Below are positions 1 to 55,555 of a DNA stretch of 55,555 nucleotides, piece after piece. The number at the start of each line of letters is the position of its first letter. Position 1 is the first letter of the stretch. The stretch is from Dehalococcoidia bacterium (GTDB lineage: Bacteria > Chloroflexota > Dehalococcoidia > Lucifugimonadales > Lucifugimonadaceae), in assembly GCA_002708085.1 (NCBI GenBank), contig PAOU01000011.1, forward strand, positions 1-55,555, read 5' to 3'. The position numbers and the translations under genes were made by a program. A model generated the notes under the pieces. That model saw only the letters and a list, made by a program, of their open reading frames with translations. It ran no database searches and had not been told where the DNA came from.

Positions 1-1
1 T

Positions 2-460
2 GACCTAGAAGAGGCAGGAGGAGGATTTGGTGTACATATCGCAGATATAGAAATTGATGAAAATACTGGAAAAACCGATGTAGTTAGATACACTGCAATT
101 CAAGATTGTGGAAAAGCAATTCACCCTTCTTATGTTGAAGGACAATTACAAGGAGGAGCAACTCAAGGTATAGGTTGGGCTTTAAATGAGGAATATTATA
201 TGAATTCTGATGGAGTGATGGAAAATTCTAGTTATTTAGATTACAGAATGCCTATTTCTTTAGATCTTCCGATGATTGATACAATTTTAGTAGAAGTTCC
301 TAGTGAAGAGCATCCATTTGGTGTGAGAGGAGTAGGTGAAACACCTATTGTGCCTCCAATCCCAACTATTTCTAATGCTATTCATGATGCAATAGGAATT
401 AGAATGTCTAGTACCCCAATGAAACCTTCTAGTATTATAGAGGGTTTAAAAAATAAATAG
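2..460 (+). CDS. Xanthine dehydrogenase family, molybdopterin-binding (large) subunit, C-terminal fragment; 5' end outside window
   Basis: Frame 2 is open from the window edge (DLEEAGGGFGVHIADIEIDENTGKTDVVRYTAIQDCGKAIHPSYVEGQLQGGATQGIGWALNEEYY...GVRGVGETPIVPPIPTISNAIHDAIGIR), typical of the aldehyde oxidase/xanthine dehydrogenase C-terminus. The listed ORF at 200 starts at an internal Met. Confidence 0.9.
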   Translation, partial: DLEEAGGGFGVHIADIEIDENTGKTDVVRYTAIQDCGKAIHPSYVEGQLQGGATQGIGWALNEEYYMNSDGVMENSSYLDYRMPISLDLPMIDTILVEVPSEEHPFGVRGVGETPIVPPIPTISNAIHDAIGIRMSSTPMKPSSIIEGLKNK

Positions 461-465
461 TTTTC

Positions 466-729
466 ATGGCAATTGTTTATCTACCATATAAACTAAGACA
501 TTTTTCTATTGAATCAAATGTCATAGATGTAGAAGGGAAAAATTTAAAAGAATTGATAAACAATTTAGAAAAATTATTCCCTGGGATTAAATCAGAATTA
601 GTTGAAAATGAAAAACTTAAACCTGGTCTTTCAGCTGTTATTGATGGTCGTACTACTAGATTAGGCTTAATTCATAAAATCAATGAAAATTCTGAAGTCC
701 ATTTTCTACCTGCAATTGCTGGAGGATAA
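466..729 (+). CDS. MoaD/ThiS family sulfur-carrier protein
   Basis: 87 aa beta-grasp-like protein ending in the C-terminal Gly-Gly (FLPAIAGG) of the ThiS/MoaD family. Confidence 0.8.
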   Translation: MAIVYLPYKLRHFSIESNVIDVEGKNLKELINNLEKLFPGIKSELVENEKLKPGLSAVIDGRTTRLGLIHKINENSEVHFLPAIAGG

Positions 730-730
730 T

Positions 731-1333
731 TTGGTTACTCAATATAATGAGAATTTTCCCTGGAGAATATTCGTAAGCATGAATGTTCCATATATCATTG
801 GAAAAGAATTATCTGAAATTAAAAACCTAGTGCCTGATAGTTACAAACACTTATTGAAATGGGTAGATTTATCATTGATCCACTGTACATTAATATTTAT
901 TGGCGATTCTGTAGAAAATCAAGTTATATCTGTAAGGGAAGTTATAGAAAATCTTAAGTTTGATTATGAAATTAATACATTTGTTGAAGAATTTGGATTT
1001 TTACCAAATCAAAATCATCCGAATGTTTTTATTGCTAAGTTAAACCAGTCCCCCGAAATGTTTCATCTATATAATCAATTAAGATCAAAATTGTTAGAAA
1101 ATAATTTTAAATTACAAAAAAAATTTATTCCTCACATTACAATTGCTAGAATAAGAAAAAATTATTCTAAAAAAGAATTAAAATCTTTTATTTCATTTTT
1201 CCAGAAAATGGAATATCTGAAGAAAATTTCTTTTCAGTTTAAAAAAATTAGTGTAATTCGGAGTATTTTGAAAACTGAAGGACCTGATTATAAAATTTTA
1301 TCCGAAATCTCAATACAAAGTGACAACACATAG
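731..1333 (+). CDS. thpR: RNA 2',3'-cyclic phosphodiesterase / 2'-5' RNA ligase family (ThpR-like)
   Basis: Two HxT motifs (HCTLIFIGD and HITIARI) and N-terminal WRIFVSMNVP. TTG at 731 lies behind GGAGG at 721 and avoids the 47-nt overlap created by the ATG at 683. Confidence 0.75.
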   Translation: MVTQYNENFPWRIFVSMNVPYIIGKELSEIKNLVPDSYKHLLKWVDLSLIHCTLIFIGDSVENQVISVREVIENLKFDYEINTFVEEFGFLPNQNHPNVFIAKLNQSPEMFHLYNQLRSKLLENNFKLQKKFIPHITIARIRKNYSKKELKSFISFFQKMEYLKKISFQFKKISVIRSILKTEGPDYKILSEISIQSDNT

Positions 1334-1349
1334 AATGTAAAATTAAATT

Positions 1350-4300
1350 ATGACAGAAAAGCAGAAACAAGAAAAATTTTATTCAGATTTACAACCTAAA
1401 CCTGATTTTGCTCAAATAGAATTAGAAATTTTAAATTTTTGGCAAAATGAATCTATATTTAAAAAATCTGTAAATGGGAGATCTGATAAGAATGAATATG
1501 TTTTTTATGATGGTCCTCCATTTGCTAATGGATTACCTCATTATGGGCATTTATTAACTGGATTTGTAAAAGATATTATTCCTAGATACCAAACAATGAT
1601 TGGAAAAAGAGTAGATAGAAGATTTGGGTGGGATTGCCATGGTTTACCTGCAGAGATGGAATCAGAAAAAGAGCTAGATTTAAATGGAAGATCAGAAGTA
1701 ATAAATTTTGGAGTTAAGAAATTTAATGATCATTGTAGAGAATCTGTGATGAAATACACTAAAGAATGGGAGACCACAGTTAATAGACAGGCTAGATGGG
1801 TCGATTTTCGAAATGATTACAAAACTTTGGACCTTAATTATATGGAATCTGTAATTTGGGCATTCAAGAAACTTTGGGACAAAGGTTTAATTTATGAAAA
1901 AGCAAAAGTAATGCCTTATTCTTGGAAAGCCGAAACACCACTATCAAATTTCGAAACTAGACTAGATGATTCATATAGAGAAAGAGTTGATCCCGCAGTA
2001 ACTGTAAAATTTTCTTTGAATGATTCTGATTTAGGAGATTCGATTGATGTTTTAGTATGGACTACGACCCCTTGGACATTACCATCAAACCTTGCTTTAG
2101 CAGTAGGCTCAGACATTACTTATTCAATTTTTTCAAATGGAAATAATTATTTATTGATAGCTGAAAATACTGTAGAAAAATATAAGAATGAATTAGAGGG
2201 AATGGAAAAAATAAAAACAATTAAAGGGGAAATTCTTATTGGAAAAAGCTATAAGCCAATTTTTGACTATTTTTCAGATACTGAAAATGCATTTAGAATC
2301 CTTGAAGCAGACTTTGTGAATACAGAAGAAGGAACAGGAATTGTTCACATGGCTCCTGGTTTTGGAGAAGATGATCAAATTGTTTGTGAATCAAATGGTA
2401 TTCCTGTTAAAAGCCCAGTAGATTCAAGGGGGAATTTCACTTCTGAAATCTCAGATTATGAAGGAATGCTAGTATTTGATGCTAATAAAGAAATTATTAA
2501 ATATTTAGATTCTAGAAATATTTTATTTAAACATGAAGAATATTCTCATAGTTATCCTCATAGCTGGAGAACAGATGAACCTCTAATTTATAAAGCGGTC
2601 AATTCTTGGTTTGTTGAAGTTACAAAATTTAGAGACAGGATGTCGGAATTAAATCAACAAATAAATTGGATTCCTAATCATATTAAAGATGGAGCATTTG
2701 GTAGGTGGTTATCAGGAGCAAGAGATTGGTCAATTAGCAGGAATAGGTTCTGGGGAACTCCTATTCCAGTATGGAAAAGTGATAATCCTAATTATCCTAG
2801 AGTAGATGTTTATGGAAGTTTAGATGAAATTGAGAAAGATTTTGGTGTAAGGCCGACTGATCTTCATAGGCCCGCAATTGATGAACTTACACGTCCTAAT
2901 CCAGATGATCCTTCTGGCAAAAGCATGATGGTTAGAGTGGAAGAAGTGTTGGATTGTTGGTTTGAATCTGGATCTATGCCATTTGCTCAGGTTCATTATC
3001 CTTTTGAAAATAAGCAATGGTTTGATTCTCATTTTCCAGCAGATTTTATAGTTGAATATATTGCGCAAACACGGGGTTGGTTCTATACACTTATGGTTTT
3101 AAGTACGGCTTTATTTGATAGCCATCCTTTCAAGAATGCAATAGGTCATGGAGTAGTTGTAGATGAGACTGGATCTAAACTTTCTAAGAGATTAAAGAAT
3201 TATCCTTCTCCAGAAGAGGTATGGAACAAATATGGTTCAGATGCACTTAGATGGTTTCTGGTATCGTCTCCAATTTTAAAGGGGCATAACTTAGAAATTG
3301 ATAGAAAAGGCTCTGGCATCGAAACCTCTTTAAGGAAAGTCATAGTACCTATTTGGAATTCCTTATACTTTTTTATTCTTTATTCAAACCTTGAAGGAAT
3401 TAAAGGACAAGATATAAACACATCAAATGTTTTAATTGATAAATATATTTTAGGAAAAACTAGAAAATTGATTGAAGATGTAAATTTGCATATGAAAAAT
3501 TATGAAATTACTGAAGCATGTTCAAAAATTTCTGATTTTATAGATGTTTTAAATAATTGGTATATTAGAAGAAGTAGACCAAGATTTTGGGATAATATTA
3601 AAAGCTCTGAAGTTTTAAGTGCATATAATACTTTATATACTGTTCTTAAGAGTTTTTTTAGGGTGTTATCTCCATTTTTGCCTTTAATTTCTGAATATGC
3701 TTACAAAAAACTTACTAATGAAAAAAGTGTTCATTTGCAAGATTGGCCATCAATAGACGATTTTCAAGAAGAAAATAATTTAATAGAGAAAATGGATTTT
3801 GTTAGACAGATTGTATCGGTAGCATTATCTATTAGAAAAATAAATAATCTTAGAGTGAGACAACCTATTAAATCAGTAACAATTATTTCTCCAGATTTAA
3901 ATGTTGACTGGCTAGATGAATATGAAAGTCTTATTAAGGAAGAAATAAATTCAAAAGAAATAATTTATTCAAAAGAATCATATTCTTTAGATGGTTATAG
4001 TCTTACATTAAATCCACGTGTATTAGGCCCAAAACTGAGTCATGATGTACAAAAATGTATTATTGCTGCTAGAGAGGGAAGATGGGAGCAGGATGACCAA
4101 GGAAGAGTAATAATAGAAGGTTATATTTTGGAAGAGAATGAATTTTCTATAAATCCTGTATCTACTGAAGAAAAAGGAATACAAAAGGTTATTGGATTTA
4201 ATGTATTTGTGAAATTAGATTTAAATATTTCTCCTGAATTAGAATCAGAAGGATTAGCTAGAGACCTTGTTAGATTAATTCAGAACATCAGAAGAGATAC

Positions 4301-4505
4301 AAAATTAGAGGTTACAGATAAAGTGAAAGTTGAAGTTTTTTGTACTGAAAAAATGAAAAAATCATTTATGGGTCACTATCAATATATTGCAGATCAAATT
4401 TTGGCAGACTCATTAAGTTTTTCTCAAGAGGTTAAAGATCGTGATGATTTAATTTCTGAAAAAATTTCTGGAGAAAGAGTAAATATATCTGTTTTGAAAA
4501 AATGA
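1350..4505 (+). CDS. ileS: Isoleucyl-tRNA synthetase, type-2-like
   Basis: 1051 aa; HYGH (HIGH-type) motif, KLSKR in place of KMSKS, editing-domain motifs (VWTTTPWTLPSN, GFGEDD). Confidence 0.95.
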   Translation: MTEKQKQEKFYSDLQPKPDFAQIELEILNFWQNESIFKKSVNGRSDKNEYVFYDGPPFANGLPHYGHLLTGFVKDIIPRYQTMIGKRVDRRFGWDCHGLPAEMESEKELDLNGRSEVINFGVKKFNDHCRESVMKYTKEWETTVNRQARWVDFRNDYKTLDLNYMESVIWAFKKLWDKGLIYEKAKVMPYSWKAETPLSNFETRLDDSYRERVDPAVTVKFSLNDSDLGDSIDVLVWTTTPWTLPSNLALAVGSDITYSIFSNGNNYLLIAENTVEKYKNELEGMEKIKTIKGEILIGKSYKPIFDYFSDTENAFRILEADFVNTEEGTGIVHMAPGFGEDDQIVCESNGIPVKSPVDSRGNFTSEISDYEGMLVFDANKEIIKYLDSRNILFKHEEYSHSYPHSWRTDEPLIYKAVNSWFVEVTKFRDRMSELNQQINWIPNHIKDGAFGRWLSGARDWSISRNRFWGTPIPVWKSDNPNYPRVDVYGSLDEIEKDFGVRPTDLHRPAIDELTRPNPDDPSGKSMMVRVEEVLDCWFESGSMPFAQVHYPFENKQWFDSHFPADFIVEYIAQTRGWFYTLMVLSTALFDSHPFKNAIGHGVVVDETGSKLSKRLKNYPSPEEVWNKYGSDALRWFLVSSPILKGHNLEIDRKGSGIETSLRKVIVPIWNSLYFFILYSNLEGIKGQDINTSNVLIDKYILGKTRKLIEDVNLHMKNYEITEACSKISDFIDVLNNWYIRRSRPRFWDNIKSSEVLSAYNTLYTVLKSFFRVLSPFLPLISEYAYKKLTNEKSVHLQDWPSIDDFQEENNLIEKMDFVRQIVSVALSIRKINNLRVRQPIKSVTIISPDLNVDWLDEYESLIKEEINSKEIIYSKESYSLDGYSLTLNPRVLGPKLSHDVQKCIIAAREGRWEQDDQGRVIIEGYILEENEFSINPVSTEEKGIQKVIGFNVFVKLDLNISPELESEGLARDLVRLIQNIRRDTKLEVTDKVKVEVFCTEKMKKSFMGHYQYIADQILADSLSFSQEVKDRDDLISEKISGERVNISVLKK

Positions 4506-4506
4506 A

Positions 4507-5586
4507 TTAGTTATTCTTTTTTCTTAATTCTATGTTAAAAGAAATATCTTTTTTTTGTCTTTTGCCTTTTAAATTTATGGAATTTCCTAGTTTGTAGCTC
4601 CACAATCTACTATAAAATTCTCTGCTGGATTTTACTGGCTCTGATTCTACATGTGTTATTAAATCTCCGGCTTTAATCCCCGTTTCAAATGAAGGTGAAT
4701 TTTCTTCAACTTCCATTATAAGAATCCCATCTATTGTTTTGTATTCACAGGTTTTATATCCCCAATTACAATATGTTTTAGCTTGTTCTTGGGTTAGTGT
4801 TCCTAACTCCATCCCCAACCATGGAATAATAACTTCACCAAATTTCATCAGATCATCTGAATATCTTTTAACTAAGTAAGAACTTATGGCGAATCCAATG
4901 CCTTCTGCTCTACTTAACAAAATAGTATTTAATCCTACGAGTTCTCCTTGTAAATTTACTAATGGTCCTCCAGAGTTTCCTTGGTTAATAGCAGCATCAG
5001 TTTGAATCATATCAGTAAGAATCATTCCTGATTCAGTCTTTATACTTCTATTTAATGCACTTACTATTCCTAGTGTGACAGTAGGGCCACCCTCTAAACC
5101 AAAAGCATTACCTAAAGCTATAACCCAGTCTCCTGTTTTAAGGGTATCGTCTTTCGAGAAAGTAAGAGGCTGTAAGTTTTTTTTAGGAATTTTTAATAGA
5201 GCTATATCACTACTTGGAAATTTGCCAACTACAGAAGCCTCATAAATATTGCCATCATGTAAGGTCACTGAGATAGTATTAGCTTTTGAGATAACATGAT
5301 CATTGGTAACTATAAAGCCATCTTCAGTTATAATTACACCAGAACCATCTGCAGTCTGTGTTCTTTGACGTAGAAAAAAATCTCGTTCCACAGTTGATAT
5401 ATTTATTGCGACTACAGAAGGTGAAATCTTTGTGATTACCTTGTTCAGGCTGGGTAAAATAATATTTTCTTCTTCTAGAATTTCTATCGATGAAATTTCC
5501 TTATTTTCTTCTTCTTTTGAGGAACAACTAAGAAGTATTAGGGAGAAAATAGAGATTAAAAAGATATAAAAAGTGTGTTTTAACAT
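4507..5586 (-). CDS. Trypsin-like serine protease with PDZ domain, HtrA/DegP family, probable lipoprotein
   Basis: Lipobox-like N-terminus (LILLSCSS), catalytic TNDHVI / DIALLKI / GNSGGPL, C-terminal PDZ-like region. Confidence 0.88.
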   Translation of the reverse strand: MLKHTFYIFLISIFSLILLSCSSKEEENKEISSIEILEEENIILPSLNKVITKISPSVVAINISTVERDFFLRQRTQTADGSGVIITEDGFIVTNDHVISKANTISVTLHDGNIYEASVVGKFPSSDIALLKIPKKNLQPLTFSKDDTLKTGDWVIALGNAFGLEGGPTVTLGIVSALNRSIKTESGMILTDMIQTDAAINQGNSGGPLVNLQGELVGLNTILLSRAEGIGFAISSYLVKRYSDDLMKFGEVIIPWLGMELGTLTQEQAKTYCNWGYKTCEYKTIDGILIMEVEENSPSFETGIKAGDLITHVESEPVKSSREFYSRLWSYKLGNSINLKGKRQKKDISFNIELRKKNN

Positions 5587-5701
5587 TGTAATTTTTATAA
5601 AATTTTGAATAGAGTAATAGGTAGAGAAATTTTATAATTGTTTTTTAAATGTAATTATAAATCCTCTTAGAGAATAATAAAAATTTTTTTGGAATCTATA
5701 A

Positions 5702-7159
5702 TTGGAGAGACAATCAAGAAATAGAGTAATTTTAACTCCTAGAAATTCAGAGATTTCTTCTATAAATTTTAAGATCAAGAAAAGAAAATCTGTATTTAGG
5801 GGACCTTCATCTTTAATGTTGGTTGTATATGGTTTTTTATCTTTAATTTTTATAGGAGCATTTTTACTTTTTTTACCTATTTCTCACTCAGGGAATTTTA
5901 ATGTTTCATTTGTAGATGCTTTATTTACAGCTACTTCTGCTGTTACTGTAACTGGTTTAGTTGTTTTAGATACAGGTTCAACATGGTCATTTTTTGGAGA
6001 ATTAATAATAACTATGTTGATTTTTATAGGAGGCTTGGGTATTACCACTAGTGCTGCATTTCTTATAGTGATAATGGGCCAAAAAGTTGGTTTTCAGAAT
6101 TTATTATTAATTAGAGAAGAAATCAGATCTCAAGGTTTATCAAATCTTGGTTCATTAGTTATAAATGTAGTATTTTTAACATTAATTATTCAAATAATTG
6201 GTTCAATTATTTTTTTCTTTTCATTTTCTATTTTAATTCGAGAGTTTGATGAGTTTTCTTTAGGTCAGTTAATATGGTTGAGTGTTTTCCATTCTATTTC
6301 TGCTTTTAACAATGCTGGATTTGAAACTTTAAGTATCTTAGGAAGTGAAAGTTTAACAATATTCAAATATAAACCTTTAATATTGATGATTTTTTCAACC
6401 TTAATAATTATAGGAGGATTAGGTTATTTTGTTTTACATGATTTAGTCCACCATAGAAGAATAGGAAAAATTAAATTTAGATTAAAGTTATTTTTGGAAA
6501 CTAGGCTGATTCTTTTGGGTTATCTAATACTAATATTGTTCGGATTTTTATTCATTTTTATAGGAGAGTTTTCTAACCCAAACACTTTAGGAAACATGGA
6601 TTTGTCTAATAAAATTTTTAATAGTTTTTTTGGTTCCATTACGTCTAGATCAGCAGGATTTAGTACATTTGATTATGCTGATCTTACCGGATTCAGCTTA
6701 TTAATTACTGAGATCTTAATGTTTATAGGAGGAGCTCCTGCTTCAGTAGCTGGAGGTATAAAAATCACTACATTTGTTGTATTAGCTTTAGCGGTTTTTT
6801 CTTTTTTAAGAGGAAGGAAAAGTGTTACGATCTGGAGAAAGAAAATTCCCCAAGAAACGATTAATCATTCAATTGTAGTTATTATAATCTTGGCACTTAT
6901 GATTCTTATCTATATATTTTTTATAACTTTATTAAATAATGAGATACAATTTGATAAAATTGTTTTTGAGGTAATTTCGGCTTTTACCACTACTGGTTTA
7001 AGTACAGGGATTACTTCAGAAGTATCAATATTAAGTAAATATTTATTGATTTCTGCAATGTTTATAGGTAGATTGAGTAGCTTGGTTTTGATTTTTCTTT
7101 TAACAAATTCAAGAGAACCAAATTACAATTTATCCGAAGAAAAAATAAGAATTGGTTAA
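5702..7159 (+). CDS. trkH: Potassium uptake protein TrkH/KtrB family
   Basis: Repeated pore motifs (TATSAVTVTGLVVLDTG, HSISAFNNAGFET, GSITSRSAGFSTFD, ISAFTTTGLSTG). TTG start. Confidence 0.9.
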   Translation: MERQSRNRVILTPRNSEISSINFKIKKRKSVFRGPSSLMLVVYGFLSLIFIGAFLLFLPISHSGNFNVSFVDALFTATSAVTVTGLVVLDTGSTWSFFGELIITMLIFIGGLGITTSAAFLIVIMGQKVGFQNLLLIREEIRSQGLSNLGSLVINVVFLTLIIQIIGSIIFFFSFSILIREFDEFSLGQLIWLSVFHSISAFNNAGFETLSILGSESLTIFKYKPLILMIFSTLIIIGGLGYFVLHDLVHHRRIGKIKFRLKLFLETRLILLGYLILILFGFLFIFIGEFSNPNTLGNMDLSNKIFNSFFGSITSRSAGFSTFDYADLTGFSLLITEILMFIGGAPASVAGGIKITTFVVLALAVFSFLRGRKSVTIWRKKIPQETINHSIVVIIILALMILIYIFFITLLNNEIQFDKIVFEVISAFTTTGLSTGITSEVSILSKYLLISAMFIGRLSSLVLIFLLTNSREPNYNLSEEKIRIG

Positions 7160-7180
7160 TTGGTATTTAGGTGAAATAAG

Positions 7181-7864
7181 TTGGCTAGTAGACAAATAGT
7201 GGTAATAGGGTTAGGAAGGTTTGGCACGCGGGCTGCGAGAACTTTATATCAACTTGGTCATGATGTAATGGCAATAGATCTTGATGATAGAAAAGTACAA
7301 GCTTTAACTGGAGTAGTTACTCATGCAGTCCAGGCTGATGCTACTGATGAAGTGATGTTAAAAGAATTAGGAGTTGATAATTTCCATTATGCTATTGTAG
7401 CTATTGGAAGGAACACAGAGGCTTCTATAATGGTTACAGTATTATTAAGGGATCTAGAAATTCCTGTAATAGTCTCTAGAGCTCAGAGTGAATTGCATGG
7501 AGAAACATTAAAAAGAATAGGTGCCTCTAAAACAGTTTTTCCAGAAAAAGATGTAGGTGCTAGTTTAGCTCATGATTTATTTCTTCCAGGTGTTGAGCAA
7601 TATTTAGAATTAACATCTTCATTTGGAATAAGTAGAGTTCTAGTTCCAATAAAATATGTTGGACATTCTTTGAAAGATAGTGGATTTAGTAATGCTAGAG
7701 ATAAGTATGGAGTTGTAATTCTGGCTATTCAAAGAAGAGATGATGTTATTTTAAACCCTGATGAAGATGAATTATTTGTGGATGATGATGTTCTATTAAT
7801 AGCAGGGACAGATGATAGAGTAGTAAGAGTAATAGGTACTCAAAGCTTAGAAAATGAAATATAG
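7181..7864 (+). CDS. trkA: TrkA/KtrA family potassium uptake regulatory protein (RCK: TrkA-N + TrkA-C)
   Basis: QIVVIGLGRFGTRAARTLYQLGHDVMAIDLD Rossmann motif and a C-terminal TrkA-C-like segment. TTG start. Confidence 0.9.
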   Translation: MASRQIVVIGLGRFGTRAARTLYQLGHDVMAIDLDDRKVQALTGVVTHAVQADATDEVMLKELGVDNFHYAIVAIGRNTEASIMVTVLLRDLEIPVIVSRAQSELHGETLKRIGASKTVFPEKDVGASLAHDLFLPGVEQYLELTSSFGISRVLVPIKYVGHSLKDSGFSNARDKYGVVILAIQRRDDVILNPDEDELFVDDDVLLIAGTDDRVVRVIGTQSLENEI

Positions 7865-7876
7865 ATAAGTGTTTTT

Positions 7877-8317
7877 ATGTTGTTTGATAAAATTTTAGTG
7901 TTATTGGGTGACTCTTCTTATGATGATATTTTGGCAGAAGAAATGGGTGATCTTGTTAGATCTTCTAGAGGGTATTTAATTGTAGTAAAACCTAAGATTA
8001 TTCCAAGGAAATTTCCTGAAGATGCATCTTTAAATCATTTAAATGTTAATTCTGATGAACAATTAAAAAATTTTGCAAAAAAGACGAAATTAAAAGAAGG
8101 TAGGAGATTGAAATTGGAAAATCCTCAATCTAGAGACTTAAATAGTGTAATAACGTCTTTTCTGATTCAGGAAAATCCTGATTTATTGGTTATTCCTTAT
8201 GACCTTATTTTTAATAAAAAAAATCAAGAAATTTTATTTCATCAGAATAGAATTGAAGATATATTGATTGATAATAGGTGTAGTTTATTAATCTGGAAGA
8301 ATCAAAAAAATACTTAG
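7877..8317 (+). CDS. Small protein with universal-stress-protein-like features
   Basis: MLFDKILVLLGDSSYDDILAEEM... and LLVIPYDLIF...CSLLIWK pattern; weak family similarity by eye. Sits between trkA-like genes. Confidence 0.45.
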   Translation: MLFDKILVLLGDSSYDDILAEEMGDLVRSSRGYLIVVKPKIIPRKFPEDASLNHLNVNSDEQLKNFAKKTKLKEGRRLKLENPQSRDLNSVITSFLIQENPDLLVIPYDLIFNKKNQEILFHQNRIEDILIDNRCSLLIWKNQKNT

Positions 8318-8324
8318 GTTTGAT

Positions 8325-8732
8325 ATGAGAATTTTAATTTTTGGGTCTTATAATATTAAATTGTTTTCACATGTATTCGATTTCGATGATCATGATGTTT
8401 TTCTTTTGCTAAGTAAAGATGAAAAATCACGCTACAATAATTTGATTGAAAAATGTGAATCGAATTTTTTTAATTTTAGCAATTTTTCTGATATAGATTT
8501 TTCTGAATTTGATAAATTTGATTTGTTCATTGTTTCTTCTGGTAATGATAGTGTTAATTCTTTATTCATTCATCGATTAGATCAAATTTATCCTGATCAT
8601 AGAAAAATTGTTTTTATAAAAGATTCTCAATTTGCAGAACTACAACGTGATTTTGGATTTAATGTGGTATCTTCTGATGAGATTCTTAGAGAGAATATTA
8701 TTGATATTTTAGGAGGATTAATTGATGAATGA
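8325..8732 (+). CDS. Divergent TrkA-N/RCK-like small protein
   Basis: 135 aa alpha/beta pattern (MRILIFGSYNIKLF..., FDLFIVSSGND) resembling a TrkA-N domain without an intact GxGxxG; located between RCK genes. Confidence 0.4.
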   Translation: MRILIFGSYNIKLFSHVFDFDDHDVFLLLSKDEKSRYNNLIEKCESNFFNFSNFSDIDFSEFDKFDLFIVSSGNDSVNSLFIHRLDQIYPDHRKIVFIKDSQFAELQRDFGFNVVSSDEILRENIIDILGGLIDE

Positions 8733-9438
8733 TTATGTCATTCTTGTGGGATTAGGAGAAGTTGGTATAAATATATTTAGAGAATTTTTTATTGTAGAAA
8801 ATGATGTAGAGTTAACTGCTATTGATAATTCATATAATCGAGTAAATGAAGTTAATGATTATGTGAAATCAAAAAATCCTCAAAGTGTTGATTTATGTGT
8901 TTATGGAGACCCTTTAGATCATAATGTTTTGATTAACGTTGGTTTGAAAAGATGCAATAAGTTAATTTTAGCACTTGATCAAGATGCTGATAATTTAGCT
9001 GTTGCACAAACTGTTAAACGTTTAATGGAAAATCTTTCGGAAGATGAAAAAAAGCATAATTTAGAAATCATTTCTATTGTTTGGAATAATGAAAATAAAG
9101 ATTTATTTTCATTATTAGATGTTCAAAAAACTTTAGGTGTTTCTGATAATATTCTTAATATTGTTAATCAAATCTCACGTCCTTCTTTTCCTATAAATAT
9201 TTTAGATATAGAAGGCACTGATAATAGAATTTTTACTATAAAAATTTCTTCTGAATCTAAATCTATAGGAAAAAAAGTTTTGGAAATTAGAATTCCTTTT
9301 AAAATTATATATTTAGGAATAATTGATTCTTTTGGTAATTGTGAATTGTTAAATTCTGATACAGTTTTAAATGATGGAGATTTGTTAATATTTAGTACAT
9401 CTAAAAGACATCAAAATTTATTGAATAGATATTTTTAA
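8722..9438 (+). CDS. RCK/TrkA family protein (TrkA-N + TrkA-C)
   Basis: VILVGLGEVGINIFREF Rossmann motif, LILALDQDADNLAVAQT, and TrkA-C ending IGKKVLEIRIPFKIIYLGI...LNDGDLLIFST. Confidence 0.75.
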   Translation: MMNDYVILVGLGEVGINIFREFFIVENDVELTAIDNSYNRVNEVNDYVKSKNPQSVDLCVYGDPLDHNVLINVGLKRCNKLILALDQDADNLAVAQTVKRLMENLSEDEKKHNLEIISIVWNNENKDLFSLLDVQKTLGVSDNILNIVNQISRPSFPINILDIEGTDNRIFTIKISSESKSIGKKVLEIRIPFKIIYLGIIDSFGNCELLNSDTVLNDGDLLIFSTSKRHQNLLNRYF

Positions 9439-9448
9439 AGGTGAATTA

Positions 9449-10282
9449 ATGAGGAAAATTTCATTTTTAGGCCCTGAAGGAACATATAGTGGTTTAGCTT
9501 TAAGTGAATATGATTCCAAAGCTTCAAGAGTTCCTTGTAGAACTTTTAGCGAGGCTTTAGGTTTACTAGAATCTGATCAAGTAACTGATTGTATAGTTCC
9601 TATAGAAAATAGTTTGCATGGTTCTATTGTAGAAGTATTAGATTTTCTAATAGAAACTCCATCTGTAAAAATCAAAAATGAACTTTTAATAAAAATTGAT
9701 AATTGTCTTCTTTCAAAATCAAAAATGAGGTTATCTGAGATAGAAGTTTTGTTTTCTCACCCACAACCTTTGGGTCAATGTAAAGATTACATTAATAAAA
9801 ATTTATCTAATGCAAAATTAATAGCTTCATTAAGTACAATTTCTGCAATAGAAGATTTAGAAAATAGTGGTTTGAAAGGTGCTGTTATAGGGCCTAAATG
9901 GGCTGCTGAGCAAAATAATTTAAATATTTTAGAAGAAAAAATAGATGGAGGATTGATGAATATCACAAGATTCGTGATATTAAGTAAAAATACTTCTATG
10001 GAATCTACTAGAAAAGATAAGACTTCTATAGTATTTAGCTTTGATGAAGATTCTCCTGGTAGTTTATTCGAGGTTCTTAGGCCATTTGCAATAAGAAAGA
10101 TCAATCTAACTAAAATAGAATCTAGACCTACTAGAAAACAACTAGGAAGATATTATTTTTTTATTGATATTGAAGGAAATTTTAATAATCCAGAGATGAA
10201 AATAGTACTAGATGAGACTTTAAAATATACAAGTGAATTAAAAATATTAGGTTCTTATCCTAAAGTTAATTATAATCTTTAG
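9449..10282 (+). CDS. pheA: Prephenate dehydratase with ACT domain
   Basis: FLGPEGTYSGLAL, CIVPIENSLHGSIVEVLD, SHPQPLGQC, and ACT-domain ESRPTRKQLGRYYFFIDIEG. Confidence 0.93.
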   Translation: MRKISFLGPEGTYSGLALSEYDSKASRVPCRTFSEALGLLESDQVTDCIVPIENSLHGSIVEVLDFLIETPSVKIKNELLIKIDNCLLSKSKMRLSEIEVLFSHPQPLGQCKDYINKNLSNAKLIASLSTISAIEDLENSGLKGAVIGPKWAAEQNNLNILEEKIDGGLMNITRFVILSKNTSMESTRKDKTSIVFSFDEDSPGSLFEVLRPFAIRKINLTKIESRPTRKQLGRYYFFIDIEGNFNNPEMKIVLDETLKYTSELKILGSYPKVNYNL

Positions 10283-10536
10283 ATATCTTCTAAATAATCT
10301 TCATCTCTCATTTCTCCAGCTACTTTTCTGCCTTCATGAGTAGCAGTGATAATTCTTTCCTTGGCTGCTTCACTTAACTCTTCAGCTTTTTCTTTCCAAT
10401 CACTTGTTTTATCAGAAATAATACTTCTTGTTTCTTCTCCAGATTTTGGAGCAAATAGCACACCCATAGTTAAACCAGCAATACTACCTAGAAAAAGTCC
10501 AGTATAAAAACCAGCTCCATTCTTATTTTCAGACAT
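10279..10536 (-). CDS. YtxH-like small membrane/stress protein
   Basis: GLFLGSIAGLTMGVLFAPKSGEETRSII is the YtxH signature. Confidence 0.8.
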   Translation of the reverse strand: MSENKNGAGFYTGLFLGSIAGLTMGVLFAPKSGEETRSIISDKTSDWKEKAEELSEAAKERIITATHEGRKVAGEMRDEDYLEDI

Positions 10537-10553
10537 TTGTCTCCTAAGTTATC

Positions 10554-10874
10554 TTATTTATCTTTTTTATCTTCTTTATCTTCTTTGGTTTCTTTTTGTT
10601 GTGAAGATTTATTCGTGAATTTATTGATCATTGATCTTAGTTTTTTGAATCCATTAGTGATTTTGAGTACAGGAAAAGTAATATCATCAATAATTTTATT
10701 TGAAATTTGATCTAGGCGGTTTGCAGTTCGACTAAGAGCAGAAATAGTTTTATTGATATCTTTATACATTTTAAATATTAGAAATAATATTAATAAAGAA
10801 GAAGTAAAAACAGTTACTCCGGTAATTATTAAAACTATATCTCTAATGAAAGTAATTAATTCTTGATTTTCCAT
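10554..10874 (-). CDS. DUF948-like small membrane protein
   Basis: Single N-terminal TM helix, coiled-coil-like segment and charged KETKEDKEDKKDK tail; adjacent to YtxH, as often seen for DUF948. Confidence 0.5.
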   Translation of the reverse strand: MENQELITFIRDIVLIITGVTVFTSSLLILFLIFKMYKDINKTISALSRTANRLDQISNKIIDDITFPVLKITNGFKKLRSMINKFTNKSSQQKETKEDKEDKKDK

Positions 10875-10970
10875 ATCAAAATTTTAAGGATTATTCATGA
10901 ATAGTATCAATAATAGAACTTAGAGTAAAGTTATATTAAGTAAATAGTTAATAACAATATTGTGAATAAC

Positions 10971-12554
10971 TTAAACTAGAAAATCTTTTAGTTTTTTTGA
11001 CCTTGTGGGGTGTCTAAGCTTTCTTAAGGCTTTTGCTTCTATTTGTCTAATTCTTTCTCTTGTTACACCAAATTCTCTTCCAACTTCTTCTAATGTTCTA
11101 CTCCTCCCATCTTCTAATCCAAATCTAAGTTGAAGTACTCTTTGTTCTCTAATATTTAAACTTCCTAATACATTATTAACATGATCTTTTAATAAATTAT
11201 GAGAAGCTGCATCGGATGGTCCTAAAGAGGTAACATCTTCTATAAAATCGCCTAATAACGAATCGTCTTCTTCTCCTATAGGCGTTGCTAAGGATACTGG
11301 TTCTTGAGAAATTTTTAAAATTTCTCTTACTTTTTCTGGTGATAAATCCATTTCTTTTGCTAATTCTCTAGTAGTAGGTTCCCTTCCGTATTCTTGAACT
11401 AATCTTCTACTAACCCTTAATAATTTATTTATGGTTTCAACCATATGAACTGGAACTCTGATAGTTCTTGCTTGGTCTGCTATAGCTCTTGTAATAGCTT
11501 GTCTAATCCACCAAGTAGCATAAGTACTAAACTTAAAACCTTTTCTATAATCGAATTTTTCTACAGCTCTTATTAGTCCTATATTGCCTTCCTGTATTAA
11601 ATCTAGAAGAGACATTCCTCTGCCAATATATTTTTTTGCAACACTAACTACTAATCTTAAATTTGCTTTTACTAAATGGTCTTCACAAATTCGACCTTGA
11701 TTTAAAATTTTTTCAATATGGTTTTCATAGAGTGGTTCTAAATCTTGATCTTTATGATACTTAAATGATTTTTTATTAGAACCATATTTTTTCAAATCTT
11801 TTAATTTAGGGTCTTCATCGAATATTTCATTGATAATCCATTTTGGAACCACATCAACTGTTGCAGAAAGATCAGCAATTAGTGATTGTACTTCCTCTTC
11901 ATTTATATTTAGACTGTCAGACATTAAATTAATAAGGGTAAAATAATCTTCAGATTTTGAAGCTCCTGCTAGTAAAGATTTTATTTCCATATTGTTTAAA
12001 TAATTAGAAAGAGTAATATCTGATTTTCCTTTTTCAATATTTAGGAATTTGTATATAACATTAATTGCTTTTAGGTTTGAAGAGATATATGCGAGTGTAT
12101 TTCTGATGATTTGCACATTAAGAGTATTTTGATCTTGATCTGATAGTAAAAGTAGAGATTTAGTATCGTTAATGTATTTTACTATTTCAATTATTCTAGC
12201 TAAATTTCTTTCTCCTTCAGCATTTAATAATTCTACTTTTCCTATTTCTCTAAGATACATTCTTACTGGATCATCTGTGACTAATTCCGTTTCATCTAAT
12301 GTTGTCCATTCAGTAAGGTCTTCTTGAATTTCGTTTAATGAATCTTCTGAAGGCTCTTCCCAGTTATCAAATTGGTTGGGATTAGGTCCTGCCAATATAG
12401 ATTTTAATAAAGGGGAATTTTCATTTATAGCTTCTTCGTCAACGATTTTTTTGGAATCAAATGAAGAAGAATTGGTAGAAATCTCTTCTTGAATATTTAA
12501 TGAGAAGTTTTCATTATCTATAGATGCGTAATCTTTTTTATCTTGTTGACTCAT
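10971..12554 (-). CDS. rpoD: RNA polymerase primary sigma factor
   Basis: [58 protein letters not shown], and C-terminal [31 protein letters not shown]. Confidence 0.97.
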
Positions 12555-14332
12555 TAATTTTTAGATTCCTGAAGTGTTTTTATTTCTTGATTATCTTTAA
12601 TTGCTTCTTCAATAATATAGTCCCATTCTTGAACAGAATTTTTATCTTTTTCTACCATACGTTCTTTCATAATTTTTTCTGTTTCAATCTTTCTTTCTTT
12701 GAGATATCTTTCACGGATTCTTCTAATATAGTCATTCATAATTGTAATTTTACTTTCATGACTACTAGATGGTTGAGTTTGATTAAATATACTTTCTATT
12801 AACTCTAAAGTAAATTCATCAGAAGAATTTTTCATATTGTTTAATATCTCCTCTAATGGTACATCAGATATGATTTTTTCGTATATATGTTGATAAAGTG
12901 GAGAAAAATATTTTGGATCTATAATAGTTTTAGCGGATTCAATAAGTTCTAAATTGGTAATTAAAAAATTTATCAATGCTTCATCAAGCTTATTTTCATT
13001 GTTTTGCCATGATTGAGAATAAATATGCTTAGATTGTCTTTTATTTTTTTTAGGTTTTGGTAATAGTTGTAATTTTTCTCTGGAAATGTTTAGTTTTTTT
13101 GCTAGATGATCAAATGCTTTATTTTGTTCGTGAGAATTTTTTATAGTAATTATTATTGGATAAATTGATTGTGATGCTTCAATTATTTCAGTTTCATCAG
13201 ACAGATTATAGGAATAATCAATATTTTCTATTAAGTAAAAAATTAAAGATTTAGTATCATTAATGTGAGATTTCCATGATTCAGGATTCTCTCGAATCAT
13301 TGTGTCGGGATCATTATCTTTATCAGAATCACAGAGGTAGATTTTTTCATGTAAAAGATCTGGTTTTTCAAAGTTTCTTATAATTTTTATTAAATTATTA
13401 TAAGTAGCTTTTTTGCCTGCAATATCTGAATCTAGAGATAGAATAATTTTTGAGCATAAAGGATCAAGTATTTTTAAATGGTCATCAGAAATTGCTGTAC
13501 CCATACATCCAACAACATTCATGAACCCGTTTTCATGGGCAGTTATGACATCAAAGTATCCTTCTACTATTATTGCAGAACCAGATTCTTTTATAGAATT
13601 TTTAGCCCAATTGAGTCCATATAATACTTTTGATTTATTGAAAAGTTGAGTTTGTCTAGTATTGATATATTTTGGTTGATTTTGGCCTAAGGCTCTTGCT
13701 CCGAAACCTACTAACTTGTTATTCTCATCCCTTATTTCTATAGTGATTCTATTTGTAAAAGTATCTTTCCAGACGTTATTATTCCATTTGACTAGAAGTC
13801 CTGATTTTATTGCAGATGAGCTATCAACGGATTTTGATTTTAAATGATCAACAAGAGTATTCATTCCCTCATAATTTACCCCCAACCCTCTTCTTGAGAT
13901 TATTTCTTCACTAATACCTCTTTCATTTAAATAATTTCTGGCTTTTAATCCTTCAGGTGTTTTTATTAAAGATTGAAAATAAGAAGCTGCAATTTCATTG
14001 GCATTTTCTACAGAATGAGTATCTCTTTCTGTGTCTGAATTAAAAGTGAGTTTTACTCCAGCTTTACTAGCAGCTATAGATAATGCTTGAGGAAAATTTA
14101 TATTTTCTGAAGTCATAATAAAGTTAAAAATGTCTCCGCCGGTAGAACAAGCACCAAAACATCTCCACGTCTGCTTATCTGGATAGACTACAAAAGAAGG
14201 AGTTTTTTCATTGTGAAAAGGGCACAATCCTTTTAAAGCATTTTTATTACCAGATAAATTAGTGTTATCAGAAACTAATTCTACTAGATCGAGTTTACTT
14301 TTTACTTCTTTTACTAGATCAGGTTTTGCCAT
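12554..14332 (-). CDS. dnaG: DNA primase
   Basis: N-terminal zinc finger ([26 protein letters not shown]), TOPRIM ([28 protein letters not shown]). Stop overlaps the rpoD start (TAATG). Confidence 0.96.
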
Positions 14333-14377
14333 TATAAAAGTGAATGATACAGAAATATTAATTATATATTATCTGAC

Positions 14378-15475
14378 CTATAATCTTCCATCAAACATAT
14401 TTGTTGTTAGGCCTGGTTTTATTTGTTCAGCAGTTCTTAAAGCAAAAAGATCAGTCATACCACAAACGTAGTCAGTTACAATTCTGTCTGAAGAGTTTGA
14501 AAGTGATTTAATGTAATCAGGGACTAAGTGAATATTTTTGATGTAATAATCAAATAATATTTTTACTATTTCTTTAGAAATTTCTCCTTCTTTAGTTATT
14601 CCTATTGGAAGATAAATTTTTTCAAACATAAAATTTCTTAAATCTGTGATTGTTTCAGTTACCTTTGGAGACATCCTGATCCAAGAATTTTTACTCTTAC
14701 TAGAAGTTCTGCAGTCCCAAGAACTAATAATTACGTCAGTGATAATATTATTAAGTCTTTCGCTATGTTTTAATCCTAGATCTCTCTTAGTTTTTTCTGG
14801 AAGATCATTATTAGTTATCATTTTTGCTCTTATTGCATCATTAATATCATGTGCTAAATAAGCAATTGAATCAGAAAGTCTTACTATTTGAGCTTCAAGA
14901 GATAGGTTTTTAACTAATTCGGGTTTCATGTAATCTCCCTGAGGTTTTGAGTGGTGTTTTATTCCATCAATAACTTCAAAGGTAAGATTTAACCCAGAGC
15001 CATTTTTTTCAAGAATTTCTACTATTCTTACACTTTGTTTACTATGATGAAAACCTTCAGAATTAAGTTCGTCTAATACATTTTCTCCTATATGACCAAA
15101 TGGAGAATGTCCTAAATCATGACCTAAAGATGTTGCTTCTACTAAATCTTCATTTAAATTAAGTGCTCGAGCAATTGTTCTTCCTATCTGAGATACTTCA
15201 ATAGTATGAGTTAATCTAGTTACATAATGATCACCTAAAGGAGCGATAAAAACTTGGCTTTTATGTTTTAGCCTTCTAAAAGCATTGGTATGAATAATTC
15301 TATCTCTATCTATTTGATAGGGAGAACGGAAATTGTTAGATTCTTCATTATTTAATCTTCCTTTAGACTTTTCTGTTGTCATTGCTAAAGGAGAAAGCAG
15401 TTTTTCATTTTTAGAATTTTGATTTGAAATTTCTTTTATTATTTCATTTAATTCTTCAATTGTTTTTTTACTCAT
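14378..15475 (-). CDS. dgt: dGTP triphosphohydrolase-like HD protein
   Basis: RLTHTIEVSQIGRTIARAL, GHDLGHSPFGHIGE HD motifs. Confidence 0.9.
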   Translation of the reverse strand: MSKKTIEELNEIIKEISNQNSKNEKLLSPLAMTTEKSKGRLNNEESNNFRSPYQIDRDRIIHTNAFRRLKHKSQVFIAPLGDHYVTRLTHTIEVSQIGRTIARALNLNEDLVEATSLGHDLGHSPFGHIGENVLDELNSEGFHHSKQSVRIVEILEKNGSGLNLTFEVIDGIKHHSKPQGDYMKPELVKNLSLEAQIVRLSDSIAYLAHDINDAIRAKMITNNDLPEKTKRDLGLKHSERLNNIITDVIISSWDCRTSSKSKNSWIRMSPKVTETITDLRNFMFEKIYLPIGITKEGEISKEIVKILFDYYIKNIHLVPDYIKSLSNSSDRIVTDYVCGMTDLFALRTAEQIKPGLTTNMFDGRL

Positions 15476-15479
15476 ATAA

Positions 15480-17321
15480 TTATTCCACTGTAACCGTTTT
15501 TGCTAAATTTCTAGGTCTATCTGGATCTAAATTTTTAATGATAGAGGTATGGAATGCTATTAACTGTAATGGGATAGAAAAAAGTATAGGGTTAAGGTAT
15601 TCATCTAGGTTTGGTAATACAATATATTCATCTATTAAAGTAGGTATTAATTTATCTTCTTCAGATATTAGTGCTATAACTTCACCATCTCTAGATAGTA
15701 TTTCATTAATTGAATTAATCATTTTTGAGTGTAACCTTCCTGATGGAGCTAAAATTATTGTAGGCATTGATGGCCCTATTAATGCATTAACTCCATGTTT
15801 CATTTCTCCAGCAGGATAAGACTCAGCATGTAAATAACTTACCTCTTTCATTTTTAATGCGCCTTCGGATGCTATGGGTAGCATATTATCTCTACCTAGA
15901 TAAAGAAGATGATTCTTTGAGCTTATTTTCTCAGAGATTTTTTTATATAGAGGTTGATTTTGAATTATTTCTCCTATCAATCTTGGTAATTGATTTAAAT
16001 TAGTGATAAGACTTTCGATGTCTTTTCTAGGAGAATTATTAAATTTTGATGAAAAAAATAAAGCTAAAATATAAAGTACAATTAATGAACTTGTAAATGT
16101 TTTTGTAGCTGCAACTGAAAATTCTTGTCCACAATTTAATGGGATACACACATCTGAAATTCTACTAGCTTGAGAAATTTCTTGTTCAACTATAGATATA
16201 GTGAAACATCCACTCTCTTTGGATTTTTCTATACATCTTATAGTTTCCGCAGTTTCACCTGATTGTGTGATGGCAATAATTAGATCATTTTTAGAGATAT
16301 TTTTTTCGCTATACAGGAATTCAGAGGAATTTTCTGCAATAGAGGGGATTTTTGTTATAGATTCAAAGTATTTTGCTCCAACCATACATGCATTAAAACT
16401 ACTACCCATACCAATTAAAATAATTCTATTAATTTTTTGAAGGTTTTTTATATATTTTTCAAGCTCATGAAACTCTATAGTAGAATTTTCAAAATTTACT
16501 CTATCTTTTAATGAATATAATGAAGTTTCACTTTGGTCATATATTTCCTTTTCCATAAAATAATTGAATGAAAATTTTGAAAAATTCTCTTTTTTATTGG
16601 TTAAATGATGATAAACAGGAGTGATATTTTTTTTGTTATTTGAAATAGAGATTTTATTTTTCTTTATTAACGCTATATCACCATTTTCTAGTGCAATAAA
16701 TTTATTTGTATTTCCAATTAAAGGAATTGTGTCGCTTGATACTAATGAAAAATTATCTGAATTACTTACTAATAATCCTCCAGAATTACCTATTTTGAAA
16801 GCAAATAATGTTCCTGGATCTTTAATAGAAAAACCAACAATTGAAGAGGCTCCCTGAATTTTTTGTGTTAGTTGATAAATTGAAGATTCTAAAGAAAAAT
16901 CTTCATTTAGATATTTAGATATTAAATGTGAAATAATTTCACTGTCTGTTTCAGATTTGAAAATAACATTTTCATTTAATAACTCTTGTTTTAATTGTAA
17001 GTAGTTTTCTATAATTCCATTATGAGAAATTACCACATCAGAGTTTTGACTGATGTGAGGATGTGCATTTGCTTCAGAAATTTTTCCGTGTGTAGCCCAA
17101 CGAGTATGAGCTATTCCTATATTTCCATTTAAAGTTTCATGGGATAATTTAGTTTTTAATTTTTTTGTATTGCCTACTACTTTATGAATAACTATTTCAT
17201 TTTCATTTTCAATAGTAGAAATTCCTACACTATCGTAACCTCTATATTCAAGTTTTCTAATTCCTTCTATAAGAGATTGGGCTGCAGGCTTATCGCCCAC
17301 ATATGCATAGATTCCACACAT
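15480..17321 (-). CDS. glmS: Glutamine-fructose-6-phosphate aminotransferase (isomerizing)
   Basis: MCGIYAYVGD N-terminal nucleophile Cys, RGYDSVGIST, TRWATHG, SIS domains, C-terminal RPRNLAKTVTVE. Confidence 0.97.
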   Translation of the reverse strand: MCGIYAYVGDKPAAQSLIEGIRKLEYRGYDSVGISTIENENEIVIHKVVGNTKKLKTKLSHETLNGNIGIAHTRWATHGKISEANAHPHISQNSDVVISHNGIIENYLQLKQELLNENVIFKSETDSEIISHLISKYLNEDFSLESSIYQLTQKIQGASSIVGFSIKDPGTLFAFKIGNSGGLLVSNSDNFSLVSSDTIPLIGNTNKFIALENGDIALIKKNKISISNNKKNITPVYHHLTNKKENFSKFSFNYFMEKEIYDQSETSLYSLKDRVNFENSTIEFHELEKYIKNLQKINRIILIGMGSSFNACMVGAKYFESITKIPSIAENSSEFLYSEKNISKNDLIIAITQSGETAETIRCIEKSKESGCFTISIVEQEISQASRISDVCIPLNCGQEFSVAATKTFTSSLIVLYILALFFSSKFNNSPRKDIESLITNLNQLPRLIGEIIQNQPLYKKISEKISSKNHLLYLGRDNMLPIASEGALKMKEVSYLHAESYPAGEMKHGVNALIGPSMPTIILAPSGRLHSKMINSINEILSRDGEVIALISEEDKLIPTLIDEYIVLPNLDEYLNPILFSIPLQLIAFHTSIIKNLDPDRPRNLAKTVTVE

Positions 17322-18026
17322 TCAATTTTCCTTGTTGCTATTATATAAATTTTTTGTAAATTCAAATTTATTTTCTTTATTATAAAATCCTCTATAATCT
17401 TGGGGAAGTAAATCAGCGATTCTAAACATTATTTCACTTGTAATCCCTTCTAGTTCAGATTTATTATTATAGGATAAACCTTCTCTTAATATAAAAGGTT
17501 TTCCACATTTTATTTTTATAGATCCAGTAGGTTTTAGTACTCTGAATACAGAAGTCAGATGATTAGTTCCAGTAATGCTAACTGGCATAAGTGTTGCTTG
17601 ACTGTGAAGAGCTATCTTAGCTATTCCGGTTTTAGCTTTTAATAAATTTCCTTTACTTCTATGTCCTTCAGGAAATATAACCATAGTTCCATTAGGTTTG
17701 GATAAAATATTAAGAATTGACTTAAAGGCATTTAAATCAGCTTTTCCTCTTTTTAACGGGATAGCACCATAAGAATTTAGCAATATTCTAATTATTGGAT
17801 TTTTAAATAACTCTGATTTAGCTGCGAAATATAGTCTTCTGTTAATACTTGCTGATAATATTCCTGGATCTATATTTGCCAAATGGTTACTTACTATAAT
17901 TAGAGGATTGTTTTTAGGTACATTGGTTAAATCTTCAACTCTATATGATGTGGTAAATATTTTAAGAGTTTGACGTAATCCAATATTGCAAGCTTTATTA
18001 AGAATACTCATTATTAATTTTTTCAA
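17322..18026 (-). CDS. plsC: 1-acyl-sn-glycerol-3-phosphate acyltransferase
   Basis: NHLANIDPGIL (HX4D-type) and FPEGHRSKG motifs. Start is TTG at 18026 or ATG at 18011. Confidence 0.88.
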   Translation of the reverse strand: MKKLIMSILNKACNIGLRQTLKIFTTSYRVEDLTNVPKNNPLIIVSNHLANIDPGILSASINRRLYFAAKSELFKNPIIRILLNSYGAIPLKRGKADLNAFKSILNILSKPNGTMVIFPEGHRSKGNLLKAKTGIAKIALHSQATLMPVSITGTNHLTSVFRVLKPTGSIKIKCGKPFILREGLSYNNKSELEGITSEIMFRIADLLPQDYRGFYNKENKFEFTKNLYNSNKEN

Positions 18027-18057
18027 TTATTTCATCTGAAACTTGATGAATATTTTT

Positions 18058-18654
18058 TTACTCTGTATTAATTATTAAGGCATTTTGAGGTACTTTTAAA
18101 GGAGAGAATTTTCTAGACATATCTGAATTGTCTCTTTCTTTTAGATCTTTAAGTACTTTAGAGTAGGGATTTTCTTCAGAATTTTGTGAAAATCTTCTTC
18201 TAGCTCTTTCTTCTGCTGAAGCAGTTAAATAGAATTTTGATTTGGCATTTGGTAACACTATAGTTCCTATATCTCTTCCTACTACTACACAAGAAGAATT
18301 TTTCACAATATCTCTTTGTTTTTTTACCATCATTTCTCTAACATTTTTAAAACTTGATATTTTAGAGACATATTTTTCTACTTCAGAAGAATATAATACA
18401 TCTGTAACGTTAATTTTATTTATTAATACAGTTGTGATATCGATATTTGTTATATCTAAATCAAAATTTAAGGTTTTTAAATCTGTTTCTATTCTATCAA
18501 TAGTAGAATTTTGAAGATTATTTTTAATTAAAAACCAAGTTAAAGCTCTATACATTATTCCTGTATCTAAGAATCCAATCCCTAGTTTTTGTGCTGTTAA
18601 TTTTCCTACTGTTGTTTTTCCTACTCCTGCAGGACCATCTATAGTAATAATCAT
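18058..18654 (-). CDS. cmk: Cytidylate kinase, apparently C-terminally shortened
   Basis: IDGPAGVGKTTVGKLTA, DTGIMYRALTW, GRDIGTIVLPNA, FYLTASAEERARRR. Ends NALIINTE at TAA; 19 further in-frame codons follow (see findings). Confidence 0.93.
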   Translation of the reverse strand: MIITIDGPAGVGKTTVGKLTAQKLGIGFLDTGIMYRALTWFLIKNNLQNSTIDRIETDLKTLNFDLDITNIDITTVLINKINVTDVLYSSEVEKYVSKISSFKNVREMMVKKQRDIVKNSSCVVVGRDIGTIVLPNAKSKFYLTASAEERARRRFSQNSEENPYSKVLKDLKERDNSDMSRKFSPLKVPQNALIINTE

Positions 18655-18671
18655 AAATTTAGTTAGTGTTT

Positions 18672-19742
18672 TTAGTTGGGGTTTACTTGAATATTTTTTG
18701 GAATTTGCTTTACTAAAATGTCAAAAATTATTAATGGATTCACATTCATATCTAGTGTTTTTTTTGAAGACGAAAGATAATTTAACAGAATAAGAGTTTT
18801 TGAAATTGGTATTATAGAAGCAATTTTTTTTGTTTCATCAAAATACTTAGAATAAATAATTTGATGATCTTGATTTGTTTGAATCATTAAAATATCTCTA
18901 CACCAATTTGACCAGCAATCTAATTCGTTTTTTACAGAATCTTTGTTTTTTTTATATTGTCCAGATAATTCATTAGAATATTGTAATTGTTTTGATAAAG
19001 GATTTTTTAATAAATTTAATATTCTTTCAATGGTTTGATTTTGATTGTCTAAAATTATTGGATTTTCTATAATATTAATTGCTTTCCCAAAGCAACCTTG
19101 TGACAGTTTTGCTATAGTACTTAGTTTTTCAGTTTTTTCCGGATAAGTCATTTCTAATAATTTTTCTATGTTTTTAGAAGGTAGAGGAAAAAGTTTATAG
19201 GATTGACATCTTGATTTGATTGTTAAAGGTAAAAAATCTAAAGATTGCACTAATAAAATTAGTAGAAAATTTGGAGATCCTTCTTCTAATATTTTTAATA
19301 AATGATCAATGGATTCTTTTCTTAGTAAATGTGAGTCTTCTACTATAATAACTTGATAATTTCCGTAGAAAGGTTTTATTTGAGATTTTCCTAATATTAA
19401 ATCTCTAACAACACATATTGAAATCACAGTTTGTTTTGTAGTTGGGCCACAACATTTTCTTTCATCATTTTTTTTAGGGTTTGAACATACTGATTCTTTA
19501 TTAATAATTAATACATCAGGGTGATTATTAGAATTAATTCGTTTACATTGGTCACATGAACAATCTTCGACTCCTTTTTCACCTTTACAGTTGATCTCCT
19601 TGGATATATCTAGAGCTAGTGTAGTTTTTCCAGAATTTTTAGGTCCAGAAATAATAATTGAATGTGGTAAAGGATTAGATTTACAGACTTCTTTAAGGCT
19701 GTTAATTACTTTAGGATAACCTAATGTTTGCCAAGAACTAAT
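18672..19742 (-). CDS. holB: DNA polymerase III delta' subunit-like / DnaX-like clamp-loader ATPase; apparent ATT start
   Basis: Reverse-strand translation from ATT at 19742: (I/M)SSWQTLGYPKVINSLKEVCKSNPLPHSIIISGPKNSGKTTLALDISKEINCKGEKGVEDCSCDQCKRINSNNHPDVLIIN... continuing in frame into the listed 251-aa ORF (VIIVEDSHLLRKESIDHLLKILEEGSPNFLLIL, IKSRCQSY). Walker A and zinc-type Cys cluster are upstream of the listed ATG at 19427. Confidence 0.82.
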   Translation of the reverse strand: MSSWQTLGYPKVINSLKEVCKSNPLPHSIIISGPKNSGKTTLALDISKEINCKGEKGVEDCSCDQCKRINSNNHPDVLIINKESVCSNPKKNDERKCCGPTTKQTVISICVVRDLILGKSQIKPFYGNYQVIIVEDSHLLRKESIDHLLKILEEGSPNFLLILLVQSLDFLPLTIKSRCQSYKLFPLPSKNIEKLLEMTYPEKTEKLSTIAKLSQGCFGKAINIIENPIILDNQNQTIERILNLLKNPLSKQLQYSNELSGQYKKNKDSVKNELDCWSNWCRDILMIQTNQDHQIIYSKYFDETKKIASIIPISKTLILLNYLSSSKKTLDMNVNPLIIFDILVKQIPKNIQVNPN

Positions 19743-19764
19743 TTAAACCTCCAGATTTAAAAGT

Positions 19765-21081
19765 TTAAACAAAATGAGAGAGTAAATCTTCATGGGTTTC
19801 TCTTCTTTTTATTACTTGATGATTACCTTTGTTAACTATTATTATAGTAGGCCTGCAGTACATATTATAATTGCTAGACATAGCAATATTATACGCCCCA
19901 GATGTAGCTGAGATAATTAAATCATTATGGTTTAATTTTGGAAGGTAAGTTTCGTTGGATAAAATATCGCCTGATTCACAAAATTTTCCTACTATAGTAA
20001 CTTTTTCTGTAGTTTCTTCTAAAATTTTTGTTACAGGGAATATAGAATATTCTGATTGGTATAACGCAGGTCTAATATTATCTCCCATTCCTCCATCTAT
20101 ACTTACATATTTTCTTACTCCAGGAATATTTTTTATGCTTCCTATTTTATAAATTGCTACTCCTGATCTTGCTACTATCGATCTTCCTGGTTCAACTATG
20201 AGATGAGGTTTAGGTAATGAAAGTTCATCACATTTTTTTATTATTGTTTCAGATATCGCATCTGCATATTCTTTAACACTAGGAGGTTTTTTATCCTTAG
20301 ATGTATAAGTAACAGCAAATCCTCCTCCAGGGTTAAAGATTTTTAAGTTTAAGCCATTATTTCTTTGCTGATGAGCAAATTCTAATACGTAATTTATTGC
20401 GAGGACATACGGTTTTGTCTCAAAAATAGGAGACCCTAAATGAAAATGAATACCTTGTAAGTCTAGGTTAGACATTTTTGTGGTTAATTTTATCGCTTCT
20501 TCAGCTTGTCCTGTTTCAATAGGAAACCCAAACTTAGAATCTAGTGTTCCAGTAGTAGTTAAAATGTGAGTTTTAGGGTCAACACTAGGAGAGACTCTGA
20601 TTAAGACCTTTTGAGTTTTTGATGACTCAGAAGCTATTTTATTTAACAAAGAAATTTCATCAAAACTATCTAAAGTAATTGTTTCGATATCCCAATCTAC
20701 AGCTTGTTTTAGTTCTTCATATGATTTGTTATTACCATGAAAATTGACTTTATTTGAAGGAAATTTTGAATATTGAAGTACTGATAATTCACCTCCTGAG
20801 ACAACATCTATTCCTAGATTTTCATCTTCTAAAATCTTTGTAAGATGTGGACTAGAAAATGCTTTTGAAGAATAAGAAATATGGGAATTAGGATAGGATT
20901 GTTTAAATTCATTAACGAATTCTTTACAGATTTCTCTAATGGTACTCTCATCATATACGTAAAGAGGTGTACCATAGATATTTGAAATTTCTTCTAAATT
21001 ACATCCTCCTATTTCTAAAATTCCCTCTTCATTAACTTGAGAAGTAATAGGAAGTATGTTTTTTATATTTTCATTCAACAT
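19765..21081 (-). CDS. lysA: Diaminopimelate decarboxylase
   Basis: PLYVYDE, SYSSKAF PLP-lysine region, HFHLGSPIF, NPGGGFAV, EPGRSIVA. Confidence 0.95.
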   Translation of the reverse strand: MLNENIKNILPITSQVNEEGILEIGGCNLEEISNIYGTPLYVYDESTIREICKEFVNEFKQSYPNSHISYSSKAFSSPHLTKILEDENLGIDVVSGGELSVLQYSKFPSNKVNFHGNNKSYEELKQAVDWDIETITLDSFDEISLLNKIASESSKTQKVLIRVSPSVDPKTHILTTTGTLDSKFGFPIETGQAEEAIKLTTKMSNLDLQGIHFHLGSPIFETKPYVLAINYVLEFAHQQRNNGLNLKIFNPGGGFAVTYTSKDKKPPSVKEYADAISETIIKKCDELSLPKPHLIVEPGRSIVARSGVAIYKIGSIKNIPGVRKYVSIDGGMGDNIRPALYQSEYSIFPVTKILEETTEKVTIVGKFCESGDILSNETYLPKLNHNDLIISATSGAYNIAMSSNYNMYCRPTIIIVNKGNHQVIKRRETHEDLLSHFV

Positions 21082-21132
21082 ATTTGTATAATTTATTTTG
21101 TTTAAAATTTCTTATTTTGTCTAATCTTTATT

Positions 21133-21780
21133 TTATGTAATTTTTTTTATAATTGAATTATTATATTCCCTAAGAATTTCTTCAGTATTCAAACCCATTT
21201 CTTCAAGGCTTGAAACTAAATTAAATAATTTTATTGATATTTCTTCTTTAGATATTTCTTCTTTAGATTTTAATTCAAAAGTAATTTTTTGGGGGATTGT
21301 TTGTTTTTTTATTAAGTTAAGTTTTTTAGCTCTTGAATATAAACTTGCAGATTTTAATAGGGAAGGAAGGTGGTTGGGTATATTTTTTATTAAAGACAAA
21401 GGATCTTCATTTTCTTCTAGTTTTATTTTATCCCATTGTTTATGAACTTCTTTTAAATTTAAGTTACTTTTTTCTGAAGAGAAAATATGAGGATGCCTTC
21501 TTTTAAGTTTTAATGTGGCTTTTTGTAGTATTTCATCAATAAAAAACTTTTTTTCTTTTTTCCCTATATCAGCATGAAAAATGATATGAATAATTATATC
21601 GCCTAGTTCCTCAACAATTTTTTCCTTATCTTTTTCTTCTATAGCAGACACTAATTCATATACTTCTTCAATTAATAAAGTTTTTAATGAGTCATGAGTT
21701 TGTTTTCTGTCCCAGGGACATCCGTTAGAGCTTCTTAAGGTTTCTATTACTTTAATTAATTCTTCAAAATCTCTAGACAT
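21133..21780 (-). CDS. mazG: MazG family nucleotide pyrophosphohydrolase
   Basis: LRSSNGCPWDRKQTHDSLKTLLIEEVYELVSAIE, EELGDIIIHIIFHADI. Confidence 0.93.
   Translation of the reverse strand: MSRDFEELIKVIETLRSSNGCPWDRKQTHDSLKTLLIEEVYELVSAIEEKDKEKIVEELGDIIIHIIFHADIGKKEKKFFIDEILQKATLKLKRRHPHIFSSEKSNLNLKEVHKQWDKIKLEENEDPLSLIKNIPNHLPSLLKSASLYSRAKKLNLIKKQTIPQKITFELKSKEEISKEEISIKLFNLVSSLEEMGLNTEEILREYNNSIIKKIT
21239..21268. repeat. Exact tandem 15-bp duplication inside mazG
   Basis: atttcttctttagat x2; encodes KEEIS-KEEIS on the minus strand. Confidence 0.95.
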
Positions 21781-21848
21781 AGTACAAAATTTCTCCTAAG
21801 TTATGGAAACAATTAATATATTTATATGTTTACAAGAAAATTAATTTT

Positions 21849-22526
21849 ATGAAAGTAGTAGTTTTAATTTTTAAAGGATTATTTGTTATAAGTGTGCCTA
21901 TTCTTTTGATAATCATTGCATCAGATGTTGTCATTAAAACATCATTTATTTATGAATATGATTATTGGAAATACAACATAACTGAAAGGACTAATATTGA
22001 TTTAAATAATTTGAGAGAAATAGGAAGAGATATTAGAGATTACTTTGAGAATGATCAAGAATATTTATCAATTGAGACTACTGTAAATAATCAGAAAAAA
22101 TATTTGTTTAATCAAAGAGAAGTAGAACATATGAAAGATGTTAAAAATCTCATTAATTTTCTAGATTTTATAGGGTTGATTTTAGGTTCTATTTTAATAG
22201 TTTTTTCCTGTTTATTATTTTTTTATGATAAATATTGGAAAAAAACTCTCGTAAATTTAATATTTTCAAGTGGGCTGTTCAGCATCTTTTTAATAATAAG
22301 TATTTTATTAATTTTTTTAGCTTTTTTTGATTATTTTTTTATTTTGTTTCATGAGATTAGTTTTTCAAATGATCTTTGGATTCTGAATCCTAAAACTGAT
22401 TATTTAATAATGATTTTCCCAGAGAAATTTTTTAGAGATGCTTCTTATTTAATAGGATTAATTTCTATTTTAGAATTTTTATTTTTTTATTTGATAATTA
22501 GATATTTATTTAGATTTAAAGGTTAA
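21849..22526 (+). CDS. DUF1461/TIGR01906-like integral membrane protein
   Basis: Multiple TM helices and the soluble segment LREIGRDIRDYFENDQEYLSI...LFNQREVEHMKDVKNL. Confidence 0.65.
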   Translation: MKVVVLIFKGLFVISVPILLIIIASDVVIKTSFIYEYDYWKYNITERTNIDLNNLREIGRDIRDYFENDQEYLSIETTVNNQKKYLFNQREVEHMKDVKNLINFLDFIGLILGSILIVFSCLLFFYDKYWKKTLVNLIFSSGLFSIFLIISILLIFLAFFDYFFILFHEISFSNDLWILNPKTDYLIMIFPEKFFRDASYLIGLISILEFLFFYLIIRYLFRFKG

Positions 22527-23250
22527 CAAAATTCTCAATTTCAGTAATATTACTGATTGTGAGATCTTTATTTTTTGAGTTATTTTTATTATTGATCCAA
22601 ATAGAGTTAAATCCACAATTTTTTGATCCTAAGATATCTGCAGTGTAATTGTCTCCAATATGAAATATTTCTTGACTGGGTACCATTAATTTTTTAATTG
22701 CAATCTCAAAAATATTTTTTGATGGTTTTGCAGTTTCTAATTCATTCGACAATAAGATAAATTGAAAATATTTTAGTAAACCAATTTTTTCTAAATAGAT
22801 ATTGTATGTTTTAGGAGAAGTAAATCCAGTATTAGAAATCAGGCATATCTTATATTTTTTTTTATATATATTTTTAATAAGTTCTTCTACTCCATCAATA
22901 ACTTGAGGAGGATATTTTAGAAAAGCTTTATCAATTATTTTCCCTATAGAAATATTAATTTTTCTTGTTGGGACAATTTTTTCTTTCTGAGAAATTTTCT
23001 CTATTAATTGATTCACTCTATTATCAAAATTTATATCAATTCCTTTTTTATGATCTTCAGTGCATTGTTCTCTTATGTAATTCAATGAAATTTTGATGTT
23101 TTCTAAAGTAATTTTTGAGTTAATTTTTGATAATAATATGAGAATTTCATTAATTCTATATTCAGATCTATTTTCTCCCATTTGAGGTGAATCTTTAATT
23201 AAAGTGTCCCATAGATCGAAAGATATAGCTGAGATTTTTTTATAATTCAT
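22516..23250 (-). CDS. HAD-superfamily hydrolase
   Basis: SFDLWDTLI, ICLISNTG, AKPSKNIFEIAIKKL, FHIGDNYTADILGSKNCGF. Confidence 0.85.
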   Translation of the reverse strand: MNYKKISAISFDLWDTLIKDSPQMGENRSEYRINEILILLSKINSKITLENIKISLNYIREQCTEDHKKGIDINFDNRVNQLIEKISQKEKIVPTRKINISIGKIIDKAFLKYPPQVIDGVEELIKNIYKKKYKICLISNTGFTSPKTYNIYLEKIGLLKYFQFILLSNELETAKPSKNIFEIAIKKLMVPSQEIFHIGDNYTADILGSKNCGFNSIWINNKNNSKNKDLTISNITEIENFVNL

Positions 23251-23323
23251 ATTTAAGATGTTTGTGTTTTTTTTGAACTAGGTAATAATAAATAATAACT
23301 AATTTTATGAGTAAGGAAAATAA

Positions 23324-24307
23324 TTGATAATAGTTACAGGATGTTCAGGTTTTATTGGGTTTCATCTTTCTAAGGAATTGTTAAATAATAATTTGCCAGT
23401 ATTAGGTATTGATAATTTAATTTCTTCACAAAATATTCTTAAAAATTGGAGGTTAGAACAATTAAAGAATTATGGAATAAATTTTATAGATGTAGATATT
23501 ACGAATAAAGCAGAATTAAATAAAAAAATAAGAGACATAAATTTTTCTGGAAATTTTTCTACAATTTATCATTTAGCCGGATTAGCAGGAGTAAGGCAAT
23601 CAGTTCTAGAACCAAAGAAATATTACAATAATAATGTTATGGGGACTATTAATATGTTGAATATAGCTACAGAATTTTCTTTAGAATCTTTTGTTTTTGC
23701 TTCTTCTTCTAGTGTTTATGGGCTTCAAGATAATAGAATTCCTTTCGTAGAAAATGAAACATTAGAAAGTCCTCAATCTCCATATGCATTTTCTAAGTTA
23801 TTTGCTGAATTAATTTCTAAGGATTATTCTAATATTTCTTCTTTGAATGTATCTTTATTAAGATTTTTTACGGTTTATGGTCCTGCTGGAAGGATTGATA
23901 TGAGTATTTTGAAGTTTATCCATAATATTATTAATGAAAATCCTATAAATATTTATGGAGATGGTTTTCAAGAAAGAGATTTTACATATGTGGAAGATAT
24001 TTGCGAAGGAATTATAAAATCTAGTAGAGTTGACGGCTTTGAAACATTTAACTTAGGGTCATCACAACCTTACTCTATAATTAAGGTTCTAAGCATATTA
24101 AAAGAAATAATTAATAAAGAACCAAAAATAGAATATCTTCCAAAGCATTACGCTGATGTGAATTATACGTGGGCAAATATTGATAAAGCTAAGTCACTTT
24201 TGAAATGGCATCCTAAAACAAGTTTAGAAAATGGATTAGAAAAGACAGTGGATTGGTATAAAAATAACAAAGATTTGTTAGCATCAACTTTTGAAAAATT
24301 TAATTGA
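23324..24307 (+). CDS. NAD-dependent sugar epimerase/dehydratase
   Basis: VTGCSGFIGFHLSKELL, SSSSVYG, YAFSKLFAE, nucleotide-sugar epimerase-like C-terminus. TTG start. Confidence 0.88.
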   Translation: MIIVTGCSGFIGFHLSKELLNNNLPVLGIDNLISSQNILKNWRLEQLKNYGINFIDVDITNKAELNKKIRDINFSGNFSTIYHLAGLAGVRQSVLEPKKYYNNNVMGTINMLNIATEFSLESFVFASSSSVYGLQDNRIPFVENETLESPQSPYAFSKLFAELISKDYSNISSLNVSLLRFFTVYGPAGRIDMSILKFIHNIINENPINIYGDGFQERDFTYVEDICEGIIKSSRVDGFETFNLGSSQPYSIIKVLSILKEIINKEPKIEYLPKHYADVNYTWANIDKAKSLLKWHPKTSLENGLEKTVDWYKNNKDLLASTFEKFN

Positions 24308-24334
24308 AATTATACGAATAGATGGAGATTTAAA

Positions 24335-25522
24335 ATTTTACTTTCTAAAATTTCTCTAAAAAACTTTAGGAATCATGTTGATACTTCTATTGATTTAGCT
24401 CCAGGTTTAAATATATTTTTTGGTTCTAATGGTCAAGGTAAAAGCAATTTTGTTGAAAGCATTTATTTGCTAGCTATTGGAAAAACATCTAGATCATCTT
24501 TTGATCAAGAATTAATTAATTATGAAATCAATTCAGGAGATAATTGTTCAATTAAAGCAATTGGATCAGATGGTCCCATTTTGTTCAATATAGAATTTGA
24601 ATTAAAACAAGATATAAAAAATTCAAATTCTAGTATTGAAGATAATAAGGCATTTAAGTATAAAAAAATCTTAAAAATAAATGGAGCTAAAGTTTCTTTG
24701 AATTCTTTTGTAGGCGTTTTTAATGTTGTTATGTTTGAAGCTAATGATTTAATGTTAATTTTTGGAGCTCCTATATTAAGAAGGAGATTTTTAGATATCT
24801 TAATTTCACAAACTGACATTCAGTATTTGAAAGCTCTTCAAAGATATAATCAGGTTATAAAAAATAGGAATAGAATTTTGAAGAATATTTCTTTAAATAA
24901 TTCTAACTATAATGAGTTAAAATTTTGGACAGATAAATTGATTGAAGATGGAAGTATGATAATGTATTTCCGACATAAAATAATTCAGAATTTATTTCAA
25001 CGTACAAGTATTTTATATGATCAATTATCTATAGAAAATGAAACTTTAGAAATAATATATCATCCTAATTTGAAATACTCAGATGATATTGATTTAAAAA
25101 ATCAATTGATACAAAAAAATGACTATGAAAAATTTATTTTTGAATCTATTGAGAGAAAAAAGAATGATGAATTAAGATATGGAACTTCATTAGTTGGCCC
25201 TCACAGAGATGATTTAGATATAAAATTGTCAGGATTTAATATTTCTAATTATGCTTCTAGAGGTCAAATAAGATCTATAGTATTGGCATTAAAGTTAGCT
25301 GAAGCTGAAATTATTAGTGAAATAAAAGAAAGTGATCCTGTAATTATTTTAGATGATGTAATGTCAGAAATGGATTCAGATAGAAGAAGATTAGTTTTAC
25401 AATTAATTAATAATTATGATCAGGTTTTAATTACAGTTCCAGACAGAAAATTATTAGATCAACCCAATCTGAAGTATTCAAAATTATTTAATGTTAATAA
25501 AGGCAAAATTAATATTTTATAA
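24335..25522 (+). CDS. recF: DNA replication and repair protein RecF; apparent ATT start
   Basis: Translation from ATT at 24335: (I/M)LLSKISLKNFRNHVDTSIDLAPGLNIFFGSNGQGKSNFVESIYLLAIGKTSRSS... through C-terminal YGTSLVGPHRDDLDIKL, YASRGQIRSIVLALKLAEAEI, ILDDVMSEMD. The listed TTG at 24467 would delete Walker A. Confidence 0.9.
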   Translation: MLLSKISLKNFRNHVDTSIDLAPGLNIFFGSNGQGKSNFVESIYLLAIGKTSRSSFDQELINYEINSGDNCSIKAIGSDGPILFNIEFELKQDIKNSNSSIEDNKAFKYKKILKINGAKVSLNSFVGVFNVVMFEANDLMLIFGAPILRRRFLDILISQTDIQYLKALQRYNQVIKNRNRILKNISLNNSNYNELKFWTDKLIEDGSMIMYFRHKIIQNLFQRTSILYDQLSIENETLEIIYHPNLKYSDDIDLKNQLIQKNDYEKFIFESIERKKNDELRYGTSLVGPHRDDLDIKLSGFNISNYASRGQIRSIVLALKLAEAEIISEIKESDPVIILDDVMSEMDSDRRRLVLQLINNYDQVLITVPDRKLLDQPNLKYSKLFNVNKGKINIL

Positions 25523-26290
25523 ATGGTAAATAATATTTTAGAAGCAACAAAAATTATTAATTCAAGTAAATACATTGTAGCTGTTACAGGTGCAGGGATT
25601 TCTGTTGATAGTGGAGTTCCAACATTTCAAGGAACTGATGGTCTTTGGACTAGATTTGGAAAACCTAGTTTAAATAGTTACTCTGATTTTATTAAAGATC
25701 CTGATAAATGGTGGCTAAAAGAAATAAAATATACCTCTTCTCCTTACATTAATGAATTAAGAAGAACTCTTGAATTAGCTAAACCTAATATTGGACATAA
25801 AATTTTAAAATTGATGGAAGACTTGGGTTTAATAAAAATGTTGATTACACAAAACATTGATGGTTTACATCAGGATGTAGGTAGTAGAAATTTAATAGAA
25901 ATTCATGGAAGTAGAAAAAAATTTCGATGTATTGGTTGTAATTGGAGAAAAGATAGAGGAGAAAATAAAATTTCTAAAATTCCTGATCCTTGTATGAAAT
26001 GCGGAAAAATTATGAAATTTGATTCTGTGATGTTTGGAGAACCTATTCCGAAGGATGTATTAAACTCTTCTAGAGATTCAATTAATTATGCTGATTGTGT
26101 TTTATCTATAGGGACATCTTCTACTGTAAGGCCTGCAGCAGGATTATTTTGGATTGCTAAATCTCAAAACGCTAAACTAATTGAAATTAATATTTCACCT
26201 ACAAAATTAACTAAATTTTGTGATGTAGTCATAAAGGGTTCTACATCAGAAATTTTACCGAAACTTTTTGATAGTCTTGAAAATCATTAA
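25523..26290 (+). CDS. NAD-dependent protein deacylase, Sir2 family
   Basis: VTGAGISVDSGVPTFQG, TQNIDGLHQDVGSRNLIEIHGS, Cys pairs CIGC/CMKC, FGEPIP. Confidence 0.94.
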   Translation: MVNNILEATKIINSSKYIVAVTGAGISVDSGVPTFQGTDGLWTRFGKPSLNSYSDFIKDPDKWWLKEIKYTSSPYINELRRTLELAKPNIGHKILKLMEDLGLIKMLITQNIDGLHQDVGSRNLIEIHGSRKKFRCIGCNWRKDRGENKISKIPDPCMKCGKIMKFDSVMFGEPIPKDVLNSSRDSINYADCVLSIGTSSTVRPAAGLFWIAKSQNAKLIEINISPTKLTKFCDVVIKGSTSEILPKLFDSLENH

Positions 26291-26291
26291 T

Positions 26292-27014
26292 CTAGTGAAA
26301 TTTATATTTTCTAAAAATCCTATAAATTAATATTAATATAATTTCTAAGAATGCTTTTGAGCCATTAGAGAATTTTACAGAACTACTAGGATTGTAATAC
26401 CACTCAATAGGAATTTCTTTAATATTTTGGTTTAATTTTCTACTTAGAAATAATACTTCTACATCAAAAGAAAACCCATTGATTTTTTGCTGGCTAAAAA
26501 TTTTTGAGGTAGTAAAATTTTTAAAAAGCTTAAATCCACATTGAGTGTCATTGAAGTTTTTTAATAATAACAACCTTACAAAAATATTAAATAATATTCC
26601 CAAATAATGTCTTGTTTGAGGTTCCATATAAACATTTGATTGTGAATGGCTTCTATTTGCAATAATTATGTCTATAGAAGGATCCTGCTGTATTTCGCTT
26701 AGAAACATATCTAATTGATCTATTGACATTGATAAATCAGCATCACATAAAAAACTCCATTTTGCATTTGAAGAAAGAATTCCTTTCTTGACTGCCGCTC
26801 CTTTTCCTTTATGAGTGATGTCTATAATTTTTAAATTAATATTTTTAGAAGCTAATAAATTTACAATTTCAAGAGTATTATCTGTACTTCCATCATTGAT
26901 TATAATTATTTCATATTTAAAATCTTTTTTAGACAAAAAATCTTGAATTTTTTTTAGAGAATTTTCGATAATTGAAGATTCATTATATGCAGGAATTATT
27001 ATTGATAGAAACAT
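26292..27014 (-). CDS. Glycosyltransferase family 2 (dolichyl-phosphate glucosyltransferase-like)
   Basis: SIIIPAYNESSIIENSLKKI, INDGSTDNT, DADLSMSIDQ, NDTQCGFKLF. Confidence 0.88.
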   Translation of the reverse strand: MFLSIIIPAYNESSIIENSLKKIQDFLSKKDFKYEIIIINDGSTDNTLEIVNLLASKNINLKIIDITHKGKGAAVKKGILSSNAKWSFLCDADLSMSIDQLDMFLSEIQQDPSIDIIIANRSHSQSNVYMEPQTRHYLGILFNIFVRLLLLKNFNDTQCGFKLFKNFTTSKIFSQQKINGFSFDVEVLFLSRKLNQNIKEIPIEWYYNPSSSVKFSNGSKAFLEIILILIYRIFRKYKFH

Positions 27015-27026
27015 GCTGAAGATCTA

Positions 27027-28262
27027 TTATCCAAAAAATTCTTTATGCAATGTATTTGTTGCTTTTTCTATATCAGAATCTTTGATTATGCATGTGATTC
27101 TTATCTCAGAAGTTGTAATCATTTCTATATTTACTTTTGCACCAGCTAAATTCTTGAACATTCTAGCAGCATAACCTGGTTGATTTTGAATTCCTGTGCC
27201 TACAATACTTATTTTTGCTAGACCTTGTTCACTATTAATATTCTTTGAGTTAATTTTATTAGAATCATTTAATATCTCTATAGCTTGATTTAAATGATTT
27301 TCTGACAAAGTAAAGCTAAGGTTAGTTTTCCCGTTATTTCCTGCGCTTTGAACTATCACATCTATATTTATACCTTGATTTGCAAGAGGCATGAATATAC
27401 TTGCAGCTACTCCAGGAGTATCATCTAAATCATTAATAGTTATTTTTGATATTTTCCTTTCTGTAGGTATTCCTGTTACTACTTCTCTAATTTCCATTTT
27501 TTTTATTCCTGATTTAATTATTGTTCCTTTAGATATTTTTGATGAATGTTTTACAGATATAGGTATATTATATATTGCTGCTAATTCTATGGACCTAGGA
27601 TGCATTTTTGCACCTAATGATGCCATTTCTAGCATTTCTTCAAAAGATAGATAATGAATTAATTTTGCATTTTTAACTATATTTGGATCTGCTGTAAATA
27701 TTCCTTCTACATCAGTGTAAATTTCACATGATGAAGCTTTTAATGCAGCAGCTAGAGCTACTGCTGTTGTGTCTGAACCACCTCTTCCAAGAGTAGTTAT
27801 ATCTTTAGTTTGTGAAACTCCTTGAAAACCTGCAACAATTACAATTTTTTTTGAGCTTAATTCTTTTTTAAGTCTTGAAATTTCAATTTTGGAAATCCTT
27901 GCAGATCCATGATTTAAATTAGTTTTGATTCCAGCCTGGGGACCTGTAAGACTTATTGAATTTACTCCTAATTTATTAGAATTTATTGCCATTGATAATA
28001 ATGTAGCACTAACTATTTCTCCTGTAGAAAGAAGCATATCTATATCTCTGTTATGTTTACTAGAAATATTTTTAATAATCTTTGTAGCTTGATAGAGAAG
28101 TTGATCAGTTGTTTTTCCCATTGCTGAAACTACTACAACTACATTGAATCCTTCAGAGTGTGTTTTGATAATTTTTTCAGCTATTTTTTTTATAGCAGTT
28201 ACATTTTTTAATGATGAACCACCGTATTTTTGGACTACGGTTTTATTTGATAGAGAAGACAT
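27027..28262 (-). CDS. lysC: Aspartate kinase with ACT domains
   Basis: VVQKYGGSSLKN, VVSAMGKTTDQLL, TLGRGGSDTTAVALAAAL, C-terminal ACT repeats. Confidence 0.96.
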   Translation of the reverse strand: MSSLSNKTVVQKYGGSSLKNVTAIKKIAEKIIKTHSEGFNVVVVVSAMGKTTDQLLYQATKIIKNISSKHNRDIDMLLSTGEIVSATLLSMAINSNKLGVNSISLTGPQAGIKTNLNHGSARISKIEISRLKKELSSKKIVIVAGFQGVSQTKDITTLGRGGSDTTAVALAAALKASSCEIYTDVEGIFTADPNIVKNAKLIHYLSFEEMLEMASLGAKMHPRSIELAAIYNIPISVKHSSKISKGTIIKSGIKKMEIREVVTGIPTERKISKITINDLDDTPGVAASIFMPLANQGINIDVIVQSAGNNGKTNLSFTLSENHLNQAIEILNDSNKINSKNINSEQGLAKISIVGTGIQNQPGYAARMFKNLAGAKVNIEMITTSEIRITCIIKDSDIEKATNTLHKEFFG

Positions 28263-28264
28263 TA

Positions 28265-29182
28265 TTATTTTTTTACTTTAATATATGCACCTTTATTAGT
28301 TGGTTTAGTTATGATGACTCTTCCTTTCAAATTGTGTTTTCTAGCACATTCTAAAAGTTCATATTTTATTGTCATTTCTCTTCCTTTTGAAAAGAACATT
28401 ATTGATGGACCTGATCCTGCAACAAATCCTGAAAGAGCACCTGCATCTAACCCTGAATTTAAGATATATTTCATTTCTTTAAAATTTTCTAATCTTGCAT
28501 CCTGATGAATCATATCTTGGGTGGCTAATTTTAATAGAGAATATTCTTTGTTGTTTAAAGAATTTATCAGTAATGCTACTCTTCCAATATTGAACACAGC
28601 ATTTTTTCTGTCGATCAAAGGGTTTAATAGAGATCTAGATTTTTTTGTTTCAAATTCCATTTCAGGAATATAAATTATTACGTTTAAATCTTCTGCAATT
28701 GAAACTTTTGAAAATCCCCATTCTTTATTGTTAAGTACTGAAATAACACATCCTCCAATCATAGTAGGAGCAATATTATCAGGATGTCCCTCTTCATTGA
28801 TTCCAATTTCGATAAGTTTTTCTAGAGAAGTTTTTTGTTGATTTTTTAAAGTAGAACCAAGCAATAATCCAGCAGCAATAGCTGCTGAACTGCTTCCTAA
28901 TCCTCTTGAAAGGGGAATGTTATTGTTACAATTTATTGAAATCCCATTAATATTGTTATCAATAAAATTTTTTAATTGAATTAGAGTTAAATTATCTTGA
29001 TTAGGGATTTTTTTATAAGATTTTTCTCCAGAATATTTTATTGTAGGTGGTTTTGAAGAATTAATGTCTTGTGTGAGTGTAATTTTATTCCAAATATCTA
29101 CTGCAATTCCTACACAATCAAATCCTGATCCTATATTTCCACTGCTTGCAGGGACATTTACTTCGATTTCATGAAAATTCAT
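28265..29182 (-). CDS. thrB: Homoserine kinase
   Basis: VPASSGNIGSGFDCVGIAV, PLSRGLGSSSAAIAAGL (GHMP motif), EEGHPDNIAPTMIGG. Confidence 0.94.
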   Translation of the reverse strand: MNFHEIEVNVPASSGNIGSGFDCVGIAVDIWNKITLTQDINSSKPPTIKYSGEKSYKKIPNQDNLTLIQLKNFIDNNINGISINCNNNIPLSRGLGSSSAAIAAGLLLGSTLKNQQKTSLEKLIEIGINEEGHPDNIAPTMIGGCVISVLNNKEWGFSKVSIAEDLNVIIYIPEMEFETKKSRSLLNPLIDRKNAVFNIGRVALLINSLNNKEYSLLKLATQDMIHQDARLENFKEMKYILNSGLDAGALSGFVAGSGPSIMFFSKGREMTIKYELLECARKHNLKGRVIITKPTNKGAYIKVKK

Positions 29183-30120
29183 TTTTGGATTTGACCTAAA
29201 TAATTATATGCTGAGAGTGCAGATATTGCTCCTTGTCCAGCAGCAGTAACAGTTTGTTTTAAATTCCCTGAGGCATCTGTTAAATCTCCTGCAGCAAAAA
29301 TTCCTGCTATATTAGTTTCCATTAAATTGTTTACATGGACTTCATTTGTCGTAGGATTAATCTCTAATCCTAGTTGATTTGGAATTTTTAATCTTGGGTC
29401 TGCGCCTATCTCAATAAATAAACCATCAATATTGATATTTTTTGATTCATTATCACTTCTAGTTTCTATAGAATTAAGTCCAGATTCATTATTTCCGATA
29501 ATTTTAGTAATTTTGGTGTTAAGTAGTATATTAATATTTTTTGATTCATCTAGATGTCTTAAAAGTACAGGTTCTGGTCTATATATTTTATTCCCTCTGT
29601 ATATAAGATAAACTTCAGTAGAATATTTACTTAGCAATAATGCCCCTTCTATAGCTGCGTTTCCTCCTCCTACTACTGCTGTAATTTTGTCTTTATATAA
29701 AGGAGCATCACAGGTAGAACAATAAGAAACTCCTTTTCCAGTTAGTTCTTCTTCATTTTCTAAATTTAATTTTCTTCTTTCTCTACCTATTCCTAGAATT
29801 ACAGCTCTGGTTTCAATTGTAGTTTTTCCTGAACATTTTATGGAATAGCCTTGGTCTTTTTTTTCTATACTTATAGCGTTTTCATCAATAGTTTTTATAT
29901 TATAATTTTCAACTTGTTGTTTCATATTTAACATTAGATCATAACCATCGATTTCTGGTACTCCAGGATAATTTTCAATTAATCCTCCAGTGGCAGTTTC
30001 TCCACCAAAATCTTCTCCAATCATTACAGTAGGTATTTGATATCTAACAGCGTATAATGCCGCCGCATAACTGGCAGCTCCAAGACCTATAATACTTAAA
30101 TCTATATTATTTTTATTCAT
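29179..30120 (-). CDS. trxB: Thioredoxin reductase (NAD(P)/FAD-dependent)
   Basis: GLGAASYAAALYAVRYQ, redox-active CSTCDAPLY (CxxC), VVGGGNAAIEGALLLSKY, GIFAAGDLTD. Confidence 0.93.
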   Translation of the reverse strand: MNKNNIDLSIIGLGAASYAAALYAVRYQIPTVMIGEDFGGETATGGLIENYPGVPEIDGYDLMLNMKQQVENYNIKTIDENAISIEKKDQGYSIKCSGKTTIETRAVILGIGRERRKLNLENEEELTGKGVSYCSTCDAPLYKDKITAVVGGGNAAIEGALLLSKYSTEVYLIYRGNKIYRPEPVLLRHLDESKNINILLNTKITKIIGNNESGLNSIETRSDNESKNINIDGLFIEIGADPRLKIPNQLGLEINPTTNEVHVNNLMETNIAGIFAAGDLTDASGNLKQTVTAAGQGAISALSAYNYLGQIQK

Positions 30121-30160
30121 ATAATAAGTTTCTATGATTGTTTATTAGAGATTATAAACT

Positions 30161-30200
30161 TTATACTTATAATAATTTACTTATACTTATAATAATCTAC
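30161..30200. repeat. Two tandem copies of a 20-bp unit in the trxB/oxidoreductase intergenic region
   Basis: ttatacttataataatttac followed directly by ttatacttataataatctac; one mismatch between copies. Confidence 0.95.
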
Positions 30201-30213
30201 AAGTAAATTTTAA

Positions 30214-31413
30214 GTGCAGGAAATTTTGAAAGAGCCTATTGTTGATACTATAGTTGTTGGATCTGGACCGGCAGGTAGTCAGTGTGCATACAATTTAAGT
30301 TCTAGGGGTCACTCAGTAATATTACTAGATTATAGAGAAAATATTGGTGATAAATTATGCACAGGAATTGTAAGTGCTGAATTTGAGAAATTTTATCCTG
30401 ATGTTTCAAAGTTTATTTATAGGAGAGCTTATTCAGCAAGTATTTTTTCTCCTTCTGGTAAATTATTAAAAATTAAACGGAAATCTCCTCAAGCATTAAT
30501 TATTGATAGGGAAAGTTTTATCAGAGAAATAGCATTTAATGCAGAAAAACTTGATACGAAATTGAAATTGGGAAGAGTAGTTGAAAAAATTGAAGTCAAT
30601 TCTAAATTTGTTCAGGTTAGAGTTAAATACAATGGAGAAGTAGAAGAATATACTTCTAGATCTTTAGTTTTAGCAAGTTGGTTTGGAAGCAGACTAGCAA
30701 AAATGGTAGGTTTAGATACCCCTAAGACAAAAATTTTTGGAGCTCAGGTCAAGATAAAATTTAATGGAATTGATGAGGTTAATGTTTTTACAGGACATAG
30801 TTTGCCAAAAGGTTTTTTTGGATGGATGGTTCCTTTAAATAATAATTATTCATATTTAGGTATATTAGGAAAAGAAAACCCTAAGGAAATTTTTGAAGAT
30901 TTTTGTAGAAATTTAAAAAATCGATTTACAACATTAAGTTTTTCTGATGATGTTGATATTTGGGGAATTACTGTATCTCCATCATCAAAAATTTTTTCAA
31001 ATAGAATTGTTGGAATAGGAGATGTAGTAGGACAAGTTAAACCTACTACAGGTGGAGGGATTTATTTTTCTATGAGGTCTGCAGATTTAGCTTCTCAAGT
31101 TTTATCTGAAGGGTTACTCTCAAACAATTTGTCTGAAACTTTTTTATCTAATTATCAAAAATCTTGGGAAAAAATTTTTAAAAAAGAGCTTCAGGTAGGT
31201 CAATTAGCAAGATTTTTTTATGAAAGTTTAAGTGAAGATGAAATTAATAATATTATTAATTATCTATTTGAATCAGGAGTACTAGATAAGGAAATTTCTT
31301 TTGATTGGCACTCTGAATTAGTAATGTATGCATTCAAAACAAAAATTTTAAACTTTGTTAAAACCCCTATGAGGAAAGCTGTTCAGAAAGTTATTTATTC
31401 TCTAAATAATTAG
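30214..31413 (+). CDS. FAD-dependent oxidoreductase, geranylgeranyl reductase family-like
   Basis: TIVVGSGPAGSQCAYNLSSRGHSVILLD, CTGIVSAEF, GIGDVVGQVKPTTGGGIYFSMRSADL. GTG start. Confidence 0.85.
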   Translation: MQEILKEPIVDTIVVGSGPAGSQCAYNLSSRGHSVILLDYRENIGDKLCTGIVSAEFEKFYPDVSKFIYRRAYSASIFSPSGKLLKIKRKSPQALIIDRESFIREIAFNAEKLDTKLKLGRVVEKIEVNSKFVQVRVKYNGEVEEYTSRSLVLASWFGSRLAKMVGLDTPKTKIFGAQVKIKFNGIDEVNVFTGHSLPKGFFGWMVPLNNNYSYLGILGKENPKEIFEDFCRNLKNRFTTLSFSDDVDIWGITVSPSSKIFSNRIVGIGDVVGQVKPTTGGGIYFSMRSADLASQVLSEGLLSNNLSETFLSNYQKSWEKIFKKELQVGQLARFFYESLSEDEINNIINYLFESGVLDKEISFDWHSELVMYAFKTKILNFVKTPMRKAVQKVIYSLNN

Positions 31414-33322
31414 AATTTTTTGAAATAGTCTCTTTGATTATTTTCATGATACTTAATGAATCAACTTTATGATAACTTAATACCTCTTCATTAGAACCAC
31501 ATTTAGGAATTTCATTAATCCCAATTTTTAAAAGAATTTTTGGAAAATCAGACTTGTCGGGTTGTTGAGAAATATTTGATAGTAACATTTCTCCTTGACC
31601 TCCACTTTCATAGTGATCATCTAATGTAAAGAGAAATTTAAATCCTTTTATTTGTTCTTTTAACCATTCTTTGTCTACATAGTTTAGCCAAGGTAAATTA
31701 ATAATTTTAATTTTAATTCCCGTTTTCATGAGTTCAGTTCTTGTTTTTAATAATTCATTTATCATTACAGGACCATAGCTGAAAATTATCACATCTTTTC
31801 CTTCAGCTATTGTAGTTCCTTTACCTTTTTCGATTTTATATTTTTTAGATAAATCAAAAGGTGTTTCTACTGGAATTGAACATAATCTAATATAGGAACT
31901 TTCTTTTAATTCATCTATGCAATAATTCAAAATCATTGATACTTCTTTAGAACAACTTGGTTGAATTAATTTTAGATTTGGAATTCCTGATAGAGATGCG
32001 ATATCCCTTACAGATTGATGGGAGTGTCCAGGTCCTCCTGGCAGGATTCCTGCTAAAGAACCTACATAAATAATTTTAGAATTTTCTGTTGCATTATTAT
32101 ATATTTGCTCATTTGGTCTACTGCTTAAAAAGCTAGCAAAAGAATGAACTATAGGTAGGAACCCTTCTAATGCTAGGGTACCAGCTTGAGAGACCATATC
32201 TTGTTCTGCTATTCCGCATTCGAAAAACCTATCAGGAAATTCTTCCTCAAATGGTATTAAGCCTGTGTCTAAAATTAAATCTCCATCTAAAGCAATAATA
32301 TATTTATTTTTCCTTGCTTGCTTTAATAGAGAAATGGAATATTCTTTTACTAATGATTCTTTTTTGTGAGAATTAGAAATGACATTTTTTGACTCATAAG
32401 AATTTTCAAGATCAAAATCTAAAGAAATTGAATTATCATTTATTATTTGATTGATTTTAGTAGAAAGTTCATCAATAGATTTTCTAAATATTTCATCTGT
32501 TGTTGAACCACTGTGGAATTTATAAAATTGTCCAGGTTTAAGATTATTAGCTTCTAGAAATGATACACCTTTACCTTTTATGGTATCTGCAATAATTGCT
32601 GAGGGCTGATTGCTATCAATCAATTTTTTTATATCTTTAGAAAATTTGAAAACATTATGTCCATTTATTTTAATTGTTTGAATTCCAAAAGAAGTTATTT
32701 TATTTTTTAATTCTCCCAAGTCGCTTGTATATTCTACTGTACGGTCTGATTGAAATTTATTATTGTCTATTATGATCATTAATTCATGTAAAGATTCTTG
32801 TTTCACTCTCATCAGTGATTCCCAAAATTGACCTTCTTGTAATTCTCCATCTCCAGTCATAACAAAAACTCTACATTCTGTATTTTTAAGTCTGTTTGCT
32901 TTTATTATTCCTTTAGCTTTTGATATTCCCATTCCTAAAGAGCCAGTATTAGTAATTACATTGGAAGTATTCACATCAGGATGCCCAGGAAGACCATCAA
33001 TTTTTCTTAATTTATGAATCAAATTAAAATCTATCAATCCTAGAGATGACATTACCGAATACATTGCTGGTGCATCATGGCCCTTAGAAGAAAAAAAATA
33101 ATTTCTTGTTGAGTTATTATTTAAAACATATTTTAAGAAAAACCATGACATTAGATCTATAGAACTGAATGATGACCCAATATGTCCAGATCCAGCTTTG
33201 TTTATCATATAAAGAATATTAATTCGACATAAATAAGAGAGTAGTTCAGATTTTATTTCAGGTTGGATCTCTTTTTTTAAAAGATCATTAAATATTTCAT
33301 GGGGCACAAAACTTAGAGTCAT
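31391..33322 (-). CDS. Transketolase (full length, resembling fused split-type N and C subunits)
   Basis: KAGSGHIGSSFSS, MTGDGELQEGQFWES...DNNKFQ ThDP-binding motif, C-terminal half FFECGIAEQDMVSQAGTLALEG. Confidence 0.9.
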   Translation of the reverse strand: MTLSFVPHEIFNDLLKKEIQPEIKSELLSYLCRINILYMINKAGSGHIGSSFSSIDLMSWFFLKYVLNNNSTRNYFFSSKGHDAPAMYSVMSSLGLIDFNLIHKLRKIDGLPGHPDVNTSNVITNTGSLGMGISKAKGIIKANRLKNTECRVFVMTGDGELQEGQFWESLMRVKQESLHELMIIIDNNKFQSDRTVEYTSDLGELKNKITSFGIQTIKINGHNVFKFSKDIKKLIDSNQPSAIIADTIKGKGVSFLEANNLKPGQFYKFHSGSTTDEIFRKSIDELSTKINQIINDNSISLDFDLENSYESKNVISNSHKKESLVKEYSISLLKQARKNKYIIALDGDLILDTGLIPFEEEFPDRFFECGIAEQDMVSQAGTLALEGFLPIVHSFASFLSSRPNEQIYNNATENSKIIYVGSLAGILPGGPGHSHQSVRDIASLSGIPNLKLIQPSCSKEVSMILNYCIDELKESSYIRLCSIPVETPFDLSKKYKIEKGKGTTIAEGKDVIIFSYGPVMINELLKTRTELMKTGIKIKIINLPWLNYVDKEWLKEQIKGFKFLFTLDDHYESGGQGEMLLSNISQQPDKSDFPKILLKIGINEIPKCGSNEEVLSYHKVDSLSIMKIIKETISKNSNYLENK

Positions 33323-33323
33323 T

Positions 33324-34091
33324 TTAATAATTAAATGGTTTTTGGGTTATTTCAGTCAACTTAGCTTTTTCTGATTTTAAATATATTTCTGCTTTGATCC
33401 AATCCTCTTCTACATTCACATCAATTCCTTCATCATCTTTTGTGAAAAAGGGGATAATTTTTGAACCAGAAATGTTATTTTGCTCAAAAACTACATTAGA
33501 ATTTGCTATTTCTAAGCTTGCATTTTGTACAAAGACTTCAGGTAAAGAGGGGTATTGGGAACTATGTAATGGTTGATTATGTGGACCATAAGATTCAAGA
33601 TTTACGAATGGCTTTATATAGTCATCTTCTAATGTCCACATTTTACAAGGATGCTGTAAGCATTTTTCTACTGCTCTCAATGAATCTGAATTTGAATTAG
33701 AAAATAATTTAAAAGCTCTTTTAATAGTATTGGCTTTTCTGAAAGGACTTGTTGGCCTGAGGATGCTAAATTGAGAATAATTTTTGCTTAATTTAGATAA
33801 TTCAACTAATGCATGTTTGACAAATTCTATATCTGGAGATGTATCTGTTGCATAAACAGATGGTCTTAAAAAAGGGACTGAAGCTCCATAATACTCTGAT
33901 ATTTTTTTTATATCATTAGAGTCAGTTGAAACTATTATTTCATCAAAAATTTCACTATTTATTGCTGATTGAATTGTGTAAGCAATTAAAGGATGGCCAT
34001 TTAACAATTTAATATTTTTATTTTTAATTCTTTTAGATCCAGATCTTGCTGGGATCAGAGCTACAATATTATTACTACTTTTTTTAGACAT
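33324..34091 (-). CDS. Acylneuraminate cytidylyltransferase-like (CMP-nonulosonate synthetase)
   Basis: VALIPARSGSKRIKNKNIKLLNGHPLIAYTI, ISTDSNDIKKI, LRPTSPFR. Confidence 0.9.
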   Translation of the reverse strand: MSKKSSNNIVALIPARSGSKRIKNKNIKLLNGHPLIAYTIQSAINSEIFDEIIVSTDSNDIKKISEYYGASVPFLRPSVYATDTSPDIEFVKHALVELSKLSKNYSQFSILRPTSPFRKANTIKRAFKLFSNSNSDSLRAVEKCLQHPCKMWTLEDDYIKPFVNLESYGPHNQPLHSSQYPSLPEVFVQNASLEIANSNVVFEQNNISGSKIIPFFTKDDEGIDVNVEEDWIKAEIYLKSEKAKLTEITQKPFNY

Positions 34092-34097
34092 TTTTTC

Positions 34098-34913
34098 TTA
34101 CCAAGCTGTCCATCCACCATCAATAATCAGATTAGATCCAGTCATGTAAGACGATGCATCACTAATTAAAAATAGAATAGGTCCACAATATTCTTCTCCT
34201 CTTGCCATTCTTCCTAAAGGAACTCTTTTTGAATATTCTTTTACAAATCTAGGATCTTGTTCTGAATATACTCCACCTAAAGTTAATGTATTTACTCGAA
34301 TGTTTTTTTCAGCCCAATATGTGGCTAAATATCTAGTAAAATTAATTATTCCTGACTTGGATACAGAATAAGCAATTGGTTTATAGAAATCTACCCCTGA
34401 TTTTTTAGTGAAATCATAGATTCTATGATCAGGTGATATAAGTCCATAATGAGAATTAATGTTTATTATGGATCCCTTTTTATTTTTTGCCATTTGAGAA
34501 CCTATTATTTGAGATGTAAGAAATGTTCCTTTTAAATTAACATCTAAAACTTTATCCCAAGATTCTATTGGTAGATCTTCAAGTGGACCAGTGTCTTTGC
34601 TATCAGTGCTTGGAGACGAATCTATAGCTGCATTATTTATTAATCCGGTAGGCTGTAAACCTTTCTTAATAATTTGATTTAGGCCATATTCAATAGATGA
34701 TTTTTCAGTAATATCTACTTCTATATATTCTAACTTAGAATTCTTAGGATCTTTTCCAAATTTTCCTTCATCATTTGGGTTGCCTAATATATCAAAGCTG
34801 AAAACATTTGCACCTCTAAATGCTAAATAGTCAGAATAAATGGAACCTAATTTTCCGCTACCACCTGTGATGATTATCACTTCATTTTCTATTTTAAAAT
34901 AATCTTTTACCAT
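34098..34913 (-). CDS. SDR-family oxidoreductase, surface-polysaccharide type
   Basis: IIITGGSGKLGSIYSDYLA, LINNAA, YSVSKSGIINFTRYLA, LIIDGGWTAW. Confidence 0.9.
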   Translation of the reverse strand: MVKDYFKIENEVIIITGGSGKLGSIYSDYLAFRGANVFSFDILGNPNDEGKFGKDPKNSKLEYIEVDITEKSSIEYGLNQIIKKGLQPTGLINNAAIDSSPSTDSKDTGPLEDLPIESWDKVLDVNLKGTFLTSQIIGSQMAKNKKGSIININSHYGLISPDHRIYDFTKKSGVDFYKPIAYSVSKSGIINFTRYLATYWAEKNIRVNTLTLGGVYSEQDPRFVKEYSKRVPLGRMARGEEYCGPILFLISDASSYMTGSNLIIDGGWTAW

Positions 34914-34915
34914 AA

Positions 34916-35446
34916 TTATTCTGTTTGATTTGTTAGATGATCACATACTTCCCTTACAGCACCATTCCCTCCAAGAGTTTCAGTAATGTATTTGGCAACT
35001 TTAATTAATTTTGGATGACAGTCTTTTACAACAATTGGAAGGCCTACTTTTGATAGGCATTCTAAATCATTAATGTCATTTCCCATGAAAGCTACTTTAG
35101 AGATTTCTAAATTTTTATTTTCAATAATTTCTTTTACTAAAGAAAATTTATTTTCTACAGAATCATAACATTCAATATTCATTTTTTTACATCTAGTTTT
35201 TACTAAAGGGTTTTTCTCTGAAGATATAACAATTTTTCCTATTCCTTGAGATTCTAAGTTTTTTAATCCAATTCCATCATATCTTGAGCATTTAACCATT
35301 TCTTCTCCAGTTTGAGAAACATATACACTGTTGTCAGTGAATACTCCGTCAAAATCAAAAAATATAAATTTTATGTTTTTGAAAATAATTGATGTTTTAA
35401 GATCTAATTGTTTTGATTTAAGAGACATTTTATTCCAAGTTTTCAA
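34916..35446 (-). CDS. HAD phosphatase, KdsC / nonulosonate-9-phosphate phosphatase type
   Basis: FIFFDFDGVFTDNSVYVS, KCSRYDGIGLKNLE, ISSEKNPLVKTRCKKM, AFMGNDINDLECLSKVG. Confidence 0.88.
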   Translation of the reverse strand: MKTWNKMSLKSKQLDLKTSIIFKNIKFIFFDFDGVFTDNSVYVSQTGEEMVKCSRYDGIGLKNLESQGIGKIVISSEKNPLVKTRCKKMNIECYDSVENKFSLVKEIIENKNLEISKVAFMGNDINDLECLSKVGLPIVVKDCHPKLIKVAKYITETLGGNGAVREVCDHLTNQTE

Positions 35447-36479
35447 TAGTGAAAGAAGAATCTTTTGTTAATCTTTTTTTTATTTTTTTCCCTAGTATCA
35501 TATCTATCTCAAAAGGAGACATTCCATCTCCTGGAGATTTAATTGATATATCGTTTTCTTTAATGACATGACCCGCATTTAATGTACTAGAAGCAACAAG
35601 TTTTTTACCCATTTTAAATTTTGATAATTGTTCTTCAGGATAAATGATTTTTTCTCCGTCTCCCAAAGATAATTTTACTTCATAGATCTCATTAACAAGA
35701 GAAGTCATTTCATTTGGAGTTAGTGAAAATTGATGATCGGTTCCTTTTAAAGTTTTATCATTAGTAAAATGTTTTTCAATAATTCTGGCACCCATAGAGA
35801 AAGCTGCAATAGGTATAGAAGTTCCAAAATCATGACCTGAATATCCTATTACAGCGTTAGGAAATTCTTCTCTATATTTCTTAATCACATTCAAATTTAT
35901 GTGAATAGCTTTAGCAGGGTACTCAGAAGTACATTGCATTATAGCGATTTGATTATTTATTGCTGAAATAACTTCATAGGTTCTCTTAACTTGATCTAGT
36001 GTTGCAGCTCCAGTACTAATAATTGTAGGGAGTTTAAATTCTGCTACAGTTTTTATAAGATTAAGATTATTTAGATCTAATGAAGCAATTTTAAAAGCTG
36101 GAGTTCCTAGTTTATAAAGAAACTCTGCGCTCTTAATATCAAAAGGAGTTGCAAAGAAAGTGATTTTTTCTTTTTTGGAATATTGAATTAATTCTTTAAA
36201 ATCATTTTCATTTAATTCTAGATGCATTCTATGTTCACCGTAAGTAGGTCCAAAACTTTGTGCCCCTGTATATGGAGAGTTGAACATTTCTTCAGTAAAA
36301 AGATTAATATTATCTCTTTTTTGAAATTTTACTGCCGATACACCACTTTGTTTTGCTAAAGTGATTAATTTTTTAGCATTTTCCAATTTTCCTTGATGAT
36401 TATTTCCTATTTCAGCAATTACAAAGCAATTGGAATCATCATTTATTATTTGATTATCTATTTTTATCTCTCTAGGCAT
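35430..36479 (-). CDS. N-acetylneuraminate synthase family (NeuB/SpsE-like), with SAF domain
   Basis: FVIAEIGNNHQGKLENAKKLI, AVKFQKRD, FFATPFD, CTSEYPA, GYSGHDFG, IIEKHFTNDKTLKGTDHQFSLTPNE. Confidence 0.93.
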   Translation of the reverse strand: MPREIKIDNQIINDDSNCFVIAEIGNNHQGKLENAKKLITLAKQSGVSAVKFQKRDNINLFTEEMFNSPYTGAQSFGPTYGEHRMHLELNENDFKELIQYSKKEKITFFATPFDIKSAEFLYKLGTPAFKIASLDLNNLNLIKTVAEFKLPTIISTGAATLDQVKRTYEVISAINNQIAIMQCTSEYPAKAIHINLNVIKKYREEFPNAVIGYSGHDFGTSIPIAAFSMGARIIEKHFTNDKTLKGTDHQFSLTPNEMTSLVNEIYEVKLSLGDGEKIIYPEEQLSKFKMGKKLVASSTLNAGHVIKENDISIKSPGDGMSPFEIDMILGKKIKKRLTKDSSFTIENLE

Positions 36480-36541
36480 AATTTAACTATATATTTAGAA
36501 TAGGGTTTTATAAAAGTATTTTAGTTTAAAGAGTTGATATA

Positions 36542-37690
36542 TTGAAAGTAGTTTACATTACTAATGCAAGATTACCGACTGAAAAGGCTCATGGCATTCA
36601 GATAATTAAGATGTGTGAAGCATTTTCAGAGTTGGGTTTTGATGTCAATGTTATTCATCCTTGGAGGTATCAGTCAAATAAATATCATCGTACTAATGTG
36701 GAAGACTTTTATAATCTAAAATATAAGATTTCTATATCTAAGATTCCCTTTTTTGATGTTTATCTTATAAGAAGATTTTTGCCAGTTTTTTTATTTAGAA
36801 TTTTTTCATTTAACTTTGCTGTATTGTGGGGAATAATTTCTTTGATAATTGCAAAAACTAAAAACCCTAACATTTGTATCATGAGAGATAATACTCCATT
36901 TTCTTATTGGTTTTTTCAAAAATTTGGGATGAAAACAATTCTAGAATTTCATGATTTACCCCCAAAATTATCCCTAAAAGTTTTTAAATCAGCTATCAAA
37001 ACTAGTTCTTCACTTTTCGCTGTTACTGAAAATTTAGCTAGAGATCTAGAAAAAGCATTAGATTTACCTCATGAAATAATTAATGTTTTACATGATGGTC
37101 TTGATTTAGAAACTTTTAAAGAAAACATTAGAGAAGATTATGAGAAACTGGGAGTAACTTATTGTGGATCTTTGTTGCCAGATAAAGGTATAGACACATT
37201 ACTCCAAGCTTCTGAAATGTTACCTCATTTAAAATTTACGATTATTGGGGGTCATCCATCAGAGATAGAATCATATAAGAAAAAATGGGAAAACCTTAAT
37301 CTTGAGAATGTAAATTTTTTGGGTTTTAAGAATCCAAAATTTATACCTAAATATCTTAAAATGTCTGATTTATTGATTCTTCCTTCTACTGCAAAGACTA
37401 AAAAATCATCTTTATATACATCTGCAATGAAATTATTTGAATATTTGGGAGCAGGAAAGGCAATAATTGCTTCAGATATTCCGTCAGTAAGAGAAGTTTT
37501 AAAACATGCTGAAACAGGGTACTTAATTAAACCTGATGATCATGAAGAGTTGGCAATATCTATAGATAAAGTTTTGAAAGACAATGACCTGAAGACTTTA
37601 TTAGAAAATAACGCAAAAAAATTATCTATGAAGTACTCTTGGGTTGAAAGAACTAAAAATATGTTAGAAAAATCAAAAATTTTTTATTAA
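36542..37690 (+). CDS. Glycosyltransferase family 4-like
   Basis: TNARLPTEKAHGIQIIKM, YCGSLLPDKGIDTLLQA, KLFEYLGAGKAIIASDIPSVREVL. TTG start. Confidence 0.88.
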   Translation: MKVVYITNARLPTEKAHGIQIIKMCEAFSELGFDVNVIHPWRYQSNKYHRTNVEDFYNLKYKISISKIPFFDVYLIRRFLPVFLFRIFSFNFAVLWGIISLIIAKTKNPNICIMRDNTPFSYWFFQKFGMKTILEFHDLPPKLSLKVFKSAIKTSSSLFAVTENLARDLEKALDLPHEIINVLHDGLDLETFKENIREDYEKLGVTYCGSLLPDKGIDTLLQASEMLPHLKFTIIGGHPSEIESYKKKWENLNLENVNFLGFKNPKFIPKYLKMSDLLILPSTAKTKKSSLYTSAMKLFEYLGAGKAIIASDIPSVREVLKHAETGYLIKPDDHEELAISIDKVLKDNDLKTLLENNAKKLSMKYSWVERTKNMLEKSKIFY

Positions 37691-37698
37691 AAGTCATA

Positions 37699-38832
37699 AT
37701 GAAACAAAGAGTAAATAAAAATATTACTGTTTTTTCTCCCTTCTTAAATCCTGTAGGAGTTAAAAGAGCTACTTTTGGATTAGCTAAAGTGTTTTCTCAG
37801 AATTATTACAATGTGAATCTCTTGAGTGTTCATAGAGAATGGGAAGGACTCAAATTAGAAGAGAATATGAAAATCATATATTTATCTACAATTTTTAAAA
37901 GAATGCCGACTAAAGGTTTTTTAATTTTTCGACTTGTATCTCTAATTATTGGATTTAGGACAGTTTTCTCTCTGGCATCTTATTTGAAATCTAATAGAAC
38001 AGAAATATTGTTTGTTTCTATGATGCCTACAATAGCATGGTTAGCTTTAAAATTTTCTGGTAAATCTAAAGAAATTAATTTTGTAATAAGCCTTCAAGGT
38101 TTTCCTAGAGAAAATATATTTAGGAGGGTAATTTGGAGAAAAATTTTTAATGCTTCTAAAGATGTAATAGCAGAGTCTGAAGGATTAATGAAAAAAGTTA
38201 TCAAAATGACCGGGATATCTAAGAATGTGAACTTTATATATAATCCTCACTTTGAAAATCAAGATGAAATTAGAAACAAATCAGAATTTGTAAAGCTTGA
38301 CTATAAATATATTCTTGGTTTAGGTCGACTTACTAAACAGAAAAACTTTTCTATGCTTATTGAAGCATTTAATCTTATAGATCACTCTAATGGACTTAAA
38401 TTAATTATTATTGGAGATGGTGAAGAAAAAAGTAAACTGAAAAATCTAGTTAATAAGTTGAAGATCAACTCAAATGTATTATTTTTAGGTAAAATAGAAG
38501 ACCCATTTGGCTATATTGAAAATGCAGAAATTTTAGTTATACCTTCTCTATGGGAAGGATTGCCTAGAGTGGCAATTGAAGCTCAAGCTTTGAAAACCCC
38601 AATTATTTCTGCATGTAAAGAAGGAGGTTTGGAAGAAATTTTAATGAATGGTCATGCAGGAATAATTGTAGAAAATCATGATGTGAATGAAATGAAAAAT
38701 TCTATAGAAAAATATTTAAAAAATCCTAAAATTGCTTTAAGTCACTCAGAATTAGGACTAAAAAATATTTCAAGATTTTCACTTGAAACTTCTGCAAAAA
38801 AATATTTAACTAAATTCTCTAATTATTTTTAA
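37699..38832 (+). CDS. Glycosyltransferase family 4
   Basis: ILGLGRLTKQKNFSMLIEAF, VIPSLWEGLPRVAIEAQALKTPIISA. Confidence 0.9.
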   Translation: MKQRVNKNITVFSPFLNPVGVKRATFGLAKVFSQNYYNVNLLSVHREWEGLKLEENMKIIYLSTIFKRMPTKGFLIFRLVSLIIGFRTVFSLASYLKSNRTEILFVSMMPTIAWLALKFSGKSKEINFVISLQGFPRENIFRRVIWRKIFNASKDVIAESEGLMKKVIKMTGISKNVNFIYNPHFENQDEIRNKSEFVKLDYKYILGLGRLTKQKNFSMLIEAFNLIDHSNGLKLIIIGDGEEKSKLKNLVNKLKINSNVLFLGKIEDPFGYIENAEILVIPSLWEGLPRVAIEAQALKTPIISACKEGGLEEILMNGHAGIIVENHDVNEMKNSIEKYLKNPKIALSHSELGLKNISRFSLETSAKKYLTKFSNYF

Positions 38833-38836
38833 GAAA

Positions 38837-39754
38837 ATGTATCATAGTAAAGACATCACTGTTCTTATAGCTACTAAAGACAGAGTAAAGCAAATTGAAA
38901 GAGCTATTTTGAGTTCTGTAAATCAGTCAATAAATCCAAGAGTAGTTGTATTGGATGATGCCTCAGAAATAAATATTAAGAAAGAATTAGCATATAAATT
39001 TTCTAAATTTCGAATCAAATGGTTAAGATCAAATACACCTTCTGGAGTAGCAGGTGCAAGAAATAAACTTGTAGAAAATTCTTCTGGTTCTATAATGGTT
39101 TTTTTAGATGATGATGCTTATTTTTCAGATGAATATTCATTAGAAAAAATATTAAAGAAATTTTCTTCATCAGATAGTCTTGCTGCTATGGCTTTAAAAA
39201 TTGTTTTGCGTCAGGAAACTGATGGTCTACAAATTCCTTTTAATCGATTAGAAAGAATATTAAACAAAAATATTCATAATAATGAAACTGAAGCATCTTA
39301 CTATGTTGGCGCAGGACATGTTTTAGTAAGGGAAGTTTTTGAAAAAACTGGTGGCTACGATAATGATTTTTTTTATGGACTTGAAGAATTAGATTTAAGT
39401 TCATCAATTATTAAGGAAGGAAAAAAAATCATTTATTTTCCAGATGTTGAAGTGATTCATGAACCTCAGAGATCAGTTGTAGATAAAAAAAATCAATTAA
39501 AAGATGAAACCTACTATAGTATTAGAAATCGAATATGGGTTTCCTATAAACACTTACCAATAATTTATCTTATTAGTCATTTATTTATTTGGGGTTCATT
39601 TTATTTATTAAGATCCTTGTTAAAGTTTCAGTTGATAAAATATTTTTTTGCATTGAAAGATGGATTTTTAAAATTAAAACATTTAAGAAGGAACCCATTT
39701 AATTCTGAAAGCATAAAATATTTAAGAAAGAATCATGGGAGATTGTGGTATTGA
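38837..39754 (+). CDS. Glycosyltransferase family 2
   Basis: TVLIATKDRVKQIERAILSSVNQS, VFLDDDAYF, TGGYDNDFFYGLEELDLSSSI. Confidence 0.88.
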   Translation: MYHSKDITVLIATKDRVKQIERAILSSVNQSINPRVVVLDDASEINIKKELAYKFSKFRIKWLRSNTPSGVAGARNKLVENSSGSIMVFLDDDAYFSDEYSLEKILKKFSSSDSLAAMALKIVLRQETDGLQIPFNRLERILNKNIHNNETEASYYVGAGHVLVREVFEKTGGYDNDFFYGLEELDLSSSIIKEGKKIIYFPDVEVIHEPQRSVVDKKNQLKDETYYSIRNRIWVSYKHLPIIYLISHLFIWGSFYLLRSLLKFQLIKYFFALKDGFLKLKHLRRNPFNSESIKYLRKNHGRLWY

Positions 39755-39755
39755 G

Positions 39756-40799
39756 ATGACTACTCAGATATCTAAAACAGTTATTATTCCAACAAGAAAT
39801 GAGGAAGAGTACATAGAGGATTGTATAAATTCTCTTCTTGAAGGATCAAATGTAATCAACTCTACAGAATTTATCATTGTTGATGGAAAAAGTTCTGATA
39901 GAACTTTAGATATAGTTAGAGAAAAATTTCAACATTTGAATTTAAAAATATTAAATAATTCTAATGTATTTCAAGCATCAGCACTTAATTTAGGAATTGA
40001 AAATAGTTCTTCAAATATATTAGAGGTAGGCTCTGATTCACAAATTATTATCAGAGCAGATGCTCATTCTGTTTATCCTGAAAACTATCTTGCTCTTTGT
40101 GTAGAAGCATTACAAAAAAATCTAGAAGTAGGAAATGCTGGATCTATTCAGAAAGCAGTTGGAAAAAATTATTTTTCAAAAGCAATTGCTCTAGTAATGA
40201 ATTCTACTTTGGGTATGGGTGGTGTCAAATATAGAAAAATAGGAAATGAAAAATTGGAAAGTGATACTGCTTATCTTGGTTGTTGGTGGAAAGCAGATTT
40301 ATTAAAATTAGGTGGATTTAATGAAGATTTTCAAATCAATGAAGATTATGAATTAAATATTAGGATAAGAAAATTTTTAAATAATAATTCAATTACTATT
40401 AATCCAAATTTAATAGTAGATTATTTTGTGAGAACAAATTTTTTAGGATTATTAAAACAATTTTTTAGATATGGATTATGGAAGACCAAAACTTTATCCA
40501 TACACCCAGATTCTCTTAAGAAAAGACAATTGGCACCTGTATTATTTGTATTATTTTTGGTTTCTTTAATAATAGGAAATTTAATCTTATCTTATCCATA
40601 TTTAGAAATTCTTAATTGGATAGGGGCTATTGTAGGTTTATTTTGGTTAATTATGATTATAGATATTTGGAAAGATTCTCCTAAAATTATAAATGTTTTT
40701 CTAATCCCCATAGTTGTTTTGTCTATGCATATTTCATGGGGTTTAGGTTTTTTATATGGACTTTTAAGATGGACTAGAGGAGGATGGAATAGATCTTGA
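39756..40799 (+). CDS. Glycosyltransferase family 2 (with C-terminal TM helices)
   Basis: VIIPTRNEEEYIEDCINSLL, IIVDGKSSDRTLDIV, IIRADAHS, GGFNEDFQINEDYELNIRI. ATG at 39756 is preferred over the overlapping ATG at 39735. Confidence 0.88.
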   Translation: MTTQISKTVIIPTRNEEEYIEDCINSLLEGSNVINSTEFIIVDGKSSDRTLDIVREKFQHLNLKILNNSNVFQASALNLGIENSSSNILEVGSDSQIIIRADAHSVYPENYLALCVEALQKNLEVGNAGSIQKAVGKNYFSKAIALVMNSTLGMGGVKYRKIGNEKLESDTAYLGCWWKADLLKLGGFNEDFQINEDYELNIRIRKFLNNNSITINPNLIVDYFVRTNFLGLLKQFFRYGLWKTKTLSIHPDSLKKRQLAPVLFVLFLVSLIIGNLILSYPYLEILNWIGAIVGLFWLIMIIDIWKDSPKIINVFLIPIVVLSMHISWGLGFLYGLLRWTRGGWNRS

Positions 40800-41410
40800 A
40801 TTCTAAGAGATATAAGTTAAAAAGAGTTCTTGATATTTCCATGATAATTGGAGGATTTATTTTCCCTTTACTATGGCCTTTTTGGATAATTATAATTTTT
40901 ATTGTTCCTTTATTAATTTGGATTGAAGATAGAGGTCCAATTTTTTATTCTCAAAAGAGAATAGGAAAAGATAAGAAAATTTTTAAGATTTTTAAATTTA
41001 GAACTATGGTACCTAATGCTGAAAAAATGACTGGTGCAGTATGGTCTACTAAAGATGATCCTAGAATTACTAAAATTGGAAATTTTTTGAGAAAGACAGC
41101 AATAGATGAGATTCCACAGTTAATAAATATCTTTAAAGGAGAAATGAGTTTTGTAGGGCCAAGAGCAGAAAGACCGGAATTGCACGAGGAATTTTCTAGA
41201 AAGATTCCAAATTTTGATAAAAGATTAGAGGTGACTCCAGGTCTCTCAGGTTTGGCACAAATAAATGGATCATATGATTTGAATCCTAAAGACAAATTGA
41301 AATTTGATATTGAATACTCAAATAAAATGAGTTTGCTTTTTGATATTAAGATAATTTTTATTTCAATATTAAATAGTTTAACTGCAAGATGGGATTCTCC
41401 AGAAAATTAA
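40796..41410 (+). CDS. Undecaprenyl-phosphate sugar phosphotransferase (bacterial sugar transferase)
   Basis: GPIFYSQKRIGKDKKIFKIFKFRTM, LRKTAIDEIPQLINIFKGEMSFVGPRAERPE, TPGLSGLAQI. TTG start. Confidence 0.93.
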   Translation: MNSKRYKLKRVLDISMIIGGFIFPLLWPFWIIIIFIVPLLIWIEDRGPIFYSQKRIGKDKKIFKIFKFRTMVPNAEKMTGAVWSTKDDPRITKIGNFLRKTAIDEIPQLINIFKGEMSFVGPRAERPELHEEFSRKIPNFDKRLEVTPGLSGLAQINGSYDLNPKDKLKFDIEYSNKMSLLFDIKIIFISILNSLTARWDSPEN

Positions 41411-43911
41411 TTTGATAATTCATTTTCAAGTTTTGAAATTAATGAATCCCAATGATTTTTATCTACATCGTTTAAATCAGGATGATCTTTTTTCCATATC
41501 TTGTTCCATCTTTTTGCACCATCTAAATCTTTTTTAATTAAAAATGTCCTTATCATTGTTTCTTGAGATGAAAGACTGGTAGGAGCTAGTTCAATTAATT
41601 TTTTAGATTTTTCTTCAATTTTATTTATATATGATTGATCATATAGATAAATTTTTGTGTAAAAATTCCACATAGCCATATTCATATCATAATCATTTGG
41701 ATCTCTATTAAGACTATCTTCAGCATTTGATTCTATTATTGAAATAATTTTTATGATTATTTCTTCTTTGTTTTCTTTAGATTCTGCAGAATCTAATATT
41801 GAATCCCAGTCTATTAGAACTTGATATACTAAATTAGTCCTTCCTGTAATAGACATTTGTGGAAAAGAGGATAATTTTTTGTTATAAATTTCGATATCAT
41901 TATTCATCCCTTTAGGAAATTGATTTTTGGATGCATTAAAAGGGATGATTATTAAGAAATATAAACTTATTAAGCTTATAGAAATAACTAAAACCACTAA
42001 AAAATTTATTCTCATTTTTTTAATGGAGCTTTCTGAATTATTTTGAATTATTGAATGTTTATTGAATCCTATTTGAGATCTTGCTAAAAAGGAAATTAAT
42101 AATGAAAATTGTAAGTATGTAGAGATTGTTGGAAATACTAAAAGGTTACTAATAAAAAATGATGTTAATCCTCCAGCAACAAAAATATGGAAAGTATTTT
42201 GAGAGTTGTTTTTGAAATTTTTTATGATTGCAGAAACTATCCATATCCAAATTAAAGCCCATATTGTTAATCCTAATAAACCTGTAGAAGTCAGTATGTC
42301 TAATGGTCTACTGTGAGATCTGTCCCATTTTGCAGGAGAATAACCTTCAAAATCTGTTCCCTTTAAGTATTTATAAAAAATGTAAGAAAAACTTTCAGTA
42401 CCAAATCCTATGACAGGTCTTTCTTTGAACGATTCAAGTGCTATTCTATAGGTAACTTTTCGATGACTTAAATCAATTCCTTCTTTGATAATATAAGATA
42501 GAGAAGGATGAATTTCGTATAATGTTTTATACATTGAGTTACATTTAGTGTAATCTCCTCCTGTACTCTCGCTTCCATCTAAAGTTATATTTACACCGCT
42601 AGGCAACTTATAAGATAATCTTGAAGTGGTTAAATTTGTTGCTCCAAAAAAATCTGTTGAATAATACCATATAATTATTTCATTCAGTGCTAACAATTTT
42701 TCATTACAATAAAAGTTTTCTTCTTCTAATTTGTCCACATCAAACATTAATTTATCGATAGTATTTTTCAACATAGGTTTATAGAAATCATCATCTGGAT
42801 CCAAATTAGTACTGAGATTTGAGACTGGTCCATATTCAGTATCAACAAAATTTAACATACCATACTTGTAAAATTTTTCTTTATTAAAAAAAGAAGTGTT
42901 AGGATTTTCTAGATTTATTATTTCTAAAATAGGTTTTGGTAAATTTTCTTCTAAGATTCTATTTCTGTATTTGTCTATTGACCAATCAATAGTAAGAGTG
43001 AGATACAAAATACTTGAAAAGGTAATTAATAGAGAAGAGAAAAATAAAGTAATAAAAGTATATTTAAAAAATTTATTATTACTCTTTAAAATTAATAAGG
43101 GAATTGTTAATAAGATTGCAGTAAATAATCCTAATAAAGCTCCTCTTGATCCACTTAACATTATTGTTAAAAAACAAGCTGATATCCCTAGTATAATTAA
43201 AGAAAATTTTAAAAATTCTATTTGTGAGTTTTTTAGAAAATCTTTCTTTTTCTTTAAATTTTTAATTATGAAATTGCTTTTTTCAATTAATAATCCTAAA
43301 CCAATGATTACAATAATCGATAAATATTGAGCTAGAAAATTGGGATTAGCCAAGGTACCGTTAATTTTTGAATCTATCACTGCTTTTCCAAAACCAGGGT
43401 ATGATTCATTTACAGGAAGATAAGTAATTGTAATGGGGAGAAAATTAAGAAAATTAAAAGGAATTCCTATATATTGGCTTAATGCAATTAATCCAACAAT
43501 AAATCCTATGAAAAAGTTAATTTTAAATAATGTTTTCCACTCGTCTAGGGATTTTAAAAAATTAACTGTTACAAAAACCATTAAGATTATATACATTATT
43601 GTAATAATCCCTTCCATTCGAATCCATGTGCCCCAAAAACTTTTTGTGAAGCTATAACCGAATAAGCTTGAAATTGAATTGATTGTTAAAAATCCCAATA
43701 ATAGTAGAATTATTGGAAAAATTTTTGGTTTTTCTTCTCTGTATTTAATTACTAAAATTAAAAAAGCAGTTGTTGAAATTATTACTAAGCTTCTAAACCA
43801 TATTGCTTTTCCTACTATGAAAGGATAAATAGTTTCAGGTGATACCAATAAAGGTGTTATCAGTAATCCAGATATTGATAGTTTTATAATCCAGATTAGG
43901 TATTTTTCCAT
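41407..43911 (-). CDS. O-antigen ligase/polymerase-like membrane protein with TPR-like C-terminus
   Basis: 834 aa polytopic; LSGSRGALLGLFTAI and ERPVIGFGTESFSYIFYKYL...RSHSRPLDILTSTGLLGLTIWALIWIW (Wzy_C pattern). Confidence 0.82.
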   Translation of the reverse strand: MEKYLIWIIKLSISGLLITPLLVSPETIYPFIVGKAIWFRSLVIISTTAFLILVIKYREEKPKIFPIILLLLGFLTINSISSLFGYSFTKSFWGTWIRMEGIITIMYIILMVFVTVNFLKSLDEWKTLFKINFFIGFIVGLIALSQYIGIPFNFLNFLPITITYLPVNESYPGFGKAVIDSKINGTLANPNFLAQYLSIIVIIGLGLLIEKSNFIIKNLKKKKDFLKNSQIEFLKFSLIILGISACFLTIMLSGSRGALLGLFTAILLTIPLLILKSNNKFFKYTFITLFFSSLLITFSSILYLTLTIDWSIDKYRNRILEENLPKPILEIINLENPNTSFFNKEKFYKYGMLNFVDTEYGPVSNLSTNLDPDDDFYKPMLKNTIDKLMFDVDKLEEENFYCNEKLLALNEIIIWYYSTDFFGATNLTTSRLSYKLPSGVNITLDGSESTGGDYTKCNSMYKTLYEIHPSLSYIIKEGIDLSHRKVTYRIALESFKERPVIGFGTESFSYIFYKYLKGTDFEGYSPAKWDRSHSRPLDILTSTGLLGLTIWALIWIWIVSAIIKNFKNNSQNTFHIFVAGGLTSFFISNLLVFPTISTYLQFSLLISFLARSQIGFNKHSIIQNNSESSIKKMRINFLVVLVISISLISLYFLIIIPFNASKNQFPKGMNNDIEIYNKKLSSFPQMSITGRTNLVYQVLIDWDSILDSAESKENKEEIIIKIISIIESNAEDSLNRDPNDYDMNMAMWNFYTKIYLYDQSYINKIEEKSKKLIELAPTSLSSQETMIRTFLIKKDLDGAKRWNKIWKKDHPDLNDVDKNHWDSLISKLENELSN

Positions 43912-43942
43912 TTCAATATAATGGTGAAGATTTTATAATCGA

Positions 43943-44902
43943 TTAATTTAGAGTAACAGATTTTAAAAAAGATATTGTCTCATTCAAACCTTGTTCAAAG
44001 TTAATTTTAGGCTTCCAATTGATTTCTTTTAAAGCTTTTTTGCTATCAAGAGTAATCCCTTTAATGTCTCCTGGTCTTTTAGGTAAATAATTAGGCTTTT
44101 TCGTGTAATTTAATATTTCTGCTAAATCTGAGAAAACTTTATTAGTTGTAATAGATATACCTGTTCCTACATTAAATACACCGGAGGCATTTTTTTCAAT
44201 TGCTTTTTCTATGAAATTCACTACATCATTAACATAAACATAGTCTCTATAATCATTTCCATCACCGAATATAGATACATTTTGATTATTTAGCATTGAA
44301 TTTGCGAATATAGATACAACTCCTGCTTCTCCATGGGGATTTTGTCTTGGTCCAAAAATATTAGCAGGTCGAACAATTAAATGTTTCATTCTTATTGATT
44401 CTGAAAAATATTTTATGTAATTTTCAACTGTTAACTTTGATAAACCATATGGAGATTTAGGAGAACAAGGATGATTTTCTCCTACTGAGAGTCCAGTGTT
44501 TTCTCCATAAATAGCTCCTCCGGTCGAAATGAAGACAAAATAATAATCTTGAGAATTATAAAAAGATTCTAGTAAATTCAAGGTACCTAAAATATTATTT
44601 TCAGCATCTTTTTTAGGGTTCCTAGAAGACATGGAAACACTAGTTTGACTAGCACAATGAATTATGATTTTGGGGTTAATTTTTTTGATTGTTTTTTTTA
44701 AATTAGTGTCATTAATATCCATTTGAATAAATTCAGCTTCAGGATTTATATGATTACTTTTTGAAGTTGTAGAAAGATTATCTATAATTGATATTCTGTT
44801 ACCTTTTTCTAGAAATGTGTCTACTAGATGAGACCCTAGAAATCCAGCTCCACCTGTAATTAATATTGAATTATTGTTTTTCAAACTACCTCCAATTAGC
44901 AT
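43943..44902 (-). CDS. NAD-dependent sugar epimerase/dehydratase (UDP-glucose 4-epimerase-like)
   Basis: ILITGGAGFLGSHLVDTFLEKG, YGLSKLTVENYI, RPANIFGPRQNPHGEAGVV. Confidence 0.9.
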   Translation of the reverse strand: MLIGGSLKNNNSILITGGAGFLGSHLVDTFLEKGNRISIIDNLSTTSKSNHINPEAEFIQMDINDTNLKKTIKKINPKIIIHCASQTSVSMSSRNPKKDAENNILGTLNLLESFYNSQDYYFVFISTGGAIYGENTGLSVGENHPCSPKSPYGLSKLTVENYIKYFSESIRMKHLIVRPANIFGPRQNPHGEAGVVSIFANSMLNNQNVSIFGDGNDYRDYVYVNDVVNFIEKAIEKNASGVFNVGTGISITTNKVFSDLAEILNYTKKPNYLPKRPGDIKGITLDSKKALKEINWKPKINFEQGLNETISFLKSVTLN

Positions 44903-45016
44903 GAAATATTAAAATAGATAACATTATAATACTTTATTAAGTTATATTGATGAGTAAACTTAAATTCTAGATATTTTTTTTCTGTTAAGTTAGGATGCAA
45001 TAAGAATAGGAGAATT

Positions 45017-46212
45017 ATGATAAAAATTATTAAAAATGGTTCAATTACTACTCCAAAAGGTTTTAAAGCTGGTGCTGTTTATGCTGGACTTAAAAGCCCT
45101 GGAGAAGATAAATATGATTTGGGAATAATTTATTCCTCTTCCCCTTCAAATTGGGCTGGTGTATTCACCAAAAATAAAATTGTTTCTCCTTCAGTAGTTT
45201 TAAGTAAATCTCTACCCGATATTATTCAAGGAGTAGTGGTAAATAGTGGGTCAGCTAATTGTTGCGTTGGTGATCAGGGCATGAGTGATGCAAGAGAATT
45301 AGTAGATCTTACCAAAAAACATTTGAATTCAGATCTTGATTTTGTTTTATGTAGTACAGGTGTAATAGGTGTTGAGTTGCCTATGGGATTAATAAGAGAA
45401 AATTTAGGAAAAATCAATGTTAATGATTCAGGAGGATCTGATTTTTCGAAATCAATTATAACTACAGATACAATTACTAAAGAAATTTCTATTGAGATAG
45501 AGCATGATGGTGAAAAAATTCATATTTCTGGTGTAGCTAAGGGTTCCGGCATGATTCATCCGAATATGGCTACAATGTTAGCTTTCATAACTACTGATGC
45601 AAAATCTGAATCATCTTATTTAAAGAAAGTTTTGAAAAATGTAGTTGATAAAACTTTTAATCAAATAGATGTTGATGGTGATACTAGTACTAATGATTCA
45701 GTTATTTTATTAGCTAATGGAGAATCAGGACAAAAAATTGATGAAAATTCTTCAATGCACGATGATTTCTTAAAAGGATTACATATTGTTGCTGAGGATT
45801 TATCAAAAAAATTGCTATTGATGCAGAAGGAGCACAACATTTAATTACAGCAAAAGTACAAGGAGCTATTAATAGTGTAGAGGCTAGACTTATAGCAAAA
45901 GAAATAGTTTCTTCAAATCTTGTAAAAACTGCTGTTTATGGAAGAGATCCTAATTGGGGCAGAATAATGATGGCTATAGGTAACTCTGATTCTAATATCA
46001 AAGAAGATAAGATAAAAATATTTATTAATGATATTCAAATTGTTGAAGAAGGAAAATCTATTCCTTTTAATCCAACATCTGTGATTGCAGCTCTTACGAA
46101 ATCAGAAGTAGAGATATTAGTAGATCTGGGTATTGGAAATGGTGATGGATGTGCTTGGGGTAGTGATTTAACTGAAGAATATGTTGTTTTTAATTCAGCC
46201 TATAGAACATAA
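45017..46212 (+). pseudogene. argJ: Glutamate N-acetyltransferase/amino-acid acetyltransferase ArgJ, interrupted by a -1 frame change at an A7 tract (45805-45811)
   Basis: First frame covers the N-terminus through KGSGMIHPNMATMLAFITTDA. The continuation AIDAEGAQHLITAKVQGAINSVEARLIAKEIVSSNLVKTAVYGRDPNWGRIMMAIGNSD... is in the -1 frame. Functional status unknown: mutation, assembly error, or recoding/slippage. Confidence 0.88.
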
Positions 46213-46257
46213 TACTTCTGATTGTGTTTTATATTAATAATATGATCTTTATTTAAT

Positions 46258-47067
46258 ATGATGACTTCTAATAATAATATTGAAAACCCAAAAAATGATG
46301 TGATAGTTGTAAAGATTGGAGGTAGTACATTAGGAGTTGGTGATAGCACTTTGGCAGACTTAGTAGAATTAAGAAAATCTGGTTTTAAGGTAATTATTGT
46401 GCATGGAGGAGGAAAACAAATTTCTGAGTGGGCATCTAAGTTAGGCATTAGGCCTGAATTTATTAATGGTCTTAGGAGAACTGATCTTCAAACTATGGAA
46501 GTAGCTATTGGTGTCCTTGCTGGATTGATAAACACAAAAATTGTTAATGAATTAAATGTTTTAGGCGCAAGCGCAGTAGGTTATTCAGGTGTTTCAGATA
46601 GATTATTTCAAGCGAAAATAAAAGATAAAAATTTGGGGTTAGTAGGAGAATTAGTTGGATGTAATGTCGACTCTCTGATAAAAATCTTAGAAAATTCTAT
46701 TCCTGTTGTATCTCCAATTGCTTTCAATATAGGATTTCTAGATATAGAACAAGATGGAATTTTAAATGTAAATGCTGACACAGCAGCAGGTTACTTAGCT
46801 AAAAGTTTGAATGCAGACAAACTGGTTTTTCAGACTGATGTTGAAGGAGTATTAGATTTTTATGGTAGAGTTATACCTCATATGACAACATCTCAAGCCA
46901 AAGAGATAATAAAATCTGGAATTGCGAAAGATGGAATGATACCAAAAATTCATGCTTGTATTAATTCTCTTTCAAATGTTTCTTCAACTCATATAATAGA
47001 TGGCAGGGTAAATAAAGCATTGTTAGATTGTATTTCGAATAAAAAAATTGGAACAAGGATTATTTAG
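46258..47067 (+). CDS. argB: Acetylglutamate kinase
   Basis: VVKIGGSTLG, VIIVHGGGKQISEW, NVNADTAAGYLAKSL, GGTRII-like C-terminus. Start 46258 or 46261. Confidence 0.9.
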   Translation: MMTSNNNIENPKNDVIVVKIGGSTLGVGDSTLADLVELRKSGFKVIIVHGGGKQISEWASKLGIRPEFINGLRRTDLQTMEVAIGVLAGLINTKIVNELNVLGASAVGYSGVSDRLFQAKIKDKNLGLVGELVGCNVDSLIKILENSIPVVSPIAFNIGFLDIEQDGILNVNADTAAGYLAKSLNADKLVFQTDVEGVLDFYGRVIPHMTTSQAKEIIKSGIAKDGMIPKIHACINSLSNVSSTHIIDGRVNKALLDCISNKKIGTRII

Positions 47068-47068
47068 T

Positions 47069-48274
47069 ATGAATGAGAATATAGATAAATTAAAAAGTTG
47101 GCAAAATATAGAATCTCAATACTATATGCAAGTTGTAAATAGATTACCTGTAGTTTTAGTAATGGGTAAAGGGACTTTAGTATGGGATTCTAATTCAAAT
47201 AAATATCTTGATTTTACTTCAGGGTGGGCAGTTTTAAATTTGGGGCATTCTCATCCTGTTGTAACTGAGGCTATCCAAGAGCAGTCAAAAAAAATTATGC
47301 AAATGACGAATCTTTACTACACAATTCCTCAACTTGGATTGGCAAAATTATTAGCTGATAATTCTTGTTATGATAGAGTTTTTTTTAGTAATAGTGGTGC
47401 AGAAGCTAATGAGGGTGCATGCAAGTTAGCTAGAAAATGGGGCAGAGAGATGTTGGATGGAGCATATGAGATAATTACTGCTAATAATTCTTTTCATGGA
47501 AGGACTATGGCAATGATGGCTGCTACAGGTCAAAAACATTATCAAGAAGAATGGGAACCTCTAATGCCAGGTTTTATAAATGTTGAATATAATAATTTCG
47601 ATCAATTTTTAGAAAAAGCTAGTGAGAAAACATGTGCTGTTCTTTTGGAAGTTGTCCAAGGCGAAGGTGGAATAAATGTTCCTGATCAAAAATATCTACT
47701 AGATGTACAAAAATGGTGCCAAGAGAATAATGTTTTATTTATGGTAGATGAAGTACAAACTGGCATGGGAAGGCTAGGTACTTTATTTGGATATCAAAAA
47801 TTTGGTTTAGATCCAGATGTAATGGTTTTAGGAAAAGCTTTAGGAGCAGGAGTGCCTCTAGGAGCTTTTATGTGTAAAGAAAGGTTTTCAGTTTTATCTC
47901 CAGGAGACCATGGTTCAACTTTTGGTGGGAATGCATTGACTACTGCTGCAGGTTGGGCATCTGCTAAGTATATAATAGAAACAGATTTACCTGCAGAAGC
48001 TGCAAGAAGCGGAAAGTATTTGCATTCAATGTTAGATGTTATTAAAGAAAGGCATGATATAGAGGCAGTAAGAGGGTTTGGGTTATTGCTTGGTCTTGAA
48101 TTAAGAAAAAATAAAGCTCAAGCAGTTATTGAGAGATGCCTTTCAAAAGGATTATTGTTAAATGCTGTGAGGCCAAATATCATTAGATTTTTCCCTCCTT
48201 TAAATGTTTCAGAAGGAGAAATGAATCAAGCCGTAAAAATATTAGAAGAAGCTTTATTAGAAGAAAAAATTTAA
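47069..48274 (+). CDS. argD: Acetylornithine aminotransferase family
   Basis: FTSGWAVLNLGHSHPVVTEAI, FHGRTMAMMAATGQ, LFMVDEVQTGMGRLGTLF, GKALGAGVPLGAFM. ATG 47069 is used instead of the overlapping TTG 47048. Confidence 0.92.
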   Translation: MNENIDKLKSWQNIESQYYMQVVNRLPVVLVMGKGTLVWDSNSNKYLDFTSGWAVLNLGHSHPVVTEAIQEQSKKIMQMTNLYYTIPQLGLAKLLADNSCYDRVFFSNSGAEANEGACKLARKWGREMLDGAYEIITANNSFHGRTMAMMAATGQKHYQEEWEPLMPGFINVEYNNFDQFLEKASEKTCAVLLEVVQGEGGINVPDQKYLLDVQKWCQENNVLFMVDEVQTGMGRLGTLFGYQKFGLDPDVMVLGKALGAGVPLGAFMCKERFSVLSPGDHGSTFGGNALTTAAGWASAKYIIETDLPAEAARSGKYLHSMLDVIKERHDIEAVRGFGLLLGLELRKNKAQAVIERCLSKGLLLNAVRPNIIRFFPPLNVSEGEMNQAVKILEEALLEEKI

Positions 48275-48286
48275 GGATCATAAAAA

Positions 48287-49504
48287 ATGAGTAAATCAAA
48301 AAAAATAGCCATTTTAGCCTATAGTGGTGGCTTAGATTCGACTATCTCTATAGATTGGATTAAAAAAAATTATGATTTTGATGTTATTGCACTTACAGTA
48401 GGTTTGGGTAATGGAGGATTATCTCAAGATTTGATAGATAGAGCTAAAAGAGCAGGTGCGGTTGATTGTATCCAAGAGGATGTAAGTGATGAATTTATAA
48501 GAAATTATGTTTTTCCCTCATTAAGAGCAGGTGCTATATATGAAAATCAATATTTATTAGCTACTGCTTTAGGCAGGCCTCTAATTGCCAAGAAATTAGT
48601 TGAAGTAGCTAGAAGATTTGATGCTGTTGCTGTAGCTCATGGCTGTACTGGAAAAGGAAATGATCAAGTTAGATTAGATTCTGCAATTAAAACTCTTTCA
48701 TATGAAAACCCCTTATTAATTATTGCTCCTGCTCGTGAGGGCAAAATGACAAGAGATGAAGAAAAGAAATATGCTGAAAAATTAAATATTCAATTGCCAG
48801 GAGTTGGAGAAAAAATTTATTCAATTGATCGCAATTTATGGGGAGTTGCAATTGAGGGAGAAGATTTAGAAGATCCTTGGAGCAAGCCACCTGAAGATGC
48901 ATATATAATTACAAAATCCCCTAATGATGCCCCAGAAGAACCAATGGATTTGATAATAGCATTTAATTCTGGAAACCCTATTTCCTTGAATGGAGAAACT
49001 TTAAGTCCTGTTGACTTGGTGGGAAATCTTAATGAAATTGCTGGTGAACATGGAATAGGGAGAATAGATCATATAGAAAACAGATTGGTTGGAATAAAAT
49101 CTAGAGAAGTCTATGAAACTCCAGGCGCAACAGTTTTGGATCTATCTTTGATGGCACTAGAAAAATCAATATTAACTAAAGAACAATTGAGGATTAAATC
49201 TTATATTAGTCAACAGTATGCTGATTTAGTGTATGAGGGAAAATGGTTTTCGGGTTTGAGGGAAAATCTTGATGCATTTGTTAATAGTTCAATGAAATAT
49301 GTTTCTGGAGAAGTGAGAATCAGATTATTTAAAGGTAATGCATCTGTGAATGGTTTGAGATCCCAATATTCTTTGTACAACTATGATTTAGCTACTTATT
49401 CTGAGGAAGATAAATTTGATCATCACTCTGCAACTGGTTTTATTGATATATTTAGCCTTCCAAGTCAGTTGCAAAGGCATAAACAACCCCCTGATAATAG
49501 TTAA
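48287..49504 (+). CDS. argG: Argininosuccinate synthase
   Basis: ILAYSGGLDSTISIDWI, HGCTGKGNDQVRLD, LMALEKSILTKEQ. Confidence 0.95.
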   Translation: MSKSKKIAILAYSGGLDSTISIDWIKKNYDFDVIALTVGLGNGGLSQDLIDRAKRAGAVDCIQEDVSDEFIRNYVFPSLRAGAIYENQYLLATALGRPLIAKKLVEVARRFDAVAVAHGCTGKGNDQVRLDSAIKTLSYENPLLIIAPAREGKMTRDEEKKYAEKLNIQLPGVGEKIYSIDRNLWGVAIEGEDLEDPWSKPPEDAYIITKSPNDAPEEPMDLIIAFNSGNPISLNGETLSPVDLVGNLNEIAGEHGIGRIDHIENRLVGIKSREVYETPGATVLDLSLMALEKSILTKEQLRIKSYISQQYADLVYEGKWFSGLRENLDAFVNSSMKYVSGEVRIRLFKGNASVNGLRSQYSLYNYDLATYSEEDKFDHHSATGFIDIFSLPSQLQRHKQPPDNS

Positions 49505-49513
49505 ATTTGTGAA

Positions 49514-50902
49514 ATGAATAAAAAAGATAAAGATTTAGTTTCTATAGTACGTGGATCTGTAAGCAATTCTGACTTTACTAAGTCAATACACTTTGACAAG
49601 AGATTGTATAAACAAGATATTCTATCTTCTCAGGTCCATGCTTTGGTCTTAGAAAAATTAGGAATTTTAGATGAAAAAGAAAGAGAAAAATTGATTGGAA
49701 GTTTAAATATCATCAAAGAAGAAATCGAATCAGGAGAATTTGTTTGGAAAGACCAATATGAAGATATTCATATGAACATAGAAGCTAGATTAAATGAAAT
49801 AGTAGGATCATTATCAGGAAAGTTACATACTGGAAGATCTAGAAATGAGCAAATATCTACAGATACCAGGATGTATGTAAAAGATGCTATAGGAGAAATT
49901 AAAAAATTAATTGTTAATCTTCAAGCTTCATTAGTAGATATTTCTGAATTAAATTCATCTTTAATTATTCCAGGCTATACTCATTTACAAAGAGCTCAAC
50001 CAGTAACTTTAGGACATCATTTTTTGGCATATTTTCATATGCTAGAAAGAGATTATGAAAGATTCGTAAGAGCTTATAATGTATCAGATGTTTTGGTTTT
50101 AGGTAGTGGGGCTTTATCTGGAAATACTTTTAAAATCGATAGGAAATTTCTTGCTAAAGAATTGGGCTTTTCTAGAATCAGTCAAAATAGTTTAGATGCA
50201 GTCTCTGATCGTGATTTTGTACTTGATTTTGTTTATTCTTGTATGTCATGCATGATTCATCTTTCTAAGTTGGCCGAAGAATTGATATTATGGTCTTCGT
50301 CTGAATTCTCATTTTTAAATATAGGGGAAGAATTTACTACTGGTTCTAGTATGATGCCTCAAAAAAGAAATCCAGATTTTGCAGAATTAGTGAGAGGAAA
50401 AACTGGTAGATCTATAGGATCTTTGGTATCTCTAGCTACTACTCTTAAAGCACTTCCATTGTCTTATAACAGAGATTTACAGGAAGATAAGGAGCCATTA
50501 TTTGATTCATTTGACACTCTTAGGGATTCTCTTAATGTCATGGTGGGTTTAATTCAATCATTAACTTTCAATGATTCTAGAATTAATGAAGTGATTAATG
50601 ATAGTTTTATGATAGCTACTGATTTGGCGGACTATTTAGTCAAGAAGGGAATGCCATTTAGGGAAGCATATGCTAAAGTGGCACTTGAATTGAAAAAAGT
50701 AATGTCAACAAAAAAATCTTTTAATGATTTAAAACTGAAAGATTTAAAAAAGATAAGCAAATTGTTTGAAAAAGATGTTTTAGATATAACCATAGAAGAT
50801 GTTGTTAATTCTAGGGATGGTATAGGTGGAACTTCGTTTTCTAGTGTTTCTAAAGCTATCAAAGAAGCAAGAAGTTTATTGAATAAAAAGAAAAGTTTTT
50901 AA
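49514..50902 (+). CDS. argH: Argininosuccinate lyase
   Basis: KLHTGRSRNEQISTDTRMYVKD, PGYTHLQRAQPVTLGHH, TGSSMMPQKRNPDFAELVRGK. Confidence 0.96.
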   Translation: MNKKDKDLVSIVRGSVSNSDFTKSIHFDKRLYKQDILSSQVHALVLEKLGILDEKEREKLIGSLNIIKEEIESGEFVWKDQYEDIHMNIEARLNEIVGSLSGKLHTGRSRNEQISTDTRMYVKDAIGEIKKLIVNLQASLVDISELNSSLIIPGYTHLQRAQPVTLGHHFLAYFHMLERDYERFVRAYNVSDVLVLGSGALSGNTFKIDRKFLAKELGFSRISQNSLDAVSDRDFVLDFVYSCMSCMIHLSKLAEELILWSSSEFSFLNIGEEFTTGSSMMPQKRNPDFAELVRGKTGRSIGSLVSLATTLKALPLSYNRDLQEDKEPLFDSFDTLRDSLNVMVGLIQSLTFNDSRINEVINDSFMIATDLADYLVKKGMPFREAYAKVALELKKVMSTKKSFNDLKLKDLKKISKLFEKDVLDITIEDVVNSRDGIGGTSFSSVSKAIKEARSLLNKKKSF

Positions 50903-50907
50903 TTTTT

Positions 50908-51585
50908 ATGTGTAAAAATTTAACTCTTTCAGCATCTATAATTTCTGGTGATTTCCTAAAAATAGGAGAACAGTTGGATGAATTGATGCAAACTGATTGT
51001 AATGAAATTCACTATGATGTTATGGATGGTCATTTTGTTTCAAATTTATCTGCAGGTCCTGTGATCCTTGATTCTATTAAAGAAAAAATTAAATGTAATA
51101 TAGATATTCATTTAATGGTAAAAAATCCTTTATCTTACATTCAAGATTTTTCAAAAATTGGAGCAGATGTGATTACATTTCATATAGAAAGTGATGATGA
51201 GCCTATAAATGTGATTAATAAAATTAAGGAATTAGGCATGTATTCTGCTATAGCATTAAACCCTGAAACAGATTGGCGAGCAATAGAGCCTTTAATGAAA
51301 TACTTAGACAGAATTCTTTTTATGACTGTAGTTCCTGGAGCATCTGGAAGATCTTTTGAATATGATGTGATAGAAAAAATTAAAAATTTTGTAGAGAATA
51401 ACAAGGGATTTCTGAATGCTGAAAAACTTTTTCAGATAGGGGTCGATGGAGGTATTTCTAAAGATACTGCAAAAATAGCTGTAGATGCTGGTGCCAATCT
51501 TTTGATATCTGGTTCATCAATATTTTGGGATGATGAAAAAAGTATTTCAGAATGTGTTTCAGAAATTATTGAATCCACTAAATAA
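50908..51585 (+). CDS. rpe: Ribulose-phosphate 3-epimerase
   Basis: LSASIISGDFLKIGEQL, HYDVMDGHFVSNLSAGPVI, DIHLMVKNP, VDGGISKDTAKIAVDAGANLLISGSSIF. Confidence 0.95.
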   Translation: MCKNLTLSASIISGDFLKIGEQLDELMQTDCNEIHYDVMDGHFVSNLSAGPVILDSIKEKIKCNIDIHLMVKNPLSYIQDFSKIGADVITFHIESDDEPINVINKIKELGMYSAIALNPETDWRAIEPLMKYLDRILFMTVVPGASGRSFEYDVIEKIKNFVENNKGFLNAEKLFQIGVDGGISKDTAKIAVDAGANLLISGSSIFWDDEKSISECVSEIIESTK

Positions 51586-51608
51586 AAATTAATATATTAT
51601 AAAAAAAC

Positions 51609-53267
51609 ATGAATCCTAAGATTGGCCTTGAGCCTAATGAATTAATTGATTTAATAGAAGTTTTTTGTCAAACCCTAGAAGAACATCGAGAAAGTATAAA
51701 TTCTCTTAATGTTTTTCCTGTTCCAGATGGTGATACAGGTACGAATATGTTCTTCACTATAAAGGGGATTAGAGACTATATTTCAGAAGATACGAAGAGT
51801 TTAGACTTAGCTTCAATGGTTAAACTATTGTCTAAGTGGGCATTACTATCTGCTAGAGGTAATAGTGGATTATTAATAGCTCAATTATTTAAAGGGTTAG
51901 CTTTCGCATTAAATGATGACGATTTGTTAGGGCCAAAACAGTTTGTTAAGGCATTGATTAAAACCACTGAGTTTGCTTATGAATCAATGCCTAATCCACA
52001 AGAAGGAACCATTCTTACGGTATTAAAAGAATCAGCTAATGCAAGTGATAAAAGTCTTTCAAAGAATCCAGATGATTTGATATATATTTGGAAAATAGCT
52101 AATGATATCGCAAAGAAAACGGTTGATGATACTCCTAACCAAATGGAACTCTTGAAAAAAGCAGGCGTAGTAGATGCTGGAGGATATGGATTGTCTTTAA
52201 TGTTAGAAGCTTCATTCAATTGTTTATTTAGAGATCAAGAAGGAAACATTATTTTTTCTATTCCTTCTGATAAGAGTTTATATATTCCTGAAGTGATAAA
52301 GCATAAACCTATTGAAAAAGAATTTCTACAGTCTGTAGAGGATGAATCTTGGGGCTTTTGTACATCATTTGTTATTCAAGGATCATCTATCAATATTGAT
52401 CATGTAAAAGATGATTTAAATAAAAAAGGAAAGTCACTTGTAGTTACAGGTGATACTGAATTATTAAAAATCCATATTCATGTGGAAAATCCTGATGAAA
52501 TAATAAAGTATTCTCAAAAATTTGGAGATATTTCTCATGAAGATATTCAGAACATGAATCTTCAAACTTCAGAGTTTAATCATAGTCAAAATGAAGAAAT
52601 TCAAGTTGTAGAGGTAGCTTTAATTGTGTTTGCTAGAGAACCTATTTTACGTCAAAGGTTTCGTGAAATAACTCCAGATCATCTAGAATTTATTGAGGTT
52701 TCAGAAGATTCCTCACCAAGTGTTCAAGATATATTAGATTCAATAGAGAATAGTAAAGGAAAAAATGTTATTTTACTTCCCAATCATAAAGATCTTATAG
52801 AAATTTGTAATCAGGCTCTTTTATTAACTTCAAAAAATTCTTCTCAAATTCCAACAAAAAATTTTATTGAAGGAATATCTTCTGTGCTGGCATTTACTTC
52901 TGGAAAAAGTTATGACATCAATATTAAATCAATGAATAGAGCTATAGAAGATATTAAAACTTGTTCAGTAAAAGTTGCTGTAAAAACCCTTGAATATAAT
53001 GGTCTTAATATTGAAGAAGGTGACTATATAGGGTTTATTGAAAATAATTTAATTGCTAAAAATTCTGATAAAAATGAAGTTCTAAAAAAAATAATTAGCA
53101 ATATTGATATAGATCAAAAATTGATTTCTATTTATGCAGGAAATAATATAATTATGGATGATGCTTTTGATTTATTGAATCAATTACAATTACAATTTCC
53201 TAAATCAGAGTTTGATTTAATAGAGTCTGGGCAATATGATAGTGAGTACTTTATCGGAATTGAATAA
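51609..53267 (+). CDS. fakA: DAK2 domain / fatty acid kinase FakA-like protein
   Basis: INSLNVFPVPDGDTGTNMFFTI, LLSARGNSGLLIAQLFKG, VVDAGGYGLSLML. Confidence 0.88.
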   Translation: MNPKIGLEPNELIDLIEVFCQTLEEHRESINSLNVFPVPDGDTGTNMFFTIKGIRDYISEDTKSLDLASMVKLLSKWALLSARGNSGLLIAQLFKGLAFALNDDDLLGPKQFVKALIKTTEFAYESMPNPQEGTILTVLKESANASDKSLSKNPDDLIYIWKIANDIAKKTVDDTPNQMELLKKAGVVDAGGYGLSLMLEASFNCLFRDQEGNIIFSIPSDKSLYIPEVIKHKPIEKEFLQSVEDESWGFCTSFVIQGSSINIDHVKDDLNKKGKSLVVTGDTELLKIHIHVENPDEIIKYSQKFGDISHEDIQNMNLQTSEFNHSQNEEIQVVEVALIVFAREPILRQRFREITPDHLEFIEVSEDSSPSVQDILDSIENSKGKNVILLPNHKDLIEICNQALLLTSKNSSQIPTKNFIEGISSVLAFTSGKSYDINIKSMNRAIEDIKTCSVKVAVKTLEYNGLNIEEGDYIGFIENNLIAKNSDKNEVLKKIISNIDIDQKLISIYAGNNIIMDDAFDLLNQLQLQFPKSEFDLIESGQYDSEYFIGIE

Positions 53268-53306
53268 ATTGATATTCTAGAATAAGATAATTTTAAGGAG
53301 ATTGAA

Positions 53307-54185
53307 GTGTCTACAGCAATTGTTACAGATAGTGCCGCTGATATACCTGCGGATCTTTTAAAAAAGAATAATATAACTGAAGTTCCTGTTATAGTGAATT
53401 TCGGAGATGAATCCTTCAAAGAAAATGTCGATTTATCGGCTGATGATTTTTATGAAAGATTGCAAAATTCTAAAGAGTTTCCTACCACATCTCAACCAGC
53501 AGTTGGGGATTTTATAGATGTTTATACTAATTTAGCTAAGAAGCATGATTCTATAATTTCTATTCATATCTCATCCAAATTAAGTGGCACATTTAATGCT
53601 GCTGAACAAGCAGCTAAAGAAGTAGGAAATTCCAAATGCAATATTACAGTTGTAGATACTTTAAGTGTGAGTATGGGAACTGGATTGATAGCTTTAGAAG
53701 TTGCTAAGTCAGTCAAGTCGGGAATGAAATCTGCAGATGCTGTAAATTATGCTAACGAGTTATCAGAAAAAGGAAAAATATTCGTTGCTGTAAGTACTTT
53801 GGAATACCTGAAAAAAGGTGGCAGAATAAAAGGTGCCGCTGCTCTTATTGGTGGATTTCTAAATGTTAAGCCTATTTTAACGAATGTTGATGGTCTAGTT
53901 GAGAATTGGGCTAAACCAAGAACAATGTTGAGGGCTTTATCTCAGATTCGAGATGCAGCTGAAGGTTATGTAAATATTCAAAATATGGCTGTTTTGCATA
54001 CAACTCAAGGTTTTGATGCAAGAGCATTAGCTAGTTCTTTAGCAGATCATAAATATGATGGTGAAATCTTAAGATCACAGTTTGGTCCTGCTTTAGGAGC
54101 TCACTTAGGTCCAGGTGCAGTTGGAGTGATGTTTATTGGCGATGTTCCTTCTGATGAAGAAAAAGATGAAGAGGAAGAGGAATAA
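53307..54185 (+). CDS. DegV family protein (FakB-like fatty-acid-binding)
   Basis: AIVTDSAADIPADLLKKNNITEVPVIVNFGDESFKE, SIHISSKLSGTFNAAEQAA, VSTLEYLKKGGRIKGAAALIGG. GTG start; acidic C-terminal tail. Confidence 0.93.
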   Translation: MSTAIVTDSAADIPADLLKKNNITEVPVIVNFGDESFKENVDLSADDFYERLQNSKEFPTTSQPAVGDFIDVYTNLAKKHDSIISIHISSKLSGTFNAAEQAAKEVGNSKCNITVVDTLSVSMGTGLIALEVAKSVKSGMKSADAVNYANELSEKGKIFVAVSTLEYLKKGGRIKGAAALIGGFLNVKPILTNVDGLVENWAKPRTMLRALSQIRDAAEGYVNIQNMAVLHTTQGFDARALASSLADHKYDGEILRSQFGPALGAHLGPGAVGVMFIGDVPSDEEKDEEEEE

Positions 54186-54218
54186 ATTCATTATCTTTCC
54201 GTTTAAATTTATTTTTTA

Positions 54219-55555
54219 ATGGAATCTTTTATAGACCATAACAACAAATCGATTAATCTATTAATTCGTATTCTTGGTTTAGAGAAACTTAATTCTTATT
54301 CTAATAGGGCAGTCACAGGTGGATTAGATGAATTTCTTAGAATTCATAAAAAATCTTTAGAGGCTTGTTTGAAGTTATACCCTATTAAAAATTCTTCATA
54401 TTTTAGATTGTCTCCTGAAATGAGGAAAAATTGGGCTGAGAAGGTTGAAGAAAAATATTCTAGGGATAGAAAATCAATATTAAATTTCTCTAAAAAGAAT
54501 AGAAGTAAACTGAAGAGTAAAAATGCTCTAATAAAAAATCAAATTTCAAGTGAACTTACTCTAAATACTCCTCTTTCAGATTTAAAATTTATACATTCAA
54601 TTGGAAGAAGGAAATTAAAAACATTGAATATTTCTACTCTAAAAGATTTATTAATGTATTTTCCTAGAAAACATATTGATTATTCTTCTGTTTCCAAAAT
54701 AAACAATTCAATTATTGATCAAGAAACTACAATAGTTGCTCAGTTTATTTCTATTAAAGCAGATGGGAATTTTAAATTGAAATCTACTAAAGCAATTGTT
54801 AGTGATGGTACTGGAAATATTCAAATTACCTGGTTTGGACAACCTTATTTGGCTAAACAATTTAAGATAAGTAACTGGATTGTATTGAGCGGAAAGATAG
54901 GAAATATTGGAAGAAAACTTACTATGGATAACCCAGAATATGAATTACTTAATTCAGGGTTTCTTAAAAGAGAAAATTTAATTCATGCGGGTAACTTATT
55001 ACCTGTTTATCCTTCAAATAGTGATTTGGCACAGAGAACGATTAGAAATGCAGTAGCAAAATCTTTAGATAAAGGGATTCCTTTAATTGAAGAATTTCTT
55101 CCAATAGAAATAAGAAATAAATTTCATTTAGTAGAACTTCAAACAGCTATTCAAGATATGCATTTACCTCCTAATATGGATAGATTTTTTAATGCTAAAA
55201 AAAGATTCTCTTTTGATGAATTATTTTTGAATCAATTAAATGTTCTTAGAAGAAAATCTAAACGTCAAATATCTTCTTATGCTAATTCAATTTCTTTAAA
55301 TGATAATTCTTTAGATACTTTCTTTTCGAGATTAGAATTTCAATTGACGAAAGATCAATTAAAAGCAATTAATGAAATAATGAACGACTTGAATTCTAAA
55401 AAACCTATGGGAAGACTACTTCAGGGTGAAGTTGGAAGCGGGAAAACTATTGTAGCTTTAACATCTCTTTTTGCTACAGCTAAGTGTGGATACCAAGGAG
55501 TATTAATGGTACCCACAGAGATATTAGCTGAACAGCATTTTTTAAATATAAAGAA
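54219..55555 (+). CDS. recG: ATP-dependent DNA helicase RecG, N-terminal part; 3' end outside window
   Basis: Open to the window edge: LSDLKFIHSIGRRKLKTLNISTLKDLLMYFPRKHIDYS (wedge domain) and MGRLLQGEVGSGKTIVALTSLFATAKCGYQGVLMVPTEILAEQHF (Walker A). Not in the supplied ORF list. Confidence 0.92.
   Translation, partial: MESFIDHNNKSINLLIRILGLEKLNSYSNRAVTGGLDEFLRIHKKSLEACLKLYPIKNSSYFRLSPEMRKNWAEKVEEKYSRDRKSILNFSKKNRSKLKSKNALIKNQISSELTLNTPLSDLKFIHSIGRRKLKTLNISTLKDLLMYFPRKHIDYSSVSKINNSIIDQETTIVAQFISIKADGNFKLKSTKAIVSDGTGNIQITWFGQPYLAKQFKISNWIVLSGKIGNIGRKLTMDNPEYELLNSGFLKRENLIHAGNLLPVYPSNSDLAQRTIRNAVAKSLDKGIPLIEEFLPIEIRNKFHLVELQTAIQDMHLPPNMDRFFNAKKRFSFDELFLNQLNVLRRKSKRQISSYANSISLNDNSLDTFFSRLEFQLTKDQLKAINEIMNDLNSKKPMGRLLQGEVGSGKTIVALTSLFATAKCGYQGVLMVPTEILAEQHFLNIK

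Follow-up and report, generated by a model that had tools for sequence, protein, structure and literature searches.

To our knowledge, conserved start codons other than AUG, GUG and UUG occur in very few bacterial genes. The classic example is infC, which is autoregulated by IF3 and carries an AUH start, i.e., ATT, ATC or ATA. A further example is the E. coli gene pcnB, whose AUU start holds down a protein that does harm when overproduced. The infC gene starts with ATT in E. coli and with ATC in Streptomyces, and this start is discriminated by IF3 (PMC5472188). In Streptomyces, the gene sigR starts with GTC or GTT; the start is conserved and combined with a strong RBS, its repression by IF3 was demonstrated experimentally, and the protein is kept scarce (PMC5472188). 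For non-canonical codons, the same paper gives a rise in output of 3- to 15-fold.

The window analyzed here is a stretch of 55,555 nucleotides from a marine SAR202 bacterium (Chloroflexota, Dehalococcoidia), represented by a 687-kb MAG that is 60% complete. The closest relative, G007, is a second species with 89–92% protein identity for the products of recF and holB. The named relatives identified by recF also belong to SAR202 and the Dehalococcoidia of the Chloroflexota. Two genes with an ATT start, recF and a holB-like gene, were identified in the window together with the following features:

23324..24307, + strand: epimerase gene (galE-like) with TTG start, upstream of recF (ORF table, sequence)
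24324..24327, + strand: recF Shine-Dalgarno (SD) motif GGAG, 7-nt spacer to the ATT (sequence; SD also in G007)
24335..24337, + strand: recF start codon ATT (no alternative among ATG, GTG and TTG, together termed NTG; AUH at the aligned column in relatives)
24335..25522, + strand: recF coding sequence, 395 aa when read from the ATT (TIGR00611, structure alignment, orthologs)
18672..19742, − strand: holB-like coding sequence from ATT (DNA polymerase III delta′ / clamp-loader AAA+), 356 aa (TIGR00678 as best family)
19740..19742, − strand: holB start codon ATT (TAA adjoining on the 5′ side; no early NTG)
19748..19752, − strand: holB SD motif GGAGG, 5-nt spacer to the ATT (sequence; SD also in G007)

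The recF product belongs to the RecF family, as it reaches 286.3 bits against TIGR00611 (cut-off 172) over residues 3–367. It contains the Walker A motif GSNGQGKS and aligns from residue 3 with the solved RecF 5z67, and orthologs were found in 37 of 40 relatives. The reading frame is bounded by the TGA of the epimerase gene (24305–24307), 27 nt before the ATT. No ATG, GTG or TTG is present in the codon list of this frame between the TGA and codon 44, which is the first canonical codon and lies beyond the Walker A motif. In G007, recF has the identical ATT plus SD.

The name holB is used as a working name, since TIGR00678 is the best family of the product but its 124.3 bits are under the cut-off of 180.6. 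Matches to the holB-like protein were obtained in 39 of 40 relatives, and a separate dnaX-sized match was found beside them. A TAA adjoins the ATT on its 5′ side, and in this frame canonical codons occur only from codon 105 onward. The G007 protein is 89% identical from residue 1, and its gene shows the same SD and start as the window, with CTGGAGGTTTAA directly followed by ATT; in G006, GGAGG is followed by ATC at a distance of 5 nt. All seven members of the genus that have a holB locus carry an AUH start (three ATT, four ATC), five of these proteins being only 32–37% identical to the one of the window. In other genera an AUH start of holB was not clearly seen. As a separate observation, G003 (locus L159) was the sole genus member seen with an ATG start of recF, and its holB still starts with ATT.

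Both ATT starts, already proposed in the initial annotation, were thus confirmed where they had been placed and are kept in G007. The strong, well-spaced SD motifs described there (GGAG at 7 nt for recF, GGAGG at 5 nt for holB) and the lack of an NTG before codons 44 and 105 were found as well, and the expected mis-truncation by 45–105 codons with loss of the ATPase motifs was right. Gene callers restricted to NTG cut or mis-extend recF; the window genome loses the ATP-binding motif in this way, as other genomes probably do.

The start of recF was surveyed at 80 loci of named public genomes related to SAR202, reading the first codon at the aligned column. It was ATC at 35, ATT at 20, ATA at 6, ATG at 11, GTG at 4 and TTG at one of the loci, and unclear at three. 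An AUH start is thus present in 61 of the 80 genomes; these 61 range from 25 to 66% GC and include the closed PacBio genome CP046147 of the cultured Ca. Lucifugimonas marina JH1073. The 16 relatives with an NTG start, among them G003, show that canonical starts are tolerated. In about three quarters of the AUH loci (48/61; 49/65) no canonical codon was found within 60 codons upstream. An in-frame NTG within this distance occurs in about one quarter, mostly in GC-rich genomes, and the internal NTGs lie nearly all beyond the invariant FRN motif. The mean SD match is 4.4 nt at AUH loci vs. 2.9 nt at NTG loci, with 1.4 nt for an upstream control, and the spacing at AUH loci is mostly 5–7 nt. The nearest upstream gene, where one was found, is located at −19 to 281 nt, and due to this wide variation translational coupling is not a common factor.

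In a RecF tree of 93 rows, scored for AUH vs. NTG, the trait requires only five changes. One clade of 63 rows, comprising several families, consists of 61 AUH and two ATG loci, and the deepest AUH node has moderate support (SH-aLRT 89). Independent AUH cases were found elsewhere in the class (L117, L119/L120 and L222), where recF mostly has NTG starts. When 301 genomes from the whole phylum were scanned by pattern and the matched N-termini read by eye, the recF starts outside the class were only ATG, GTG and TTG.

By parsimony, the third base of the start codon changes 17 times in the 63-row clade, but only about 1.7 of these changes lead to G. From the fourfold sites of the same genes 14.9 ATG starts are expected, whereas two were observed (P about 5e-6 with tips treated as independent; P=0.013 after thinning to 30 representatives below 65% identity). 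The third base follows the GC content, with ATC in GC-rich and ATT or ATA in AT-rich genomes (mean GC4 of 0.64 for ATC, 0.39 for ATT and 0.37 for ATA). The initial annotation had proposed AUU as such; ATT is indeed used, but what is kept is AUH, with a third base set by GC content. The avoidance of G and the maintenance of AUH across most of the group suggest that weak RecF synthesis is selected for.

These features resemble those of the described systems. No canonical alternative, a conserved codon and a strong SD are three traits that recF and holB share with genes of the kind of infC, pcnB and sigR. Like infC, recF has an AUH start that is kept in distant species, and discrimination by IF3 is the property of infC. 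However, infC regulates itself, whereas RecF is a DNA-repair ATPase; since RecF has no known role in initiation, any control by IF3 would be one-way. The similarity to sigR comprises a non-canonical start whose third base is not G, a strong RBS or SD and conservation within a clade. The differences are GTC/GTT vs. AUH, one genus vs. several families, and a repression by IF3 that is experimental for sigR and probable by analogy for recF. The gene pcnB has the AUU start in common but is a different gene in a different lineage, and recF of other Chloroflexota belongs to the same family and has the same start column but an NTG start and a generally weaker SD. A report of an AUH start of recF was not found in the open-licence literature, which is weak evidence for novelty. 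As far as this literature goes, the type of mechanism is known from infC and sigR, and recF as the gene concerned and the phylogenetic depth appear to be new.

To see how common such starts are in the genome, the window genome (G000) was compared with G007 over 502 ortholog pairs. In 14 of them, conserved sequence extends upstream of any possible ATG, GTG or TTG, and after inspection about 5–7 pairs (about 1%) are left as AUH starts. Those of holB, recF, folP and pyrD are convincing and have an SD, and pyrD is a likely AUH case also in G015, with ATC. In the ino1-like gene the ATT of the window genome corresponds to an ATG in G007; a gene for a gatA-like amidase probably starts with ATA. The likely AUH starts outside the window are:

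C6:35140, − strand: folP
C9:47383, − strand: pyrD
C6:13127, + strand: ino1-like gene
C3:39749, + strand: gatA-like gene

The AUH start of folP was not conserved beyond the sister species. The possible lineage-wide use of AUU proposed earlier therefore holds in so far as further genes were found (folP, pyrD, the ino1-like and probably the gatA-like gene), and the absence of other ATT starts in the genome and its relatives, which would have spoken against it, was not observed. A general shift, however, is not seen at about 1% of the pairs, and recF and holB, treated together as one trait, both have AUH but differ in scope, the former comprising a multi-family SAR202 clade and the latter only the genus of the window. 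The predicted enrichment of ATT after SD motifs did not appear: the tabulation over the 502 pairs showed ATG and TTG enriched and ATT not, a test of little power because the SD signal is weak genome-wide. AUU is a permitted minority codon in this lineage, not a genome-wide habit.

An EM start-site model allowing all codons was discarded as too noisy, since it called AAT, AAA and TAT starts, and aroE and a pyridoxamine-oxidase-like gene were rejected as non-canonical cases, as they have ordinary ATG starts masked by alignment gaps. Additionally, the usual N-terminus of rsmD (C11:83382, − strand) is apparently missing in the window genome and G007; stops are located just upstream, and conserved coding begins at an ATT.

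The most probable explanation, to which we assign a probability of roughly 0.8 based on sequence comparison, is a genuine, selectively maintained weak AUH start: a strong SD aids it, IF3 probably discriminates against it, and RecF is thereby kept scarce. Translation of recF and holB would begin at AUU, where the initiator tRNA would pair with the first two bases and mismatch at the third, resulting in a weak start. The strong, well-spaced SD would compensate for this and rescue enough initiation, while IF3 would reject AUH starts and keep the rate of RecF synthesis low. In E. coli, excess RecF is harmful. By analogy with the described systems, we infer low expression of RecF, discrimination by IF3 and a benefit thereof. 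The weak start of recF would be ancient in SAR202 and kept by selection against AUG; holB may have gained this device in the genus of the window, and its use by a few other genes may be sporadic. A wider version is put forward more tentatively, at somewhat less than even odds: an ancient IF3-controlled set including recF, and holB in one genus, would tie the synthesis of repair and replication factors to the initiation status, with AUG being selected against at recF.

A weak start codon would then have served over long periods as a regulatory trait in a gene other than infC, in dozens of species of an ocean group that is abundant worldwide, and IF3 would be a possible regulator of DNA repair. 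The prediction is directly testable, as Ca. Lucifugimonas marina is a cultured member of SAR202 (PMC10444878). In its strains JH545 and JH1073, the predicted RecF N-terminus is Met-Phe-Leu-Ser-Arg, encoded by ATC TTT CTA TCG CGG.

Real AUH starts do not have to be regulatory. They could be mildly weakened starts that are tolerated by drift where little product is needed, which we regard as rather unlikely, though as the most serious alternative among those considered. In its favor, the AUH starts of folP, pyrD, the ino1-like gene and further genes are confined, entirely or for the most part, to the window species and its sister; within this pair the ino1-like gene alternates between ATT and ATG, and many of the genomes are small and AT-rich. 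On the other hand, the 61 AUH members of the recF clade span a GC content of 0.25–0.66 and include 3-Mb genomes, and drift would often return ATG, whereas G is depleted at the third base and the SDs are stronger. That translation in fact begins at canonical codons elsewhere, by upstream extension or internal initiation, is very improbable. Upstream in-frame NTG codons do exist at some GC-rich recF loci, but most AUH loci lack one within 60 codons, the internal ones are mostly beyond the FRN motif, and for recF and holB of the window this possibility is refuted, as no alternative start keeps the ATPase motif. Assembly or sequencing errors changing ATG to ATT can practically be dismissed. The window MAG, incomplete as it is, does have other suspect sites, i.e., in-frame TGAs and a one-base indel in argJ (see below). 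However, the same ATT in G007 at both genes excludes a sequencing error, which the initial annotation had already considered unlikely, and dozens of independently assembled genomes, including the closed one of a cultured strain, have AUH at the aligned column of recF.

An altered initiation machinery that reads AUH efficiently, owing to a relaxed IF3 or to a special initiator tRNA, was considered with regard to infC and IF3, whose inspection had been suggested earlier. In most SAR202 relatives only ATA, ATC or ATT candidates are present at the expected start of infC, even at a GC content of 0.6 (loci L323–L349). This agrees with the known autoregulation by IF3 and makes an IF3-sensitive start of recF plausible. 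For infC of the window genome (C11:98936-99499) and of G007, TTG is the only candidate, and IF3 autoregulation was possibly lost in this branch; IF3 levels may therefore be set differently there. The missing AUH start of infC in the window species, together with the roughly 1% of ortholog pairs that force a non-NTG start, compared with only a handful of such starts, fewer than here, known in E. coli, would fit an altered machinery. Yet IF3 looks intact, aligning full length with solved IF3 sequences and having conserved C-terminal motifs, no special initiator tRNA was seen besides ordinary CAU tRNA-Met genes in these incomplete genomes, and ATG and TTG still start most genes. An altered machinery is thus improbable, and a weak start maintained by selection is preferred.

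Finally, the in-frame stop scan on curated pairs of the window genome with G007 revealed seven in-frame TGAs in conserved genes, including alaS and uppS, at each of which G007 has GGA (Gly). Queries with all ORFs were swamped by antisense ORFs. The sites on the contigs of the window genome are:

C1:78380, C3:53322, C6:45316, C6:48892, C9:20193, C9:38921 and C11:104622: in-frame TGA

Neither GAA-to-TAA counterparts in the curated pairs nor a tRNA(UCA) were found, and in the 60%-complete assembly prfB was not seen. Recoding of UGA was rejected, since TGA terminates 88 of 452 conserved genes and prfB of G007 has the usual CTTTGAC frameshift site. An odd error, a strain mixture or glycine readthrough are candidate readings of these sites. 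In addition, argJ (45790–45820 of the window) is split by a one-base difference to G007 that probably reflects either an error in the assembly or a local frameshift.

Follow-up and report, generated by a model that had tools for sequence, protein, structure and literature searches.

A conserved AUU, AUC or AUA codon as the apparent start of recF in an order of Dehalococcoidia

Where does translation of recF begin in a genome in which the 5′ part of its reading frame contains none of the usual start codons? The question is raised by a contig of a marine Dehalococcoidia bacterium (PAOU01000011.1, assembly GCA_002708085.1), of which the stretch analysed, positions 1 to 55,555, is referred to here as the window and its genome as G000. 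The recF frame remains open for 404 codons from the TGA at 24305–24307 to the TAA at 25520, and the first ATG, GTG or TTG encountered on scanning it after the TGA at 24305 is the TTG at 24467. A first-pass annotation, made from the letters of the window, had described this open frame and had proposed that recF is a genuine AUU-initiated gene, starting at the ATT at 24335, the expected place of the RecF initiator, 7 nt beyond a GGAG motif and with the Walker A sequence lying upstream of the called TTG. On re-examination these observations were confirmed and the translation was found to be identical. The features of the locus are given below; canonical denotes ATG, GTG or TTG, AUH denotes AUU, AUC or AUA, and G007 is the nearest relative of G000.

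23324–24307, plus strand: upstream NAD-dependent epimerase open reading frame, whose TGA stop (24305–24307) also bounds the recF frame
24324–24327, plus strand: Shine-Dalgarno motif GGAG, 7 nt 5′ of the ATT; motif and spacing identical in G007
24335–24337, plus strand: putative recF initiator ATT, in a frame without a canonical start; ATT in G007 and AUH in 32 of 33 loci of the family
24335–25522, plus strand: recF coding sequence from the ATT, 395 amino acids, stop TAA at 25520–25522; identified by its TIGR00611 match and compared with G007 by dN/dS
24422–24445, plus strand: Walker A motif GSNGQGKS, 5′ of the called TTG
24467–24469, plus strand: TTG picked by a gene caller that allows only ATG, GTG and TTG; a start here costs 44 residues and the Walker A motif

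The product matches the RecF profile TIGR00611 with a score of 286.3 bits against a cut-off of 172, and the match extends over positions 1–337 of the 339 in the profile. Counting from the ATT, the Walker A motif begins at residue 30, the usual distance from the start; because the motif lies upstream of the TTG at 24467, initiation at that codon would delete it. The mRNA structure near the recF start is in no way unusual (z of 0.27 and −0.41), and the 3′ end of the 16S rRNA, sought for its anti-Shine-Dalgarno sequence, was not recognisable in the G000 and G007 sequence examined.

Comparison with close relatives, the check that the first-pass annotation had suggested, was made initially with G007 (contig PBKW01000011.1, a Chloroflexi metagenome assembly), whose recF is 92% identical to that of the window. 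Its leader, ttGGAGataaaaaATTctactt, retains both the ATT and the GGAG and carries an in-frame TAA two codons 5′ of the ATT, so that no canonical start is possible before the Walker A motif. Across the whole gene, dS between the two genomes is 0.48 and dN/dS is 0.087. Over the 44 codons preceding the called TTG, dN/dS is 0.07, indicative of purifying selection, and we conclude that the segment dropped by the gene caller is translated and selected.

The initiator codon was then read at 214 recF loci, comprising 33 from the window's family, 86 from the rest of the order, 68 from the rest of the class and 27 from the rest of the phylum. Within the family, 32 of the 33 loci have AUH (13 ATT, 15 ATC and 4 ATA), the sole ATG being that of G003, a member of the window's own genus. 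Elsewhere in the order, the loci divide into 40 with AUH, 40 with a canonical codon and six in which the canonical start is displaced by one codon. The frequency of AUH is 10 in 68 in the rest of the class, where the other 58 loci are canonical (17 ATG, 24 GTG and 17 TTG, the weak GTG and TTG starts thus making up 41 of the 68), and 0 in 27 in the rest of the phylum. With the exception of the six displaced cases, every non-AUH codon at the site is ATG, GTG or TTG. Moreover, valine at this site is encoded by GTG in 48 of 48 instances and leucine by TTG in 26 of 26, while isoleucine is represented by all three of its codons. This restriction of valine to GTG and of leucine to TTG identifies the site as an initiator rather than a conserved hydrophobic residue. 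The third base of the AUH codons tracks genome composition, the median GC content being 0.62 for loci with ATC and 0.36 for those with ATT (p = 9e-10), and G occupies this position once among the 33 family members. The recF tree shows at least 13 switches between AUH and canonical starts and 73 among the six codons.

The AUH start therefore appears to be an order-wide property of recF and not a quirk of the window's genome. The ATT of G007 and the AUH codons of 32 of the 33 family members support the proposal of an AUU-initiated gene, and the assignment of the putative start codon to the ATT at 24335 is well supported. Chance is an inadequate explanation, because the codon, its distance from the Walker A motif and the Shine-Dalgarno sequence are met again in dozens of genomes that were assembled independently. 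The weak start is not indispensable, since canonical codons account for about half of the loci in the rest of the order and the congener G003 uses ATG. In three groups of the class survey (f38, f39 and f68), several near-complete genomes matched the RecF profile only weakly, in a Rad50-like manner, and apparently lack recF.

A Shine-Dalgarno sequence, scored as a motif of four or more bases situated 3–11 nt before the start, precedes 68 of the 82 AUH codons (83%) compared with 38 of the 126 canonical starts (30%; Fisher p = 3.5e-14), counts that are inflated by the relatedness of the loci. Within the order, the corresponding figures are 36 of 40 and 11 of 40 (p = 1.4e-8). In a strict phylogenetic pairing, the association had the same direction but was not significant, the six supported pairs (mean 2.8 for and 0.5 against) being too few. 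We regard the position of the predicted start, the conservation of AUU, AUC or AUA and the coupling of these codons to a Shine-Dalgarno sequence as established at the sequence level.

The same test of start codons was applied to other genes in related genomes. Loci without a canonical start numbered 0 of 30 for dnaN and 0 of 30 for recR, the single flagged recR having an ATG at +3, and 2 of 28 for folP (those of the window's genome and G007); for recF, the figure is 23 of the 33 family members. The textbook AUU-start gene infC served as a positive control. Its start reads AUA over most of the order, from which we conclude that AUH codons are indeed used for initiation by the ribosomes of this group. 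The window's genome has an infC gene that scores above the family cut-off; in this genome (G000 C11:98936) and in G007, the infC start is probably TTG.

A scan for further AUH starts covered 261 ortholog pairs from G000 and 434 kb of G007. As a first, looser scan of the genome had been swamped by upstream nucleotide conservation, the analysis was limited to pairs in which 14 or more aligned codons precede any canonical start. About 2% of the 261 pairs look AUH-started, a minimum estimate, since a gene that happens to have a canonical codon close by escapes the test. The additional candidates in G000 are holB, folP, a gene near C11:105795, an MFS transporter and a gene that we take to encode an inositol-phosphate synthase. 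The first of these lies in the window:

18672–19742, minus strand: holB (DNA polymerase III delta′ subunit), apparently a second AUU-start gene; Pfam PF13177, E = 1.1e-32

The holB ATT (19742–19740) directly follows an in-frame TAA and has GGAGG 5 nt upstream. The start is ATT or ATC in all seven genus members read (G000, G002, G003, G005, G006, G007 and G008), accompanied, in members with a match, by a Shine-Dalgarno sequence of the GGAGG or GAGG type. The folP gene (dihydropteroate synthase; G000 C6, minus strand, start near 35141) has an apparent ATT start after GAGGTG in G000 and G007 only. On the minus strand of G000 C11 near 105795, AGGAGGAGG is followed after 6 nt by ATC in G000 and ATT in G007, and the gene has no canonical start before codon 21–30. 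The presumed inositol-phosphate-synthase-like gene (G000 C6, plus strand, near 13127) has ATT where G007 has ATG, and we therefore regard it as an instance of a species-level start codon change.

What might a weak start accomplish in recF? In the explanation that we consider best, to which we attach a probability of roughly 0.8, the start is a conserved weak codon, discriminated against by IF3, that holds RecF scarce. Translation from the AUU at 24335 would proceed by ordinary fMet-tRNA initiation aided by the strong Shine-Dalgarno sequence; the codon, disfavoured by IF3, would limit each cell to a few RecF molecules, and the Shine-Dalgarno sequence would keep expression above zero. The purpose would be to avoid an excess of RecF that destabilises replisomes while retaining basal gap repair. 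The rejection of AUG by selection, the IF3 discrimination at the recF codon and this low-dose purpose are the elements that we infer, and regulation of recF through IF3 is suggested by analogy.

The recF gene of Escherichia coli has an ATG start and belongs to dnaA-dnaN-recF, whereas that of the window follows an epimerase gene. The orthologous protein is kept very scarce in E. coli, where a cell contains about 18 RecF-YPet molecules (PMC6451095), and over-expression of RecF is extremely toxic, an effect of destabilised replisomes (PMC10287930). This toxicity provides a testable reason for a weak recF start. In Staphylococcus aureus, AUU and AUA starts with an extended Shine-Dalgarno sequence give about 10% of the expression from AUG (PMC13009471); for Listeria rsbW, expression decreases in the order ATG, ATA, ATT (PMC13068326); and in Streptomyces, SigR is held down through IF3 by a GTC start (PMC5472188). 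An excess of GTG and TTG among the recF starts of the whole class agrees with a milder form of this low-dose pressure, and the persistence of AUH behind a strong ribosome-binding site suggests a long-kept means of making little of a protein that is toxic in excess. A bolder proposition, that selection works actively to keep AUG out of recF, and out of holB in one genus, and so ties the dose of replisome-interacting proteins to IF3 activity, strikes us as rather doubtful; if it were true, this dose would follow translational state or growth, and the state of the ribosome would be linked to gap repair.

The chief rival accepts that the AUH start of recF is real but holds it to be nearly neutral, AUH being tolerated, the Shine-Dalgarno sequence compensating and no low-dose function having been selected. 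Such a process would explain the turnover evident in the 13 or more exchanges between AUH and canonical codons, and the strong Shine-Dalgarno sequences at most AUH loci could restore expression. Moreover, at least four other genes of the genome (holB, folP, the C11 gene and the inositol-phosphate synthase) seem to combine AUH with a Shine-Dalgarno sequence. Yet near-neutrality sits poorly with a start type that is seen in about 2% of the 261 ortholog pairs, never in dnaN or recR, and in 97% of the family's recF genes. Free drift of the third base would, in addition, make G common in GC-rich relatives, where it was met once in 33, and the preference for weak codons extends to the GTG and TTG starts of the wider class. 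We therefore judge a nearly neutral start to be improbable and favour a weak codon that restrains RecF dose.

Much less credible is a RecF start elsewhere, either at an upstream canonical codon, which would lengthen the N terminus, or at the internal TTG at 24467, which gene callers would pick. An in-frame canonical codon does lie upstream at 27 of the 82 AUH loci, at which AUH is hence not forced, but the other 55 have none, and in 27 a stop occurs within six codons. The window and G007 have no canonical codon between the upstream stop and the ATT, and the Walker A motif is at residue 29 (0-based) in all forced AUH loci in which it was matched. As for the TTG at 24467, its use sacrifices the Walker A motif, and the Shine-Dalgarno sequence is spaced for the ATT; the confinement of valine and leucine at the site to GTG and TTG tells against both forms of the proposal, which we reject on comparison with the relatives. 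There is scarcely any likelihood that the true codon is ATG and the ATT an artefact of assembly or strain, for although metagenome assemblies contain errors, and an argJ-like gene in the window is shifted in frame by one base at a homopolymer when compared with G007, the separately assembled G007 also has ATT, and AUH occupies the site in 80 further loci. Equally negligible is decay of recF to a pseudogene, which the first-pass annotation had named as a possible refutation and which the absence of a canonical start would by itself fit, given the intact 395-codon frame, the TIGR00611 match above cut-off, a dN/dS of 0.087 with dS of 0.48, and the same start in many species.

To our knowledge, conserved AUU, AUC or AUA starts have been recognised in very few bacterial genes. 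The first-pass annotation gave infC and pcnB as the known AUU cases, a view that is now dated, as sigR with GTC (PMC5472188) and ccpN with AUA and cvfC1 with AUU (PMC13009471) are also known. By sequence-level criteria, recF belongs among the genes with a conserved non-canonical start, because no canonical start is usable, AUH is conserved and the Shine-Dalgarno sequence is well spaced. Like infC, which has AUA over most of the window's order, recF possesses an AUH initiator conserved over a large clade; unlike infC, in which IF3 regulates its own synthesis, recF does not encode IF3 and has no feedback loop, and its AUH start is confined, in the 214-locus survey, to one class of Chloroflexota. 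With ccpN (AUA) and cvfC1 (AUU) of Staphylococcus and Bacillus, recF shares a conserved codon and an extended Shine-Dalgarno sequence. These are, however, other genes in another phylum, proven experimentally with expression of about 10% (PMC13009471), whereas the recF start is predicted from sequence and switches among all three AUH codons. Streptomyces sigR (PMC5472188) likewise combines a lineage-conserved non-canonical start and a strong Shine-Dalgarno sequence with a dose-sensitive protein kept low, but its codon is GTC or GTT, its product is a sigma factor, and the IF3 dependence tested in Streptomyces would apply to recF by analogy. Thus, the kind of start is familiar from infC, sigR and ccpN, and recF as such a gene is apparently unreported; our literature searches, with much subscription literature outside their coverage, returned no report of an AUU-type recF start.

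In recF, a broadly conserved DNA-repair gene, the weak codon persists while its third base drifts, which offers a natural experiment on dose control and the strength of start codons. A practical consequence is that gene callers restricted to ATG, GTG and TTG will, in the window's order, truncate recF past the Walker A motif or wrongly lengthen it.

Two further genes were noted in the course of the analysis, both labelled by us from sequence. On the minus strand of G000 C11 near 83385, the frame of a presumed RsmD-like gene has neither a canonical start nor the usual first strand, in G000 and G007 alike; a TGA stop and one codon precede an ATT, consistent with either an ATT start or N-terminal loss. 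The gene that we take to be argJ-like (window, about 44920–46209, plus strand) is broken in two by the loss of a single base next to a run of A near 45803, through either assembly error or recent mutation, and the G007 copy is intact.
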